Positions 1 through 64,000 of a DNA stretch of 64,000 nt are shown one piece after another. Origin of the DNA: Algibacter mikhailovii (GTDB lineage Bacteria > Bacteroidota > Bacteroidia > Flavobacteriales > Flavobacteriaceae). Location: assembly GCF_014651495.1 (NCBI RefSeq), contig NZ_BMWZ01000003.1, forward strand, positions 372,001 through 436,000, read 5' to 3'. Within the stretch, counting starts at the first letter, position 1; every line of letters begins with the position of its first letter. Position numbers and translations under genes: made by a program. The notes under the pieces are model-generated. The model made no database searches. It was not told the origin of the DNA and saw only the letters and a list, made by a program, of their open reading frames with translations.

Positions 1-10
1 TTTATAGAGC

Positions 11-1555
11 ATGGGTAATAAGGAAACTTTTTTCAAACATATAACAGAAGCGAATACCACAAAGGGCGATTTTATTCCGGTTGGCGCGGCTATGTTGGAT
101 GGTGAAACCATCAACGGGGCCCATGTGAAGATTCCGTTAAAAACCATGAATAGACATGGCCTTATAGCGGGTGCCACAGGAACCGGAAAAACAAAGTCCT
201 TACAAGTTCTAGCCGAAAATTTAAGTGATAAAGGCATCCCTGTATTACTTATGGATATTAAAGGCGACTTGAGTGGTATTGCACAACCAAGTCCGGGTCA
301 TGTAAAAATTGACGAGCGTCATGAAAAAATTGGTCTTCCTTTTGAGTCTAAAGCATTTCCTGTTGAAATTTTGACTCTATCAGAACAAAATGGTGTCCGC
401 CTTAGAGCAACTATCAGTGAATTTGGACCGGTATTGCTCTCTAGAATTTTAGATTTAACTGAAACACAATCTGGAATTGTCGCAGTAATATTTCAGTATT
501 GTGATGATCATAAACTACCACTATTAGATTTAAAAGATTTTAAAAAGATATTACAATACGCTACCAAGGAAGGTAAAGCTGAATTTACTGAAGCTTATGG
601 TAGAATTTCAACGGCATCAACAGGAGCTATTCTTAGAAAAATTGTTGAATTAGAGCAGCAAGGTGCTGACTTATTTTTTGGTGAAACGTCTTTTGACACC
701 CAAGATTTGCTGAGAATTGATGAACAGGGTCGGGGCTACATTAATATCATAAGGTTGACTGATATTCAAGATAGACCTAAACTGTTTTCAACATTTATGT
801 TGAGTTTATTGGCAGAAATATATTCAACGTTTCCTGAACAAGGTGATAATGACCGACCAGAACTCGTTCTATTTATTGACGAAGCCCATTTAATTTTTGA
901 TGAAGCGTCTAAAGCCTTGTTAAGTCAAATTGAAAGTATTGTTAAACTCATAAGAAGTAAAGGGGTAGGCTTATATTTTGTAACCCAAAACCCTACGGAT
1001 GTTCCTGAGGAAGTTTTAGGCCAACTTGGTTTAAAAATACAACATGCCTTAAGAGCCTTTACAGCAAAAGATCGAAAAGCTATTAAACTTACGGCGCAAA
1101 ACTATCCGGATTCTGAATACTACGATACGGAAGACATTTTAACATCTTTAGGTATTGGGGAGGCCTTAGTTTCAGCTCTTGATGAAAAAGGAAGACCTAC
1201 GCCGCTGGCAGCTACTATGATGCGTGCGCCCATGAGTCGTATGGATGTTTTAACCGATGATGAATTAAAAACCCTTCTCGCTGAATCTAAATTGGTAAAA
1301 AAATACAATGAAGATATAGACAGAGAAAGTGCTTATGAATTACTCAATCAGAAAATAAAAGACGCCGAGGAAGAAGAAGCCAAAGAACAAGCAAAAAAAG
1401 AACGCGAAGCATTAAAAAAGTCCGAATCGAAAAGACAAACCTCAACTTCACGCCGAAGATCAAGCACACGCATGAATCCTATTGTTAAAGTACTTACTAG
1501 TGCTACATTTATTCGTAGTGTTTTTGGTATCTTAACCAAAGTATTAAAGAAATAA
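11..1555 (+). CDS. HerA-like ATPase, DUF853 (YjgR family)
   Basis: This 514-residue P-loop ATPase belongs to the DUF853/HerA-C family, related to the HerA and FtsK DNA-pumping ATPases; the cellular role of the family is not settled. A Walker A motif, GATGTGKT, lies at residues 54-61, and a Walker B stretch ending in FIDEAH lies at about 285-293. Residues 450-490 form a charged, coiled-coil-like Glu/Lys-rich segment, followed by a basic Ser/Arg-rich tail. There is no signal peptide, so it should be cytosolic. The ATG is only 10 bases from the window edge, but the N-terminus (MGNKETFF) is of ordinary family length, so I take the gene as complete. It heads a same-strand cluster with 36 bases to the next gene. 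Confidence 0.9.
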   Translation: MGNKETFFKHITEANTTKGDFIPVGAAMLDGETINGAHVKIPLKTMNRHGLIAGATGTGKTKSLQVLAENLSDKGIPVLLMDIKGDLSGIAQPSPGHVKIDERHEKIGLPFESKAFPVEILTLSEQNGVRLRATISEFGPVLLSRILDLTETQSGIVAVIFQYCDDHKLPLLDLKDFKKILQYATKEGKAEFTEAYGRISTASTGAILRKIVELEQQGADLFFGETSFDTQDLLRIDEQGRGYINIIRLTDIQDRPKLFSTFMLSLLAEIYSTFPEQGDNDRPELVLFIDEAHLIFDEASKALLSQIESIVKLIRSKGVGLYFVTQNPTDVPEEVLGQLGLKIQHALRAFTAKDRKAIKLTAQNYPDSEYYDTEDILTSLGIGEALVSALDEKGRPTPLAATMMRAPMSRMDVLTDDELKTLLAESKLVKKYNEDIDRESAYELLNQKIKDAEEEEAKEQAKKEREALKKSESKRQTSTSRRRSSTRMNPIVKVLTSATFIRSVFGILTKVLKK

Positions 1556-1591
1556 CTAATTATAAATATAACAACCTACAAACCTATTTTT

Positions 1592-2149
1592 ATGCGCCAT
1601 TTAATTTTAGGCATTATTGCCTCAACTATTTTATTTACAAGCTGTACTAAAACTCAGAATCCATTTGAGATTTCCAAACAGCATATTGGTCTTTTAACAG
1701 ATTCTACTCAAGTTAAAGATCTAGAAAGTATCTTTTCAAATGATTCCGTTGTAAAATACATTGCTGGAGATGAGTTTATTGGAAACACTAACAACATTCA
1801 AATATTTGAAAAAGGTGGAAAAAAGTTATTATCACTAACACCAAAATATGTTTTAGACTCTACGTCAACTATTAGTACGGTAAGAGTCTTAGATGACCGA
1901 TACAAAACGGCAGAAAACATTAGCACCTTAAGCACGTTTAAAGACATTCAAGCTCAATATAAAATATCACGAATGAGCAACCTAATCAACTCCGTTGTTG
2001 TTGCTGTTGATGACATTAATGCTAGTTTTACTATTGACAAAAAAGAACTTCCTGCCAATTTAAGATTTGATATGAATCTAAAATTTGAAGCGACCCACAT
2101 TCCCGATGAAGCCAAAATAAAGTACTTTTTTGTGAGTTGGGATAATTAA
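1592..2149 (+). CDS. Hypothetical lipoprotein
   Basis: I do not recognise the family of this 185-residue protein. It begins with a short basic stretch and a hydrophobic segment ending in the lipobox LFTSC, so Cys18 is probably lipidated and the mature protein anchored in the envelope. The remainder is soluble, rich in Ser, Thr and Asp, and looks beta-rich, with no catalytic motif I can see. It follows the HerA-like gene by 36 bases and precedes the YitT-like gene by 12, so co-transcription is likely but suggests no function. Confidence 0.75.
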   Translation: MRHLILGIIASTILFTSCTKTQNPFEISKQHIGLLTDSTQVKDLESIFSNDSVVKYIAGDEFIGNTNNIQIFEKGGKKLLSLTPKYVLDSTSTISTVRVLDDRYKTAENISTLSTFKDIQAQYKISRMSNLINSVVVAVDDINASFTIDKKELPANLRFDMNLKFEATHIPDEAKIKYFFVSWDN

Positions 2150-2161
2150 TACAACGCCTAT

Positions 2162-3142
2162 ATGAATCCAATCTTATCAAGGTTACTCGTTAAAATAGCT
2201 AAAAACAAGCTTGAACGAAAACAAGCTAACCAGCCAGTTAGTCAAAAAGAAATAGTGCCTTTGGTAAGAAATTTTCAAGTTGAACTAAGACACGCCTTAC
2301 AGGAATATCTTTATATTATTATTGGTGTCTTTTCTGCTGGTTTTGGATTAAAAGGCTTTTTGCTTCCTAACAGCTTTATAGATGGGGGCGCTACAGGTAT
2401 TTCGCTTTTATTAGAAAACATGACGTCCTTAAACCTGGGCATCCTTCTTATTTTAGTTAACCTGCCATTTGTAATCCTTGCATCAAAAACCATTGGTAAA
2501 AAATTTGCAATAAAAAGTATTATCGCTATTTCCATGTTAGCTATCGTGGTGCATTTTATACATTATCCAACAGTTACAGATGACAAATTACTAATAGCTG
2601 TATTTGGCGGCTTCTTTCTAGGCTTTGGTATTGGAATGTCTATGCGCGGCGGCAGTGTTATTGATGGTACTGAGGTCCTCGCTATTTTTTTAGGTAGAAA
2701 ATTATCACTCACTATAGGTGATGTTTTATTACTTATTAATATTGTCATTTTTTCTGCTGGCGCCTATATTCTTTCTATCGAAACTGCACTGTATGCCATG
2801 CTGACCTATTTAGCTGCGGGTAAAACAGTAGATTTTGTAGTTGATGGTGTTGAAGAGTATGTTGGCGTGACCATTATTTCAAACCAGCATAAAGAAATGC
2901 GAATAATGCTTACCCAAAAGTTGCGCAGAGCCTGTACCATTTATGCGGGAAAAGGAGGTTATGGAACTAGTGGAGAAAGTCAAAAGAAAGATATTATTTA
3001 CACCGTAGTAACCCGATTAGAACTGGCTAGACTTCAAACAGAAATTGACAAAATAGACAGAAAAGCCTTTATAATTATGGGCATTGTAAAAGATTTACGT
3101 GGCGGTATGATAAAGAAAAAACCACTAAAGGATCAGCATTAA
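2162..3142 (+). CDS. YitT family membrane protein (DUF161/DUF2179)
   Basis: This is a 326-residue integral membrane protein of the YitT family, whose biochemical function is poorly defined. After a polar N-terminal stretch of about 45 residues come several hydrophobic segments between about 48 and 225, including Gly-rich helices typical of the family (FGIGMSMRGGSVIDGTEV). A soluble C-terminal domain from about 230 matches DUF2179, with the characteristic GKGGYGTSGE stretch around residue 264. It lies 12 bases after the lipoprotein gene and 18 before the cupin gene, in the same direction. Confidence 0.87.
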   Translation: MNPILSRLLVKIAKNKLERKQANQPVSQKEIVPLVRNFQVELRHALQEYLYIIIGVFSAGFGLKGFLLPNSFIDGGATGISLLLENMTSLNLGILLILVNLPFVILASKTIGKKFAIKSIIAISMLAIVVHFIHYPTVTDDKLLIAVFGGFFLGFGIGMSMRGGSVIDGTEVLAIFLGRKLSLTIGDVLLLINIVIFSAGAYILSIETALYAMLTYLAAGKTVDFVVDGVEEYVGVTIISNQHKEMRIMLTQKLRRACTIYAGKGGYGTSGESQKKDIIYTVVTRLELARLQTEIDKIDRKAFIIMGIVKDLRGGMIKKKPLKDQH

Positions 3143-3160
3143 AGCTTTAGCTGAATAAGA

Positions 3161-3529
3161 TTGATGAAGAAAACATATACCATTCAAAATAATCCATTTG
3201 TTGTTCCAACAACAGATGGTAAATCTATAAAGGAGCATTTTGGAAATGCCACTGATGGAAACTCAGCAATTAGTATTGCACACATGAAAGCCCCGGCTGG
3301 ATGGAGTGAACCTTTCCAAACCCCTGAATTTGATGAATTCACGGTTATCATTCGCGGCAAAAAACAGTTTATTATAGAAGGAGAAACTATCGTTTTAGAG
3401 GCAGGACAGTCCATAAAAATTGAGAAAAACACAAGGGTGCAATACTCCAATCCCTTTCCAGAAGTCTGTGAATATATTGCCATATGCACTCCAGCTTTTT
3501 CCATGGATTTGGTTAACAGAGAAGAATAA
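3161..3529 (+). CDS. Cupin domain protein
   Basis: A small protein of 122 residues predicted to form a single cupin beta-barrel. The core carries the expected pattern: a Pro/Gly-rich strand near residue 45 (APAGWSEPF), the acidic cluster PEFDEF, and a turn with VLEAGQSIKIEKNT at about 83-96. The classical metal-binding histidines are largely missing: the first cupin motif has Glu/Asp instead of HxH. Metal binding is therefore uncertain and the substrate unknown. Its stop codon directly abuts the ATG of the following hydrolase (TAA-ATG, no spacing), so the two are very likely translationally coupled. Confidence 0.75.
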   Translation: MMKKTYTIQNNPFVVPTTDGKSIKEHFGNATDGNSAISIAHMKAPAGWSEPFQTPEFDEFTVIIRGKKQFIIEGETIVLEAGQSIKIEKNTRVQYSNPFPEVCEYIAICTPAFSMDLVNREE

Positions 3530-4357
3530 ATGAAAGAATATCTTCCTAAGTTAATAAGCGTTTCTTTAAACTTTTTAAGTCATTTTGCCCCGAGTTATAC
3601 CGCTAAATTAGCAGTACTGCTATTCTCCACGCCAAGAGATGCCCAATTAAATGAGGAGGCAAAAACCTATTTAGACACTGCCAATCAAAACGATGTTGAG
3701 GTTAACGATTTTTTAATTAAAACCTATCAGTGGTCAGGAAAAAAAGCGACTGTTTTACTTGTTCATGGATGGGACAGTAATTCCTTTAGATGGAAAGACC
3801 TTATAGAGCGCTTAAAACAACAGGACTACAACATTATTTCTATAGATGCCCCAGCCCATGGAGCCTCAGGCAATAAAATATTTAACGCCCCTTTATATTC
3901 TGAGTGCATTCATGAAGTCGTCCTTAAGTTTCAACCGAGTATTCTTATTGGTCATTCCGTTGGTGGCACTGCATCTGCGATTGCCTTAACCAACTATAAA
4001 CTACCCACCATTAAAAAGCTCGTATTACTGGGCGCGCCGTCCAACCTGGATATCTCTGTTCGCAATTATGTCTCAATAATGAACTATAATAACAAAGTGC
4101 ATAAGGCTATAAATCGTTATTATTTAAAACACTTCAACCATTTACCAGAATACTATTGCGTAGAGAATTTTTACAAGAATATTGAACCAAAAGGGCTTAT
4201 CATTCATGACCGAAGGGATAACATTATTTCATACAAAGAGGCCCTTGATATTCATAGAGCCTATAAAAACTCTGAATTAATTAAAACCATTGGTTTAGGA
4301 CATCGATTAAAATCTGACAAAGTATATAAATCCATTTTAAACTTTCTTAAGGCCTAA
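3530..4357 (+). CDS. Alpha/beta hydrolase
   Basis: This 275-residue protein shows the full alpha/beta-hydrolase signature. A strand leads into an oxyanion-hole HGW motif at about 80, the nucleophile elbow GHSVGG places Ser143, the likely acid is Asp230 in HDRRDN (Asp227 is an alternative), and His258 in GLGHR completes the triad. There is no signal peptide. The substrate cannot be read from sequence; esters or thioesters are the general range of the fold. It starts immediately after the cupin stop codon and ends 18 bases before the pseudouridine synthase gene, whose probable promoter lies in that gap. Confidence 0.88.
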   Translation: MKEYLPKLISVSLNFLSHFAPSYTAKLAVLLFSTPRDAQLNEEAKTYLDTANQNDVEVNDFLIKTYQWSGKKATVLLVHGWDSNSFRWKDLIERLKQQDYNIISIDAPAHGASGNKIFNAPLYSECIHEVVLKFQPSILIGHSVGGTASAIALTNYKLPTIKKLVLLGAPSNLDISVRNYVSIMNYNNKVHKAINRYYLKHFNHLPEYYCVENFYKNIEPKGLIIHDRRDNIISYKEALDIHRAYKNSELIKTIGLGHRLKSDKVYKSILNFLKA

Positions 4358-4363
4358 CTTTTG

Positions 4364-4371
4364 TATTTTTG
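4364..4371 (+). promoter_or_regulatory. Bacteroidota -7 element close to the rluF start
   Basis: TATTTTTG matches the Bacteroidota -7 consensus TAnnTTTG and ends only four bases before the ATG at 4376. I see no good TTTG at the -33 position. If used, transcription would start at or just after the start codon region, giving an almost leaderless mRNA. The match is a single short element in AT-rich DNA, so confidence is modest. Confidence 0.4.
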
Positions 4372-4375
4372 ACGT

Positions 4376-5149
4376 ATGGAAAAACAGCAATTAAAACGTA
4401 TCAATAAATTTTTAAGTGAAGTTGGCTATTGTTCTAGACGTGAAGCCGATAAACTAATTGATGCGGGAAGAGTTACAATTAATGGTATTGTGCCAGAAAT
4501 GGGAACAAAAATAGCACCTAGTGATGTTGTAGCCGTGGATGGGGAAGTTATTAAAAACACAAAAGCAGCCTTTGTTTATCTTGCCTTTAATAAACCTATA
4601 GGTATTGTTTGTACAACAGACACCTCGGTAGAAAAAGATAATATCATTGATTACTTAAATTATCCTAAACGTATTTTTCCAATAGGCAGATTAGATAAGC
4701 CTAGTGAAGGTTTGATTCTTTTAACAGATGATGGTGATATAGTAAATAAAATTCTTAGAGCAAGTAACAACCATGAAAAGGAATATATTGTTACAGTAGA
4801 TAAGCCCATTTCGCAAACGTTTGTTGAACGTATGGCAGGAGGTATTTATATTGAAGATCTTGGTAAAAAAACAAAAAAATGTAAGGTTGAAAAGCTAAGT
4901 ACTTACAAATTCAAAATTATACTCACCCAAGGCTTAAACAGGCAAATTCGTAGAATGTGCAGTTACCTCAACTATGAAGTACAAACTTTGCAGCGTGTTA
5001 GAATTATGAATATTAAATTGGACATGCCCATTGGTGAATATCGTGAATTAACCGAAGATGAATTTAAAGAACTTAATGCACTAATCAGCCATTCTACAAA
5101 GGTATACGAAACGCGTTCTAGCAAAAAAAACAGACCGAAAAACAACTAA
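4376..5149 (+). CDS. rluF: Pseudouridine synthase, RsuA/RluB/RluF family (RluF-like)
   Basis: The protein converts a uridine in rRNA to pseudouridine. At 257 residues it has an N-terminal S4 RNA-binding domain (about 7-65, with the [21 protein letters not shown] pattern in part) and the RsuA-type catalytic domain. The catalytic aspartate is Asp107 in [10 protein letters not shown], and the family motif NRQIRRM lies near residue 187. The short length and lack of long tails resemble proteins annotated as the 23S U2604 enzyme RluF, but RsuA and RluB share these motifs, so target specificity is inferred. The C-terminus is basic and possibly disordered. It is followed by the VOC gene after two bases. 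Confidence 0.8.
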
Positions 5150-5151
5150 TT

Positions 5152-5571
5152 ATGCCACAACCCTTTCACTTAGCAATACCTGTTTATAACCTAGACCATT
5201 GTCGTGTGTTCTACAGAGATGTCTTAGGTTGCGAAGAAGGCAGAAGTAGTGACCACTGGGTAGACTTTAATTTTTTTGGACATCAATTGGTAATTCACTA
5301 TAAACCAAAAACACAATCAGAAGAACTTCACACCAATCCTGTAGACGGTAAAGACGTTCCTGTACCTCATTTTGGAGTTGTGCTTTCTTGGCAGGACTTT
5401 CATGCCCTTGCCAAAGCTTTAGAAAGTAAAAAGATACACTTTGTAATTGAACCCTATATTAGGTTTAAAGGCTTACCTGGCGAACAGGCCACTATGTTTT
5501 TTTATGATCCTTCTGGAAATGCTCTTGAGTTTAAGGCCTTTAAAGACATGGATCAGTTATTTGCTAAATAG
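5152..5571 (+). CDS. VOC family protein (glyoxalase/bleomycin-resistance fold)
   Basis: This 139-residue protein has one complete vicinal-oxygen-chelate unit made of two beta-alpha-beta-beta-beta modules. Likely metal ligands are His6 in PFHLAIP, the His of PHFGVVL in the second module, and the Glu of NALEFKAF near residue 127. The stretch [14 protein letters not shown] is a hallmark of the family. The reaction cannot be assigned. It follows rluF by two bases and its last eight bases overlap the 3' end of the convergent membrane protein gene, with no obvious terminator between them. Confidence 0.85.
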
Positions 5572-6289
5572 TCTTCCTATTACTACAAATAAAAAAGGGA
5601 AGATAAATCAATAAAAAATATGGTATTATTATAATTTGAACAACCAGCACATACATAGGCCACTCTCCAAAATAATCAAGTAGAGATGCCGATACCGGTT
5701 TTTCATTTAAATAAAAATAATTTGCGTTCATTACACTATTTATAATAACCATCATCAATATATACACTTGAAAAGCGAAAAACGACTTAAATACACTTTT
5801 TAGTTTGGGCCTGTAGTCAAAAACGAAAGTGGCATAAAATATTATAATTAATAAGCCTAAGTGTACCGTCCAATATCTAAAATAGTCAAAACTGGGAAAC
5901 CCTTCTTGAATATCAGGCGTTAAAACACCTTGCAATGTTCCGCCTATAATCCAAAACAACAGTAATTCATACATCCAATATTTTTTGTAATACGTAAATA
6001 CAGGAATAATTAGCCCCAACAGACTGCAAAGATAAAGCGGTAAATCGGTAGTGAATGAATAGGTACCGAAAAGCATTTTGTTTAAATGGAATAGAATAAG
6101 AACGGCGCTAATAAGACAGGCTAACCCATTCAGTACTTTCCATTGTTTTTTAGGCGCCCATTTTCTTTTAGCATAACGAATTAGATAGACACCAAATAGA
6201 ACAAATAAAAGAATAGGCACTAGGTGCTCAACACTTCCAAAAACAACCCTGTGAAATAAAAAAATTGCATTGTGAATTAAAAAACTCAT
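5564..6289 (-). CDS. TIGR02206 family (YwaF-like) integral membrane protein
   Basis: This is a 241-residue membrane protein with about six or seven hydrophobic helices, of the YwaF/TMEM164-like group. Motifs supporting this are FHLNKMLFG and the helix [15 protein letters not shown] near residue 80, followed by [12 protein letters not shown], a stretch I associate with this family. Bacterial members are uncharacterised; a related eukaryotic protein acts as an acyltransferase, and I do not transfer that role. The start lies 28 bases after the folD stop, so it may be read with folD. Its 3' end overlaps the VOC gene tail-to-tail. Confidence 0.75.
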
Positions 6290-6317
6290 AATGCAATTTA
6301 GTTAAATATTATACATT

Positions 6318-7196
6318 TTACTGATTATGCCTTTCTCTGGCAAGCAAGGTGTTTTTTAGTAACATGGCAATGGTCATAGGTCCTACACCTCCGGGAACGG
6401 GCGTAATATAACTGGCTTTTTTACTAACGCTTTCAAACTCAACATCACCAGCTAATCTATATCCATTTTTTTTGGTAGCATCAGGAACACGTGTGATTCC
6501 CACATCAATAATCACTACATCATCTTTAACCATCTCACCAGTTAAAAATTCAGAAATACCAATGGCAGCAACAATAATATCAGCCTCTTTAGTAATAGAT
6601 TCTAAATTCTTAGTACGACTATGAACCACTGTTACTGTAGCATCTCCTGCCTTTCGTTTCTGACTCATTAAAATACTCATTGGACGCCCCACAATATGGC
6701 TTCTGCCCATCACAACAACGTTTTTTCCAGAAGTTTCTACTTGGTACCGTTCCAATAGCTCAAGAATACCGTACGGGGTTGCTGGCAGAAAAGTAGGTAA
6801 ATCTAAAGCCATTCGCCCAACATTGACAGGATGAAAGCCATCCACATCCTTATCAGGGTCTACAGCCATCAGTACCTTTTGCTCGTCAATTTGATCGGGT
6901 AAGGGCAACTGCACTATAAAGCCGTCAATATCATCATTAGTATTTAAGTCATTTATTTTTTCTAGCAATTCCTCTTCTGAGGTATACTCTGGTAATTCAA
7001 TAAGTGTAGAGTTAAACCCAATACGCTGGCATGCTTTTACTTTTGCATTCACGTAAGTCATACTCGCCCCGTCTGAACCTACTAGAATAGCGGCAAGATG
7101 TGGTACTTTCTCCCCGTTAGAAACCATTGCCTTTACATGGTCAGCAATCTCTTCTTTAATATCGTTACTTACTTTTTTACCGTCTAAGATTGTCAT
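6318..7196 (-). CDS. folD: Methylenetetrahydrofolate dehydrogenase/cyclohydrolase FolD
   Basis: FolD is a cytosolic bifunctional enzyme that oxidises 5,10-methylene-THF to methenyl-THF with NADP+ and hydrolyses it to 10-formyl-THF, supplying one-carbon units. The 292-residue length is normal. Seen in sequence: YVNAKVKAC with the catalytic lysine near residue 54-56, the QLPLP motif, DKDVDGFHP, the nucleotide-binding [11 protein letters not shown], and the C-terminal [10 protein letters not shown] signature. It lies 39 bases after ffh in the same direction, so the two may share a transcript. Confidence 0.97.
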
Positions 7197-7235
7197 TAAG
7201 TGGACTTTATAAGATTAAAAATGAAATTTGTAAGA

Positions 7236-8564
7236 TTAACGCATATTCTGCATCATTTGCATCATCTTTTTGCCGCCTCCACCTTGCATCATCTTCATCA
7301 TTTTACTCATTTGATTGAACTGCTTTAAAAGTTGATTCACTTCTTGTACTGAGGTTCCAGAACCTTTAGCTACACGTTTCTTTCTACTTGCATTTAAAAC
7401 TGAAGGATTTGTACGCTCTTTAGGCGTCATAGAGTGAATAATAGCCTCAATACCTTTAAAAGCATCATCATCTATATCAATATCTTTCATCATTTTTCCA
7501 GCACCAGGAATCATACCCATAAGGTCTTTCATATTCCCCATTTTCTTAATCTGCTGAATTTGCTTTAAGAAATCATCAAAACCAAATTGATTCTTGGCTA
7601 TTTTCTTTTGAAGTTTTCTAGCCTCTTCCTCATCAAATTGTTCTTGAGCACGCTCTACTAAAGACACAACATCTCCCATCCCGAGAATACGGTCTGCCAT
7701 ACGTGATGGATAGAACACATCAATAGCTTCCATTTTCTCGCCTGTACCAATAAATTTAATGGGCTTGTTAACCACTGACTTAATAGAAATGGCAGCACCA
7801 CCGCGGGTATCACCATCTAATTTCGTCAGAATTACACCATCAAAATTCAAGACATCATTAAAAGCTTTTGCTGTATTCACAGCATCTTGCCCTGTCATGG
7901 AATCCACAACAAATAAGGTTTCTTGCGGCTGAATGGCTTTATGAATATTTGATATTTCGGTCATCATAACTTCATCAACTGCCAAACGCCCCGCGGTATC
8001 AATAATTACCACATTAAATCCATTCGCCTTGGCGTGTGCTAATGCAGCTTGAGAAATAGCAACAGGATCATTATTTCCTCTATCACTAAAAACCTCAACA
8101 CCAATTTGCTCACCAACTACATGTAATTGATCTATCGCTGCTGGGCGATATACATCACAAGCAACTAATAAAGGTTTCTTTGTTTTTTTATTTTTTAAAT
8201 AATTAGCAAGTTTTCCTGAAAATGTTGTTTTACCAGAACCCTGTAAACCAGACATTAAAATAACACTTGGCGTTCCTGAAAGATTAATACCTTCAGCATC
8301 ACCTCCCATAAGCTGTGTTAATTCATCCTTAACAATTTTCACCATTAACTGTCCTGGTTGTAACGTAGTTAATACGTTTTGACCTAAGGCTTTCTCTTTA
8401 ACGGTTTGCGTAAACTGTTTTGCTATCTTAAAATTAACATCGGCATCTAAAAGTGCTCGCCTTACCTCCTTAAGTGTTTCGGCAACATTAACTTCTGTAA
8501 TACTACCATGTCCCTTCAGAACGTGTAAAGCTTTATCTAATTTATCACTTAAATTATTAAACAT
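7236..8564 (-). CDS. ffh: Signal recognition particle protein Ffh
   Basis: Ffh binds the 4.5S RNA and signal sequences of nascent inner-membrane proteins and delivers ribosomes to FtsY. The 442-residue protein contains the N domain (1-90), the G domain with P-loop GLQGSGKTT near 107-115, DTAGR near 188 and TKLDGD near 245, and the Met-rich M domain. The M domain ends in a run of Met/Gly/Lys (MMKMMQGGGGKKMMQ) that forms the flexible signal-binding tail. Length is typical for the family. A TAAATTTG -7 element lies 28 bases upstream of the ATG. Confidence 0.98.
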   Translation of the reverse strand: MFNNLSDKLDKALHVLKGHGSITEVNVAETLKEVRRALLDADVNFKIAKQFTQTVKEKALGQNVLTTLQPGQLMVKIVKDELTQLMGGDAEGINLSGTPSVILMSGLQGSGKTTFSGKLANYLKNKKTKKPLLVACDVYRPAAIDQLHVVGEQIGVEVFSDRGNNDPVAISQAALAHAKANGFNVVIIDTAGRLAVDEVMMTEISNIHKAIQPQETLFVVDSMTGQDAVNTAKAFNDVLNFDGVILTKLDGDTRGGAAISIKSVVNKPIKFIGTGEKMEAIDVFYPSRMADRILGMGDVVSLVERAQEQFDEEEARKLQKKIAKNQFGFDDFLKQIQQIKKMGNMKDLMGMIPGAGKMMKDIDIDDDAFKGIEAIIHSMTPKERTNPSVLNASRKKRVAKGSGTSVQEVNQLLKQFNQMSKMMKMMQGGGGKKMMQMMQNMR

Positions 8565-8591
8565 AATAAGTTATTCAAATTTTGGAAAGTG

Positions 8592-8599
8592 CAAATTTA
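8592..8599 (-). promoter_or_regulatory. Probable -7 promoter element of ffh
   Basis: On the minus strand the sequence reads TAAATTTG, a full match to the Bacteroidota TAnnTTTG element, 27 bases before the ffh ATG. A weak TTTC sits about 20 bases further upstream in place of the TTTG -33 box. A transcript from here would have a leader of about 20 bases. Confidence 0.5.
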
Positions 8600-8836
8600 G
8601 TGATTTGCTTGCTATTATAGAAACATCGTCAAACAAAAGTAAAGACATAAAAAGTTGCTAAAATAAAATTATTGGCCTTTGTAAAGAAAACTTTTTATTT
8701 ACCTCCGCTTCTAATAATAATTTTTAATTAAAACCAGCTAGTCACCGCATAACAACAATGTTTTTACAATTAAATGGAATTACAGTATATTTAATGTAAG
8801 TAATAGCTTTTTCCTTAAATTTTAGAATTACCTTTT

Positions 8837-9900
8837 ATGTCCATACTAAAAAAAATAAATAGTGTATTAACTGAGTTTTCTCAAATAAATACATGGATTT
8901 TAAAAGGTTCAAGCGGTTCTTCTGAGGAGTCCATAGAAATTGTTTTTATCGGAAACGAAAAACAAAAAAATTATATTGCCCAAATTGTTTTTAATTCTGA
9001 ATGCGAACACCAATTTCTTGGTAAACATTCTTTGTGGTCACTTTACTTTTTTCTAAATAAGTCAAAAAACAAGTTTGATATGGTTTTCATAGAAGGGCAT
9101 ATTTTTCATAAGGTTTTTTTTAAGAGACGAAAAGACTTTTTTGTTCCGATGTGGTTAACAAGTACAGTAAATCTCCCTTTAAAACCAACAAGTAGATCTG
9201 CAAAGGACGATATGAGGCGGATTAGAAAAAATAATCTCAGCTACGAGGTTGCTAATTCAATTGAAAAGTGTCATCATTTTTATTATTCTATGTATTTGCC
9301 AACAGTTCAATCAAGGCATGAGGAAAGAACCATTCCAATGAATTATGAAAGTATGATAGATAAAATTAAGAATCATGAAGGAATACTACTCATGATTAAA
9401 ATGGAAAATAAGGATATCGCAGGTATTGTAATTCTAATGCAGGACGATACCCCTAGATTATGGTCTTCTGGTATATTGCATGGCGACACTTCATATTGGA
9501 AATACGGCGCTATTGCTGCAACATATTTCTTCTCATCTGATTATTTAACTAAAAAAGGTTATAACACAATGAACATGGGATTATCACGAGCATTTATCTC
9601 GGATGGTGTATTACAATACAAAAAAAATTAGGTTCTAAATTTGTCAATCAAGGCAGAAGAGGTTTTATTATACGAACCAATACCCTTTCAGAACATGTTC
9701 AGTATTTTTTTATAAATAACCCGTTTGCTCAACTAGATAAAAAGGAACTAAAAGGCGCGATATTTACCGATGAACATAAACTGAGTACAGGCCAAATAAA
9801 AAGATACGATTCAGAGTGGAACCTTAGCTCTTTTGCTGAGTGCAGTATATTCAGAATTAATAATTCAGAACCCTATTTTAAGAAAACGTATAATTTATAA
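8837..9900 (+). pseudogene. GNAT/FemAB-like acetyltransferase gene interrupted by a frameshift in an A8 run
   Basis: Reading from ATG 8837 gives 264 residues ending at TAG 9629-9631. The protein continues in the next frame from 9628 (LGSKFVNQGRRGF) to TAA 9898-9900. The break falls in a run of eight A at 9620-9627; one extra A would join both parts into one protein of 354 residues. The middle (about 110-260) resembles the acyltransferase half of GNAT/FemAB-type proteins, with alternating strands, an RRIRKNN start, and a KLGSKF turn near the join, as in many family members. There is no signal peptide. It may be a true pseudogene, a sequencing error, or a gene expressed through polymerase slippage on the A run. 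The 3' end abuts the decayed argS copy by eight bases. Confidence 0.7.
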
Positions 9901-9908
9901 CAGGTAAA

Positions 9909-10480
9909 TTACATTCTTTCAGGAACTTCAATTCCCAATAAACCAAACGCATTTTTAATTGTATTTGCTACAGTATTTGACAAATGCACCCTAAAGGATT
10001 TTTCGATGGCGTTATCAGCGCCTAAAATTGAAACATTTTGATAAAAAGAGTTAAAGGCCTTAACCAATGCCTTCTTTTCAGATTCAGAATAACCATCCAG
10101 TTTCCCTAGTTCTTCTGAAATATCTTCGGCTGTGGTAGACATATCCTCAATTAAATCATCAGCATCAACCATAGTAACCTCTCTACTTTTCATTTTTCCA
10201 CTAGGTAAATCCACCATAACATAGCTTAAATGATATAAATTATCAGCCCTAGTGAATCCAAGTTTTTTCAAAATTAAAAACAACACTTGAAAATGGTAAT
10301 CTTGTTCATTACCTAGAGTATATAGCATACCTCCAACATCCGGGTAGTCTTTTATTCTCTGAATAGCGGTACCATCAGCACGCTGAACAATCTTTTTATC
10401 TAAACCTTCATCTGTTAAATCACACCAAACTGAACCATCTTCTTCTTTTTCAAAAACACCAGTTTTCAACCCTTCAGTTA
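9909..10480 (-). pseudogene. argS: Decayed partial copy of argS (3' part)
   Basis: This segment is a shortened copy of 14892-15805, the 3' part of the intact argS. It starts inside the gene, just before the codons for TEGLKTG, and lacks the anticodon-independent N-terminal half including the HLGH motif. Two internal deletions are visible. One removes 30 bases between near-identical GCGGTACCA/GCAGTACCA copies (ten residues near VYMTQDI). The other removes about 312 bases between the equivalents of 15051 and 15363. Both keep the frame, leaving 186 open codons from a TTG, so the C-terminal 50 residues are identical to ArgS. Changes near the KMSKS-like loop (REGT to REVT) and W to R in FTWADN argue against activity. 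A stop codon lies three codons before the homologous reading begins. Confidence 0.9.
9909..10480. repeat. Direct repeat copy A of argS 3' region
   Basis: This copy aligns with 14892-15805 at high nucleotide identity apart from two gaps of 30 and about 312 bases. Both copies are in the same orientation, and TAACAGG stands just before each on the plus strand (9898-9904 and about 14876-14882). They flank the DUF1800, DUF1501 and lipoprotein genes. Confidence 0.9.
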
Positions 10481-10784
10481 TTTAATTGATTTTTTTCGAT
10501 TACAAGTATCTAGTTTACATTACCCATAGGACTTAGTTAACCTATAAAACTAATATCACTCTATTCTATATTTTTTATTCAAAGTTCCTACCATAATTTG
10601 CGAATTGAAAATGAAAAAACCACAATTGAAATCTAATTTATTGTTTTTTTAATATTGTAAGTCATAACTTACTAAAATCTATGAAATACCATTTTTACCG
10701 ATTAAAAGCTTGTTTTTTTCGAAAAACCAAGTATTTTAGCAACTCGATTTTTTCTTTTTTTTACTTTACTCAGAAAAACAAAAT
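10481..10784. other. Gene-free AT-rich region before the DUF1800 gene
   Basis: These 304 bases hold no plausible coding region. They begin where similarity to argS stops. The distal part carries the candidate promoter at 10709-10739. The rest is low-complexity AT-rich sequence with poly-T runs in which I see no convincing hairpin or repeat. Confidence 0.6.
10709..10739 (+). promoter_or_regulatory. Candidate promoter of the DUF1800-DUF1501 genes
   Basis: CTTG at 10709-10712, a 19-base spacer and TATTTTAG at 10732-10739 fit the Bacteroidota pattern TTTG-N19-TAnnTTTG with one mismatch in each box. The leader to ATG 10785 would be about 40 bases. There is no other good candidate in the gap. Confidence 0.45.
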
Positions 10785-12425
10785 ATGGCATCTCTTAATC
10801 CACTTAGTTCAAATTTAGATTTGCGAAAGGCAAAACACCTACTCAGACGTGCTAGTTTTACGTATACTAAGGAGCAGATAGATACTTTTGTGGGTATGCC
10901 TGCCATAGCTGCTGTAAATAGTTTGACACAAGCGTCTGCCAATGCATTATCAGCACCATACGATCCATTACCAGGCGATAATCCTGATGGGTTTTGGACC
11001 TTTTCACCTGAACTCCCAAATTCTTTTGAAGGGCAAGGCAGAAAACGAGCACAAGTAACTGCTTGGTGGTGGCATAATGCTATGCAACAAACAACGCTTA
11101 AACACAAACTATCTTTCTTCATGCACACAAGCTTTGTCGTTGGAAAGGATACGGGAGTAGGTTCAGCCACTTACTTTTTTGATCATATCAATTTATTAGA
11201 TTTTTATGCTCTAGGAAATATTAAAACTTTAGCAAAAAAAATCACATTAGATAACGGGATGCTGGATTATCTAGATAACACACAAAACAATAAGAATAAT
11301 CCAAATGAAAATTATGCTCGCGAATATTTAGAGCTTTTCACTGTTTTAAAGGGCGAACAAATTGGACCAGATAATTATACCAATTATACCGAATCTGATA
11401 TACAACAAGCTGCAAAAGTGTTTTCTGGTATAAAAAAACGTCCTGAAAGAACGGATATTGATACAGACACTAATATACCCATGGGGTATATAAATGTAAA
11501 TCAACACGACACTGATGATAAAATATTCAGCTCTGCATTTGGGAATCAAGTAATTTCTGGAAAAGACACAGAACTTGGCATATTGGATGAATTAGAAGAT
11601 TTTGTTGAAATGGTTTTTGCTCAACCAGAAACAGCCAAAGCCTATTGTAGAAAACTCTATAGATATTTTGTAAAAAGTCACTGGAATGAACAAGTAGAAA
11701 CAGATATCATTACACCTCTAGCCGAAATTCTTATAGCCAATGATTATGAGATATTACCAGTTGTAACTACACTACTTTCTAGTGAACATTTTTATGATAC
11801 CGATGACAGTAATGCTACCGATAATATTATTGGTGGCATCATAAAGAGTCCATTGCAATTACTCTCAGAAGTATGTTCAATGTTTGAAGTTGAATATCCC
11901 GACCCTACCAATAATGCCTTATTTTATTATAGAAATTTCTTTCATTATTTTATACATAACAAATATTTCCCTGCTGCAGGGATGGAATTTTTCAATCCTG
12001 ATGAAGTAGCTGGCTACCCTGCATACTATCAACAACCAGGTTTTGACAGAAATTGGTTTGGCTCAAACACCCTTATTGGCAGGTATAAACTTATTGAAAG
12101 CTTAATTGAAGGTAAAAACACGATTTCAGGAGGCAATATTTATGCGCATCTAGACGCTGTTACTTTTGTTAAAAATAAGATTGTAAATGCTGCAGATCCA
12201 AATTTACTAATTACTGAAATCGCCGACCTATTATATCCCGAGAGTATTGATGACGATAGAACAAATTACTTCAAAAGTTTTTTAATTGATGAAGGTTTTC
12301 CTGATTACTACTGGACCGGAACATGGAATAAGTATCTATCTAATAATGATGAGACTACTGTAAAAACCCGTTTAAATGCTCTAATTATTGCTATGATTAA
12401 TGCAGCAGAATTTCAATTAATGTAA
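10785..12425 (+). CDS. DUF1800 domain-containing protein
   Basis: This 546-residue protein is a DUF1800 member, a family of unknown biochemical function nearly always encoded beside a DUF1501 gene, as here. The N-terminus has the typical KAKHLLRRASF stretch (about 15-25), followed by the WWWHNAM and KLSFFMHTSFVV segments around 88-115 and the conserved NENYAREYLELFT near 170. The C-terminal half contains YPAYYQQPGFDRNW, also usual for the family. No Sec or Tat signal is visible. It ends 11 bases before the DUF1501 gene, so the two form an operon. Confidence 0.9.
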   Translation: MASLNPLSSNLDLRKAKHLLRRASFTYTKEQIDTFVGMPAIAAVNSLTQASANALSAPYDPLPGDNPDGFWTFSPELPNSFEGQGRKRAQVTAWWWHNAMQQTTLKHKLSFFMHTSFVVGKDTGVGSATYFFDHINLLDFYALGNIKTLAKKITLDNGMLDYLDNTQNNKNNPNENYAREYLELFTVLKGEQIGPDNYTNYTESDIQQAAKVFSGIKKRPERTDIDTDTNIPMGYINVNQHDTDDKIFSSAFGNQVISGKDTELGILDELEDFVEMVFAQPETAKAYCRKLYRYFVKSHWNEQVETDIITPLAEILIANDYEILPVVTTLLSSEHFYDTDDSNATDNIIGGIIKSPLQLLSEVCSMFEVEYPDPTNNALFYYRNFFHYFIHNKYFPAAGMEFFNPDEVAGYPAYYQQPGFDRNWFGSNTLIGRYKLIESLIEGKNTISGGNIYAHLDAVTFVKNKIVNAADPNLLITEIADLLYPESIDDDRTNYFKSFLIDEGFPDYYWTGTWNKYLSNNDETTVKTRLNALIIAMINAAEFQLM

Positions 12426-12436
12426 GCCTTGACAAC

Positions 12437-14065
12437 ATGAAAAGAAGACATTTTATAAAATTATCATCAGCTGCTACAGCTATTGCGCTTACACCTTTTG
12501 AATTACAAGCGGCAATGAAATCATTTATGCCTTATACGAGTTGTCCTGACATTTCAAATAGAAAGCTAGTACTCATCAATTTAGCGGGTGCTAATGATGG
12601 TTTAAATACTATTATACCCTTGAACCAATATGACATTTATAGCAATTTAAGACCTACGATAAAAGTACCAATTTCAGGTATAAATAAGTATATTACCTTA
12701 GATAGGACGTTACCGGATAACCAACAAATTGGTTTAAACCCAGCACTTACAGGACTTAAATCACTCTACGATAAAAGCTGGTTAAGAATCATGCAATCCG
12801 TGGGTTATCCTTCACAAAATAAAAGTCATTTTAAGTCTACCGATTTATATTTAACGGGAAACGACGGCAACAGTCTATTAAATGGAACAGATACAGGCTG
12901 GATGGGCCGTTTTATGGAATTGTACTATCCTGATTTGGTTGTAGAAAATTATCCGTTAGCCGTAGAAATTGGTTCAAACAAAACTTCTTTAGGCTTTCAT
13001 GCTGAAGAAGCTCATGGGTTATCATTAAATATTACCGGACAGGATCCTGCCGGTTATTATTCTGTATTAAGTGGCTTAGGAGGCATGCCTCCTTTAAATA
13101 TTCCAGATTCAGATTATGGCAACCAATTAGAGTATATAACGAATATTGATGCCGTTTCAAACACCTACGCTGAATCAATTTCTAAAGCTTTTAACTCCGG
13201 CAACAATGATGTAAGCTATCCAGATACAGATTTATCGAATCAGCTAAAAACTGTAGCACGTTTAATTAGTGGCGATTTAGGCTCAAAAGTATACATGGTT
13301 CGTATTTCTGGTTTTGACACCCATAATGAACAAGTACAAGGTGTTGGTGAAGCCATAGGAAAACATCACAGCCTGCTAACGGACTTATCAGGTAGCATGG
13401 AAGCCTTTATGAATGATTTAGAAAGTCAAAATCTAGCCGATGATGTCGTTGGCCTTACCTTTTCAGAATTTGGAAGAAAAGCTAAGGAGAATGGAAATCT
13501 TGGTACAGACCACGGAGAAATTGCCCCTATGTTTGTTTTTGGCAAGCCGGTTGCAGGAGGTGTTTCGGGTACAAATCCTAATTTAACTGAAGCTACAAGT
13601 TCCAACAACTATCAAATACAGACCGTACAATACGATTACAGACAAACGTTCGCAACCTTACTTCAAAATTATCTTGGTGCCGATAATGCTATTATTGACG
13701 CTACATTTTTTAATCATACTTTAAATGACAGTTTCGTTAATTTAAAGATAGAAGATATATTAAAATCTGAGTTTGATACATCAAAAGGATGTGTTGCAAA
13801 CACAAACACCCCTTCAATAGATAATAAAAACTGGTTGGTTTACCCTAACCCGATAAGAGATATTGTTAATATTTCTGGCATTAATACCCCTGAATCTTTA
13901 TCATTTAGAATATACAATGCATCGGGTGTTTTATTAATGAACAAAACAGAAACTGTAATTGATGGTAAAGTAACCCTCAATTTATTTAGTTTTAGTAGCG
14001 GTGTGTTTTTTTTTGAAATTCTATCTGGAGGCAGCAAAGAAATTCATAAAGTCATCAAAATATAG
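12437..14065 (+). CDS. DUF1501 protein with Tat-like signal and T9SS sorting domain
   Basis: DUF1501 proteins are exported and related to sulfatase/alkaline-phosphatase folds, but their substrates are unknown. This 542-residue protein starts with a Tat-type signal (KRRHFIKLSSAATAIAL) ending near LQA at 25. The core has the family motifs VLINLAGANDGLNTIIP (about 46-62), GFDTHNEQ near 294 and FSEFGRKAKENGNLGTDHG near 337. The last 75 residues form a type A T9SS C-terminal domain, beginning with NWLVYPNPIRD and ending in KVIKI. It should therefore cross the outer membrane by type IX secretion and be surface-attached or released. Its partner DUF1800 gene precedes it by 11 bases. Confidence 0.92.
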   Translation: MKRRHFIKLSSAATAIALTPFELQAAMKSFMPYTSCPDISNRKLVLINLAGANDGLNTIIPLNQYDIYSNLRPTIKVPISGINKYITLDRTLPDNQQIGLNPALTGLKSLYDKSWLRIMQSVGYPSQNKSHFKSTDLYLTGNDGNSLLNGTDTGWMGRFMELYYPDLVVENYPLAVEIGSNKTSLGFHAEEAHGLSLNITGQDPAGYYSVLSGLGGMPPLNIPDSDYGNQLEYITNIDAVSNTYAESISKAFNSGNNDVSYPDTDLSNQLKTVARLISGDLGSKVYMVRISGFDTHNEQVQGVGEAIGKHHSLLTDLSGSMEAFMNDLESQNLADDVVGLTFSEFGRKAKENGNLGTDHGEIAPMFVFGKPVAGGVSGTNPNLTEATSSNNYQIQTVQYDYRQTFATLLQNYLGADNAIIDATFFNHTLNDSFVNLKIEDILKSEFDTSKGCVANTNTPSIDNKNWLVYPNPIRDIVNISGINTPESLSFRIYNASGVLLMNKTETVIDGKVTLNLFSFSSGVFFFEILSGGSKEIHKVIKI

Positions 14066-14112
14066 CTTGTTAATCAATAATTCCAAATTTGTCTACAATT
14101 GAAATAACGTTT

Positions 14113-14877
14113 ATGAAAACAACAAAAAGCATTTGGACTTTACTCATTCTTACATTTATTGCATCTTCATGCCACTATGACTTAGATGACATAACCGAAA
14201 ACATTCTTATTATAGATCCTAATGACGAAGAATACATTGAATATAAGTGGTGGATATTGACGCATAAAAGTTATGAAGCTCCAGGAATATATCTTTACAA
14301 TGAAACTACAGAAACTATTGAATTAAAGCTTGATTTACCCAAGAATCTAGAATCACCTCATGCCTTGGCCTATGACGGTGAATCATTATGGATTGGAGGA
14401 AATGATGAGAATGAATCCATCTATGAACTTGACCCAGAAAATGGTGCAATTATATCTGAAATTAAAAATATACAAACGGAAGGCATTGCTTTGTTAAATG
14501 ATCACTTATACTATTCTGATTACAAAATCATCAATAAAATAACAAAAGACGGAACCTCAGTTGAAGAAATATCTACACAAAACTCTTCATACAATATTCC
14601 CGATATAGCAATTGATGATAATAATTTATATTACTTACGGTATTCTGAAAAAGACCCTGTTATAAAAATAGGTTTATCAAATCGAAAAGAAAGCAAAATC
14701 AATCTAACCGAAAGCACAGGGACTTATTGTTTAACTGTTTCCGATAATGAAATAATCACAATAAATCCAATTAATGAAATCCTTCGATTTAACTTAGAAA
14801 CAGGGGTATTCATCTCAAGGACACCAACCAATATAAAGGGTTGGATAACGGCAATCGCTCCCTATAACAACAAATAA
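14113..14877 (+). CDS. Hypothetical lipoprotein, beta-propeller-like
   Basis: I chose ATG 14113 because it begins a clean lipoprotein signal ending in IASSC (Cys20); a longer reading from TTG 14089 would bury the signal. The protein has 254 residues. After the anchor come repeated blocks such as ESPHALAYDGESLWIGG, EGIALLNDHLYYSD and PDIAIDDNNLYYLR, spaced by about 40-45 residues, which suggest a beta-propeller of NHL or YncE type. The function is unknown. It follows the DUF1501 gene by 47 bases and ends 14 bases before the 3' end of argS, which is convergent. Confidence 0.72.
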   Translation: MKTTKSIWTLLILTFIASSCHYDLDDITENILIIDPNDEEYIEYKWWILTHKSYEAPGIYLYNETTETIELKLDLPKNLESPHALAYDGESLWIGGNDENESIYELDPENGAIISEIKNIQTEGIALLNDHLYYSDYKIINKITKDGTSVEEISTQNSSYNIPDIAIDDNNLYYLRYSEKDPVIKIGLSNRKESKINLTESTGTYCLTVSDNEIITINPINEILRFNLETGVFISRTPTNIKGWITAIAPYNNK

Positions 14878-14891
14878 CAGGAGTTCACCGT

Positions 14892-15805
14892 TTACATTCT
14901 TTCAGGAACTTCAATTCCCAATAAACCAAATGCATTTTTAATTGTATTTGCGACAGTATTTGACAAATGCACCCTAAAGGATTTTTCGATGGCGTTATCA
15001 GCGCCTAAAATTGAAACGTTTTGATAAAACGAGTTAAAAGCCTTAACCAAGTCATAAGTATAATTGGCAATTAAAGCAGGACTATGATTATCGGCGGCAT
15101 TTTGCACCACTTCTGGGAATAATTGAAGCTGCTTAATGAGCTCCTTTTCTTTTTCCTGCAACATTAAGCCATCAAAAGAAACAACTGTATTTAAGTCGGC
15201 TTTTCTTAAAATAGATTGTATCCTAGCATAGGTATATTGAATAAAGGGCCCTGTGTTACCCTGAAAATCAATAGATTCCTTCGGATCAAATAAGATGCGC
15301 TTTTTTGGATCTACTTTTAAAATATAATATTTTAAAGCTCCCAAACCAATTGTTTTGTAAAGGGCCTTCTTTTCAGATTCAGAATAGCCATCCAGTTTCC
15401 CTAATTCTTCTGAAATATCTTCGGCTGTGGTAGCCATATCCTCAATTAAATCATCAGCATCAACAACAGTACCCTCTCTACTTTTCATTTTTCCACTAGG
15501 TAGATCCACCATACCATAGCTTAAATGATATAAATTATCAGCCCAAGTGAATCCAAGTTTTTTCAAAATTAAAAACAACACTTGAAAATGGTAATCTTGC
15601 TCATTCCCCACAGTATATACCATACCTCCAACATCTGGGTAGTCTTTTATTCTCTGAATAGCGGTACCAATATCTTGGGTCATATAAACAGCAGTACCAT
15701 CAGCACGCTGAACTATCTTTTTATCTAAACCTTCATCTGTTAAATCACACCAAACTGAACCATCTTCTTCTTTTTCAAAAACACCAGTTTTCAACCCTTC
15801 AGTTA
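14892..15805. repeat. Direct repeat copy B (within intact argS)
   Basis: This is the full-length counterpart of 9909-10480. Identity begins at the argS stop codon and ends just after the bases complementary to the VTEGL codons. The plus-strand sequence between the copies (10481-14891) carries the DUF1800, DUF1501 and propeller-like genes. Confidence 0.9.
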
Positions 15806-16670
15806 CAAATTCTTTTCCCAATAAATAGGTATCACTCTCATAATAAAGCACATCAAAATCAACGCCTAAATTTTTGTAAGTTTCACCAAAACCATCATAC
15901 ACCCAACCATTCATCTTTTTCCAGAGCTCTACCGTTTCTTGATCGCCTGCTTCCCATTTTAAAAGCATCTTTTGAGCTGCAATTAATAAAGGTGCATTCT
16001 TTTTAGCATCCGCTTCATTACTGCCTTGTTCTATTAAATCTTGAATCTGCTTTTTATATTCTTGATCAAATTTCACATAATAGTTACCTACCAATTTATC
16101 TCCTTTCAAACCTGTATTTTCAGGAGTTTCTCCATTGCCAAATATTTCCCAGGCTAACATACTTTTACAAATATGTATACCGCGATCATTTATAATTTGT
16201 GTTTTATACACTTTCTTTCCCGAAGCCTTCAATATTTCGGAAACACTATAACCTAAAAGATTATTTCTAACATGCCCTAAATGCAATGGTTTATTGGTGT
16301 TTGGTGAAGAATATTCAACCATTATTGCCTTATCGGCAGGGTCCGGACTTAAAAAACCGAAAGATTCATCCTCCTTAATCCCGTCAAAAAATGAAACATA
16401 ATAAGCATCACTAATCTCAATATTTAAAAACCCTTTAACTACATTAAATGCCTTTACTTCTTCTACATGATCTACAAGATAATGACCAATAGCCTCCCCT
16501 ATCTGAACAGGATTACCTTTAATAAAACGTAACATTGGAAAAACAACTACCGTAATATCTCCAGCAAACTCTTTTCTTGTAGCCTGAAATTCAACAGTTT
16601 CTAAATCAATATTGAATCCAGCTTTCACTGCTTGTTTTACGTCGTTGGTTAAGGTATCTAGAAGATTCAT
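14892..16670 (-). CDS. argS: Arginyl-tRNA synthetase ArgS
   Basis: ArgS charges tRNA-Arg with arginine in the cytosol. I choose ATG 16670 (MNLLDTL), giving 592 residues; the in-frame upstream start at 16694 would lie on top of the -7 element. Motifs seen: the N-terminal Add-1 domain (to about 110), the class I signature HLGH at 130-133 in NKPLHLGHVRNN, GNEQDYHFQVLF, the KMSKS-like SGKMKSREGT, and a C-terminal DALR anticodon-binding domain ending in GIEVPERM. The sequence looks intact. Its 3' half is partly duplicated at 9909-10480 in the same orientation. Confidence 0.97.
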   Translation of the reverse strand: MNLLDTLTNDVKQAVKAGFNIDLETVEFQATRKEFAGDITVVVFPMLRFIKGNPVQIGEAIGHYLVDHVEEVKAFNVVKGFLNIEISDAYYVSFFDGIKEDESFGFLSPDPADKAIMVEYSSPNTNKPLHLGHVRNNLLGYSVSEILKASGKKVYKTQIINDRGIHICKSMLAWEIFGNGETPENTGLKGDKLVGNYYVKFDQEYKKQIQDLIEQGSNEADAKKNAPLLIAAQKMLLKWEAGDQETVELWKKMNGWVYDGFGETYKNLGVDFDVLYYESDTYLLGKEFVTEGLKTGVFEKEEDGSVWCDLTDEGLDKKIVQRADGTAVYMTQDIGTAIQRIKDYPDVGGMVYTVGNEQDYHFQVLFLILKKLGFTWADNLYHLSYGMVDLPSGKMKSREGTVVDADDLIEDMATTAEDISEELGKLDGYSESEKKALYKTIGLGALKYYILKVDPKKRILFDPKESIDFQGNTGPFIQYTYARIQSILRKADLNTVVSFDGLMLQEKEKELIKQLQLFPEVVQNAADNHSPALIANYTYDLVKAFNSFYQNVSILGADNAIEKSFRVHLSNTVANTIKNAFGLLGIEVPERM

Positions 16671-16691
16671 TTTTCTTGTTTTTAAAGGCTG

Positions 16692-16722
16692 CAAAGATAT
16701 GAAGTTTTTTATGTTATTCTAA
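16692..16722 (-). promoter_or_regulatory. Promoter of argS
   Basis: On the minus strand TTAG, a 19-base spacer and TATCTTTG match the Bacteroidota promoter with one mismatch in the -33 box and a perfect -7 box. The -7 box ends 21 bases before the chosen ATG at 16670, which supports that start. Confidence 0.65.
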
Positions 16723-17048
16723 TATTAACATAAAAGCTTAGACTTCTCAAGTGTCTGAAATTCAAGTCAATTTAATTACATACAAAAAACCTAAGAAACA
16801 AAGAAAATTTTTCTAAAAAAAAAGCCGTTTTTCTTTTATATTTGCCGTTAATCTATTCGTCTAATTTATTGGTATTAAACCCTAGAAATTAGATTTTGAC
16901 TAGCCATTTTTTAATTTTGTATTGTTATTACTTCCATTACGTATGGAAAACTAAACAAACTAGAGTTACAACTTAATAAATACGTTCTATTTTCCCTCAA
17001 ACTTAGAACCCCCCAAAGTTTTATTAAGTATTGTGACTTAAGCGTTTT
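16723..17048. other. Intergenic region between argS and the histidine kinase gene
   Basis: About 330 bases separate the divergent argS and kinase genes and contain no credible gene. They hold the candidate kinase promoter at 16889-16919, a short hairpin TTCCAT-tacgt-ATGGAA at 16932-16948, and a ten-base inverted repeat ACTTAATAAA / TTTATTAAGT at 16971-16980 and 17020-17029. A second -7-like TATATTTG lies at 16837-16844. Confidence 0.55.
16889..16919 (+). promoter_or_regulatory. Candidate promoter of the sensor kinase gene
   Basis: TTAG at 16889-16892, a 19-base spacer and a perfect TAATTTTG at 16912-16919 fit the Bacteroidota promoter. The resulting leader would be about 120 bases and contain the hairpin and inverted repeat noted for this gap. 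TATATTTG at 16837 is an alternative with a poorer upstream box. Confidence 0.45.
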
Positions 17049-19118
17049 ATGAGGAAACTAATTACTTTATTAATTTTAGTGTCTATTTCCTTTGGATTCT
17101 CACAATCCAATGAGATAGATAGTCTTGCTTTGGAATTAGCTTTTCAAACTCAAGACTCCCTAAAAGTGGATACCTCATTAAAGCTCATAGAATCTCTATA
17201 TGAAATTAACGACTACGATAGAGCAATAAAATACATTATAGAAATTGAAAAGCTCTCAAATGCAATTAGCTATAAAGACGGCATTGCTAAAACTATCTAT
17301 TATAAATCCTTAATATACGGGCAGAAAGGCGATTACCTTAATGCGATAAGCGGCTTTCAGAAATCCAAAAGACTATTTACCTCCTTAAAAGACACTCTAG
17401 GTATCACAAGAATAAATAATAGCATAGGCTTGCTAGAAATAGAACGTGGTAATTTTAGCAAGGGGCTGAATTATTCATTATCTGCCATAAATGAATTGGA
17501 AAAAAGAGGTCTTAAAACAGAACTAAATAAAGCATACAGTAACTTAGCTAAAGCCTATTACAATATCGCATCCTTTGATAAAGCAATAGAATTCTACACA
17601 AAAGCCTTATTAGTCCAAGAAGAATTAAATGACTCCAAAGGAATATATGAGTCCAATAACAAATTGGCCGAATTGTATTCACGAAATAAGGAACACCGAA
17701 AGGCCATAGATTTTTACAGGAGAGTTTTAAGGAGTGAAGCATCCAATAGCGATGCTGTAAAAGGTTCTATTTTCACCAAATTGGGTGGTGAATATTTACA
17801 GTTTAATGATTATGATAACGCAAAAAAATATTTAATACGAGGTTATAACATAAGTATACGGACAAAAAACAAAGTTGATTTATTACCAGCCCTAAATTAT
17901 CTAGGAGATTTAAACATAAAGGAAGGCAGATATACTATTGCTGAAAAACAGCTTCTTGAGGCTGGTAAAATAGCGAAGGAGCTTGGAAACGAAAGAGAGT
18001 TACTAAAACATTATGGGCTAATGAAGTCTTTAGATTCCATAAGAAACCGATATGATAGTGCTTTTATTTGGCAACGCCAATACTACGAATTGCGTAATCG
18101 TCTAAAGGAAAAAGAGTCAAAATTATTACCTAAATCAGTTGAACCTATAGAATTAAAACCCATTTTTGATGAGAACGCCAATCAGACAAACTCAGAACAA
18201 AAGCCTGAACCTTCTTCTGAGAGTGTCATTTCATCAAATAAGAAGCTTAACAATTTTAAGATTATTTTTTACGGTTTACTTGCTGCTCTAGCTATCGTAT
18301 CAACGTTTCTAGTATTGATTTATTTGAAACGGAATAATAATATCAAGTACATGCAGCAACTTGAAGAGAAAAATGTCAAGATTGAATTGCAAAATGAAGC
18401 TTTCCTAGAACAAACTAAACATTTGGAAAACGTTAATAATGTCAAAGACAAACTGTTCTCCATTGTTTCTCATGATCTTAAAGACTCGCTTTCTTCTATT
18501 AATGGTTTTATTGATTTACTCAAGGACGGTTCACTTTCTAGAGAAGAATTTGACAACTTAATTCCGGAATTAAGTGAAAATGCAAATAATGCCTCGCTAC
18601 TATTATTTAATTTGTTGAATTGGTCTAAGTCTCAAATGCAATCTTTGAAACCAAAACCAAGTTTATTTGATATTCAAGAAGTATTTGAAGACAAAGTAAA
18701 ACTTGTAGAACAACGTATGGAAAACAAGGGCATTACACTAGTAAATCATTCCTTACGGGACTTTGCCTATGCCGACAGAAGTATGTTTGAAATAGTAATT
18801 CAGAACCTACTGGCTAATGCCTTAAAATTCTGTAAATCAGGTGACAAAATCACCATAGCAAATCATATAAGCAACGGAAGCTGTATAATAAGTGTGGCTG
18901 ATACCGGTATTGGTATCTCTAAAGCTAACATCGACAAACTATTTAATAGCAGTTCTTATACTACAATGGGGACAAATAACGAAAAAGGTACGGGACTTGG
19001 CCTTTCCATTTGTAAGGAATTAGTTGACCTTAATAATGGTAAAATCTGGGTACAGAGCACGCCAGGAATAGGTAGTACGTTTTATGTACAACTGCCAAAA
19101 TCAAGACCTTCTTCTTAA
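17049..19118 (+). CDS. TPR-containing sensor histidine kinase
   Basis: This 689-residue membrane sensor kinase has a signal peptide (about 1-19, ending GFSQ) and a periplasmic region of tetratricopeptide-like repeats from about 55 to 340, such as AYSNLAKAYYNIASFDKAIEFYTKAL. A linker follows, then one transmembrane helix near 405-427 and a short coiled coil. The kinase core has the phospho-acceptor His475 in SIVSHDLKDSLSSI, an N box NLLANALKF, DTGIGIS and GTGLGLSI. The TPR sensor resembles other Bacteroidota orphan kinases. No response-regulator gene lies nearby, so the partner is unknown. It converges with the CtlX-like gene, 15 bases apart. Confidence 0.92.
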   Translation: MRKLITLLILVSISFGFSQSNEIDSLALELAFQTQDSLKVDTSLKLIESLYEINDYDRAIKYIIEIEKLSNAISYKDGIAKTIYYKSLIYGQKGDYLNAISGFQKSKRLFTSLKDTLGITRINNSIGLLEIERGNFSKGLNYSLSAINELEKRGLKTELNKAYSNLAKAYYNIASFDKAIEFYTKALLVQEELNDSKGIYESNNKLAELYSRNKEHRKAIDFYRRVLRSEASNSDAVKGSIFTKLGGEYLQFNDYDNAKKYLIRGYNISIRTKNKVDLLPALNYLGDLNIKEGRYTIAEKQLLEAGKIAKELGNERELLKHYGLMKSLDSIRNRYDSAFIWQRQYYELRNRLKEKESKLLPKSVEPIELKPIFDENANQTNSEQKPEPSSESVISSNKKLNNFKIIFYGLLAALAIVSTFLVLIYLKRNNNIKYMQQLEEKNVKIELQNEAFLEQTKHLENVNNVKDKLFSIVSHDLKDSLSSINGFIDLLKDGSLSREEFDNLIPELSENANNASLLLFNLLNWSKSQMQSLKPKPSLFDIQEVFEDKVKLVEQRMENKGITLVNHSLRDFAYADRSMFEIVIQNLLANALKFCKSGDKITIANHISNGSCIISVADTGIGISKANIDKLFNSSSYTTMGTNNEKGTGLGLSICKELVDLNNGKIWVQSTPGIGSTFYVQLPKSRPSS

Positions 19119-19133
19119 AATCCGTTTATTACC

Positions 19134-20069
19134 TTAAGACCTTGGTAAAAACACTTCTGCCATCATACAACGGGCACTACCCCCACCACAAGTTTCAATA
19201 GTTTTTAAATCGCTATACATAAGATTACTATGCTTTTCTAAAGCCTTAATTTGATCTGGTCTGAGTGAATTATAAGCTGCTTGACTCATAATTAAGTACG
19301 ATTGATCGTTTACTCCTTTTACTTGCAACATATTACCAGCAAAATCATTAATTTGAGCTTCAGTGATAGCGATAATTTCCTTACCATCTTCCTTTAAATG
19401 TTTGATAATATTTTTACGTTCCTTTTTATCATCGATACTATCTAAACAAATAACGGCAAAAGTTTCACCTATACACATCATTACATTGGTATGATATATG
19501 GCTTTACGCGCACCATTTACGGTCTGATTTGCAGTAAATATCACTGGGCTATACTCAAAATCTTCACAAAACTCAATCAACAAATCTTCATCTGCCCGTG
19601 GCGATAAGGCACAATAGGCTTTTCTATTTACGCGATCTAAAATCAAGCTACCGGTACCTTCTAGGAAAACCTCCTCCTCTTCAGCATCGGTATAATCAAT
19701 AATGTTATTAATAATAAATCCATTTTCCTCTAGAGCTACTAAAATATCCTCCCTTCGCTCTAAACGTCTGTTTTCAGCAAACATGGGATACAATCCAACA
19801 TTGCCATTTGCATGGAAGGACACCCAGTTATTTGGAAAAATAGAATCAGGGGTATCGGCCTCCTTATTGTCATCTACCACCACAACTTGTACACCAATTT
19901 GTCTAAGTTTATTTACATATTCGTCAAACTCCCGTTGCGCGTGCGCATTAACAGTTTCCGGGGTAATATGTTTCAAGGCCTTTTGATAATAATTATTAAC
20001 AGAAGTTTGCTCATTCATCCTAAAATTTACAGGACGAACCATTAAAACAGTATTAGTTACTTGTTGCAT
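19134..20069 (-). CDS. ctlX: CtlX-like citrulline hydrolase (amidinotransferase fold)
   Basis: This enzyme belongs to the pentein/amidinotransferase superfamily and resembles proteins annotated as citrulline-utilisation hydrolase CtlX, which release ornithine, ammonia and CO2 from citrulline. I choose ATG 20069 (MQQVTNTVLMVRPVNFRMNEQT), giving 311 residues; the longer start is a TTG. Visible motifs are FPNNWVSFH near 80, EGTGSLILDR near 115, the catalytic-type His in AIYHTNVMM, and a Cys-containing C-terminal signature CGGGSARCMMAEVF, where the second Cys is the likely nucleophile. Specificity among citrulline, dimethylarginine and arginine is inferred from family resemblance only. The next gene upstream encodes a related enzyme. 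Confidence 0.8.
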   Translation of the reverse strand: MQQVTNTVLMVRPVNFRMNEQTSVNNYYQKALKHITPETVNAHAQREFDEYVNKLRQIGVQVVVVDDNKEADTPDSIFPNNWVSFHANGNVGLYPMFAENRRLERREDILVALEENGFIINNIIDYTDAEEEEVFLEGTGSLILDRVNRKAYCALSPRADEDLLIEFCEDFEYSPVIFTANQTVNGARKAIYHTNVMMCIGETFAVICLDSIDDKKERKNIIKHLKEDGKEIIAITEAQINDFAGNMLQVKGVNDQSYLIMSQAAYNSLRPDQIKALEKHSNLMYSDLKTIETCGGGSARCMMAEVFLPRS

Positions 20070-20245
20070 ATTATTCAAATATTATTACTCTAAAGTCGCA
20101 CAATTTAAATGAAAAAATAATTTTAAAAACGATAACAACTAAGCAAACTTCAAACCTAACTAATGCACATTCAAAAGGCTTAAAGACACAAAACTTATGC
20201 TTAGTCTGTTTTTTATTCTTTACTAAGTCATCTTAATTATATAAA

Positions 20246-21160
20246 TCAATCCCTTATTAAGGGTAATGTCGTACATCTTAGCAAGCCTTCTTGTTTACCT
20301 ATTTCAGCATAGGGTACCTCTTCAACAATAAACCCTTGTTTTTTAAGCCACGTATTCAATCTAGTGAAATTGCGCTCAGATATTATGACATCGTCTGATA
20401 TAGAAAATACATTACTATACATTTGATACATTTCTTCCTTAGTAATTTCAAAGATATTTTCTTGTCCAAAAAAACGAACTAACCAATTATATTCATCGGT
20501 ATTAAGGAATCCATTTTTATGTAAAATAGCTTTCCCTTTTCCTAACGGATTAAAACAACAATCTAAATGTAATGCATTTTCTCTGGGGTTAGTATTTGAC
20601 TTGCGTAGTTCAAATGACTTAATTGTTTTATTGGGAAACAGTTCCTGAAGAGCAATTACGGCATCCATATTGGTTCTTGCCGTAATAAAATTTGAATAGT
20701 CTTCACCTGAATAAGTTCCAACAAAAACATAGTCATTCCAAGGCATTACATCTCCCCCCTCTACATGACACTCAGGAGGCAAAATAATACGTTTATCAGG
20801 GGCTACTTGATTCCAAATATAATCAATGGCGTGTACTTCTGCTTCTCTATGAGGTAAAATATTAGCCTCAATCATAATATCATCGATAACAAATGCGATA
20901 TCCCTTGAAAAAATTTGGTTACAATCTTGAATAACCTCCGGGCGATATACTTTTACGTCATATTTTTCAAAAACGCGTTCAACCTCTGACATTTCGCGTA
21001 TCATATCTACTTCCTGTGGATAGGTACCGGCTAGTATATGTTCAATGCTTTTAGGGTCGTAGCATGCTTCAACTTTAGGAGTTGGTCCGTTTTTTTCGGC
21101 AGTACCAAGCACTACTTCTCTTAAACGCGACACTTCATTATTTACATTTAATTTCAACAT
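20246..21160 (-). CDS. Arginine deiminase/dimethylarginine dimethylaminohydrolase-like enzyme
   Basis: A second amidinotransferase-fold protein, 304 residues from ATG 21160 (MLKLNVNNEVSRLREVVLG). I prefer this start because the family normally opens with this strand; the longer reading adds an unusual hydrophobic stretch. Motifs: FSRDIAFVIDD and NILPHREAE near 95-115, HVEGGDVMPW with the guanidine-binding acidic residue near 155, HLDCCFNPLGKG with the catalytic-type His, and a C-terminal LLRCTTLPLIRD with the nucleophilic Cys. Arginine, methylarginine or another guanidine compound may be the substrate. Together with the CtlX-like gene it could convert arginine through citrulline to ornithine. 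The genes are 176 bases apart. Confidence 0.78.
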   Translation of the reverse strand: MLKLNVNNEVSRLREVVLGTAEKNGPTPKVEACYDPKSIEHILAGTYPQEVDMIREMSEVERVFEKYDVKVYRPEVIQDCNQIFSRDIAFVIDDIMIEANILPHREAEVHAIDYIWNQVAPDKRIILPPECHVEGGDVMPWNDYVFVGTYSGEDYSNFITARTNMDAVIALQELFPNKTIKSFELRKSNTNPRENALHLDCCFNPLGKGKAILHKNGFLNTDEYNWLVRFFGQENIFEITKEEMYQMYSNVFSISDDVIISERNFTRLNTWLKKQGFIVEEVPYAEIGKQEGLLRCTTLPLIRD

Positions 21161-21234
21161 AAACAAATAACAATTAACAAAGTTATGAGGCATCAAAACT
21201 AATAATAATTAAATTATTCTTAGTAGATATTCGT

Positions 21235-21272
21235 TAAAAAAAGAAAAGTTTCATGAAAACTTCATGAAACTT
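21235..21272 (-). terminator. Terminator downstream of gltA
   Basis: On the minus strand a perfect 12-base stem AAGTTTCATGAA / TTCATGAAACTT (21261-21272 and 21246-21257) with a three-base loop is followed by TTCTTTTTTT. This is a typical intrinsic terminator 27 bases after the gltA stop codon, and it isolates gltA from the deiminase-like gene. Confidence 0.85.
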
Positions 21273-21298
21273 AACAATTATTTAAAATATATTATTGC

Positions 21299-22585
21299 TT
21301 AGCGCTCTTCTACAGGAACAAATTTCCTTTCTGTTGCACCAATATATACTTGTCTCGGTCTTCCAATAGGCTCCTTACGTAAACGCATTTCTCTCCATTG
21401 CGCAATCCAACCAGGTAAACGACCTATTGCAAACATAACGGTGAACATTTCAGTTGGAATACCCATAGCCCTGTAAATAATTCCTGAATAAAAGTCTACA
21501 TTAGGGTATAATTTTCTATCGACAAAATAAGGATCTTCTAAAGCTTCTTTTTCAAGTCCTTTTGCAATTTCCAAAATAGGATCATTGATACCTAAATCAT
21601 GTAACACTTGATCAGCGGCCTTCTTGATTATTTTAGCACGTGGATCAAAATTCTTATATACACGATGTCCAAAGCCCATTAATCTAAAAGGATCACTTTT
21701 ATCTTTAGCTTTTGCCATATATTTCTTAGTATCACCACCATCTTCTTGAATAGCTTGCAGCATTTCTAATACTGCTTGATTAGCCCCACCATGAAGTGGT
21801 CCCCATAAAGCGGAAATACCAGCCGATAATGACGCAAATAAACCAGCGTGAGAAGACCCTACAATTCTTACTGTTGATGTTGAACAGTTTTGCTCATGAT
21901 CTGCATGCAGTATTAATAATTTATCTAAGGCATCAACTAAAACCGGGTTCTGTACATAACAACTGTTAGGTCTAGAAAACATCATCTTTAAAATATTCTC
22001 AACATAACCTAATGAGTTATCACCGTAATCTAAAGGCTGCCCTTGCTTTTTTCTCATGGTCCAAGCCACCAATACTGGCATCTTACCAAGAATTCTGACA
22101 ACAGACTTATACATATCCGCTTCAGAATCTACATCTACTGAAGACGGATTAAAAGCAGTTAATGCGCTTGTTAAAGACGAAATAACACCCATTGGATGGG
22201 CTGCTTTAGGAAAAGCATCTAATATTTTTTTAATATCTTCATCTACAGCAGATTCTGCTTTAATATCGTCATGAAATTTATCATTCTGTTCTTTAGTAGG
22301 CAATTCTCCAAAAATCAATAAATAAGCTACTTCTAAGAAGTCAACTTTATCAGCTAAATCTTCAATTGCGTAACCGCGGTATCTCAAGATTCCTTTTTCT
22401 CCATCTAAGAAAGTGATTCCACTTTCACAAGAACCTGTGTTCTTAAAACCAGGATCAACTGTAATTACTCCGTTAGTGTTAGCTCTTAGTTTAGAAATAT
22501 CAATTGCAACTTCATTTTCTGATCCCTTAACTACAGGGAATTCATATTTGTTACCATCAATTTCAATTGTAGCTGTATTTGCCAT
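21299..22585 (-). CDS. gltA: Citrate synthase
   Basis: Citrate synthase condenses oxaloacetate and acetyl-CoA at the entry of the TCA cycle. The 428-residue length and the N-terminal beta domain (about 1-60) indicate the hexameric type II enzyme of Gram-negative bacteria. Catalytic motifs are visible: HADHEQNCSTSTVR near 229-242, SLWGPLHGG-like SALWGPLHGGANQAVLEML near 262, MGFGHRVYKNFDPRA near 302-316, and the catalytic Asp in NVDFYSGI near 363. It stands alone between two terminators. Confidence 0.98.
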   Translation of the reverse strand: MANTATIEIDGNKYEFPVVKGSENEVAIDISKLRANTNGVITVDPGFKNTGSCESGITFLDGEKGILRYRGYAIEDLADKVDFLEVAYLLIFGELPTKEQNDKFHDDIKAESAVDEDIKKILDAFPKAAHPMGVISSLTSALTAFNPSSVDVDSEADMYKSVVRILGKMPVLVAWTMRKKQGQPLDYGDNSLGYVENILKMMFSRPNSCYVQNPVLVDALDKLLILHADHEQNCSTSTVRIVGSSHAGLFASLSAGISALWGPLHGGANQAVLEMLQAIQEDGGDTKKYMAKAKDKSDPFRLMGFGHRVYKNFDPRAKIIKKAADQVLHDLGINDPILEIAKGLEKEALEDPYFVDRKLYPNVDFYSGIIYRAMGIPTEMFTVMFAIGRLPGWIAQWREMRLRKEPIGRPRQVYIGATERKFVPVEER

Positions 22586-22700
22586 ATGCTTTATTAATGA
22601 ATTTATGTTTTTTTTGCGGTTCGCTAAATTACGAAATATCCACCTATTTTTAGTGATTTTACAGAATGATTTAATGAATTAACATATTATTATAAATGCA

Positions 22701-22738
22701 GCAAAAAAAAAAGCGATTATTAAAAAATAATCGCTTTT
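22701..22738 (-). terminator. Terminator downstream of eno
   Basis: Read on the minus strand, AAAAGCGATTATT / AATAATCGCTTTT (22726-22738 and 22709-22721) forms a 13-base stem with a four-base loop, followed by a T tract through 22703. It lies 23 bases after the eno stop. Confidence 0.88.
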
Positions 22739-22761
22739 AGTTACAAAGTCTAATTTTGTCT

Positions 22762-24066
<1,305 letters not shown>

Positions 24067-24086
24067 TTAAATCTTTTATATTATTC

Positions 24087-24094
24087 CAAATTTA
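24087..24094 (-). promoter_or_regulatory. -7 promoter element of eno
   Basis: The minus strand carries TAAATTTG, a perfect TAnnTTTG match, 32 bases upstream of the eno ATG. I find no TTTG at the expected upstream distance. Confidence 0.45.
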
Positions 24095-24212
24095 CGGCTA
24101 AATCTTGTTTGTTTTTAGATGTTTCTGAAGAAATTAACAAAAGGTCATCTATAACGTTTTAGTTCAACAACACCTCGAAATTAGCCTATTATTCTTAAGC
24201 TGTTGTTTCAAC

Positions 24213-25316
24213 TTATTTTTTAATGTTTTCGATAAACTGGTCGAACAAGTATGCTGAATCATGAGGTCCTGGACTAGCCTCTGGATGATATTGTACAGAA
24301 AAAACATTTTTGTTTTTCATGGCCAATCCTGCAACCGTATTATCATTTAAGTGCACATGGGTTACCACTAATTCCGGATTGCCCTCTGCTTCTTCTCTAT
24401 TTACAGCAAACCCGTGATTTTGAGATGTAATTTCACCTTTACCAGTTATCATATTTTTTACTGGGTGATTAATACCTCTATGACCATTATGCATTTTATA
24501 CGTTGATACGCCATTGGCACGTGCAATGACTTGATGCCCTAAGCATATACCAAATAACGGTAAATCTCTTTTTATTATTTCTGCAGCCACCTGTTGTGCT
24601 TCAATTAATGGTTCCGGATCTCCAGGACCATTTGACAAAAAATAACCGTCTGGTTTAAATGCTTCTAAATCTTCAAACTTAGAATTATAAGGAAATACTT
24701 TTATGTATACATCTCTACTTGCAATATTCCTTAAAATATTCTTTTTAATTCCAATATCTAAGGCAGCCACTTTATAGGTTGCATTTTCATCTCCAAAATA
24801 ATATGGTTCTTTTGTTGACACTTGTGAAGCTAATTCTAGCCCTTCCATATTAGGTACTTCTGCAAGTTGCTTTTTAAGTCCTTCTATGTTATCTACCTCT
24901 GTTGAAATTACGGCATTCATTGCACCGTGATCTCTAATATAGCTTACTAGGGCTCTTGTATCTACATCAGAAATGGCTAACAAATTATTTTTATCAAGAA
25001 ATTCTTCTAATGAACCATCGGCATCATCTCTTGAATACTCGTAACTAAAGTTTTTAACAATAAGACCTGCGATTTTTATGCTATCAGATTCAACCTCGTC
25101 ATTATTAACACCATAATTACCAATATGTGCATTGGTTGCTACCATTAATTGGCCATAATATGAGGGGTCAGTAAATATTTCCTGATACCCAGTCATACCA
25201 GTATTAAAACACACCTCTCCAAATGCAGTTCCTTCCTTATTACCAACTGCTTTACCGTAAAAAATAGTCCCATCTGCAAGAATTATGATGGCTTTTTGTC
25301 TTTTTTGATATTTCAT
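24213..25316 (-). CDS. carA: Carbamoyl-phosphate synthase small subunit
   Basis: CarA is the glutamine amidotransferase subunit that supplies ammonia to CarB for carbamoyl phosphate, the precursor of pyrimidines and arginine. I choose ATG 25316 (MKYQKRQKAIIILADGTIFYG), giving 367 residues, because the longer start would run into the promoter-like region. The N-terminal CPSase domain contains GMTGYQEIFTDPSYYGQ. The C-terminal class I GATase domain has the nucleophile Cys258 in LFGICLGHQ and the catalytic His-Glu in QYHPEASPGPHDSAYLF. carB is not in the window. carA follows the ribosomal block after a terminator. Confidence 0.96.
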   Translation of the reverse strand: MKYQKRQKAIIILADGTIFYGKAVGNKEGTAFGEVCFNTGMTGYQEIFTDPSYYGQLMVATNAHIGNYGVNNDEVESDSIKIAGLIVKNFSYEYSRDDADGSLEEFLDKNNLLAISDVDTRALVSYIRDHGAMNAVISTEVDNIEGLKKQLAEVPNMEGLELASQVSTKEPYYFGDENATYKVAALDIGIKKNILRNIASRDVYIKVFPYNSKFEDLEAFKPDGYFLSNGPGDPEPLIEAQQVAAEIIKRDLPLFGICLGHQVIARANGVSTYKMHNGHRGINHPVKNMITGKGEITSQNHGFAVNREEAEGNPELVVTHVHLNDNTVAGLAMKNKNVFSVQYHPEASPGPHDSAYLFDQFIENIKK

Positions 25317-25333
25317 TCTAAAAAAAAGTTTTA

Positions 25334-25364
25334 CAAAATTGCACAAAAAAAAGGATAAACTAAA
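25334..25364 (-). promoter_or_regulatory. Candidate carA promoter overlapping the rplQ terminator
   Basis: On the minus strand TTTA, 19 bases and CAATTTTG resemble TTTG-N19-TAnnTTTG, with one mismatch per box. The -33 box lies in the loop region of the rplQ terminator and the -7 box just after its T tract, 18 bases before the carA ATG. Confidence 0.35.
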
Positions 25365-25378
25365 ATAGTTTATCCTTT
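25341..25378 (-). terminator. Terminator at the end of the ribosomal protein block
   Basis: On the minus strand the 12-base stem AAAGGATAAACT / AGTTTATCCTTT (25367-25378 and 25350-25361) with a five-base loop is followed by a run of eight T. It lies 22 bases after the rplQ stop and closes the long ribosomal transcript. Confidence 0.9.
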
Positions 25379-25400
25379 ATATTTAAATGCTTATTAACAT

Positions 25401-25871
25401 TTATTCTTCTTCGTTTGATGCTTGAGTTTCAACTGGAGCTGCAACAGGTTTAGAACCACCTCTTCTACTTCTTCTAGTTGTTTTCTTCTCTTTCTTACCA
25501 GCATTATAGATTTCATTGTAATCAACAAGTTCTATCATTGCCATATCAGCATTATCACCTAAACGATTTCCTAGTTTAATAATTCTAGTATAACCACCTG
25601 GTCTATCTGCAACTTTACTAGCTACATCTCTAAAAAGTTCAACAACAGCTTCCTTTTGTCTAAGGTTAGCCATAACAATACGTCTGTTATGTGTAGTATC
25701 CGTTTTAGACTTAGTAATCATTGGCTCTACAAATTGTTTTAAAGCTTTTGCTTTAGCCACTGTTGTATTAATACGCTTATGCTCTATTAAAGAACAAGCC
25801 ATATTAGCTAACATTGCTTTTCTGTGAGCTGTTTGTCTTCCTAAGTGATTTACTTTTTTTCCGTGTCTCAT
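25401..25871 (-). CDS. rplQ: 50S ribosomal protein L17
   Basis: L17 binds 23S rRNA near the exit-tunnel side of the large subunit. The conserved core (residues 1-118) starts [20 protein letters not shown] and includes [18 protein letters not shown] and [17 protein letters not shown]. This 156-residue protein carries an extra tail of about 38 residues, first basic and Arg/Ser-rich ([11 protein letters not shown]) and then acidic, as is common in Bacteroidota. It is the last gene of the block and follows rpoA by about 58 bases. Confidence 0.98.
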
Positions 25872-25929
25872 GACCTTTGTTTTATCATCTTGCTACCAAA
25901 CTCTATTAAGAGGAGCAAAATATGATTAT

Positions 25930-26922
25930 TTAATCTTTATCTAATTTATATTTACTTAAATCCATCCCGAAATTTAAACCTTTAACATTTACAAGCTCTT
26001 CAAGCTCAGTTAAAGACTTTTTACCAAAGTTTCTGAATTTCATTAAATCATTTTTGTTGAATGACACTAAATCTCCAAGAGTATCAACTTCTGCAGCTTT
26101 TAAACAGTTAAGTGCACGAACAGATAAATCCATATCTATTAGTTTCGTTTTAAGCAACTGGCGCATGTGAAGTGATTCCTCATCATAAGTTTCAGTTTGT
26201 GCAATTTCATCAGCCTCTAAAGTGATACGCTCATCAGAGAATAACATGAAGTGGTGAATTAAAGTTTTAGCTCCTTCTGTTAAAGCATCTTGTGGTGTTA
26301 TTGAACCATCAGTAATTATTTCAAAAACTAATTTTTCATAATCCGTCTTTTGCTCTACACGATAGTTTTCAATACTATACTTAACGTTTTTAATAGGAGT
26401 GTATACTGAATCAGTAAAAATAGTACCGATTGGTGCAGAAGCCTTTTTGTTTTCTTCTGCTGGTACATATCCTCTACCCTTTTCAATGGTAATTTCCATA
26501 TTATAGGTTACTTTAGGATCTAGGTTACAGATTACTAATTCTGTGTTTAATACCTGAAATCCAGAAATAAACTTCTGAAAATCTCCAGCTGTAATTCTAT
26601 CTTGACCAGAAATTGAAATAGATATTGATTCATTATCAATATCTTCAATTTGTCTTTTGAAGCGAACCTGCTTTAAGTTTAAGATAATTTCTGTTACATC
26701 TTCAACTACACCAGCGATTGCTGAAAATTCATGATCAACACCTTCTATTCTAACTGAAGTAATTGCAAAGCCTTCTAAAGAAGACAATAACACACGTCTT
26801 AACGCATTACCTACAGTTAGACCGTAACCTGGTTCTAATGGTCTGAATTCGAATTTACCTTCGAAATCAGTAGAATCAATCATGATTACTTTGTCTGGTT
26901 TTTGAAAATTAAATACTGCCAT
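25930..26922 (-). CDS. rpoA: DNA-directed RNA polymerase alpha subunit
   Basis: RpoA dimerises to start assembly of RNA polymerase and contacts DNA and activators through its C-terminal domain. I choose ATG 26922 ([18 protein letters not shown]), giving 330 residues, the usual length; the longer reading adds 25 atypical residues. The N-terminal domain (about 1-230) has [21 protein letters not shown], the dimerisation motif. The C-terminal domain (about 245-330) has [24 protein letters not shown] in part and [16 protein letters not shown]. It lies between rpsD and rplQ in the alpha gene order. Confidence 0.98.
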
Positions 26923-27017
26923 TTTTTTCTTCGTTTTAATTGTTATTTGGTTGCGCGATTTATAAGTTTGAAGAAGACGAATAAATCCTTTGGCCAAATA
27001 CCAATATGATTAATTAA

Positions 27018-27623
27018 TTATTTAGAATATAATTCTACAATGAATTGTTCGTTTATGTTTTCTGGAATTTGAATTCTAGCAGGAACAGAAACATAAGTTC
27101 CTTGCTTTGTATCATTATTCCAAGTAATCCATTCATAAACGGTACTTGAATTAGAAAGTGATCTTTCAATAGACTCAAGTGATTTTGATTTCTCTCTTAC
27201 AGCTACAACATCACCCGCTTTTAATTGGTAAGAAGGAATATTTACCAACTCCCCATTTACAGTAATATGTCTATGCGATACTAATTGTCTTGCACCACTT
27301 CTCGTTGGAGCAATACCCATTCTAAACACCACATTATCAAGTCTAGACTCACATAATTGTAATAAAACCTCACCTGTGATACCTTGAGCAGCTCTAGCTT
27401 TCTTAAATAATCCTCTAAATTGACGTTCTAAGATACCGTAAGTATACTTAGCTTTTTGTTTCGCCTCTAATTGGATTGCATATTCAGATTTCTTTCCTCT
27501 ACGTCTTGCGTTTCCGTGTTGTCCAGGAGGATAATTTCTTTTTTCGAAGGATTTATCTTCTCCGAAGATAGCTTCGCCAAATTTACGAGCTATTTTTGTT
27601 TTAGGACCAGTATATCTTGCCAT
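27018..27623 (-). CDS. rpsD: 30S ribosomal protein S4
   Basis: S4 is a primary 16S rRNA-binding protein that nucleates 30S assembly; in several bacteria it also represses its own operon. The 201-residue protein begins [21 protein letters not shown], lacks the zinc-binding Cys cluster (C-minus form), and has the S4 RNA-binding domain around 90-155 with [22 protein letters not shown] and the HITVNG loop. It is separated from rpsK by 190 bases that contain a terminator-like hairpin. Confidence 0.98.
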
Positions 27624-27740
27624 TTTAAAATTGTTTTGAGAGTGATTATGAATTAAGGTCTTAATCTTATCCTTCGATAATCTTTTGATCTCTCGTTAAT
27701 ACTTGTTTATTTTTTTCAGTTTGCAAATGTATACAAAAAA

Positions 27741-27771
27741 TTAATACCATCTGCCAACCAGATGATATTAA
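27741..27771 (-). terminator. Terminator-like hairpin between rpsK and rpsD
   Basis: The strands 27741-27753 and 27759-27771 pair over 13 bases with one G-U type mismatch (ATCTG/CAGAT core) and a five-base loop. On the minus strand the stem is followed by six T. It sits inside the alpha gene cluster, 42 bases after the rpsK stop and about 118 bases before rpsD, so it could act as an attenuator that lowers rpsD-rpoA-rplQ transcription. A T run also flanks it on the opposite strand. Confidence 0.6.
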
Positions 27772-27813
27772 TTTTTCTATTTACTTGACTATAATCAGGT
27801 TAATCAACCGTGA

Positions 27814-28197
27814 TTAAACTCTTCTTCTTTTAGGAGGACGACAACCATTATGTGGTAAAGGCGTAACATCAATAATTTCTGTTACTTCAATTCCAGCATT
27901 GTGTATTGAACGAATAGCAGATTCTCTACCATTTCCTGGACCCTTAACATAAACCTTTACTTTTTTCAATCCAGCTTCTGATGCTACTGCAGCAGCATCC
28001 TCAGCAGCTAATTGCGCAGCATAAGGTGTATTTTTCTTAGATCCTCTAAATCCCATCTTACCTGCAGAAGACCATGAAATTACGTCTCCTTTTTTGTTTG
28101 TTAATGAGATTATGATATTATTGAAAGAAGCAGTTACATGCGCCTCTCCAACAGCATCTACAATAACTTTACGTTTTTTTGTACTTGTCTTTGCCAT
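27814..28197 (-). CDS. rpsK: 30S ribosomal protein S11
   Basis: S11 forms part of the 30S platform near the mRNA exit and the E site. The 127-residue protein has the family features: [47 protein letters not shown], the glycine-rich [14 protein letters not shown], and the basic C-terminal [18 protein letters not shown]. The last residues, PPKRRRV, are nearly universal. It is located between rpsM and rpsD. Confidence 0.98.
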
Positions 28198-28305
28198 ATT
28201 TTCTAGTGCTTAGTATTAGTTATAGTCGCTAGAATCCTAAACCGTAATTTCAAACAGATTCCTTCCAACGTCTAAAGACTAAAGACTAAATTTATAAATA
28301 ATTAA

Positions 28306-28674
28306 TTATGCCTTCTTTTTGTTAGCAACAGTTTTTCTTCTACCTTTTCTGGTTCTAGAGTTGTTCTTAGTACGTTGACCTCTTAACGGTAAACCAGATC
28401 TATGACGAATACCTCTGTAACATCCTATATCCATTAATCGCTTAATGTTTAATTGTGTTTCAGAACGTAATTCACCTTCGATAGTGTAAGTTCCAACTGC
28501 TTCACGAATACCAGCTATCTGGTCATCCGTCCAATCTTGAACTTTAGTACTTTCATCAACTTTAGCCGTTGCTAAAATCTCTTGAGCTCTACTTCTCCCT
28601 ACACCGTAGATGTAAGTTAAAGAGATTACTCCTCTTTTGTTTTTTGGTATGTCTACACCTGCAATTCTTGCCAT
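28306..28674 (-). CDS. rpsM: 30S ribosomal protein S13
   Basis: S13 lies in the 30S head and contacts the P-site tRNA and the large subunit bridge B1. The 122-residue protein shows [24 protein letters not shown] at the start, the helix-hairpin-helix region [34 protein letters not shown]-type sequence near 80-100, and a basic C-terminus [15 protein letters not shown]. It starts two bases after the rpmJ stop. Confidence 0.98.
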
Positions 28675-28676
28675 AA

Positions 28677-28793
28677 TTACCCTTGTCTTTGTTTAAATCT
28701 AGGATTCTTTTTGTTTATCACGTAAAGTCTGCCTTTTCTACGCACAATTTTACAATCTGCGCTTCTTTTTTTAACTGATGCTCTTACTTTCAT
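28677..28793 (-). CDS. rpmJ: 50S ribosomal protein L36, zinc-free form
   Basis: This short gene encodes 38 residues beginning [22 protein letters not shown] and ending RFKQRQG. L36 stabilises 23S rRNA near the stalk base. Classical L36 has a zinc site of three Cys and one His; here only Cys14 remains and the other ligands are replaced (RSAD at the first pair, NKKNP later), so it is a C-minus, zinc-independent form. It lies between infA, four bases upstream, and rpsM, two bases downstream. Confidence 0.95.
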
Positions 28794-28797
28794 CTTG

Positions 28798-29013
28798 TTA
28801 GTATCTATAAGTTATTCGAGCCTTTGTTAAATCATAAGGACTCATTTCTAATTTTACTTTATCTCCAGGTAACAACTTAATATAATGCATACGCATCTTA
28901 CCTGAGATATGTGCCGTCACTATGTGACCGTTCTCTAATTCAACACGAAACATAGCATTTGATAATGCCTCTATTATTGTTCCGTCTTGCTCTATTGCCG
29001 CTTGTTTTGCCAT
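28798..29013 (-). CDS. infA: Translation initiation factor IF-1
   Basis: IF-1 occupies the ribosomal A site during initiation and cooperates with IF-2 and IF-3. This 71-residue protein is a single S1/OB-fold domain with the hallmark stretches [43 protein letters not shown] and [17 protein letters not shown]. Length and motifs are fully standard. It follows secY by ten bases; map and adk, often found between secY and infA in other phyla, are missing here. Confidence 0.98.
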
Positions 29014-29023
29014 AGTATAATAA

Positions 29024-30379
29024 TTAAGCTACTGCCTTTCTATTTTTACCTGTCTTCATCAAACCATCATAGTGTCTATTCAACAAATAAGAATTTATTT
29101 GCTGCATGGTATCTATTGCTACCCCTACCATAATTAACAAAGATGTTCCTCCAAAAAACAGAGCCCAACCTTGTTGTACACCCATAAGCTTAACAATAAA
29201 CGCTGGGAATATGGCAACCACTGCCAAAAATATAGATCCTGGCAAGGTTATTTGAGACATAATTTTATCTAAATACTCCGAAGTTTCAGAACCTGGACGA
29301 ATACCTGGAATAAAACCACCACTACGCTTTAAATCGTCAGCCATTTTATTTGTAGGTACTGTTATTGCCGTATAGAAGTATGTAAATACAATGATTAATA
29401 AAGCAAATGTCAAGTTATACCAAAATCCGAACATATCAGAATAATTGGTCTGCATCCATGCTCCTGCCGCAGTCTCTTTCAAGAAAGATGATCCACCTAT
29501 TAAACTCGGCACAAACATTATGGCCTGTGCGAATATAATTGGCATAACACCTGAGGCATTTAGTTTTAATGGAATATATTGTCTTGATCCTGCCATAGCG
29601 CTTTTCTCATAACCACCAGTAGCAGTTCTTCTTGCATATTGCACGGCAATTTTTCTAACACCCATTACCAACATAATAGATGCTAATATGATTACGAACC
29701 AGATGACAAACTCAATTAATACCATCATTAAACCTCCATTTCCACCACCTTCTAATCTTGTGGCTGCATTCTGTAAAAATGCTTGTGGCAACGTAGCTAT
29801 AATACCTACCATAATTAATAGTGAGATTCCATTACCAATACCTTTATCGGTAATTTTCTCACCTAACCACATGGCAAATATACATCCAGTTACTAAGATA
29901 GTTACTGAAGAGAAATAGAATAAAAATCCTGTTCCTAATAAAAATGCGCTTGGTGGAATACCTAAGGCAGGTAAACTTGCTAAATATCCAGGAGCCTGTA
30001 ATAAACAGATAGCGATGGTCAACCAACGCGTAATCTGATTTATTTTCTTTTGCCCACTTGCGCCTTCTTTTTGAAGTTTTTGCAAGTAAGGAATAGCAAT
30101 ACCCATTAACTGTACAACAATAGAAGCAGAAATGTAAGGCATAATACCTAAAGCGAAAACCGAAGCATTAGCAAAGGCACCTCCCGTAAAGGCATTAAGC
30201 AATCCTAACAAACCACCGTCTGTCTTTTCTGCTAAACCTCCTAATTGTGCCGCGTCAATACCAGGTAAAACTACCTGTGCACCAAAACGGTAAACTAATA
30301 ACAGACTCAAAGTTACTATGATTCTGTTTCTTAGTTCTTCTATTTTCCAAACATTCTTTATTGATTCTATAAATTTCAT
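29024..30379 (-). CDS. secY: Preprotein translocase subunit SecY
   Basis: SecY forms the protein-conducting channel of the inner membrane with SecE and SecG. The 451-residue protein shows about ten hydrophobic helices. Typical motifs include [16 protein letters not shown] (helix 2b and plug region, near 75-91), the [27 protein letters not shown] segment in part near 170-190, and [16 protein letters not shown] in the C-terminal cytosolic loop that binds the ribosome and SecA. It follows rplO by 14 bases. Confidence 0.98.
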
Positions 30380-30393
30380 ACTTATAATAAGTC

Positions 30394-30846
30394 TTATATA
30401 GTTACAGCTTCTCCTCCTGCCGCTTCAATTGCAGCTTTTGCCGAAGCAGTAAACTTATGAGCAGATACTTTTAATTTTGCTTTTAATTCACCTCTACCTA
30501 AAATTTTAACTAGATCATTCTTTCCAGCTAAACGGTTAGTAAATAAGGTTTCAAAATCAACTGTATCTTTAATTTTCTTATCATCAACTAATTGTTGTAA
30601 AGTATCTAAATTGATACCTTGATATTCAACACGGTTGATGTTAGTAAAGCCAAACTTAGGAACACGTCTTTGAAGAGGCATTTGACCACCTTCAAAACCT
30701 AATTTCTTAGAATAACCAGAACGAGATTTAGCTCCTTTGTGACCACGAGTTGCCGTACCACCTTTTCCAGAACCTTGTCCTCTACCAATTCTTTTTCCTT
30801 GGCTTTTTACTGAACCTTCTGCAGGTTTTAAATTACTTAAATCCAT
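30394..30846 (-). CDS. rplO: 50S ribosomal protein L15
   Basis: L15 binds 23S rRNA during late large-subunit assembly. The 150-residue protein starts MDLSNLKPAEGSVKSQGKRIGRGQGSG-like sequence with the Gly/Lys-rich extension (RGHKGAKSRSGYSKKLGFEGGQMPLQRR) that threads into rRNA. The globular C-terminal domain ends in KVSAHKFTASAKAAIEAAGG. It lies between rpmD and secY in the standard spc order. Confidence 0.98.
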   Translation of the reverse strand: MDLSNLKPAEGSVKSQGKRIGRGQGSGKGGTATRGHKGAKSRSGYSKKLGFEGGQMPLQRRVPKFGFTNINRVEYQGINLDTLQQLVDDKKIKDTVDFETLFTNRLAGKNDLVKILGRGELKAKLKVSAHKFTASAKAAIEAAGGEAVTI

Positions 30847-30862
30847 TTTTCAGTTTATATTT

Positions 30863-31042
30863 TTAAGCTTCTTCAACAGAAACTAAATGTGAAACTTTAG
30901 CAACCATACCAAGAATATTTGGTGTAGCATCGTGCTCTATTACTTGACCAATCTTTTTAAGACCTAGAGCTTCTAAAGTTCTCTTTTGTCTTTGCGTACG
31001 ATTGATTGCGCTTTTAACTTTTTTTACTTTAATCTTTGCCAT
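30863..31042 (-). CDS. rpmD: 50S ribosomal protein L30
   Basis: This 59-residue protein starts MAKIKVKKVKSAINRTQRQK and ends HLVSVEEA. It has the small two-helix, three-strand L30 fold with the conserved block RTLEALGLKKIGQVIEHDATP, here in KRTLEALGLKKIGQ. It binds 23S rRNA on the large-subunit surface. The start is 11 bases after rpsE and the stop 16 bases before rplO, the normal spc position. Confidence 0.95.
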   Translation of the reverse strand: MAKIKVKKVKSAINRTQRQKRTLEALGLKKIGQVIEHDATPNILGMVAKVSHLVSVEEA

Positions 31043-31053
31043 CTCTGTCTGTA

Positions 31054-31578
31054 TTAAGCGTTAAAAACTTGTTCAAGTGTAATTCCTCTATCTCTAGCGA
31101 TAGCATTTGCATCTCTTAACTGTAATAAAGCATCAAAAGTTGCTTTTACAACGTTATGAGGGTTTGACGATCCTTGAGATTTAGATAATACATCATGTAC
31201 ACCTACGGCCTCAAGAACTGTTCTTACAGCACCACCAGCAATAACACCAGTACCAGGAGCAGCTGGAATAATATTTACTCGAGCTCCACCATATTTACCT
31301 TTTTGTTCGTGTGGTAATGTTCCTTTAATAATAGGAATTCTTACAAGGTTTTTCTTCGCATCTTCCACTGCCTTTGCAATAGCACTAGCAACGTCTTTAG
31401 ACTTTCCTAAACCTTGTCCAACAACACCAGCTTCATCTCCAACCACAACGATTGCTGAGAAACCAAATGCTCTACCACCTTTTGTTACTTTAGTAACTCT
31501 TTGTACTCCAACTAAACGATCTTTAAGATCTAATCCACCTGGTTTTACTAATTCTGCACTTTTATATTTTTTAAACAT
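31054..31578 (-). CDS. rpsE: 30S ribosomal protein S5
   Basis: S5 contributes to the mRNA entry site and to decoding accuracy. The 174-residue protein has the N-terminal double-stranded RNA-binding-like domain ([26 protein letters not shown]) and the C-terminal domain with the conserved loop [29 protein letters not shown] near 110-140. It is six bases downstream of rplR. Confidence 0.98.
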
Positions 31579-31584
31579 AATTTC

Positions 31585-31941
31585 TTAGAATTTAAGTCCT
31601 GCTTCTCTAGCTCCTTCAGCTAATGATTTTACTCTACCATGGTATAAATACCCTCCTCTATCAAAAGCGATAGTTTCAATACCAGCCTTTATAGCTTTTT
31701 CAGCAAGTGCCTTACCTACTAATTTTGCTACTTCAGATTTAGTTCCTTTTGCAGTACTAATGTCTTTATCTCTTGAAGATGCAGCACCGATAGTAGTACC
31801 AGTAACATCATCAATTATTTGAGCATAAATTTCTTTATTACTTCTATAAACAGCTAATCTTGGTCTTGCCTCTGTACCAGAAACAACCTTACGGATTCTG
31901 TTTTTTATTCTTAGTCTTTTTTCGTTCTTTGTCAATGCCAT
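31585..31941 (-). CDS. rplR: 50S ribosomal protein L18
   Basis: L18 binds 5S rRNA together with L5 and L25 and attaches it to the central protuberance. The 118-residue protein has the conserved [37 protein letters not shown] region and the terminal block [30 protein letters not shown]. It lies ten bases after rplF and six before rpsE. Confidence 0.98.
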
Positions 31942-31951
31942 AACTTAATTA

Positions 31952-32494
31952 TTAAGCTGATTTACCTGCTTTTCTTCTTATTTCCTCACCTACAAACTTG
32001 ATTCCTTTTCCTTTGTAAGGTTCAGGCTTTCTAAATCCGCGGATCTTCGCAGCTACTTGACCAACAAGTTGTTTATCGAATGATGTTAGCTTTATCAAAG
32101 GGTTTTTTCCTTTTTCTGATACAGTTTCCACTTTTACTTCTGGAGCTACATTCAGAATGATGTTATGAGAAAATCCTAAAGCTAAATCTAATTTTTGTCC
32201 TTGGTTTGATGCTCTATAACCAACACCAATCAATTCTAATTCTTTAGTCCATCCTTTAGATACACCTTCTATCATATTGTTCATTAAAGATCTATATAAA
32301 CCGTGTTTAGCTTTTTGATCTTTAGTATCAGAAGAACGCGTAACTAAAACGTTACCGTCTTCAACTTTAATTTCTATAGAATCGTAATTTTGTGTTAACT
32401 CTCCTAATTTTCCTTTTACAGTTACTACGTTATCTTTAACATCAACTGTTACACCTTCTGGAATGGCTACTGGATTATTTCCTATTCTTGACAT
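31952..32494 (-). CDS. rplF: 50S ribosomal protein L6
   Basis: L6 supports the base of the stalk near the factor-binding centre. The 180-residue protein has the duplicated L6 fold: first half beginning MSRIGNNPVAIPEGVTV, second half from about residue 90 with the signature KPEPYKGKGIKFVGEEIRRKAGKSA-type ending around 155-180. The order rpsH-rplF-rplR is standard, with 18 bases after rpsH. Confidence 0.98.
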   Translation of the reverse strand: MSRIGNNPVAIPEGVTVDVKDNVVTVKGKLGELTQNYDSIEIKVEDGNVLVTRSSDTKDQKAKHGLYRSLMNNMIEGVSKGWTKELELIGVGYRASNQGQKLDLALGFSHNIILNVAPEVKVETVSEKGKNPLIKLTSFDKQLVGQVAAKIRGFRKPEPYKGKGIKFVGEEIRRKAGKSA

Positions 32495-32512
32495 TTCTTT
32501 CTGGCTTTAAAA

Positions 32513-32911
32513 TTAGTAAACGTAACATAAAACTTCTCCTCCTACGTTATCTCTTTTGGCTTGTTTACCTGTCATAACTCCATGAGAAGTTGAAACAATA
32601 GCAATACCTAAACCGTTTAAGATACGTGGTAACTCATTAGCACCAGCATACTGACGTAAACCTGGTGTACTAATTCTTTGAAGTTTCTTAATTACTGATT
32701 CTTTTGTCTCTTTATTGTACTTTAAGGCTATTTTTATAGTCCCTTGTACAGTTGAGTCATCAAATTTGTAACTTAAAATATATCCTTGTTCGAATAATAT
32801 TTTAGTAATGTCTTTCTTTAAATTAGAAGCAGGAATCTCCACCACTCTGTGGTTGGCACGCACTGCGTTTCTAATTCTTGTCAAATAATCCGCAATTGGA
32901 TCTGAGTACAT
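32513..32911 (-). CDS. rpsH: 30S ribosomal protein S8
   Basis: S8 binds the central domain of 16S rRNA and in E. coli represses the spc operon. The 132-residue protein starts MYSDPIADYLTRIRNAVRANH and ends with the signature GIAIVSTSHGVMTGKQAKRDNVGGEVLCYVY. The gap to rpsN is 68 bases and contains a hairpin-forming sequence. Confidence 0.98.
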   Translation of the reverse strand: MYSDPIADYLTRIRNAVRANHRVVEIPASNLKKDITKILFEQGYILSYKFDDSTVQGTIKIALKYNKETKESVIKKLQRISTPGLRQYAGANELPRILNGLGIAIVSTSHGVMTGKQAKRDNVGGEVLCYVY

Positions 32912-32935
32912 AATGAATTGATTTTGTGGTCTTGG

Positions 32936-32975
32936 TTTTCGAATTATTTCGAACCTTAAACCTGATTATTTAAAT
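32936..32975 (-). other. Possible hairpin in the rpsN-rpsH gap
   Basis: The sequence contains TTCGAA repeated as an inverted pair separated by a few bases (around 32938-32954), with flanking GGTT/AACC that extends the pairing imperfectly on the RNA strand. There is no T tract, so it is not a terminator. A regulatory role is only a guess. Confidence 0.3.
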
Positions 32976-32979
32976 AATA

Positions 32980-33249
32980 TTACCAACTTGCTTTTCTTAC
33001 ACCAGGGATAAGACCTTGATTGGCCATTTCTCTGAATGTTACACGTGAAATTCCAAAAGTTCTCATATAACCTTTTGGTCTTCCTGTTAATTTACATCTA
33101 TTATGTTGACGGATAGGAGATGCATTTTTAGGTAACTTTTGCAATGCTTCATAATCACCAGCTTCTTTTAAAGCTTTGCGTTTCTCAGCATATTTAGCAA
33201 CAGTTTTTGATCTTTTTACCTCGCGGGCTTTCATTGATTCTTTAGCCAT
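32980..33249 (-). CDS. rpsN: 30S ribosomal protein S14, zinc-free long form
   Basis: S14 is a 30S head protein near the A site. The 89-residue protein is the long, C-minus form: it has [24 protein letters not shown] at the N-terminus and [30 protein letters not shown] near the end, with a single Cys rather than the four zinc ligands of the short form. It starts three bases after the rplE stop, so the two are probably translationally coupled. Confidence 0.97.
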
Positions 33250-33252
33250 GTC

Positions 33253-33804
33253 TTAATTCTTTTTAAAAGGTAATCCTAACTCGGTTAATAATGATTTTGC
33301 TTCTTTATCAGTATCTGCGGTTGTTACAAAAGTAATATCCATTCCAGAAATTTTGTTTACTTTATCAATGTTAATTTCTGGGAATATAATTTGTTCAGTA
33401 ACTCCTAAATTGTAATTACCACGTCCGTCAAATCCTGTCGCTTTAATTCCGTTAAAATCCCTAACACGTGGAAGTGCCGAAGTTACTAAACGGTCTAAAA
33501 ACTCATACATTCTTTCACCACGTAAAGTCACTTTAACACCAATTGGCATTCCTTTACGTAATTTAAATGATGCAACATCCTTTTTAGATAATGTAGATAT
33601 TGCTTTTTGTCCAGATATAGTAGTTATTTCTTCTACTGCGTAGTCGATCAACTTTTTGTCTGCCACTGCTGCTCCAACACCCTTAGATATCACTATCTTA
33701 GAAAGTTTAGGAACTTGCATTACATTCTTATATCCAAATTCGTCTGTAAGAGCTGCAATTACTCTGCTTTTATACTCTTCTTTAAGTCTAGGTGAATATG
33801 CCAT
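33253..33804 (-). CDS. rplE: 50S ribosomal protein L5
   Basis: L5 binds 5S rRNA and contacts the 30S head through bridge B1b. The 183-residue protein includes [28 protein letters not shown], the beta-hairpin region with [26 protein letters not shown], and the C-terminal [18 protein letters not shown]. It is two bases downstream of rplX. Confidence 0.98.
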
Positions 33805-33806
33805 AA

Positions 33807-34118
33807 CTATATTACTTCATTAGATTTTGTTGAAAACCTTACTTTTTTACCATCTTCTATCTTAAATCCAACTCTAGTTGTTTCTCCTTTTGAAGTCAAC
33901 AATGATAAGTTAGAAATATGAATAGCAGCTTCTTTCTCTACGATTCCACCTTGAGGATTTTGTGCACTTGGCTTAGTATGTTTCTTTACCATGTTTACAC
34001 CCTCAACAATCGCCTTGTTCTTTTCTATTAATACCTTTTGTACTTTACCTTCAGATCCTTTATGGTCTCCAGCAATTACTTTAACGGTATCTCCAGTTTT
34101 TATTTTAAGCTTTGTCAT
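33807..34118 (-). CDS. rplX: 50S ribosomal protein L24
   Basis: L24 is one of the first proteins to bind 23S rRNA and lies near the tunnel exit. The 103-residue protein contains the KOW motif near the start ([24 protein letters not shown]), followed by the [29 protein letters not shown] segment. The gene lies between rplN and rplE, 14 bases after rplN. Confidence 0.98.
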
Positions 34119-34132
34119 CTTAAATTTATGTA

Positions 34133-34501
34133 TTAAAGCACTTCTGGTGCTAATGATACAATCTTCATGAATTGTTTATCACGAAGCTCTCTTGCAACAG
34201 GACCAAAAACACGTGTTCCTCTCATCTCACCCGTTGGGTTTAATAAAACACAAGCGTTATCATCAAATCTTATATAAGATCCGTCAGGTCTTCTTACTTC
34301 CTTTTTAGTACGCACAACAACTGCTGTAGAAACTGCTTTTTTCTTAATGTTTCCATTAGGAGTTGCATCTTTAACAGACACAACAATTTTGTCTCCTACA
34401 GAAGCATATCTTCTTTTAGTACCTCCTAAAACACGGATAACTAAAACTTCTTTTGCTCCAGTATTATCTGCTACTTTTATTCTTGATTCTTGCTGTAACA
34501 T
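34133..34501 (-). CDS. rplN: 50S ribosomal protein L14
   Basis: L14 forms part of inter-subunit bridges B5 and B8. The 122-residue beta-barrel protein shows the signature [27 protein letters not shown] and [32 protein letters not shown]. It has standard length and starts two bases after the rpsQ stop. Confidence 0.98.
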
Positions 34502-34503
34502 AA

Positions 34504-34761
34504 TTATTTAGCTCTTTCTAGGATTTCTACTAATCTCCAACATTTAGATTTACTTAAAGGTCTTGTTTCCATGATCTTTACTGTATCTCCAATATTACAA
34601 TCGTTTGTCTCGTCGTGTGCAACATATTTCTTAGTCTTTAACACGAACTTACCATACATAGGATGTTTTACTTTTTTCACCTCAGAAACCACAATCGATT
34701 TCTGCATTTTGTTACTTGTAACAACTCCTATACGTTCTTTTCTTAAATTTCTTGTTTCCAT
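34504..34761 (-). CDS. rpsQ: 30S ribosomal protein S17
   Basis: S17 is a primary binder of the 5' domain of 16S rRNA. The 85-residue OB-fold protein has the family motifs [38 protein letters not shown] and [23 protein letters not shown]. It follows rpmC by 12 bases and precedes rplN by two. Confidence 0.98.
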
Positions 34762-34773
34762 CTTTCAGCAGAA

Positions 34774-34965
34774 TTATTGTAATTCTCTTTTAGTTAATTC
34801 AGTCGCAATTCTCGCTACAGTACGTCTAATACCACGTAACTGAATTGGATTTTCTAAAGGAGATATTGCATGAGCCAATTTTAGGTCTGAATAACTCTTT
34901 TTTGATTCACTAAGTTTCTCTTGTAACTCAGCTACAGATAATTCTTTAATTTCTGATTGTTTCAT
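34774..34965 (-). CDS. rpmC: 50S ribosomal protein L29
   Basis: L29 sits at the tunnel exit and with L23 forms a docking site for SRP and trigger factor. The 63-residue protein is a two-helix hairpin: MKQSEIKELSVAELQEKLSESKKSY, then the second helix with PLENPIQLRGIRRTVARIATEL. It lies between rplP and rpsQ, as expected. Confidence 0.97.
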   Translation of the reverse strand: MKQSEIKELSVAELQEKLSESKKSYSDLKLAHAISPLENPIQLRGIRRTVARIATELTKRELQ

Positions 34966-34978
34966 AATATCAAATAAA

Positions 34979-35398
34979 TTATGCTTCGTAATCTCTAGCG
35001 ATTAAAAACTTAGTTTTAACTGGTAGTTTTTGTGCTGCTAAACGTAATGCTTCTCTTGCAACATCTAATGGCACTCCACCAATTTCAAATAAAACACGTC
35101 CTGGTCTACAAACAGCTACCCATAATTCTACAGCACCCTTACCTTTACCCATACGTACTTCAAGAGGCTTTTTTGTAATAGGCTTGTCTGGAAATATTTT
35201 AATCCAAAGTTGACCTTCTCTTTTCATGTAACGTGTGGCAGCAATACGAGCCGCTTCAATTTGACGTGATGTTATAAACGTTGCGTCTAATGCTTTTATT
35301 CCAAAAGTTCCATTTGAAAGTTGATGCCCTCTTCCAGAGAGACCTTTCATACGTCCTTTTTGTTGTTTACGAAATTTTGTTCTTTTAGGCTGTAACAT
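34979..35398 (-). CDS. rplP: 50S ribosomal protein L16
   Basis: L16 organises the A-site tRNA region of the large subunit. The 139-residue protein has [19 protein letters not shown], the region [49 protein letters not shown] around 42-90, and the C-terminal [19 protein letters not shown]. It lies 21 bases after rpsC. Confidence 0.98.
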
Positions 35399-35419
35399 TT
35401 TTCTTTACTTTATAAAAAA

Positions 35420-36148
35420 TTACTTTCTACGACGTGATTTGTTGTCTCTGTTTCCGCCACGTCCTCCGGCTCCACCTTTTCCTTGCTTCTTAGATAATCC
35501 AACAAGCGGAGAAAGCTCTCTTTTACCATACACCTCACCTTTCATGATCCATACCTTAACACCCAATCTACCATAAGTAGTGTGTGCCTCAACTAAAGCA
35601 TAATCAATATCGGCTCTAAATGTTGATAAAGGAATACGTCCATCTTTGTAGTGCTCAGATCGCGCCATTTCAGCACCATTTAAACGTCCACTAATCTGGA
35701 TTTTAATTCCTTCAGCATTCATACGCATAGTAGCAGCAATAGCCATTTTGATTGCACGTCTGTATGAAATTCTATTTTCAATTTGACGAGCGATACTAGA
35801 TCCTACTAAAAACGCATCAAGTTCAGGTCTTTTAATTTCAAAGATGTTAATCTGAACTTCTTTTCCAGTAATTTTCTTAAGCTCTTCTTTTAACTTGTCT
35901 ACCTCTTGTCCACCTTTCCCGATAATAATACCAGGTCTTGCAGTAGTGATAGTAACGGTTACAAGTTTTAAAGTTCTCTCGATGATTACTCTACTTACAC
36001 TAGCTTTAGATAAACGCGCGTGAACGTATTTTCTAATCTTATCGTCTTCGGCAAGTTTATCACCATAATCGTTTCCTCCGTACCAGTTAGATTCCCATCC
36101 TCTGATAATTCCTAAGCGATTTCCGATTGGATTTGTCTTTTGTCCCAT
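35420..36148 (-). CDS. rpsC: 30S ribosomal protein S3
   Basis: S3 lines the mRNA entry channel. I choose ATG 36148 ([20 protein letters not shown]), giving 242 residues; a longer frame reaches into rplV but does not match the family N-terminus. The KH type II domain has [22 protein letters not shown] near 60-80, and the C-terminal domain has [17 protein letters not shown] and [17 protein letters not shown]. The tail is Gly/Lys/Arg-rich. The start is seven bases after the rplV stop. Confidence 0.97.
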
Positions 36149-36155
36149 ACTTTTA

Positions 36156-36563
36156 TTAAGCTTGTGTGTTATTATTAGCTCCAACTACGATAGTAACGTG
36201 GTTTGAACGTTTTCTAATTCTGTGTGCACGACCCTGAGGTGCTGGACGCAATCTTTTTAACATAGATCCGCTATCCACTTTTATCTCCTTTACAACCAAT
36301 TCAGCCGATTCAATATCCGCCTCCTCATTTTTAGCTTGCCAGTTAGCAATTGCTGATAATAACAATTTCTCTAAACGACCTGAAGCTTCCTTTTGGTTGA
36401 ATTTTAAAATATTAAGTGCATGTTCTACTTTTTCGCCTCTTACTAAATCGGCTACTAAACGCATTTTTCTCGGTGATGTAGGACAGTTATTAAGTTTAGC
36501 AAAAGCAACGTGCTTTTTTGCTTCCTTAATAGCGTCTGCCATTTGTTTTTTACGACTTCCCAT
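36156..36563 (-). CDS. rplV: 50S ribosomal protein L22
   Basis: L22 lines the polypeptide tunnel with an extended beta-hairpin. The 135-residue protein contains [31 protein letters not shown] near 24-55 and the hairpin region [29 protein letters not shown] near 95-125. This wild-type-like loop is where macrolide-resistance changes arise in other species. It follows rpsS by six bases. Confidence 0.98.
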
Positions 36564-36569
36564 AGCTTA

Positions 36570-36848
36570 CTACTTTTTACCTTTATTTTTAGCACCTGCA
36601 TGTCCACGGAATGAACGTGTTGGTGAAAATTCTCCTAATTTATGACCTACCATGTTTTCAGTAACATATACTGGTACAAATTGACGGCCATTGTGTACTG
36701 CAATTGTTTGACCAACAAAATCTGGAGTAATCATTGAGGCTCTAGACCACGTTTTGATTACTGTTTTTTTGTTTGACTCAACATTAACAGCCACTTTCTT
36801 TTCTAACTTATAATGAACGTAAGGTCCTTTTTTTAATGATCTTGCCAT
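36570..36848 (-). CDS. rpsS: 30S ribosomal protein S19
   Basis: S19 is a 30S head protein that pairs with S13 and contacts the 50S subunit. The 92-residue protein shows [71 protein letters not shown] in the expected order, and a basic C-terminus. It follows rplB by three bases. Confidence 0.98.
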
Positions 36849-36851
36849 GTC

Positions 36852-37679
36852 TTATTTCTTTCTACGTTCTACAATATATTTATTACTTGCTTTCGTCTTA
36901 GAACGTGTTCTATAACCTTTAGCTGGTATTCCATTTCTAGAACGTGGATGTCCTCCTGAAGACTTACCTTCACCACCACCCATTGGGTGATCAACTGGAT
37001 TCATTACTACTGGTCTAGTACGTGGTCTTCTTCCTAACCATCTTGTTCTACCCGCTTTACCTCCTACCATTAATTGGTGATCAGAGTTAGATACAACACC
37101 TATTGTTGCCATACAATCCGCAAGAATTAATCTTGTTTCACCTGAAGGCAATTTAACTGTTGCAAATTTACCATCTCTTGCCATTAACTGAGCAAAAGCA
37201 CCTGCACTACGCGCCATAACAGCACCTTGACCAGGACGTAATTCTATACATGAAATAATTGTTCCTAATGGAATTTCACTTAAAGGCATTGCATTTCCAA
37301 TTTCTGGAGCTACACCTTCTTTACCAGAAACAACATTTCGCCCAACTTGTAATCCATTTTGAGCAATGATATATCTTTTCTCACCATCTTGATAGTTCAA
37401 TAATGCGATAAAAGCTGTTCTGTTTGGATCGTATTGAATCGAAGCTACTTCACCTGGAATCCCAGCTTTGTCTCTTTTAAAATCGATAACACGATACTTT
37501 CTTTTATGACCACCACCTATGTAGCGCATGGTCATTTTTCCTTCACTGTTTCTACCACCAGACCTTTTATTCGGTTCGAGTAAACTCTTCTCCGGCTTAT
37601 CAGTAGTAATGGCATCATAGCCATTTACTACTCTAAAACGCTGTCCTGGTGTGATTGGTTTTAATTTTCTTACTGACAT
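36852..37679 (-). CDS. rplB: 50S ribosomal protein L2
   Basis: L2 is needed for subunit joining and peptidyl-transferase function. The 275-residue protein carries the OB domain in its first half ([17 protein letters not shown] near 55-71) and the SH3-like domain with the conserved [30 protein letters not shown] near 215-245, including the catalytically important His in [10 protein letters not shown]. It follows rplW by ten bases. Confidence 0.98.
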
Positions 37680-37689
37680 TAGTCTTTAA

Positions 37690-37980
37690 TTACATGTTAC
37701 TGTATAAATCAATCATTTCCCCTTCCGCCAGTTGTACAATTGCCTTTTTAACAGCATTTGTTTTACCATATTGAATACCAGTTTTTGTGTGCTTGGTACT
37801 ACGATCTGGACGGACATTTATAGTACGAACTTTTTCAACAGAAACACCATAAGCAGCTTCCACCGCTTTTTTGATTTCTACCTTGTTCGCCTTTGTGTTC
37901 ACTGAGAACCAATAGCAGTTCTTTAACTCGCTATCAGCAGTCGCTTTTTCTGTGATTATAGGTTTAATTAAGATACTCAT
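37690..37980 (-). CDS. rplW: 50S ribosomal protein L23
   Basis: L23 is located at the tunnel exit and docks trigger factor and SRP. The 96-residue protein has the ferredoxin-like fold with motifs IIKPIITEKAT-like (ILIKPIITEKATADSE), the hydrophobic strand YWFSVNTKANKVEIKKAVE, and VRTINVRPDRSTKHTKTGIQYG. It lies seven bases after rplD. Confidence 0.97.
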   Translation of the reverse strand: MSILIKPIITEKATADSELKNCYWFSVNTKANKVEIKKAVEAAYGVSVEKVRTINVRPDRSTKHTKTGIQYGKTNAVKKAIVQLAEGEMIDLYSNM

Positions 37981-37987
37981 CTGTTTC

Positions 37988-38617
37988 TTATTTACTTAAG
38001 TTTGTTTCAATTCCTTCTAAGGCACCTTCTAAAAGCACTACTTGACCTGCATTCAAAATCTTGTAAGTACTTAATTCTGAAGCCGTTATAACTTCTGAGC
38101 CTTTCAAATTGCGCGATGACAAATATACGTTATTATTTGACCCACCCAACACAAACAGAGATTTTTTGTTTTCAAGCTCTAAAGCCTTTAAAACCGCTGT
38201 AAAGTTTTTCGTTTTTGGAGCATCAAAATTAAAGTCTTCTAAAACTGTAATTGACTTCTCTCCTGCTTTAATACTTAAGGCAGACTTACGCGCTAAACGC
38301 TTTAAGTTTTTATTAAGTTTAAAACTGTAATTTCTTGGTCTTGGACCAAACATACGTCCACCACCTTTAAATACACCAGACTTAATACTACCTGCTCTTG
38401 CTGTACCAGTTCCTTTTTGCTTTTTTATCTTACGCGTAGACCCTGAAATCTCACCTCTTTCTTTAGATTTGTGAGTACCTTGTCTTTGGTTTGCTAAATA
38501 TTGTTTAACATCCAAATATACTGCGTGATTATTAGGCTCAATAGCAAACACATCCTTAGAAAGGTCTGCCTTTCTACCTGTGTCTTTTCCGTTTATATCT
38601 AAAACTGCTACTTTCAT
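37988..38617 (-). CDS. rplD: 50S ribosomal protein L4
   Basis: L4 binds 23S rRNA and lines the tunnel, and in E. coli represses the S10 operon. The 209-residue protein begins [19 protein letters not shown] and has the long internal loop [33 protein letters not shown] near 45-77, followed by [19 protein letters not shown]. Its ATG overlaps the rplC stop codon by one base (TAATG), so translation is coupled. Confidence 0.98.
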
Positions 38618-39234
38618 TATTTTCTAATAATTACATAAGCGTTTTTGTGACCAGGAACACATCCTTTAACCACAAGTAGGTTCTTTTCAGTAACTACTTT
38701 TAAAACTCTTAAATTTTGAACTTTAACTGTGTCTCCACCCATTCTTCCTGCCATTTTCATTCCTTTGAAAACTCTTGCAGGGTAAGATGCAGCTCCAATA
38801 GATCCTGGCGCTCTTAAACGGTTATGTTGACCGTGAGTAGCTTGACCTACACCACCGAAACCATGACGTTTTACAACACCTTGAAATCCTTTACCTTTTG
38901 ATGTTCCTGCAACATCAACAAATTCTCCTTCGTTGAAATGTTCTACAGTGATAGCATCTCCTAATTTGTACTCCTCATCAAAACCTTTGAATTCAACAAC
39001 TTTGCGTTTTACAGAAGTACCCGCTTTTTTTGCATGACCTAAGTCTGCTTTAGTAGCGCTTTTTTCTGTCGCGTCATCGAAACCTAATTGAAGTGCCGAA
39101 TAACCGTCAACTTCTTCAGTTCTGACTTGGGTAACTACGCATGGCCCAGCTTCGATTACTGTACAAGGAACATTTTTCCCGTTTTCATCAAAGATGCTGG
39201 TCATACCGATTTTCTTTCCAATTAACCCAGACAT
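38617..39234 (-). CDS. rplC: 50S ribosomal protein L3
   Basis: L3 is an early assembly protein near the peptidyl-transferase centre. The 205-residue protein shows [31 protein letters not shown] at the start and the extension [38 protein letters not shown] near 108-150. It is separated from rpsJ by 122 bases that contain a strong hairpin, an unusually large gap in this block. Confidence 0.98.
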
Positions 39235-39270
39235 ATTTATTTATTTAATTTATTACTATTTGTTATTAAA

Positions 39271-39303
39271 ATTCAAGGCTGAAAATACGTTTCAGCCTTG
39301 AAT
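39271..39303 (-). other. Strong hairpin between rpsJ and rplC
   Basis: 39271-39284 (ATTCAAGGCTGAAA) is perfectly complementary to 39290-39303, a 14-base stem with a five-base loop. Read as minus-strand RNA it is followed by TTTAATAACA, so the T tract is weak. It lies 36 bases before the rplC ATG and 53 after the rpsJ stop. It may act as an attenuator, an RNase processing site or a repressor-binding structure; sequence alone does not distinguish these. Confidence 0.75.
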
Positions 39304-39356
39304 TGTATTTTTACCGTTTTTCCCTCGCTCGCAGCTCAGGACATGTAAGTTTATAA

Positions 39357-39662
39357 CTAAACTTTAATCTCTACTTCAACACCACTTGGCAATTCAAGTT
39401 TCATTAACGCATCAATAGTTTTTGATGACGAAGAGTAAATATCTAATAATCTCTTATAAGAGCTTAATTGAAATTGTTCTCTTGATTTCTTGTTTACGTG
39501 TGGAGAACGTAGTACAGTGAAAATTTTCTTGTGCGTTGGTAATGGAATTGGTCCAGTTACAACAGCTCCAGTGCTTTTTACTGTTTTTACAATCTTATCA
39601 GCAGACTTATCCACTAAATTATGATCGTAAGATTTTAATTTTATTCTAATTTTTTGACTCAT
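39357..39662 (-). CDS. rpsJ: 30S ribosomal protein S10
   Basis: S10 is a 30S head protein that also joins the NusB antitermination complex. The 101-residue protein has [43 protein letters not shown]-type sequence and the loop [32 protein letters not shown]. It lies 11 bases after fusA with no tuf gene between, so elongation factor Tu is encoded elsewhere. Confidence 0.98.
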
Positions 39663-39673
39663 TTTCTTAGATT

Positions 39674-41800
39674 TTAAGCTTCAACACCTTTAGCTGCTTT
39701 GATAACCTCTTCTGATATATTAGAAGGTGTTTCAGCATAGTGTGAAAATTCCATTGTTGACGTTGCACGACCTGAAGATAATGTTCTTAATGTAGTAACA
39801 TATCCAAACATCTCAGATAATGGCACAGTAGCTTTCACAGTTTTTGCACCAGCTCTATCACCCATATCACTAACTTGCCCTCTTCTTCTGTTTAAATCTC
39901 CAACAATGTCACCCATGTTTTCTTCAGGAGTAATTACCTCAAGTTTCATTATAGGTTCCATGATTACAGCTTTTGCAGCTTTAGCACAGTTTTTAAATCC
40001 TAATTTAGCAGCCAACTCAAAAGATAATTGATCAGAATCCACATCGTGGTAAGATCCATCTTTCAAAGTTACTTTCATAGCATCTATTTCGTATCCTGCT
40101 AAAGGTCCATTTACCATAGCCATTTTAAATCCTTTCTCAATTGAAGGGATAAATTCCTTAGGAACGTTACCACCCTTAATAATAGATTCGAATTGAAGAC
40201 CTACTTGACCTTCATCAGCTGGCTCAACCGTAAATACGATATCAGCAAATTTACCACGACCACCAGATTGTTTCTTGTAAACTTCTCTATGATCGGCAGA
40301 AGCTGTAATAGCTTCTTTATATTCTACTTGTGGTTGACCTTGGTTAACCTCAACTTTAAATTCACGCTTTAAACGGTCAACAATTACATCTAAGTGAAGC
40401 TCACCCATTCCAGAAATAATAGTCTGTCCTGAAGCTTCATCTGAACGTACTGTAAACGTAGGATCTTCTTCAGCTAATTTAGCTAAGCCCATTCCTAATT
40501 TATCAACATCAGCCTTAGTCTTAGGTTCAACCGCAATACCAATTACGGGATCAGGGAAGTCCATAGATTCTAATACTATAGGATGTTTTTCAGCTGAAAG
40601 TGTATCTCCTGTTTTAATAGATTTAAATCCAACAGCAGCTCCAATATCTCCAGCTTCTATAAAATCAATTGCATTTTGCTTATTAGCATGCATTTGGTAG
40701 ATACGAGAGATACGTTCCTTTTTACCAGAGCGGTTATTTAAAACATACGAACCTGCATCTAAACGACCAGAATACGCTCTAAAGAATGCTAAACGCCCCA
40801 CAAAAGGATCAGTAGCAATTTTAAATGCTAAAGCAGCAAACGGTTCCTTTACATCTGGCTTACGTAAAATTTCTTCACCAGAAGCTGGATCAGTACCAAC
40901 AATACCCTCTTTATCCGTTGGAGAAGGCAAATAACGACATACAGCATCTAACAAGAACTGAACACCTTTATTTTTAAATGCAGAACCACAAATCATTGGA
41001 ATAATTGCCATATCCATCACAGCAGCTCTAAGTGCAGCATGCACTTCTTCTTCTGTAATTGAATCTTCATCTTCCATGAATTTCTCTAAAAGATCCTCAT
41101 CATAACCAGCCACTTCTTCTATAAGTAGTGCGCGGTATTTACGAGCTTCTTCTTTCATATCTTCTGGAATATCGATCACATCAAAAGTTGCCCCTTGAGT
41201 TTCATCATGCCAAACAATAGCACGATTTTTTACTAAATCGATAATCCCTTTAAAATCTTCTTCGTCACCAATGTTTAAAACGATAGGCACCGCATTAGAT
41301 TTCAACATATCTTTTACTTGTTGACAAACACCTAAAAAGTCTGATCCTTGACGGTCCATTTTGTTAACAAAACCAATTCTAGGAACTTTATAGTTATCAG
41401 CTAGTCTCCAGTTAGTTTCAGATTGAGGCTCAACACCATCAACTGCACTAAACAAGAATACTAAACCGTCAAGTACACGTAAAGAACGATTTACCTCAAC
41501 CGTAAAATCAACGTGACCCGGTGTGTCAATTATATTAAAGTGATATCCTTTTGTTTCTGGCGTAGGTTCTCCGTTTTCAATTGGAAACCTCCACTCACAT
41601 GTTGTAGCAGCCGAAGTAATTGTAATACCTCTTTCTTGCTCCTGCTCCATCCAGTCCATTGTAGCAGCACCATCATGTACTTCTCCAATTTTATGTGAAA
41701 CACCAGTATAATAAAGAATACGCTCTGTAGTAGTAGTTTTTCCTGCATCAATATGTGCAGCAATACCTATATTTCTAGTGAATTTTAAATTTCTTGCCAT
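39674..41800 (-). CDS. fusA: Elongation factor G
   Basis: EF-G is the GTPase that drives translocation. The 708-residue protein has the P-loop AHIDAGKT at 15-22, the switch I-type [23 protein letters not shown] and the NKMDRQGSD motif for guanine recognition, followed by domains II-V, with the domain IV loop [13 protein letters not shown] near 510. It follows rpsG by six bases. The full length and ordinary motifs indicate the housekeeping paralog. Confidence 0.98.
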
Positions 41801-41806
41801 TTCCTA

Positions 41807-42283
41807 TTAAAATCTAAAGTGAGAGAATGCTTTGTTTGCTTCTGCCATTTTATGAGTATCAACTCTTTTCTTAACAGCCGCTCCTTCTTCTTTGGCTGCT
41901 GCTAAAATTTCTGAAGCTAAACGCAATGCCATAGATTTTTCGTTTCTTTTACGTGCATAGCTAATTAGCCATTTCATTGCCGTTGAAACTTTACGATCTG
42001 GACGAATTTGCATAGGAATTTGAAATGTAGCACCACCAACACGACGGCTACGTACTTCTACGTGAGGCATCACATTTGATAAAGCATCTTTCCAAATTTC
42101 TAAAGCTGTTTTTTCTTCGTCAGTTTTTTTCGAATCTACAATGTCAATAGCATCATAGAATACCTTAAAAGCCACAGACTTTTTACCATCCCACATCATC
42201 ATATTAACGAAACGAGTTACTAACTGATCGTTAAAACGTGGATCCGGCAAAAGCGGTCTCTTTTTTGCTGCTCTTTTTCTCAT
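41807..42283 (-). CDS. rpsG: 30S ribosomal protein S7
   Basis: S7 nucleates folding of the 16S 3' domain and borders the E site. The 158-residue helical protein starts [27 protein letters not shown] and contains [29 protein letters not shown] near 72-100. It ends [14 protein letters not shown], a common Bacteroidota ending. It lies 21 bases after rpsL. Confidence 0.98.
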
Positions 42284-42304
42284 GTCTTCTTCTTAAAGTT
42301 TTAA

Positions 42305-42679
42305 TTACTTTTTAGGGCGTTTAGCACCATACTTAGATCTACGTTGCGTTCTACCTGAAACACCTGCTGTGTCTAAAGCACCACGTACAATGTGATATCT
42401 AACTCCTGGTAAATCTTTTACCCTTCCACCTCTAACCAATACTATCGAGTGCTCTTGTAAATTATGTCCTTCACCACCGATGTATGCATTAACCTCGTTA
42501 CCGTTTGTTAAACGAACCCTTGCTACCTTACGCATTGCTGAGTTAGGTTTTTTAGGAGTTGTTGTGTAAACACGAGTACACACACCACGTCTTTGCGGAC
42601 AAGAATCTAAAGCAGCCGATTTACTCTTCTTGGTTATTTTGGCTCTTCCTTTTCTTACTAATTGCGAAATTGTTGGCAT
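42305..42679 (-). CDS. rpsL: 30S ribosomal protein S12
   Basis: S12 controls decoding accuracy at the A site. The 124-residue protein carries the streptomycin-relevant loops in wild-type form: Lys43-Lys44 in [12 protein letters not shown] and Lys88/Pro91 in [13 protein letters not shown]. No resistance-type change is visible at these positions. It is the first gene of the ribosomal block and follows a near-ideal promoter at 42723-42753. Confidence 0.98.
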
Positions 42680-42703
42680 ATATATTAATATAATTTTTAT
42701 TAC

Positions 42704-42718
42704 CCTCTTTTTAAGAGG
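42704..42718 (-). promoter_or_regulatory. 5'-terminal hairpin of the rpsL transcript
   Basis: CCTCTT and AAGAGG (42704-42709 and 42713-42718) form a six-base stem with a three-base loop. The predicted transcription start (about 42716-42717) would place the stem at the extreme 5' end of the mRNA, where it could shield it from degradation or bind a regulator. Confidence 0.5.
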
Positions 42719-42722
42719 CGTG

Positions 42723-42753
42723 CAAAGGTAGAGATTAATATTAAAATTTCAAA
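42723..42753 (-). promoter_or_regulatory. Promoter of the rpsL ribosomal block
   Basis: On the minus strand TTTG (42750-42753), exactly 19 bases, and TACCTTTG (42723-42730) match the Bacteroidota promoter consensus TTTG-N19-TAnnTTTG without a mismatch. The leader to the rpsL ATG is about 37 bases. This is the best promoter match in the window, fitting a highly expressed operon. Confidence 0.88.
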
Positions 42754-42856
42754 CCCTAAATCATTAATTTTTAAGAGTTTTCAAAAATATTAACTTCCCT
42801 TATATTATTAGGTTATATTTTCCGTTAGATTTACAGAAAAAAATTAACCTCCTAAA

Positions 42857-44551
42857 GTGCGAAAAATAACTTTTCTAGTCCTTTATATATATGTCCTTTT
42901 TTCTTTTCAAGGGTTTGGTCAGGAAATTCGGCTTAAAATCTCGGGAAACACAGAAAAAGAAACCAAGGTTTTAGATTCTTTAGGATACAACAAAATACAT
43001 CCAAACTACAACTCAATCAAACGAGAATTAGACTCTTTACAAAACAAACTAATTAATATTGGCTTTCTTGAGAATGAATTACTCGATATCACAAAAAAAA
43101 ACGACACTAGTTTTACTTCAAACATTAATTTAAAAAACAAATTCAACACCATATATATATACTACAACAATGAAGAAATTGATAAATCTACCTTAAACTT
43201 AATATCTAATGCTGTCCTTGATGATTACTTTGTTTTAAAAATTGCAGACATTGAAAAGGCTTTAACATTTATAAATTCGGAAATTTCAGAAAAAGGCTAT
43301 CCTTTTTCTAAACTAAAGCTAGTTGATATCACCAATGAACCTAATGCTACTTTAAAAGCTAATTTAGCCCTAGAAACTCCTGATAAAAAAAGAACAATTA
43401 ACGACATAGTCCTTAAGGGCTATACAAAATTTCCGCAGTCCTATTTAAAGCATTTTTTAAAAATAAAGCCTGACCAAGTTTTTGACCTCAATACTATACA
43501 AACCAAAACCACCCAACTCAACAACTTGAAATTTGCAAAAGAATTAAAACCGCCTGAGGTTTTATTTACCAATGACTCTACAACACTTTACCTATATATA
43601 GAAAAAACCAAAAGCAATGCTTTTGATGGTTTTTTAGGATTTGGCACCAATGAAGAAACAGGCAAACTACAATTTGACGGGTATTTAAACTTAAATTTAA
43701 ATAATAATTTGAATTTTGGAGAATCACTTAGGCTATTATATAAAAGTGACGAAAACGACCAACAAACTTTTGAAGCAGATGTATCACTGCCCTATTTATT
43801 CAAGTCGCCAATTGGTGTAGATTTATTATTACGAATATTCAGAAGAGACTCTTCGTTTACAACAACCAATCAATCAGCCAAAATTCATTATCAAATCAAC
43901 CCTAAACACAAAGCCTTTGGAGGCATACTGGCAACAGAATCGAACAACTTACTTTCTAACAATACAAACCAAACCATTACAGACTACAAAACACAATATT
44001 ACACCTTTGCCTATCAATTTATAAATCCGCAAAACTACAACGCGTTATTTCCAATAAACTCTAAAGTATTTTTAGAAACTGGTTTTGGAGACCGAACCAC
44101 CGATAACGGTTCGGAAAAACAAACTCAACTTTTATTTGAAGCACATAAAATTTTTAATCTGAACTTAAAAAACAGTTTTTACATAAGACTGAATGGCGCA
44201 CATTTGATTTCAGACTCGTACTTTGAAAATGAATTAATGCGATTTGGTGGAATTAATTCCATTAGAGGATTTGAAGAAAACAGTTTATACGCCACGCTCT
44301 ATGGGGTAGTAAATACCGAGTATCGCTACCAAATAAGCAACACCATTTTTATACACTCCATTATTGATGCCGCTTATTTTGAAAACAAAATAATCAATAC
44401 TGATGAAAAGCTTTTTGGTTACGGCTTTGGTTTCGGGCTATTAACTAAGGCTGGATTATTTAGGTTTAATTATGCAAATGGCAAAACAGAAAATAGCGCC
44501 TTCAATTTAAGTAATTCGAAAATTCACATCAGCTTAACTACGAATTTCTAA
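42857..44551 (+). CDS. BamA/TamA family outer membrane protein
   Basis: This 564-residue protein has a signal peptide (about 1-21, ending FGQE), a periplasmic region of POTRA-like units (about 25-250, with TINDIVLKGYTKFPQSYLKHFLKI near 190), and a C-terminal beta-barrel. The hallmark IRGF sequence in INSIRGFEENSLYA lies near residue 470, and the barrel ends in an aromatic TNF, as insertion signals do. It is shorter than BamA itself and may be a TamA- or FhaC-like accessory assembly or secretion factor. The start codon is GTG; no ATG fits the signal peptide. It is divergent from rpsL. Confidence 0.82.
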   Translation: MRKITFLVLYIYVLFSFQGFGQEIRLKISGNTEKETKVLDSLGYNKIHPNYNSIKRELDSLQNKLINIGFLENELLDITKKNDTSFTSNINLKNKFNTIYIYYNNEEIDKSTLNLISNAVLDDYFVLKIADIEKALTFINSEISEKGYPFSKLKLVDITNEPNATLKANLALETPDKKRTINDIVLKGYTKFPQSYLKHFLKIKPDQVFDLNTIQTKTTQLNNLKFAKELKPPEVLFTNDSTTLYLYIEKTKSNAFDGFLGFGTNEETGKLQFDGYLNLNLNNNLNFGESLRLLYKSDENDQQTFEADVSLPYLFKSPIGVDLLLRIFRRDSSFTTTNQSAKIHYQINPKHKAFGGILATESNNLLSNNTNQTITDYKTQYYTFAYQFINPQNYNALFPINSKVFLETGFGDRTTDNGSEKQTQLLFEAHKIFNLNLKNSFYIRLNGAHLISDSYFENELMRFGGINSIRGFEENSLYATLYGVVNTEYRYQISNTIFIHSIIDAAYFENKIINTDEKLFGYGFGFGLLTKAGLFRFNYANGKTENSAFNLSNSKIHISLTTNF

Positions 44552-44697
44552 TTTTCCAACTATAAGACAGTCAATATTTTAAACATTTAACAATAATCCT
44601 TTTCTTATTAATATTTTTTAACAGTTTTTGATGCAATACTCCTGATTTTTAACTTTTTATTAATACATTTAAGGAGACTAATTCAAATACTTTTAAC

Positions 44698-45045
44698 ATG
44701 AAAACAAAGTTTAGTAGAATGCTTACGCTACTTTTAGCGTTTGTTGTGCAACTCACATTTGCACAAGAAAAAACTATTACAGGAACAGTTTCTGATGAAG
44801 CTGGGCTACCACTGCCTGGCACTACTGTTCTGGTCAAAGGTACTAGTAACGGTACCTCAACAGATTTTGATGGAAATTATTCAATTCAAGCAAATACTGG
44901 AGATATTCTAGTTTTTAGTTTTGTTGGATACTCAACCCAAGAAGTTGCGGTTGGTGCATCAAGCACAGTAAATGTATCATTATCAGAAGATGCTGAGTCA
45001 TTGGAAGAAGTGGTTATTACTGCTCAGGGTATTAAAGCTAAACCA
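44698..45045 (+). repeat. SusC N-terminal module, copy 1
   Basis: The first 110 or so codons, plus the leader GACTAATTCAAATA before the ATG, closely resemble 50087-50434, while the rest of the two genes is much less similar. Within the module, stretches such as VLVKGTSNGTSTDFDGNYSI are identical at protein level. Confidence 0.75.
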
Positions 45046-47916
45046 AGATCTCTTAGTTATGCTGTAGAATCTGTAGACTCTGGAGATATTACCAATGCAA
45101 GAGAGACCAATGTTGTATCGGCATTAAGCTCAAAGGCTGCTGGTGTTCAAGTAACAACATCTTCTGGTTCTGTAGGTGCTTCGGCAAACATTAGAATTCG
45201 TGGTAATACATCTATTACGCGTTCTAATTCACCTTTATTCGTTGTAGATGGTGTTCCAATCAACAATGACTCTTACAGTGAAGATCCAACCCAAAGCAAT
45301 AACAACTCCAGTTTAGGGGGATCAGATTTCTCAAATAGAGCTATTGACATTAATTCTGCCGATATTGAATCTGTAAATATCCTAAAAGGAATTGCTGCAC
45401 AAACACTTTATGGTCTGCGTGCTGCTAATGGCGTTGTTCTTATTACAACTAAAAAAGGTAAACAAGGAAAAACAAGAGTCACTTTAACAACTTCGGCAAG
45501 TTTCTCTGACATAAACAAAGGACCAGATTTACAAAAAACTTATGCCCAAGGTAGGCATAATCCTGATGGTAGCGGACTTCAATATAGAGGCCCAGAAACT
45601 TTTGAAGGAGATTCATGGGGTCCTTTAGTCTCTGGCTTAGAATACGACGGTGATACCTCTTACCCATTTCATAGATATGGGGCGCTCGTGCCAACTGGAA
45701 CAGGAAACGGAAGAGCTGCTGAAACCTATGATAACTATGATTTTTTCAAAACAGGTGATGTTTTTGATGTTAATTTATCAGCTAGTGGAGGCACAGACAA
45801 AGTGAATTATCGCGCTTCCATGGGTAAACTTGTTCAAAATGGTGTAGCGCCTAACGAAGAATTTATAAGAAAGACTTTTAGAGTCGACTTAGAAGCTAAA
45901 CTTTATGAAGACTTAACCTTAGATGCTTCGGCTCAATATTCAAATTCTGGTGGTTTTAGAGTCCAAAGAGGATCTAATATCTCCGGTGTAATGCTAGGTT
46001 TACTGCGTAATACGCCAACCTTTGATATGGGTAATGGAAAAAAAGGACAAGCAGCAGCTGATGATCCTTCATCTTACTTCTACGACATTCCAGGTTCAGA
46101 GTTACCTGGACACAGAAGTTACCGTGATGGTATATACAACAACCCCTACTTCACGGTAGCAAGAAACTCAAATACTGACGATGTAAATCGTCTTATCGGA
46201 AAAATGGGTTTAACATATGACATTAATGATTGGTTGATATTTAAAACCTCTGCTTCCATTGATAACTGGGCGGATACTAGAAAAATTGGCTTTGATATAC
46301 TAGATGCCAGTTTTGGCAATGGACGCGTTATTAATGATGTGATCCAAAATCAAGATGTTAACTGGAATGCGTTGCTTTCTGCTTCTAAAGATTTAACTGA
46401 AACTCTTGGCCTAACGGCAACTATAGGTTATGACGGATTTTACACCAAGAATAACAGACAAACCGTTATTGGCGATGGCATGGCTATTCCTGGATTCTTC
46501 AACCTATCAAATGTTAGCACAACTCAGGCATCAGAAATAACCAATAGAAAAAAACTAATCGGTGCTTTTGCTACAGCCACATTAAGTTTTAATAATATGC
46601 TATTTTTAACACCTTCTTTTAGAAATGACTGGACATCTACCTTACCTGAAGGAGATAACACTTTTCAATCGTATTCTTTAGGTGGTAGTTTCATTTTTAG
46701 TGAAGTCTTAAACACTAATTTTATTAATTATGGTAAACTAAGGGCATCATATGGTAAATCAGGAAACGACGCCCCAATATATGCAACAGCCACTAATTTT
46801 AATGGCACGCTAGCTAGTGGAGATGGCTTTATTCAAAGTGTAACTTTTCCAGCTTATGGCACAGTATCATTTGAAAGAGATGGACGAAAAGGAAATCCTA
46901 ATCTAGTACCTGAAACAACTACAGAATTTGAAGTTGGTATTGAATTATCCATGTTAGATAGCCGCTTAAAGTTTGACGCTACCTATTACAACAAAGAAAC
47001 CTCAGATCAGATTGTACCTATTGATGCAGTACCATCATCTGGATTCGTTGAAAGATACACTAACATCGGCCGAATCTCGAATAAGGGTGTAGAATTAACT
47101 CTTGGCGGCACTCCGGTAAGAACTGATGATTTTAACTGGGACATCAATGTAAACTTCACCACCTATGAGAACGTTGTTGAAGAATTAACTGAAGGACTTG
47201 AAAGTTATGTATTAAATGGATTCTCAGGAACAAGTTCTCGTGCCGTAGCCGGTGAATCTTACGGCTCTATTTATGGTGCTAGATATGCCAGAAATGACGA
47301 AGGCACTATTTTAATTGATGACGATGGCTATCCTGCACTAGCAACTACTGACGGCGTTATAGGTGATCCAATTCCAGATTTCTTAATGGGCATAAGTAAT
47401 ACATTCTCTTACAAAAACTTAAGCCTTTCTGTGCTTCTAGACATTAGAGAAGGTGGAGATGTTTGGTGTGGCACCTGTGGTATTCTTGATTATTTTGGTG
47501 TTTCAACCGAAACCTTGTTAAGAGATCAATCAACGATATTCGAGGGTATAGTGCAATCAACTGGTGCTCCAAACAATCAAGTAGTACCTTACTCAGACCC
47601 TACAATAAGTGAAGGTAACAACTTTTGGAGACGATACGGTTTTGGTGATGTAGATGAAGGCAACGTTCATGACGCCTCTTGGTTCAGGTTAAGAGAAATA
47701 ACTTTAACCTATAGCTTGCCGAGTAAATTACTCGACGGAACTTTTATTGACGGCGTTTCAATATCAGCTTACGGTAGAAACCTCTACTTAAGTACCAAAT
47801 ACCCGGGCGTTGATCCAGAAACGAACTTAACAGGAGACTCTAATGGTATCGGATTAGATTACTTTAATAACCCAAATACTAAGAGTTACGGCTTTGATAT
47901 TAAATTAAATTTTTAA
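44698..47916 (+). CDS. SusC/RagA-like TonB-dependent transporter 1
   Basis: This is a 1072-residue outer membrane protein of the SusC/RagA family, which imports large ligands captured by a partner SusD lipoprotein with TonB energy. Order of parts: signal peptide 1-22; carboxypeptidase-regulatory-like beta-sandwich about 25-95 (GTVSDEAGLPLPGTTVLVKG and FDGNYSI); TonB-box-like EEVVITAQG; plug domain about 115-235 with PLFVVDGVPINND and SADIESVNILKGIAAQTLYG; then the 22-strand barrel ending KLNF. Its N-terminal 110 residues closely match the second SusC at 50087. susD follows after six bases. No neighbouring enzyme hints at the ligand. Confidence 0.95.
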   Translation: MKTKFSRMLTLLLAFVVQLTFAQEKTITGTVSDEAGLPLPGTTVLVKGTSNGTSTDFDGNYSIQANTGDILVFSFVGYSTQEVAVGASSTVNVSLSEDAESLEEVVITAQGIKAKPRSLSYAVESVDSGDITNARETNVVSALSSKAAGVQVTTSSGSVGASANIRIRGNTSITRSNSPLFVVDGVPINNDSYSEDPTQSNNNSSLGGSDFSNRAIDINSADIESVNILKGIAAQTLYGLRAANGVVLITTKKGKQGKTRVTLTTSASFSDINKGPDLQKTYAQGRHNPDGSGLQYRGPETFEGDSWGPLVSGLEYDGDTSYPFHRYGALVPTGTGNGRAAETYDNYDFFKTGDVFDVNLSASGGTDKVNYRASMGKLVQNGVAPNEEFIRKTFRVDLEAKLYEDLTLDASAQYSNSGGFRVQRGSNISGVMLGLLRNTPTFDMGNGKKGQAAADDPSSYFYDIPGSELPGHRSYRDGIYNNPYFTVARNSNTDDVNRLIGKMGLTYDINDWLIFKTSASIDNWADTRKIGFDILDASFGNGRVINDVIQNQDVNWNALLSASKDLTETLGLTATIGYDGFYTKNNRQTVIGDGMAIPGFFNLSNVSTTQASEITNRKKLIGAFATATLSFNNMLFLTPSFRNDWTSTLPEGDNTFQSYSLGGSFIFSEVLNTNFINYGKLRASYGKSGNDAPIYATATNFNGTLASGDGFIQSVTFPAYGTVSFERDGRKGNPNLVPETTTEFEVGIELSMLDSRLKFDATYYNKETSDQIVPIDAVPSSGFVERYTNIGRISNKGVELTLGGTPVRTDDFNWDINVNFTTYENVVEELTEGLESYVLNGFSGTSSRAVAGESYGSIYGARYARNDEGTILIDDDGYPALATTDGVIGDPIPDFLMGISNTFSYKNLSLSVLLDIREGGDVWCGTCGILDYFGVSTETLLRDQSTIFEGIVQSTGAPNNQVVPYSDPTISEGNNFWRRYGFGDVDEGNVHDASWFRLREITLTYSLPSKLLDGTFIDGVSISAYGRNLYLSTKYPGVDPETNLTGDSNGIGLDYFNNPNTKSYGFDIKLNF

Positions 47917-47922
47917 AAAACT

Positions 47923-49296
47923 ATGAAAACAATAAAATATATATTAAGTGTTTTAATACTTAGCGCAATGGTGTTTTCATGCACTATCACTAATGTTAAT
48001 GTAGACCCTGATAACCCATCAGCAGACAAAGTAAATGCGGGTGCTATTTATCCGGGAATGATATCACAAACACATAGAAATTCTGTAGCACTCGTTGGAA
48101 GGATTGCTGGACTAATTACACAACAATATGATGGTTTAGACGCCCAACAGATTGCCTATGCTCAATACCTTATTGGTGAAAGTGATATCGATGACCTTTG
48201 GGATTTTGGCCTCTATGGAGCAGGGGCATCAAAAGATTGCTTTGTTATAATCTCAAACACTGAAGGTGATGTAAGTGCCTTAGCCAAACTCTATATGGCC
48301 GCAAACATGGGAGTAACAACAAGCTGTTGGGGCAATGTTCCTTATTCTGAAGCTTTTCGAGGTGATGGCGAGACTCCGATAGCAAGTCCTACCTATGACG
48401 ACCAAGAAAGTGTTTATGCTGCTATTCAAAACCTGCTAAGCGAATCTATTGCTGAAGGCGTTGCGTTTGGAATTGGTGAGTTTTATGGCACCGGAGGAGG
48501 TGGAGCTGATTGGGTTAAAACAGCTCACGCCTTAAAAGCACGTTATTACATGCATCTGACTTCTGTAAGCTCAAGTGCTGCAGCAAGTGCCTTAGCTGAA
48601 GCTGAGCTAGCATTTTCAAGTAGCGCCGAGCAACCCGATTTTGTTTATAGCTTACCAGCCCAAAATGCCAATCCTTTCTACCTGTTTGACAATGATAGAC
48701 CAAGTACTTTAGGTATAGGTACTACTTTAAAAGAAATGATGGTTGGAGATCCAAGGTTACCGTTATATACTACTGATGGCGAAGATTTCGCTGGTGTTCC
48801 TGGTTTATTTTGGGGTCAAGCAGACTCACCTACCCCTTTAATTTCTTATTGGGAAGTTAAATTTATTGAAGCTGAAGCTTTGGTAAGAACTGGTGGAAGT
48901 GATACTGATGCGTTACAAGCAATGAAAGATGCTGTGGGAGCAAACATGCAATATATTGGGGTGGACGCAGCAGATATTACAACATATGTAAATGCCTTAA
49001 CGCTTGCTGGTACCGAAGCAAACAAAATTGAAACAATTATCAATGAAAAGTACAAAGCTTTATACGGTAATGCACCTATTGAAACATGGGTAGACTATAG
49101 AAGAACAGGTTTTCCAGCTTTAACACCAAATCCAGATGCACAGTCTTCGTTAAACCCATCTAAAATAATACCTAGAAGGTTTTTATACCCTATTACCGAA
49201 CGTACAACAAATAAAACAAACTACGATGCAGCCATTTCTGCACAAGGGGGGCATTTATTGGATGTAGATATGTGGGCTTTTCCAAAGTCTGATTAA
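47923..49296 (+). CDS. SusD/RagB-like lipoprotein 1
   Basis: SusD-like proteins cap the SusC transporter and capture ligand at the cell surface. The 457-residue protein has a lipoprotein signal ending in MVFSC (Cys20), the helical TPR-type fold with IAYAQYLIGESDIDDLWDFGLYG near 85, and the family-typical SYWEVKFIEAEALVRTGG near 306-323. It resembles the SusD-like_2 subgroup. The gene starts six bases after the susC stop and a terminator follows its stop by 33 bases, so susC1-susD1 is a two-gene operon. Confidence 0.93.
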   Translation: MKTIKYILSVLILSAMVFSCTITNVNVDPDNPSADKVNAGAIYPGMISQTHRNSVALVGRIAGLITQQYDGLDAQQIAYAQYLIGESDIDDLWDFGLYGAGASKDCFVIISNTEGDVSALAKLYMAANMGVTTSCWGNVPYSEAFRGDGETPIASPTYDDQESVYAAIQNLLSESIAEGVAFGIGEFYGTGGGGADWVKTAHALKARYYMHLTSVSSSAAASALAEAELAFSSSAEQPDFVYSLPAQNANPFYLFDNDRPSTLGIGTTLKEMMVGDPRLPLYTTDGEDFAGVPGLFWGQADSPTPLISYWEVKFIEAEALVRTGGSDTDALQAMKDAVGANMQYIGVDAADITTYVNALTLAGTEANKIETIINEKYKALYGNAPIETWVDYRRTGFPALTPNPDAQSSLNPSKIIPRRFLYPITERTTNKTNYDAAISAQGGHLLDVDMWAFPKSD

Positions 49297-49325
49297 GTTG
49301 ACCTCACATTATTACGATTATGTTT

Positions 49326-49362
49326 AAAAAAAACACCAGTGATTTAATCATTGGTGTTTTTT
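49326..49362 (+). terminator. Terminator after the first susCD pair
   Basis: AAAACACCAGTGA (49330-49342) pairs with TCATTGGTGTTTT (49348-49360) over 13 bases with one G-T wobble and a five-base loop, followed by further T. It is 33 bases past the susD1 stop. The A run before it could also serve the opposite strand. Confidence 0.88.
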
Positions 49363-50086
49363 AATTAACTATGACATCAAGAAAAAAAACACCCTGCACA
49401 TCCACAACCGTATATCATAATCTGAATGTTAGAAGTAATTTTAAAAACTAGAGCATGCACGGCTTACTAAGCTCTTTTCTTAAAACAAAGTGAGTGAGCA
49501 AATAAAGCCACCAGATATCAAGTAAACACCTTCTTTTAATTCCTTAATTCGCTTTTTTTGCTAAGAGAAGATTTTAACTTTAAACCAATAGCCTTCAAGT
49601 ATATAATTTATTCGCCACTCATCCACCTAATATATCAGCTACCCCTTAAGATCTAACCAGAATAATAAAATTTCACACCAAATTATTAAGCCTTTTATTT
49701 AAATTAACTTTGAATGTAACATAAACACGCATTACCAAAGGAAGAAAAACCACTATCACAAACTATCCTTAGTTATTTATCAGAAATAATTAAAATTTAG
49801 AAAATCAGTGCTGTTATTTGGTGAATTTATTTCCAATTATAACATTTTTCAAAGTTCTGCGGTTATTTTGCTATTCGCATTTTACATTTTTCTACCAAAA
49901 CCTTCCATTAGAACTAATCGAAATTCAAAAAATTTAAAGGATATTTTTTGAGAAACTACAAAATCCCAATAAAAAATGCTCTATTTCCTGAAAATTTTCA
50001 CTTAAACCAATATTTTAACTATTGTTTGTTGTTTTTTTAACTTTTTATTTTCACTTTTGGCATCGACTAATTCAAATAATTATAAA
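49363..50086. other. Long gene-free AT-rich region between the two susCD pairs
   Basis: About 720 bases carry no open frame of useful length and no similarity I recognise. The last 60 bases hold the candidate promoter and leader of susC2. The middle is low-complexity AT-rich sequence, possibly a regulatory region, a remnant of a lost regulator gene, or an unannotated small RNA; none of these is visible directly. Confidence 0.6.
50029..50059 (+). promoter_or_regulatory. Candidate promoter of susC2
   Basis: TTG (50029-50031), 20 bases and CACTTTTG (50052-50059) fit the Bacteroidota pattern with one mismatch in the -7 box. The leader to ATG 50087 is about 20 bases. The corresponding region upstream of susC1 shares the sequence TTTTTAACTTTTTATT before its TACATTTA. 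Confidence 0.45.
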
Positions 50087-50434
50087 ATGAAAACAAAGTT
50101 TAGTGGAATTCTAACGCTATTACTAGCGTTTGTTGTGCAACTATCGTTTGCACAAGACAAAACTATTTCAGGAACTGTTTTGGATGATACAGGCTTACCC
50201 CTGCCCGGAACAACTGTCTTAGTAAAAGGCACATCAAATGGAACATCAACAGATTTTGATGGAAACTACTCAATACAAGCTAATACTGGTGATGTACTAG
50301 TGTATAGTTTTGTTGGGTATTCATCAAAAGAAGTAACAGTTGGTGGTTCAAACACGATTAACGTTACACTGGTGGAAGATGCCGAAGCTCTTGAAGAGGT
50401 AGTTGTAACCGCCTTAGGTATCAAAAAAGAACAA
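50087..50434 (+). repeat. SusC N-terminal module, copy 2
   Basis: This is the counterpart of 44698-45045, including the leader motif GACTAATTCAAATA at about 50065-50078. It covers the signal peptide, the carboxypeptidase-regulatory-like domain and the TonB-box-like stretch. Confidence 0.75.
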
Positions 50435-53224
50435 CGCCAGTTGGCTTATGGTACCAGTCAAGTTAAAGCTGCCGAATTAACACGAGCAAGAGAAGCTAAC
50501 ATTACTAACTCTTTACAAGGTAAAGTTACTGGTGTACAAATTACCAACTCTGGTGGTAACTTAGGTGGATCTTCTAAAGTTATTATCCGTGGTGTTTCTT
50601 CACTTTCAGGAAGAAACAATCCGTTATGGATTGTTGATGGCGTTATGATTAATGACTCACAAACAGTTTCTGGAGATGCTAATAGAATTACCGGGAACAG
50701 AGATTTTGCCAATGGTGCTTCTGTAATCAATCCTGATGATGTTGAATCTATTAACGTTCTTAAAGGAGCTGCAGCAACGGCGCTTTATGGTTCACGTGCA
50801 TCAGCAGGTGCTATTGTTGTAACCACAAAACGTGGTAAAGAAGGTGCTGGACCAACAGTGAGCATTAATTCTTCTTTTAGATTTGATAATTTATTCAGAA
50901 CACCTGACTACCAGCAAGAATACGCCGGAGGTACTGCTGGCAGATTTAATGCAGGTTGGGGTGCCGATTGGGGACCAAGAATAGCTGGTCAAACGGAGGA
51001 AAACCTTGCAATTACTGGTGCAACTGGCCCTTTAACTGCAGTAAAAGATAATGGTGTAGGTCATTATTTCCAAACAGGTCAAACAGCAATTAATAACTTT
51101 GCTATTTCTGATGGTAGTGAAAAATATGATTACCGTTTAAGTGTAACTAATTTAGATCAACAAGGTGTTTTACCAGGTGCTGAATTAGATAGAATTACCG
51201 TAAGTTTAAATTCAGGTGTGAGACACAGTGAAAAACTTGAATCTCGTTTCAATGTTCAGTATACCAAAACAAAAACAAGAGGTACTGGTGCTTCAGGAGC
51301 AAATGATCCTAACATTTTTAGTTTATCATCTTTTAGTAGTACAGTAGACCCAAGAAACTATATTCCTTGGAAAGATGCTTCTGGCAATCAAATTAATAAA
51401 TTATCAGACAATCAAGGTATCGAATCTAATAACCCATATTGGTTACGTTATGAAAACTCAAACAACAGAGATGACGATAGAGTTTTTGGTAATTTCGAAA
51501 TTACATACAAACCATGGAAAGACTTTGCTTTTACAGGAAGAGTTGGTGCTGATATGTTAGATGATAGAAGACTTATTGAAAACAGCAAAGGAACCGTTGG
51601 TAGACTACAAGGTGATTTTGTAAGTGATGAAATTAGACGTTTTGAAGTCACTTCTGACTTTATTGCAAACTATAATAAAAATTTATCTGAAGATTTAAAT
51701 TTAAATGTCGTTGTCGGTTCACAGTACAATCAACGTATATTCCAAAGACAAACGATTACTGGTGTTAATTTATTAATTCCTGAATTGTTTAGTCCATCTA
51801 ATGCAGCACAAGTAATTGCAGAAAGAGATTATGCTGAGTCTCGAGTAATTGGTCTTTATGGATCAGCCGAATTAGATTATAAGAACTTTTTAACACTTAC
51901 CGTTACAGGTAGAAATGACTGGTCTTCAACATTACCTAAAGACAATAATAACTACTTCTACCCTTCTGTTGGTGCTGCGTTTGTATTTACCGATGCGTTT
52001 AACCTTGAAAGTAATTGGTTGTCATTTGGTAAGTTACGTGCAAGTTGGGCACAGGTTGGGAATGATACCGCGCCTTATCAATTAGATTTTAGATTTTTAC
52101 CCGAAGTGACTGCAGATGGTCAATATGGTTTAGATTTAAATTTCCCTATGAATGGTGCCTTAGCTTATCGTGCTACCACTACCATTCCACCAGAAGGCTT
52201 AAGACCTGAACAACAAACGTCTTATGAAGTTGGATTGGAAATGAAATTTTTTCAGGGACGATTAGGTTTTGATTTTTCTTACTTTAATACTAGAAATGAG
52301 GATCAAATTCTTAATGTACCAATACCTGAGTCTACTGGATTTGGATTTAATACACAAAACGTAGGTCGTGTAGATAATAAAGGTTTTGAAATTGCCTTAG
52401 ACGCTATACCTGTTCAAGCAGGTGACTTCACTTGGAGAACAAACATCAACTGGTCTAAAGTAGAACAAGAAGTAGTAAGCTTAACGTCTGGTGTAGAAAG
52501 AATAACAATTGCCTCTGGTTTTTCTAGTGTACAAGTTATTGCAGAGCCAGGTAAACCATTTCAACTTAGTGCGATTCCTTACCTAAAAGATGAAGCCACA
52601 GGTAGACCAATTATTGATCCAAGTACCGGTAGAAGACAAGCTGGCGCCGTTCAATCTTTTGGATCAGTACTTCCAGATTGGACAGCAGGCTGGGTTAACA
52701 ACTTTAGCTATAAAGGTTTTAACTTATCGGCAACTATAGATGCCAAATGGGGTGGTGTTATGAAATCATCTACTGTTGAAGATTTACAACAACAAGGACT
52801 GGTAACTGAAACCTTAAGAAATAGAGAAGGTAGCTTCATTGATACAGCAGGTGTACTTGATAACGGGGATGGTACATTTAGAGAGAACGATGTGCCTGTA
52901 TTAAACGCAGAAGACTTCTGGGCTAACTCTCTTGATGGTAATGGCGGAAATGTTTCAGAACCTTATATTTTTGACGCCTCTTTTGTTAAGTTTAGAGAAT
53001 TGGCTATTTCATATACGTTTAACAACAGACAACTAGGTGAAGGTTTCCTACAAGGTCTTACAGTAGGTATAGAAGGAAGAAACTTAGCGTTACTTTACTC
53101 TAAAGTGCCACATATTGACCCAGAAGCAAGTTTATTTGGATCTGGTGCTGATGGTTTTGGAGTTGAAAGAGCAAGTGTGCCATCAACAAGAAGTGTTGGT
53201 TTCAATGTAAGATTAACGTTTTAA
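50087..53224 (+). CDS. SusC/RagA-like TonB-dependent transporter 2
   Basis: A second SusC-like transporter. I choose ATG 50087 (MKTKFSGILTLLLAFVVQLSFAQ), giving 1045 residues; the earlier TTG lies within the promoter. Parts: signal peptide 1-22, carboxypeptidase-regulatory-like domain about 25-95, TonB-box-like EEVVVTALG, plug about 115-240 with PLWIVDGVMINDSQT and DDVESINVLKGAAATALYGSRAS, then a large barrel ending VRLTF. The ALGIKKEQRQLAYGTSQV stretch after the TonB box is typical of peptide- or unknown-ligand SusC proteins but does not define a substrate. susD2 follows by 12 bases. Confidence 0.95.
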   Translation: MKTKFSGILTLLLAFVVQLSFAQDKTISGTVLDDTGLPLPGTTVLVKGTSNGTSTDFDGNYSIQANTGDVLVYSFVGYSSKEVTVGGSNTINVTLVEDAEALEEVVVTALGIKKEQRQLAYGTSQVKAAELTRAREANITNSLQGKVTGVQITNSGGNLGGSSKVIIRGVSSLSGRNNPLWIVDGVMINDSQTVSGDANRITGNRDFANGASVINPDDVESINVLKGAAATALYGSRASAGAIVVTTKRGKEGAGPTVSINSSFRFDNLFRTPDYQQEYAGGTAGRFNAGWGADWGPRIAGQTEENLAITGATGPLTAVKDNGVGHYFQTGQTAINNFAISDGSEKYDYRLSVTNLDQQGVLPGAELDRITVSLNSGVRHSEKLESRFNVQYTKTKTRGTGASGANDPNIFSLSSFSSTVDPRNYIPWKDASGNQINKLSDNQGIESNNPYWLRYENSNNRDDDRVFGNFEITYKPWKDFAFTGRVGADMLDDRRLIENSKGTVGRLQGDFVSDEIRRFEVTSDFIANYNKNLSEDLNLNVVVGSQYNQRIFQRQTITGVNLLIPELFSPSNAAQVIAERDYAESRVIGLYGSAELDYKNFLTLTVTGRNDWSSTLPKDNNNYFYPSVGAAFVFTDAFNLESNWLSFGKLRASWAQVGNDTAPYQLDFRFLPEVTADGQYGLDLNFPMNGALAYRATTTIPPEGLRPEQQTSYEVGLEMKFFQGRLGFDFSYFNTRNEDQILNVPIPESTGFGFNTQNVGRVDNKGFEIALDAIPVQAGDFTWRTNINWSKVEQEVVSLTSGVERITIASGFSSVQVIAEPGKPFQLSAIPYLKDEATGRPIIDPSTGRRQAGAVQSFGSVLPDWTAGWVNNFSYKGFNLSATIDAKWGGVMKSSTVEDLQQQGLVTETLRNREGSFIDTAGVLDNGDGTFRENDVPVLNAEDFWANSLDGNGGNVSEPYIFDASFVKFRELAISYTFNNRQLGEGFLQGLTVGIEGRNLALLYSKVPHIDPEASLFGSGADGFGVERASVPSTRSVGFNVRLTF

Positions 53225-53236
53225 TATTTAGATAAA

Positions 53237-54661
53237 ATGAAAAAAATATATTCAATAATAATATTATCAGCAGTTTTTACTCTGAGTTCTATTTACTCAT
53301 GTAGTGATAACCTTGATATAAATACAGATCCGCTCGCAGCGACATCTGCCGATCCTAATGCTGTTTTACCATTTGTGTTTGGTGAATATACAGCACGGAA
53401 AGTGTCTGAATTAGGCACAAGAATTTGTGACGTTTCACAGTACATATCTAACACCTATAACAGTCCTAATAGAGGTGCTGTAAGTGGCACTTTATCAGGA
53501 AATACTTGGGGTGTATGGTATGTGGGTATGCTAGGGAATTTATCTTTAGTAAAAGCCGATGCTGCCGCTGCTGGATCTTCAAGTAATAATGTAAATGGTA
53601 TTGCTACAGCTTTGATGGCAAACACCTTTCTTGAGTTGACTGCCCTTTGGGAAGACGTGCCTTTTACTGAAGCCTTAGACGGGGTTAACTTTCCACAACC
53701 TAAATTTGATGATCAAGAGACGGTGTTAAATGGTGTAGTTGATTTATGTGATGAAGCCATGGCTTTAATAGATTCTCACAATACTGATGGTGAATTTCAA
53801 ATCACACCAGCAAGTGATATGTACTACGGTGGTGATATTGCAAAATGGCGTATTTTTGCTAATTCGTTAAAGTTAAGAGCACTTATGATGCTAAGAAGCG
53901 GTGGTGCTAATGTTGATGCAAAAATTAATGAAACATTAGATCAACCGTTAATGACTTCTAATGACCAAACAGCTTATGTTAATTATGTGGGTACACCTGG
54001 TGCGCAGAATGCAATGTTGACAATTGTTACTGCATTTTTTGGACCAGATAATGAAAGCCAAAATGTTTTTGGACCTGGAGATCCAATTGATGAGCTTTTA
54101 AGTGGTTCTGGGGACCCTAGATGGGATTTATGGGTTGCTAGAAATGATTTAGACGCTCCTGGAAATGACATCTTCCCAGACCCAGAAACTTCTGTTCTAA
54201 GCAATAACATCATTAGAGCTGATCTTCCTGACGTTTTAATGTCTCCAGATGAAATTGATTTGTACAAAGCAGAACTTGCATTAGCAGGATTCGCAAAAGC
54301 AGGATCTGCTGATACCAATTACAGAAATGGCGTAAGAAACTCTATTAAATGGTGGGGACAAGATATTCCTGGCGTTTTAGCTACAGTTTCTGATGCTGAT
54401 ATTGATGCCTATGTAAATGGATTAGCTGCACCAACAGCTAATGATATCTATAATGAGCAATTTTTAGCGGCGTTTAACAGACCAATTCTAGCATGGAATC
54501 ATGTAAGAAGAAATAAAATACCTGTCTTAGATCCGCCACCTGCAACTAGTATATCTACCATTTTAAAACGATTTACTTATCCACCAGATGAAATTGGTAA
54601 CAACCCAAATACACCTGCGAATAAGCAAACAGACGTACCAATGTGGTTTGAAAACTTATAA
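53237..54661 (+). CDS. SusD/RagB-like lipoprotein 2
   Basis: This is the ligand-binding partner of the second SusC. The 474-residue protein has a lipoprotein signal ending in SIYSC (Cys22) and then NLDINTDPLAAT, a start usual for SusD-like_2 proteins. Typical blocks include MANTFLELTALWEDVPFTEAL near 125-145, YYGGDIAKWRIFANSLKLRALMML near 195-218, and the C-terminal KRFTYPPDEIGNNPNTPAN. It starts 12 bases after susC2 and is followed after 13 bases by a small lipoprotein gene, indicating a three-gene operon. Confidence 0.93.
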   Translation: MKKIYSIIILSAVFTLSSIYSCSDNLDINTDPLAATSADPNAVLPFVFGEYTARKVSELGTRICDVSQYISNTYNSPNRGAVSGTLSGNTWGVWYVGMLGNLSLVKADAAAAGSSSNNVNGIATALMANTFLELTALWEDVPFTEALDGVNFPQPKFDDQETVLNGVVDLCDEAMALIDSHNTDGEFQITPASDMYYGGDIAKWRIFANSLKLRALMMLRSGGANVDAKINETLDQPLMTSNDQTAYVNYVGTPGAQNAMLTIVTAFFGPDNESQNVFGPGDPIDELLSGSGDPRWDLWVARNDLDAPGNDIFPDPETSVLSNNIIRADLPDVLMSPDEIDLYKAELALAGFAKAGSADTNYRNGVRNSIKWWGQDIPGVLATVSDADIDAYVNGLAAPTANDIYNEQFLAAFNRPILAWNHVRRNKIPVLDPPPATSISTILKRFTYPPDEIGNNPNTPANKQTDVPMWFENL

Positions 54662-54674
54662 AAAAATAGAAAAC

Positions 54675-55196
54675 ATGAAAAAAATAGTTTATATAATTTT
54701 AGTCGCATTAGTAGCAGGATTCTATTCTTGCGAAACTGATTATGATGCTGAAGACCAAGGAATTACCCTTACAGATTTACCAAAATATGTGGCTTTCTAC
54801 GTTGCTGGTGCCGGTTCAACAATCGCCGATGTTGATGTTGATGCGGGTAGCGATACTGATGATGCTGTTAATGTACAAATACCCGGTGGTACACTTAGCG
54901 ATGTTACTGTGAATTATACTTTCAGTGGTACAGCAGTATATGGTACAGATTATACTGTTGATGGTGCTTCTAGTACAGGTGGAAGTGTAACCATTGAGTA
55001 TGGCACCACTCCTAATGTAGATGGATTACCATTTAATGCTGATATTGTTGTAGAAGCCTTGCCTGGAGCAAGTGACTCAACATTAACAATTACCTTATCA
55101 AGTGCTTCCAATGCAGAAGGAGAAATTGCTGTAGGAAGGGGTGGTACAGACCTATTAAAAACAGTTAATGTTAATATTACGGCAGCAACTCCATAA
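54675..55196 (+). CDS. Small lipoprotein with Calx-beta-like sequence
   Basis: I choose ATG 54675 (MKKIVYIILVALVAGFYSC), which opens a clean lipoprotein signal with Cys19; the longer frame overlaps susD2. The mature part of about 155 residues is acidic and beta-rich. VTVNYTFSGTAVYGTDYTVDG followed by SVTIEYGT and ADIVVEALPGASDSTLTITLSSASNAEGEI resembles a Calx-beta domain, a fold found in adhesion and matrix proteins. It probably sits at the surface with the SusCD complex as an extra binding protein. The ligand is unknown. A terminator follows 28 bases after its stop. Confidence 0.8.
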   Translation: MKKIVYIILVALVAGFYSCETDYDAEDQGITLTDLPKYVAFYVAGAGSTIADVDVDAGSDTDDAVNVQIPGGTLSDVTVNYTFSGTAVYGTDYTVDGASSTGGSVTIEYGTTPNVDGLPFNADIVVEALPGASDSTLTITLSSASNAEGEIAVGRGGTDLLKTVNVNITAATP

Positions 55197-55224
55197 TACT
55201 CATTAATTTCTTTAAATAGTTTTT

Positions 55225-55262
55225 AAAATCCAGAGAATATTTTTCTCTGGATTTTTTTTTTC
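55225..55262 (+). terminator. Terminator after the second susCD operon
   Basis: AAAATCCAGAGAA (55225-55237) and TTCTCTGGATTTT (55243-55255) form a perfect 13-base stem with a five-base loop, followed by at least seven T. This is a strong intrinsic terminator. Confidence 0.92.
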
Positions 55263-55364
55263 CAAAAAAACATGGACTTAAAATCCAGTTTTCGTCTATT
55301 TTTACCAAGCCTTTTAGAAGAAAATAATCTAGCCTTTATATATACAACCCTCAATTTCATTTTC

Positions 55365-55372
55365 TACCTTTG
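55365..55372 (+). promoter_or_regulatory. -7 promoter element close to the rlmB start
   Basis: TACCTTTG is a perfect Bacteroidota -7 element and ends only five bases before the rlmB ATG at 55378. The -33 region shows no good TTTG. If it is used, the rlmB mRNA would have at most a few leader bases. The identical octamer forms the -7 box of the rpsL promoter. Confidence 0.55.
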
Positions 55373-55377
55373 CAATA

Positions 55378-56112
55378 ATGGAAAACCAAACACAAATATT
55401 CGGTATAAGAGCTATCATTGAAGCCATTAATTCAGATAAAACCATAGATAAAGTATTTCTTCAAAAAGGATTAAAAGGGGATTTATTTTCGGAACTTGAA
55501 TCCTTGCTTAACAAGAAATCTATTAACAAATCTTATGTTCCTGTTGAAAAATTAAACAGGCTAACTAACAAGAATCACCAGGGTGCTGTCGCACAAATCT
55601 CTCCTATTGAATTTCACAACATGGAGGACTTAGTTCTAAATGTCATAGCATCAGGAAAGACACCATTGTTCTTACTTTTAGACCAACTTAGCGATGTTCG
55701 TAATTTTGGAGCTATTATTAGAACTGCCGAGTGTACAGGTGTTGATGGCATTATCATCCAGAAAAAAGGAGGTGCTCCCGTAAATGGAGACACCATAAAA
55801 ACCAGTGCTGGCGCCGTCTTTAAAATCCCAATTTGCAAGGTTGACCATATTAAAGATGCCGTATTCTTTATGCAAGCTTCAGGAATAAAAGTCATTGCTG
55901 CTACCGAAAAAACCAATGACACTATTTATGATGTATCTTTTAAAGAACCATGTGCTATTGTTATGGGCTCTGAAGGGCGTGGAATCAACCCATCTATTAT
56001 AAAAGTATCTGACAACAAAGCTAAACTACCTCTATTGGGAGACATAGAATCCCTTAATGTTTCCGTGGCGTGTGGGGCTTTTCTTTATGAAGTGTTACGT
56101 CAACGCCGTTAA
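55378..56112 (+). CDS. rlmB: 23S rRNA 2'-O-methyltransferase RlmB (TrmH/SpoU family)
   Basis: The enzyme transfers a methyl group from S-adenosylmethionine to the ribose 2'-O of a 23S rRNA guanosine (G2251 in E. coli). The 244-residue protein has the N-terminal L30e-like substrate-binding domain (about 1-75) and the SPOUT knot with motif 1 LDQLSDVRNFGAIIRTAEC near 100-118, motif 2 IVMGSEGRGIN near 198-208, and motif 3 LPLLGDIESLNVSVACGAFLYE near 218-239. TrmH-family enzymes share these motifs, so the RNA target is inferred. It overlaps the rhomboid gene tail-to-tail by four bases. Confidence 0.88.
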   Translation: MENQTQIFGIRAIIEAINSDKTIDKVFLQKGLKGDLFSELESLLNKKSINKSYVPVEKLNRLTNKNHQGAVAQISPIEFHNMEDLVLNVIASGKTPLFLLLDQLSDVRNFGAIIRTAECTGVDGIIIQKKGGAPVNGDTIKTSAGAVFKIPICKVDHIKDAVFFMQASGIKVIAATEKTNDTIYDVSFKEPCAIVMGSEGRGINPSIIKVSDNKAKLPLLGDIESLNVSVACGAFLYEVLRQRR

Positions 56113-56831
56113 TCCTCTTTATTTTCCTTGTAAGTGTAATTAATTACCGGACGTTCTTCCTCGGCTTCTTTGGTTTCTATAAAATTCCCGTTTTCATCAA
56201 AATGCTTTAAAAAAGGATCATCATCTTCATTATAATCCTCTTGCTCCCAGGCATACTTTTTGGGCTTAGCAATTTCTTTTCTAAAAATCACAGCAAATAA
56301 TAAACCTGTTAACAAACCAGCAAGATGGCCTTCCCAAGAGATGCCTTGTTCAATAGGCAAGGTATACCAAATCATACTACCATATAAAAAAACAACCAAT
56401 AATGACAAAGCTATTAACCTGTAATGCTTAGCAAATACACCTTTAAAGAATGTGAAACTGACTAAAACATAAATTAAACCACTAGCCCCTATATGATAAG
56501 ACGGTCTTCCAATACACCAAGTGAGCAGACCAGAAAGTATAATACCCCATAGTAATACTTTCCATGCAATAGGTCTATAGAAATAAAATAAAGCCATTGA
56601 AAGCACAAATAATGGTATGGTATTGTGATATATATGTTCAATATCACCGTGAACAAAAGGACTCACAAAAATACCTCTTAAGCCCTTTAGCGTTTGTGGA
56701 TAAATGCCGTATTTACTAAAATTATATCCAAAACGGACTTCAAACCAAAACACCAACCAAATACCAAGTATAAAGAAAATGGGGTAAGCCAGCACTCCTG
56801 TTGAAAATTTAAATTGATTGCCATTATCCAT
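56109..56831 (-). CDS. Rhomboid family intramembrane serine protease
   Basis: Rhomboids cleave transmembrane helices inside the membrane. This 240-residue protein has about six transmembrane helices. The catalytic dyad is visible: Ser117 in HIGASGLIY and His169 in WEGHLAGLLTG. The upstream motif HGDIEHIYHN at 61-70 provides the oxyanion-side His/Asn. A charged, acidic cytosolic tail of about 50 residues follows helix 6. Substrates cannot be predicted. The last four bases overlap rlmB end-to-end (sharing TTAA). Confidence 0.9.
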   Translation of the reverse strand: MDNGNQFKFSTGVLAYPIFFILGIWLVFWFEVRFGYNFSKYGIYPQTLKGLRGIFVSPFVHGDIEHIYHNTIPLFVLSMALFYFYRPIAWKVLLWGIILSGLLTWCIGRPSYHIGASGLIYVLVSFTFFKGVFAKHYRLIALSLLVVFLYGSMIWYTLPIEQGISWEGHLAGLLTGLLFAVIFRKEIAKPKKYAWEQEDYNEDDDPFLKHFDENGNFIETKEAEEERPVINYTYKENKED

Positions 56832-57020
56832 TAATCTAAAGATAACAAATAGTTTTCCAACATTTGATTTCGTGCTAAATTGGCAGCTTACATTTATTTA
56901 ACATTTCCACGCGTAATAAAGTATTCCTTTTATGCTTCACAAGGGAAATAAAGTTAACACCACCTTGCTTTTATTCAACGACAGATAAAAACTTAAATAA
57001 ATTACTTTAATTTTACAGTT

Positions 57021-58304
57021 ATGAATGCAAATGAACCATTAGCTGAGCGCCTCAGACCAAAAACCTTAGAGGATTATGTTAGCCAAACCCACTTAATTGG
57101 TGAGCATGGCTCATTAACCCAACACATTAAACATGGTTTAATTCCCTCTATGATTTTTTGGGGACCTCCCGGCACTGGAAAAACCACTTTGGCCAATATA
57201 ATAGCCACGGAATCTAAACGCCCATTCTATACTCTAAGTGCCATAAATTCTGGGGTCAAAGACATAAGAGATGTCATCGAAAAAGCGAAGCAAAGTGGCG
57301 GTTTGTTTACTACCAAAAACCCCATTCTCTTTATTGATGAAATACATAGGTTCAGCAAATCACAACAGGACTCACTACTACAAGCAGTTGAAAAAGGTTG
57401 GATTACGCTAATAGGCGCAACCACAGAGAACCCCAGCTTTGAAGTTATTTCTGCACTTTTATCACGCTGTCAAGTCTATATTCTTAATGCTTTTGACAAG
57501 CAAGATTTGGAAACCTTATTAAAGCGAGCAATTACAACTGACGAAGGGCTATCTAAAAAAAACATTGTTCTAAAAGAGACCAATGCCTTACTAAAAATTT
57601 CAGGAGGTGATGCCCGAAAATTACTTAACATCTTTGAGCTTATAGTAAACGCTTTTGATAGTGATGATATTGAAATAACTGATGAAATTGTCCTTAAAAA
57701 AGTTCAGAATAATACAGTGCGTTATGACAAAACTGGAGAACAACATTACGACATTATATCGGCCTTCATAAAATCCATTCGCGGTAGTGATCCAAATGCA
57801 GCTGTTTATTGGTTAGCCCGCATGATTGAAGGTGGTGAGGACGTCAAATTTATTGCCCGTCGATTATTAATAGCGGCAAGCGAAGATATTGGCAATGCCA
57901 ACCCTACTGCCTTAGTTATTGCTAATAATACATTCCAAGCTGTATCAACCATTGGCTATCCTGAGTCACGAATTATTCTTAGTCAATGTGCTACTTATTT
58001 GGCATGTTCACCCAAAAGTAATGCGTCTTATATGGCCATTGGCAATGCCCAAAAGTTAGTCAGGGAAACAGGCGATTTAAGTGTACCATTAGAAATTAGA
58101 AATGCCCCAACCAAATTAATGCAAGAACTAGGCTTTGGCGACAATTATAAATACGCTCATAATTACTCAAATAATTTTGCTAATCAAGAATTTCTACCTG
58201 AAGACATTAAAAATACAACACTCTATCAACCAGGAAATAATACTCGTGAAAATGCGCACAGAGAATTTCTAAAACAACGATGGAAAGACAAATATGATTA
58301 TTAA
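57021..58304 (+). CDS. rarA: Replication-associated recombination protein RarA (MgsA)
   Basis: RarA is an AAA+ ATPase related to clamp loaders that acts at stalled forks and DNA gaps. The 427-residue protein has Walker [10 protein letters not shown] near 49-57, Walker [10 protein letters not shown] near 104-112, sensor 1 [10 protein letters not shown] near 134-143, sensor 2 GDARKLLNI near 196, and the C-terminal helical oligomerisation domain with [22 protein letters not shown] near 275-296. The C-terminus [10 protein letters not shown] is regular. It is monocistronic here. Confidence 0.96.
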
Positions 58305-58474
58305 TATATTTCGTTTTCCCTAGTGGCCTGTCATTCCATCATAATTGGTCCATAAGCATTATGTACCTTATGACATTTCTTCTTTTGTAGAAAACAGAGT
58401 TATGTATTCAATACGAAAAGCCCTTAAATAAAACGCATTTTCAATATGACATCTTAGGTTATGGGAATTATGGG

Positions 58475-59359
58475 CTAAAACTTAATATTTAAAACCTCTT
58501 GCCTCAGTATATTACTCTCATAAAATTCAACTACCCAATTATCCCCTTTTTTAAAAATAATGGCGCTTTTACCTTCAACTAAAAACACATCCTTTAGGTT
58601 TGTCTTTCTTACTTTATAAAGCACCTTAGGGGTACTATCAACGAGTTGATAACCGTTCTCTATAGCTTGGGCATACAATACTTTATTAAACCCTTTTGTT
58701 TCAGAACTCGTAGGCGCTTTAGATTCATTTACAACAGCGGCAGTAGTAACTGCCGCTGCAGGTACAGCAATTGCAGCACCTGATGGCGATGTTCCCGGGC
58801 TACTAACAACCCCTTGATTTTTTTCGCTTTCTAACTGTTGGATTTGTTGCTTTAATTCTTTTATTTCTTCTGATTCACTGTCCGCTGCTCCTGCCGTAGC
58901 CGATATGGCCAGAGCATTATCACTTGGCGCATAGGCGTAATTAACGGTCTCTAACGACTCAAAAGCATTTCGTAACGCCTTGGTATACGCCACTTTATAT
59001 TCTTTATCTCTACTCGTGCCAATTTCTGACTCATAAATCAGCTTATCATTACAGTCATTCAAAATAATTTTCAATTTCGTAGTAAACATTCCTGAATCTT
59101 TAAATACATCAGCATTCATGGCTAAACATCTATTACTATTTAAATCTTGAGGATAATCTGAACCTTGCATCAACGCGGTAAACCCATATTTTTCAAATAA
59201 AAATTTGGACAATGAATTTAATTGATATTGGTCATTCTCCTTTAAAAAGTCATACTTGTTTGGAACAATGACATACTTATAATCATTCACACTCGATTGA
59301 GAAAACAAGGATGTTATTAAAAAACATGTCATCAAAATGGTAAAAATATTCGTCTTCAT
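58475..59359 (-). CDS. Uncharacterised secreted protein
   Basis: I do not recognise this 294-residue protein beyond general resemblance to Flavobacteriaceae conserved hypotheticals. It has a signal peptide (about 1-20, ending SLFSQ). Residues 25-145 form an alpha/beta-looking domain with VIVPNKYDFLKENDQY and a conserved-looking LNDCNDKLIYESEIGTSR. A coiled-coil-like Glu/Gln/Lys segment and a low-complexity Ala/Val/Ser/Pro linker (about 165-220) lead to a C-terminal beta domain ending VLNIKF. It overlaps the preceding DUF5723 gene by four bases (ATGA), so both are translated together. A role in the envelope with that protein is plausible. Confidence 0.7.
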   Translation of the reverse strand: MKTNIFTILMTCFLITSLFSQSSVNDYKYVIVPNKYDFLKENDQYQLNSLSKFLFEKYGFTALMQGSDYPQDLNSNRCLAMNADVFKDSGMFTTKLKIILNDCNDKLIYESEIGTSRDKEYKVAYTKALRNAFESLETVNYAYAPSDNALAISATAGAADSESEEIKELKQQIQQLESEKNQGVVSSPGTSPSGAAIAVPAAAVTTAAVVNESKAPTSSETKGFNKVLYAQAIENGYQLVDSTPKVLYKVRKTNLKDVFLVEGKSAIIFKKGDNWVVEFYESNILRQEVLNIKF

Positions 59360-60768
59360 TTTTTATTAAAAATATAGTTAAACCCTAACTGTAAAGATAA
59401 ACCTTCTGCATTATAAATGTTTTCATATTGCAAAAAATTATCAGCCATTACATAAAACCCAAAACCACTTAATTGTGCAGCTACTCCCAAGCCTAAATTA
59501 TAAAAAGAATAGGAATCTAGTGTATAGGTCCCTTTTAAACTTAAACCCTCAAATAATTTCCTATAATAATATACGGTAAGCGCCATTTGAGGCTGCTTTG
59601 GTCTACTTATGGCATACAACTGTGCTCCCACTGCATTTAAATATCCACTATCTTCTGTAGTGCAATCGCAATCTTTTTTCTTTTTCTTTCCAAAAGTATA
59701 ATTAAGAGAGCCATTAAATTTAATTGGGCGCCATGTAGTATATTTAGTGCCTGTAGTGTCCACATCAAATAAGTCTTCAAAATCCTCTTTCAAGGCGTCC
59801 CAATAATCCTGAGCAGATTGCCCATTAGCAACATCTGGAAAAAGGGGATTAATACCCTCAAACACATAATTTCCATTAACGACATAATTTTCAACATCTT
59901 TAGAATGGCTAATAAAACCAACATCCAACACACTCCCATCAAGTCGCCACTGATCTGTGATATTATATGTAAACCCTACATCAAACCCAAGGCCTAAATT
60001 ACCACCAAAAAAGGCTCGCTTACTTATTTCTTTTAGGTCCTCGTTAAAACCTGAATTATCATCACTAGTTAAACTGGCAATCCCAGAGGTTCTAACCTGC
60101 ATATCTAAATTAAAAATATGTTCGTAAATATTATTAGTACCCCGACGTGTGGTAAAACTGCCCTTATTTTTAGTTGCATCAATATCAACAACACTAGAAT
60201 ACAACTTGCCTCTTATACCATAATTAAAACGGCTGTTAACTTTTTTATTATAGCCTAAATGAAATACCGAAACCACTTCTGCCCTAGCACTTAAATCACC
60301 GGCATTAAAAACCCTATTTATATTATTTTGGTTGCCTTCTAAGGCTAACTCAATATAATCGGTAGGAATATAACTTATGACATCAAGCTCTTGATAAACA
60401 CCAAAACTTAAATATTCTGTTTTTTCGAAAGTGTTACCAATAGCAAAACCTCCTGAAAAGACTTCTAACTGCTCGTTAGCACTTAAAAAATCCCTTGAAT
60501 CTGAATTATAAACGACGCTTCTAAATTTTTCATTAAAATTGACCCCATTAGCAGAAAAGAGATCGTATACTGTAGGGCCTGAGGTACCGCCATTAATATG
60601 CACATGAGACAATAAAGGTACTCCAATATACCCCATATTTGACACTTCTGCTCCAGGGTTTAGCAATAAGGATTGTGGAATTTCATTAAATCCATATAAA
60701 ATCTGTTTGTTCTGCGCAACAGAATATACACAGAGAAAAAACAGTAAGTATGCCCTATGCTTTTTCAT
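59356..60768 (-). CDS. DUF5723 family probable outer membrane protein
   Basis: This 470-residue protein resembles DUF5723 proteins, a Bacteroidota group related to PorP/SprF-like and other outer membrane barrels. It has a signal peptide (1-18, ending SVAQ), the opening motif ILYGFNEIPQSLLLNPGAEV near 23-42, repeated amphipathic strands, the KKKKKDCDC insertion near 367 and a C-terminal QLGFNYIFNKK. Substrate and partner are unknown. Four-base overlaps join it to the lipoprotein gene before it and the secreted-protein gene after it. Confidence 0.8.
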   Translation of the reverse strand: MKKHRAYLLFFLCVYSVAQNKQILYGFNEIPQSLLLNPGAEVSNMGYIGVPLLSHVHINGGTSGPTVYDLFSANGVNFNEKFRSVVYNSDSRDFLSANEQLEVFSGGFAIGNTFEKTEYLSFGVYQELDVISYIPTDYIELALEGNQNNINRVFNAGDLSARAEVVSVFHLGYNKKVNSRFNYGIRGKLYSSVVDIDATKNKGSFTTRRGTNNIYEHIFNLDMQVRTSGIASLTSDDNSGFNEDLKEISKRAFFGGNLGLGFDVGFTYNITDQWRLDGSVLDVGFISHSKDVENYVVNGNYVFEGINPLFPDVANGQSAQDYWDALKEDFEDLFDVDTTGTKYTTWRPIKFNGSLNYTFGKKKKKDCDCTTEDSGYLNAVGAQLYAISRPKQPQMALTVYYYRKLFEGLSLKGTYTLDSYSFYNLGLGVAAQLSGFGFYVMADNFLQYENIYNAEGLSLQLGFNYIFNKK

Positions 60769-61328
60769 TCGGCAGCCGCTATCTTGAAATAAAAATTAGA
60801 AGAAGATTGTAATTCAACCCTTCCCGTTATGTCATCAGGAATAGGATCTTCAGCTATCAACCTTAAAGTAAAAACAATTTTTATTGTACTTTTCAAAGCT
60901 AATAACGTGTCCCCCTCAAAGGTCTCGATATATTCTGTAAAGACTTCACTCCCTTCAACAGCAGCCTCTTGTTCAATTGAAAAGCGGTGAACTAAAACAT
61001 CTAAATCATCTAAAAAGTCTACTTGTAAATTAACATCTCTATTCAAAGCATTCTTGCCAAGAAAAACAAATTCAGCTTTTACTAAGTTTTCAACAATAAA
61101 GGTATCTGTAAAGAGGTCTATTATTAAAAATTCCTGAATAATGTCAATTTCGGAACCAGATTCCACAAAGCTAGATGCCGACTCATCAAAAAACACCAAA
61201 CTAGATGACATTACAGGAGTCAACTCCAAATCATTGGCCTGGTCAAAATCAACTTCTTTAACACAAGAAAAAAATAACAAAACCAAAATTAAAGGTAAAC
61301 ATGGCTTTTTTATAGATCTGGGAATCAT
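60765..61328 (-). CDS. Hypothetical lipoprotein
   Basis: This 187-residue protein has no family I can name. It starts with a basic stretch and a hydrophobic segment ending LFFSC, so Cys22 is a likely lipidation site. The mature part is acidic and beta-rich. It begins with VKEVDFDQANDLELTP, a pattern seen in lipoproteins encoded beside DUF5723 genes, and ends NFYFKIAAAE. It overlaps the DUF5723 gene by four bases and follows the yjjG-like gene by 22, so it probably works with its downstream neighbours at the outer membrane. Confidence 0.75.
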   Translation of the reverse strand: MIPRSIKKPCLPLILVLLFFSCVKEVDFDQANDLELTPVMSSSLVFFDESASSFVESGSEIDIIQEFLIIDLFTDTFIVENLVKAEFVFLGKNALNRDVNLQVDFLDDLDVLVHRFSIEQEAAVEGSEVFTEYIETFEGDTLLALKSTIKIVFTLRLIAEDPIPDDITGRVELQSSSNFYFKIAAAE

Positions 61329-61350
61329 AAAATTGAAGGGGCTTAATATG

Positions 61351-62040
61351 TTACAGATACCTTTTTAACGCAGAAAGCGCATCAATTTGTATAACATCCT
61401 CACTAATTTTTGTTTTTCTTGTATCAAAAAACACAACATTCATACCTACATCCATGGCCCCGAGTATATCGGCTTCATAACTATCACCTATCATAATACT
61501 CTGAGAAATATTGGCCTTAGCCGAATTTAATGCATATTTAAATATCTTAGGGTTAGGTTTCTTAACACCTACCATTTCAGAATTAGTTACCGTTTTAAAA
61601 TATTTAATAATATTTGAATTGGTCAATTTTTTATGTTGCACTTCATCAAAACCATTAGTAATAATATGCAAATTATAATTCAAACTTAAATAATCAAGAA
61701 TGTCATGCGTATTCTCAAATAAATAATTGAATGATGTTAAATACGTTATATAATCTTCAGAAAGCTTATAAATAATGTGTTCCTCTATTTTATAATTAAT
61801 GGCTTGAAACGTCTCATTGAGTCTTACAAATCTTAAATCTTCCTTTTCAATAAGACCTTCTCTATAGAGTTTCCAATACTTCAAATTAATAGGCTCATAA
61901 TGCGAGACAAACTCTTGGAGGGGCACTTCTATATTATTTAGACTAAAAATTTTTTCAAATGTCAATGCCGAATTCTTATCAAAATCCCAAAGCGTATGAT
62001 CTAAGTCAAAAAAAACATCCTTTATGTTATTAATTTTCAT
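61351..62040 (-). CDS. YjjG-like HAD phosphatase (noncanonical nucleotidase)
   Basis: This 229-residue HAD-superfamily protein has motif I DLDHTLWDFDKNS near 12-24 with the nucleophilic Asp, motif II around HIITNGF (T/N at about 122), motif III with the Lys of GVKKPNPKIF, and motif IV MIGDSYEADILGA near 183. The FDLDHTLWDFD opening matches the YjjG/TIGR02254 group, which dephosphorylates noncanonical pyrimidine nucleotides. The substrate is inferred from the family. The start overlaps the deacetylase-like gene by 11 bases. Confidence 0.85.
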   Translation of the reverse strand: MKINNIKDVFFDLDHTLWDFDKNSALTFEKIFSLNNIEVPLQEFVSHYEPINLKYWKLYREGLIEKEDLRFVRLNETFQAINYKIEEHIIYKLSEDYITYLTSFNYLFENTHDILDYLSLNYNLHIITNGFDEVQHKKLTNSNIIKYFKTVTNSEMVGVKKPNPKIFKYALNSAKANISQSIMIGDSYEADILGAMDVGMNVVFFDTRKTKISEDVIQIDALSALKRYL

Positions 62041-63331
62041 CGACTGAATTTAATATTAAATTAAACAATTCTTTAAAGCCCTTCCATCTCATATCATCAC
62101 CAAAGGTATAATTATGAAAAACAGGAATAAACGAGCCATTTACCTGCTTAACCTCATCAATCATTTCATTTAAAACCTTTTTCTTATCCAGAAGTGATTT
62201 GTGTTTCAGTAAAGCATAATCCATCACTTGATAAGGAAATACCATTAAGGGTGTTTGTACTTCATAATCTAAATCGTAAAATAAAAATGGTGAACAAGAA
62301 CCTGCTCTAAACCCAATTTGATTGACATAGCCCATGGTATAATCTTCCTGAACTTCAAGAGTTATCAAGTTTCTGTAAGCATCAGGTAAATTAAGTTTTG
62401 AAAAAGATTGCCTTGTAGCCTTTAAATTGGTGTTTAAGATTTCCTCCATTTTTATTTTTTCTTTTTTTAATGTTGAGCTATTCTCAATGGCAAGAAAAGA
62501 AACCTTAAGACCAACTCTACAATAATCTCCAACGTGTTTGATAAGAGAAACAAACTTCTTTTTATTTGGATTTATACCTTTATCATAAGTAGAATAATCA
62601 CCAATTAGAAAAAAGAATAGAAATTTGTACTTAGAGTGTCTTTGTCTATTTATAATATATTTAAATGTATCATAGGGATCATGTTTAAACCCTAGCAGAA
62701 CTATAAACCTAAGGTATAAGCTTTTAATTTTTAGTCTAAAAAGGTCTGCCGTGATCCCACCAAAATTACGCATCAAACCTTTTAATTTATAATTATACGG
62801 ACTTGGTACATCTATAACAGGAATAATATTATATGTTCTTTCAGGAAAAACAAATTCTGGAAACTGTTTTTGCAAAGCATCTTTAAATTTATAAGCCCAA
62901 ATATCAACAACAGGTTGATGTAAAAAGCCTTCGTTAAAAGCAAGACTTTCTTTAGCTGAAAACCGTCCGTATTCATCCTTTACATGAGGCAGATATTCTT
63001 CATAACGCGATAGTAAATAGAAAGAAGCCGAAAAAATATCAAAAGGAATGGAACACTTTTCGCCTATATAAAAGAAACACTTTGTAGTATCCCAGGAATG
63101 GACATTAATATCAACATCTCCTAGGCCTTGCTCAAATAAGATATCATGACTCTTAACAAAAAACTCATTACCAAGTTGTTGCTTTGCATAGGACATTTTC
63201 AAACTGTCATGTGCAATAAACTCTTCAATTTTAGCAGTAAAACCAACCTTTATACCCAGTACGCGGGTACAAATATGTTTAAAAACATAATTTAATCTTG
63301 GTGATTTTTTTTTTGTATAAACTAGAAGCAT
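62030..63331 (-). CDS. Polysaccharide deacetylase-like protein (DUF7033 type)
   Basis: This 433-residue protein is annotated by resemblance to Bacteroidota polysaccharide deacetylase family proteins with an N-terminal DUF7033. The N-terminal 180 residues contain IPFDIFSASFYLLSRYEEYLP and VDIWAYKFKDAL. The second half has the NodB-like barrel hints PVIDVPSPYN near 196 and GFRAGSCSPFLFYDL near 345. The usual catalytic Asp-His-His metal motif is not clear: the opening Asp motif is present, but I do not see the standard HSxxH, so activity is doubtful. Its ATG overlaps the radC stop by one base (TAATG). Confidence 0.75.
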   Translation of the reverse strand: MLLVYTKKKSPRLNYVFKHICTRVLGIKVGFTAKIEEFIAHDSLKMSYAKQQLGNEFFVKSHDILFEQGLGDVDINVHSWDTTKCFFYIGEKCSIPFDIFSASFYLLSRYEEYLPHVKDEYGRFSAKESLAFNEGFLHQPVVDIWAYKFKDALQKQFPEFVFPERTYNIIPVIDVPSPYNYKLKGLMRNFGGITADLFRLKIKSLYLRFIVLLGFKHDPYDTFKYIINRQRHSKYKFLFFFLIGDYSTYDKGINPNKKKFVSLIKHVGDYCRVGLKVSFLAIENSSTLKKEKIKMEEILNTNLKATRQSFSKLNLPDAYRNLITLEVQEDYTMGYVNQIGFRAGSCSPFLFYDLDYEVQTPLMVFPYQVMDYALLKHKSLLDKKKVLNEMIDEVKQVNGSFIPVFHNYTFGDDMRWKGFKELFNLILNSVDEN

Positions 63332-64000
63332 TACAATAAGTTTTCATCGGCAAAACTAAAGTATGCATTTTCAGTTATAATTAGGTGATCTAGTACTTTT
63401 ATATCTATACTCAATGCTGCTTTTTTTAACTTTTGCGTAATTAGCTTATCCGGTTCACTGGGCTTTAAGGTCCCAGAGGGATGATTGTGACAAAGAATAA
63501 GACCTGTTGCACCCACCTCTAATGCCATTTTAAGTACGAGTCTAACATCAACAAGGGTTCCAGTCATACCGCCTTTACTTAACTGGTTTTTAAATATAAC
63601 TTTATTGGAATTACTTAGGTAGATTATCCAAAATTCTTCGTGTTGCAAATCACCTAAGATGGGTTGCATCATTTCAAATACAGAAACACTAGACGTAATA
63701 ATTAATTTCTCCATGGCTTTCTCTCCTCTGCGTCTTCTCCCTAATTCTAAAGCAGCAACAATAGTTATTGCTTTAGCCTCCCCAATACCTTTAAAATCCA
63801 TAAGCTGTTTAACAGACCGTTTTCCCAACTCATTAAGGTTATTATTCGTACTCGCCAAAATGCGTTTACATAAAGCTACAGCGCTTTCATCTTTATTCCC
63901 AGATCCTATTAAAATGGCGACCAGCTCAGCATCACTAAGCACTTGCTTTCCTTTATTCAATAATTTTTCACGGGGTTGATCGTCTTGACTCCAATTTTTT
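63331..64000 (-). CDS. radC: RadC family JAB-domain protein (5' end outside the window)
   Basis: RadC-type proteins carry a JAB/MPN metalloprotease-like domain; the role in DNA repair once proposed is not established. The frame continues through the window edge (reading NWSQDDQPREKLLNKGKQ), so the true start lies beyond 64000 and a few N-terminal residues are missing. Visible parts are an HhH-like N-terminal region with LMDFKGIGEAKAITIVAALELGRRR, and the JAMM motif: Glu in the HEEFWIIYLS strand, then LCHNHPSGTLKPSEPD with His-X-His, Ser and Asp. It heads the overlapping minus-strand run. Confidence 0.92.
   Translation of the reverse strand, partial: KNWSQDDQPREKLLNKGKQVLSDAELVAILIGSGNKDESAVALCKRILASTNNNLNELGKRSVKQLMDFKGIGEAKAITIVAALELGRRRRGEKAMEKLIITSSVSVFEMMQPILGDLQHEEFWIIYLSNSNKVIFKNQLSKGGMTGTLVDVRLVLKMALEVGATGLILCHNHPSGTLKPSEPDKLITQKLKKAALSIDIKVLDHLIITENAYFSFADENLL

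Follow-up and report, generated by a model that had tools for sequence, protein, structure and literature searches.

Much of the outer membrane of Bacteroidota is built around complexes of a barrel and a lipoprotein. In SusC-SusD systems the two are encoded together, the SusC-type partner being a 22-strand TonB-dependent barrel with a plug and SusD being a helical surface lipoprotein. Reports of 2025 added two core subunits to the BAM complex, one a FadL-like barrel and the other a lipoprotein at the surface, and exposed how much about this membrane was unknown. In these reports, BamG-BamH and BamG2-BamH2 are described as belonging to the Bacteroidota BAM complex (PMC12611786, PMC12578637), with BamG2 and BamH2 of B. 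thetaiotaomicron in a putative operon (PMC12578637); BamG is reported as universal and essential (PMC12611786), and BamH as not essential in B. thetaiotaomicron (PMC12578637).

The locus described here lies in a 64,000-nucleotide stretch of the Algibacter mikhailovii genome (the window), and its central pair would add to these a further type of FadL-like barrel that is associated with a lipoprotein. We estimate a probability of about 50% that a 187-amino-acid lipoprotein (LIPO) and a 470-amino-acid DUF5723 protein form a dedicated outer-membrane complex in which a surface lipoprotein joins a FadL-like barrel, with an architecture resembling that of BamG-BamH, from which it is distinct. The likeness lies in a FadL-superfamily barrel (predicted for DUF5723) with a dedicated surface lipoprotein (putative for LIPO), and the difference in the accessory status of the two genes in the family (77 and 80 of 149 genomes), where they are not universal. 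As the pair is missing from many family genomes, unlike BamG, the analogy is limited to architecture. With SusC-SusD the pair shares the joint encoding of a barrel and a surface lipoprotein, whereas DUF5723 is FadL-like, at 470 amino acids, and LIPO is a predicted beta-sandwich.

Gene order and the conserved pair

The sequence-only reading had proposed an overlapping operon ending in three envelope genes, and its coordinates, minus strand and overlaps were all confirmed. The genes run in the order radC, deacetylase-like gene, yjjG, LIPO, DUF5723 and SEC (a secreted protein), with overlaps along the series of 1 (radC/deacetylase-like gene), 11 (deacetylase-like gene/yjjG), 4 and 4 bases. The resident neighbours are radC (63331-63999, truncated by the window end), the deacetylase-like gene (DUF7033; 62030-63331; PF23019, E 7e-39), which scores 138 bits against the VimE model, below its cut-off of 440, and a yjjG-family pyrimidine nucleotidase (61351-62040; TIGR02254, 186 bits, cut-off 159.9). 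This radC-deacetylase-yjjG neighbourhood persists where the pair is absent, in loci fetched from genomes with SEC only. LIPO (60765-61328) and DUF5723 (59356-60768) follow, and the 294-amino-acid SEC (58475-59359) is a neighbour outside the pair. Both ATGA overlaps described as joining these three genes were found in the sequence, one between the LIPO stop and the DUF5723 start (60765-60768) and one between the DUF5723 stop and the SEC start (59356-59359). Promoter and terminator scans of the locus gave nothing better than shuffle level, and no Bacteroidota-type promoter motif pair was found in the operon.

The gene-neighbourhood survey proposed for the trio was run on 149 Flavobacteriaceae genomes, and LIPO and DUF5723 travel together in it: LIPO was found in 77, DUF5723 in 80, both in 76 and the two adjacent in 73. 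Of 16 loci fetched from the 50 genomes with SEC only, 15 also lack both genes at the same site, and in these 15 loci SEC comes straight after yjjG. A 51-locus tree required 10 changes in presence or absence of the pair, at least three of them forced by well-supported branches, and the presence label showed only weak clustering, with values as low in 28 of 500 shuffles. Across 64 loci, the partial distance correlation was highest for LIPO-DUF5723 (0.76) among the gene pairs tested, followed by SEC-DUF5723 (0.59) and LIPO-SEC (0.54), with the remaining pairs involving LIPO or DUF5723 at 0.37 or below. The actual unit is the lipoprotein plus DUF5723, not the trio. Of the earlier view that three genes form one functional unit, the part joining LIPO to DUF5723 stood, through co-occurrence, adjacency, joint absence, correlation and related pairs in the class and phylum samples, and the part including SEC did not. 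The pair is accessory in Flavobacteriaceae; its lipoprotein is mostly short, and its usual place is between yjjG and SEC.

Gene order was also followed in 80 loci located by searching with the DUF5723 protein, a sample skewed to close relatives because it is the best kept of 484 confirmed matches. Within these best 80, LIPO lies directly 5' of DUF5723 in every locus, the two overlap by 4 bases in 44, and SEC falls inside the fetched stretch in 72. The conserved gene order exceeds chance.

The predicted barrel and its lipoprotein partner

DUF5723 matches PF18990 over the full profile (352.4 bits, cut-off 26.8, E 6e-105), and a Pfam scan of the protein gave nothing beyond DUF5723. Its AF2 model (pLDDT 81.5, with low confidence around residues 9-30) matches FadL-type proteins clearly above other barrels, with VIA Z values of 22.8 for CymD (303 residues), 22.4 for FadL (329 residues) and 20.9 for PorV; TodX falls in this 20.9-22.8 range, and TbuX is also among the best structural matches. 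Bacteroidota BAM entries follow at 18.5-19.7, through chains that we take to be BamG. On this model, DUF5723 is a predicted FadL-superfamily barrel. At the sequence level, the window protein had no match to PF03349 (Toluene_X) at E up to 1 and none to PDB chains, BAM entries included, by phmmer at E up to 1, and the DUF5723 profile retrieved from the PDB only a helicase at E 1.7. No homology to BamG or BamH was found for DUF5723 or LIPO, BamH being compared through PDB chain searches, and two FadL-type proteins of the same genome, tried as BamG candidates, gave no PDB match.

The mature N-terminus of DUF5723 (residues 19-39; 60652-60714) reads QNKQ...NPG, and its Q19, N20, K21, N37 and P38 are invariant in a 58-row alignment. 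In the predicted model this segment appears to be placed like the FadL hatch, at low confidence around residues 9-30, and its NPG presumably corresponds to the FadL NPA motif. The structural alignments start at model residues 11-23, where pLDDT is low. In BamG the N-terminal tail extends through the lateral opening, and the DUF5723 model is of low confidence in that stretch. FadL, TodX and TbuX (PF03349) resemble DUF5723 in overall predicted fold, in alignments that begin at residues 18-23, and differ in that DUF5723 lacks a PF03349 match, has a constant lipoprotein partner and is fused to OmpA domains in relatives. Such a domain was found at the C-terminus of four of the five long paired DUF5723 relatives tested.

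LIPO carries a signal peptide, a lipobox with Cys22, a tether of the form C-x-x-x-x-D-F-x-Q and a predicted C-terminal beta-sandwich (AF2 pLDDT 87). Residues 22-38 (61215-61265) comprise the lipidated cysteine and the most conserved segment, making this stretch a candidate docking tether: among 57 aligned relatives, Cys22 and Q30 are kept in all, D27 in 56 and F28 in 55. At least two acidic residues follow the cysteine in 45 of the 57, which fits the rule for surface export of lipoproteins, acidic residues after the cysteine, as given in PMC12578637.

Profile comparisons point to LIPO being a small relative of the DUF5723-partner lipoproteins, a family defined in this analysis. LIPO has the lipobox, the position directly upstream of DUF5723 and a homologous C-terminal domain that define the family. 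This domain aligns with the large partner lipoproteins at an hhalign probability of 96% (E 3e-9), against at most 0.7 in 40 column shuffles, and the partner-lipoprotein profile matched the window LIPO directly (19.2 bits; E 1.2e-6, with 57 sequences searched). The first hhalign match had spanned the signal peptide and N-terminus and fell once the signal peptide was removed; the mature tether matches the large lipoproteins weakly (19-22% alone, 8-12% within the whole mature chain). Because the tether match fell in this way, the family link rested on the C-terminal domain.

By highest VIA Z (12.0 over 131 residues), the closest structure to the LIPO model is 4h3w, an orphan crystal structure of the DUF4621 (PF15414) protein BDI_1231 from Parabacteroides distasonis. 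The beta-sandwich is a common fold, and by Foldseek E-value 4h3w ranks 40th for LIPO, with other beta-sandwiches (lectin, virus coat proteins) higher. In the class-level locus L280, DUF5723 is immediately preceded by a lipoprotein that is closely homologous to 4h3w (5e-99) and is also a DUF4621 homologue. LIPO is half as long as DUF4621 and has no PF15414 match, its relation to it being one of fold; no Pfam family, PF15414 included, was matched by LIPO at E up to 1. The L280 protein gave 0.3-0.4% by hhalign against the Flavobacteriaceae domain alone and no signal against a 6-row set, and is linked through a 27-sequence profile (65-66%), a profile search (6.7e-8) and fold. The LIPO profile had no match among PDB chains (E up to 10), and the LIPO, SEC and large-lipoprotein profiles yielded no convincing solved structure by sequence.

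Recurrence across the class and phylum

Related pairs recur across Bacteroidota. The loci were our own choice: 40 at class level, taken from a list in which about 56 had frames shorter than 540 amino acids, another 20 of that list whose frames are long, 39 at phylum level and 20 of 96 from a reverse search. One lipoprotein cluster occupies position -1 of DUF5723 in 27 of the 40 class-level loci, the next most recurrent neighbour reaching only 7, and the same family lies directly before DUF5723 in 17 of the 39 phylum-level loci, none of which was used in profile building. In the reverse search with the lipoprotein, 54 of the 150 matches listed are located 5' of a DUF5723 gene that is one of the 71 strongest matches from outside the family. 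Of the other 96, the 20 loci fetched have a DUF5723-type barrel directly downstream in 16 and none in 4. An upstream lipoprotein was seen in 3 of 17 inspected DUF5723 genes scoring below 170 bits, so these are mostly without one, and the profile search missed the lipoprotein upstream of DUF5723 in locus L281. Among the 149 class genomes searched, the lipoprotein family was present in 116 and DUF5723 in 142.

As a separate observation, kdsA (recognised by eye) adjoins the pair in L032, L033 and L035 and lies downstream of it in L242, the kdsA-like gene of L032 scoring as DAHP_synth_1. It is at +2 in 5 of the 20 loci fetched from the reverse search. A general link to kdsA and LPS was rejected, as kdsA is absent from the recurrent neighbours of the 40 class loci.

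The proposed complex and competing explanations

Pairing, spread, joint absence, predicted folds and the lipoprotein family link were computed, and from them we infer how the proposed complex might be arranged. LIPO would reach the cell surface by export and dock there on DUF5723 through its lipidated, conserved N-terminal tether, leaving the beta-sandwich exposed, with the two proteins as parts of one dedicated outer-membrane complex. The FadL-type barrel would act as anchor and receptor for the surface lipoprotein, like BamG for BamH, and the pair would help to assemble or organise the envelope instead of serving the ordinary uptake of fatty acids. In some relatives, the C-terminal OmpA domain would link this complex to peptidoglycan. 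More tentatively, the pair may belong to a phylum-wide unrecognised outer-membrane machine, acting in outer-membrane assembly or lipid handling, with FadL-type barrels in two paralogous lines, one being DUF5723 and the other a divergent, DUF5723-like one that sometimes neighbours kdsA, each having its own, usually multi-domain, surface lipoprotein and sometimes a peptidoglycan-binding tail. If true, this would be a third device of the FadL-lipoprotein type in Bacteroidota, beside BAM and type 9 secretion.

The sequence-only reading had called the trio the window's best candidate for an undescribed system, and within the literature searched this holds for DUF5723 and bacterial DUF4621. Searches for DUF5723 or PF18990 found no paper; those for DUF4621, BDI_1231, PF15414 and 4H3W gave no relevant paper, with DUF4621 named only in a plant paper; and those for FadL with a lipoprotein found BAM papers, none on the LIPO or DUF5723 genes. 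The pairing brings two families without an assigned function, DUF5723 and DUF4621, into one context with the orphan structure 4h3w, and their function could be tested by one two-gene deletion.

Alternatively, the pair could be an uptake system made of a FadL-type channel and a capture protein at the surface, in which a hydrophobic compound would pass through a lateral opening of DUF5723 (cf. FadL, TodX) and LIPO would bind or deliver it as SusD does for SusC. The FadL fold accommodates transport equally well, members that act in transport (CymD, TbuX, FadL, TodX) give the best matches to the model, the mature N-terminus and NP motif of DUF5723 are invariant, and patchy presence within the family suits a nutrient system. 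We consider this explanation rather unlikely, since no transport or catabolic gene was seen by eye among the recurrent neighbours of the 40 class loci and DUF5723 relatives carry C-terminal OmpA domains, which are unusual for a channel.

That LIPO, DUF5723 and SEC form one three-part surface system is improbable and has been largely refuted. SEC does come after DUF5723 in 70 of the 75 family genomes having both, and the residual SEC-DUF5723 co-variation (0.59) means that some functional tie is possible. However, of the 126 family genomes (of 149) with SEC, 50 lack both LIPO and DUF5723, the pair occurs without an adjoining SEC in 7 of the 80 named loci (best 80 of 484), and the 40 class-level loci contain no SEC match at a distance of up to six genes from DUF5723. 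Independent occurrence, which the sequence-only reading had itself named as refuting its three-gene unit, led us to reject the three-gene unit and to regard SEC, which showed no confident domain and only scattered weak Pfam matches against domain models, as an independent neighbour of the proposed LIPO-DUF5723 complex.

Finally, that the pair serves type 9 secretion as a PorV-like shuttle or an accessory is the least probable explanation and was rejected: PorV is a FadL-superfamily barrel, as DUF5723 is predicted to be, it appears among the structural matches of the model (VIA Z 20.9), and SprA is present in 139 of the 142 class genomes with DUF5723, but DUF5723 has no sequence match to PorV among the PDB chains searched and occurs in genomes without SprA, while the genome studied here has a separate PorV gene (1.6e-144 to 6h3i_F). 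The three class genomes with DUF5723 and without a SprA match are G406, possibly through an assembly gap, and G418 and G476, both 99% complete. Bacteroides ihuae also has DUF5723 and is among 14 control genomes, none with SprA. In G476, one DUF5723 copy lies behind a lipoprotein-like gene, which was recognised by eye and missed by the profile search.

Gene order at the locus and the place of the secreted protein

The six genes described by the sequence-only reading were confirmed at their coordinates, all on the minus strand: radC (63331-63999, RadC family, truncated by the window end), a deacetylase-like gene (62030-63331, DUF7033), yjjG (61351-62040, TIGR02254, 186 bits, cut-off 159.9), a 187-aa lipoprotein gene (LIPO, 60765-61328), the 470-aa barrel gene DUF5723 (59356-60768, family match 352 bits, cut-off 26.8) and a 294-aa secreted protein gene (SEC, 58475-59359). 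Overlaps are 1 base for radC/deacetylase, 11 for deacetylase/yjjG and 4 each for LIPO/DUF5723 and DUF5723/SEC, with a gap of 22 bases between yjjG and LIPO. Searches of Pfam and NCBIfam gave no match for LIPO at E up to 1, and for SEC weak family matches alone (0.042, 0.012), far under cut-off. Over 342 residues the DUF7033 protein resembles the model of the deacetylase VimE, scoring 138 bits against a cut-off of 440; VimE is an A-LPS sugar enzyme of Porphyromonas. Elsewhere in the window, 44698-49296 and 50057-54661 hold two large and medium ORF pairs of SusC/SusD size (1072 + 457 aa and 1055 + 474 aa).

LIPO, DUF5723 and SEC had been proposed as one surface system, and this proposal is largely refuted by a profile search with the three proteins (E up to 1e-5 for DUF5723, up to 1e-3 for SEC and LIPO) in 149 Flavobacteriaceae genomes evenly drawn from a larger group. 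DUF5723 was found in 80 genomes, LIPO in 77 and SEC in 126, and 50 genomes carry SEC with neither partner. Both LIPO and DUF5723 are present in 76 of the 149, and in 73 they lie on the same strand at most 300 bases apart; DUF5723 lacks LIPO in four (G003, G050, G099, G161), LIPO lacks DUF5723 in one (G112), and five hold DUF5723 or LIPO without SEC (G017, G048, G050, G127, G131). Among the SEC-only genomes, 16 loci were fetched; 15 of these read radC, deacetylase, yjjG, SEC and then convergent rarA and rhomboid, with SEC directly after yjjG and the absence of the pair confirmed by profile, and the 16th (G023) has SEC at another site. In G109 the pair still stands behind yjjG, with SEC 48 kb off, adjoining rarA and rhomboid. 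The three genes are thus not a unit.

SEC is a widely kept protein whose site, in 15 of the 16 fetched SEC-only loci, lies between yjjG and convergent rarA; its N-terminal part is conserved, with two invariant cysteines, and its linker is variable. In G112 (L139:6193-7686) a LIPO-like gene directly precedes SEC and DUF5723 is absent, so that the pair may have been lost only in part. On a quick RarA and rhomboid tree (51 loci thinned from 97), on which the named loci placed are all Flavobacteriaceae, presence or absence of the pair takes 10 changes, at least 3 of them forced by well-supported branches, and the label is weakly clustered (28/500 shuffles as low). The change count itself fits gain or loss alike, but the identical site in every case makes loss the simpler explanation.

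Conservation and spread of the lipoprotein-barrel pair

A scan of named genomes with the family alignment gave 484 confirmed hits, and among the best 80 (Algibacter, Flavivirga, Tamlana, Kordia, Winogradskyella and others) LIPO directly precedes DUF5723 in all 80, SEC is present in 72 and the 4-base LIPO/DUF5723 overlap in 44. In seven of these 80 (four Winogradskyella, two Flavobacterium, one Nonlabens) none of the remaining six genes accompanies the pair in the fetched stretch. One Flavobacteriaceae MAG (L225:7992-9409) has DUF5723 split into two overlapping frames, a frameshift or sequencing error. Across 64 loci holding all eight genes, distance correlation with the RarA/RadC signal removed was highest for LIPO-DUF5723 (0.76), followed within the trio by SEC-DUF5723 (0.59) and LIPO-SEC (0.54); remaining pairs with LIPO or DUF5723 reached at most 0.37, and 0/500 permutations matched the observed value for any of the three trio pairs. 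This co-variation is only supportive; other neighbouring genes also correlate strongly, such as rhomboid-deacetylase (0.71 partial, 0.92 raw).

A larger lipoprotein (506-705 aa) precedes DUF5723 at six loci, two of them from Flavobacteriaceae and four from elsewhere in the order. When up to 12 flanking genes were clustered for 40 class-level loci with DUF5723 frames under 540 aa, one homologous lipoprotein cluster appeared in 27, always at position -1 on the same strand; the next most recurrent neighbour appeared in 7. Seven of the 40 class loci (L284, L286, L293, L297, L298, L303, L304) encode, at a distance of one to three genes before DUF5723, a protein of ~900 aa whose N-terminus bears a hydrophobic segment, and six of the 40 have a neighbour that looks, by eye, like RNase HII. 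A profile built from 33 of the large lipoproteins recognises the gene immediately upstream of DUF5723 at 17 of 39 phylum-level loci independent of profile building (upstream gene testable in 38) and at 13 of 20 loci whose DUF5723 protein is long. The pairing tracks the closer DUF5723 line: the upstream gene is profile-positive in 38/43 inspected class loci at 170 bits DUF5723 or more and in 3/17 below, 27 of these 41 positives having helped build the profile.

In the reverse search the lipoprotein profile matched in 116 of 149 class genomes; the A. mikhailovii genome gave no match at that cut-off because LIPO is too short and divergent. The 150 matches listed were compared with the 71 strongest DUF5723 matches outside Flavobacteriaceae: at least 54 are upstream partners of these barrels, and for 17 of the 71 no lipoprotein is among the matches listed. 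Twenty of the other 96 listed lipoproteins were fetched, and for 16 the next gene downstream encodes a DUF5723-type barrel (profile E 2e-6 or better), L343 among them repeating the L317 locus. This suggests that the pair exists in two paralogous lines. Five of the 20 have kdsA downstream, and L032 and L033 carry two pairs each, back to back. A kdsA-like gene (KDO synthesis) adjoins such pairs in several families (L032:11889-15983, L033:12241-16395, L035, L242, L344, L345, L347, L348, L353).

Predicted folds and a candidate role

LIPO is a member of this partner family. Its beta-sandwich aligns with the domain at the C-terminus of the large lipoproteins (hhalign probability 94-96%, lowest E 3e-9; the maximum over 40 column shuffles was 1.7 in one run and 0.7 in another), its N-terminal tether matches weakly (19-22%), and the sandwich gave no match to their middle (up to 5.6%). 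In a 57-sequence search the large-family profile also matched LIPO directly (19.2 bits, E 1.2e-6). When the LIPO AlphaFold2 model (pLDDT 87) was compared with the first 1000 Foldseek hits, 986 of which could be aligned, the top VIA Z went to 4h3w, the crystal structure of BDI_1231 from Parabacteroides distasonis (Z 12.0, rmsd 3.5, 131 residues), ahead of virus capsid sandwiches (10.3); by Foldseek E-value 4h3w ranks 40th, after a lectin and other sandwiches. At the class-level locus L280 the lipoprotein before DUF5723 is a DUF4621 protein and matches 4h3w at 5e-99, so this structure, solved without known context, is closely homologous to a lipoprotein partner of DUF5723.

We infer that LIPO is surface-exposed. 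Two or more acidic residues fall within six positions after Cys22 in 45 of 57 relatives, a rule used for surface export in a figure legend of PMC12578637. D27, F28 and Q30 are nearly invariant, and conservation peaks in segment 22-38 (mean majority fraction 0.66 versus 0.49-0.57 in other mature segments).

The DUF5723 model (pLDDT 81.5, pTM 0.79) is predicted to adopt a FadL-superfamily fold, with VIA Z of 22.8 to CymD, 22.5 to TbuX, 22.4 to FadL, 22.3 to TodX and 20.9 to PorV; BAM entries score 18.5-19.7 and other barrels drop to 15.6. Sequence searches gave neither a Toluene_X match nor, at E up to 1, any relative in the PDB. The largely invariant mature N-terminus QNKQ...NPG (58 rows) presumably corresponds to the FadL NPA hatch.

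Pairing and predicted folds are computed observations, and we infer from here that LIPO and DUF5723 would form a dedicated complex that would organise or assemble envelope components, the best reading at a probability of about 0.5. According to PMC12611786 and PMC12578637 (both 2025), BamG is a FadL-family barrel in the Bacteroidota BAM complex and binds the N-terminal region of BamH, a surface lipoprotein. LIPO-DUF5723 shares this architecture, although the sequences are unrelated; barrel-lipoprotein complexes are already known, and this would be another variant. The main rival, FadL-like uptake with LIPO as capture lipoprotein, is somewhat less probable. A type 9 secretion role is unlikely, even though 139 of the 142 DUF5723-bearing class genomes have SprA, because A. 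mikhailovii has a separate PorV and two 99% complete genomes (G418, G476) have DUF5723 and no SprA match. DUF5723, PF18990 and bacterial DUF4621 had no publication in a literature search covering neither most subscription journals nor preprints, and within that coverage the description of the trio as having no assigned function stands.

Four of five long paired DUF5723 members tested carry a C-terminal OmpA domain; OmpA domains bind peptidoglycan. The second DUF5723 of A. mikhailovii (L038:6281-8278, G000:C4) is likewise a C-terminal OmpA fusion, with no lipoprotein gene upstream.
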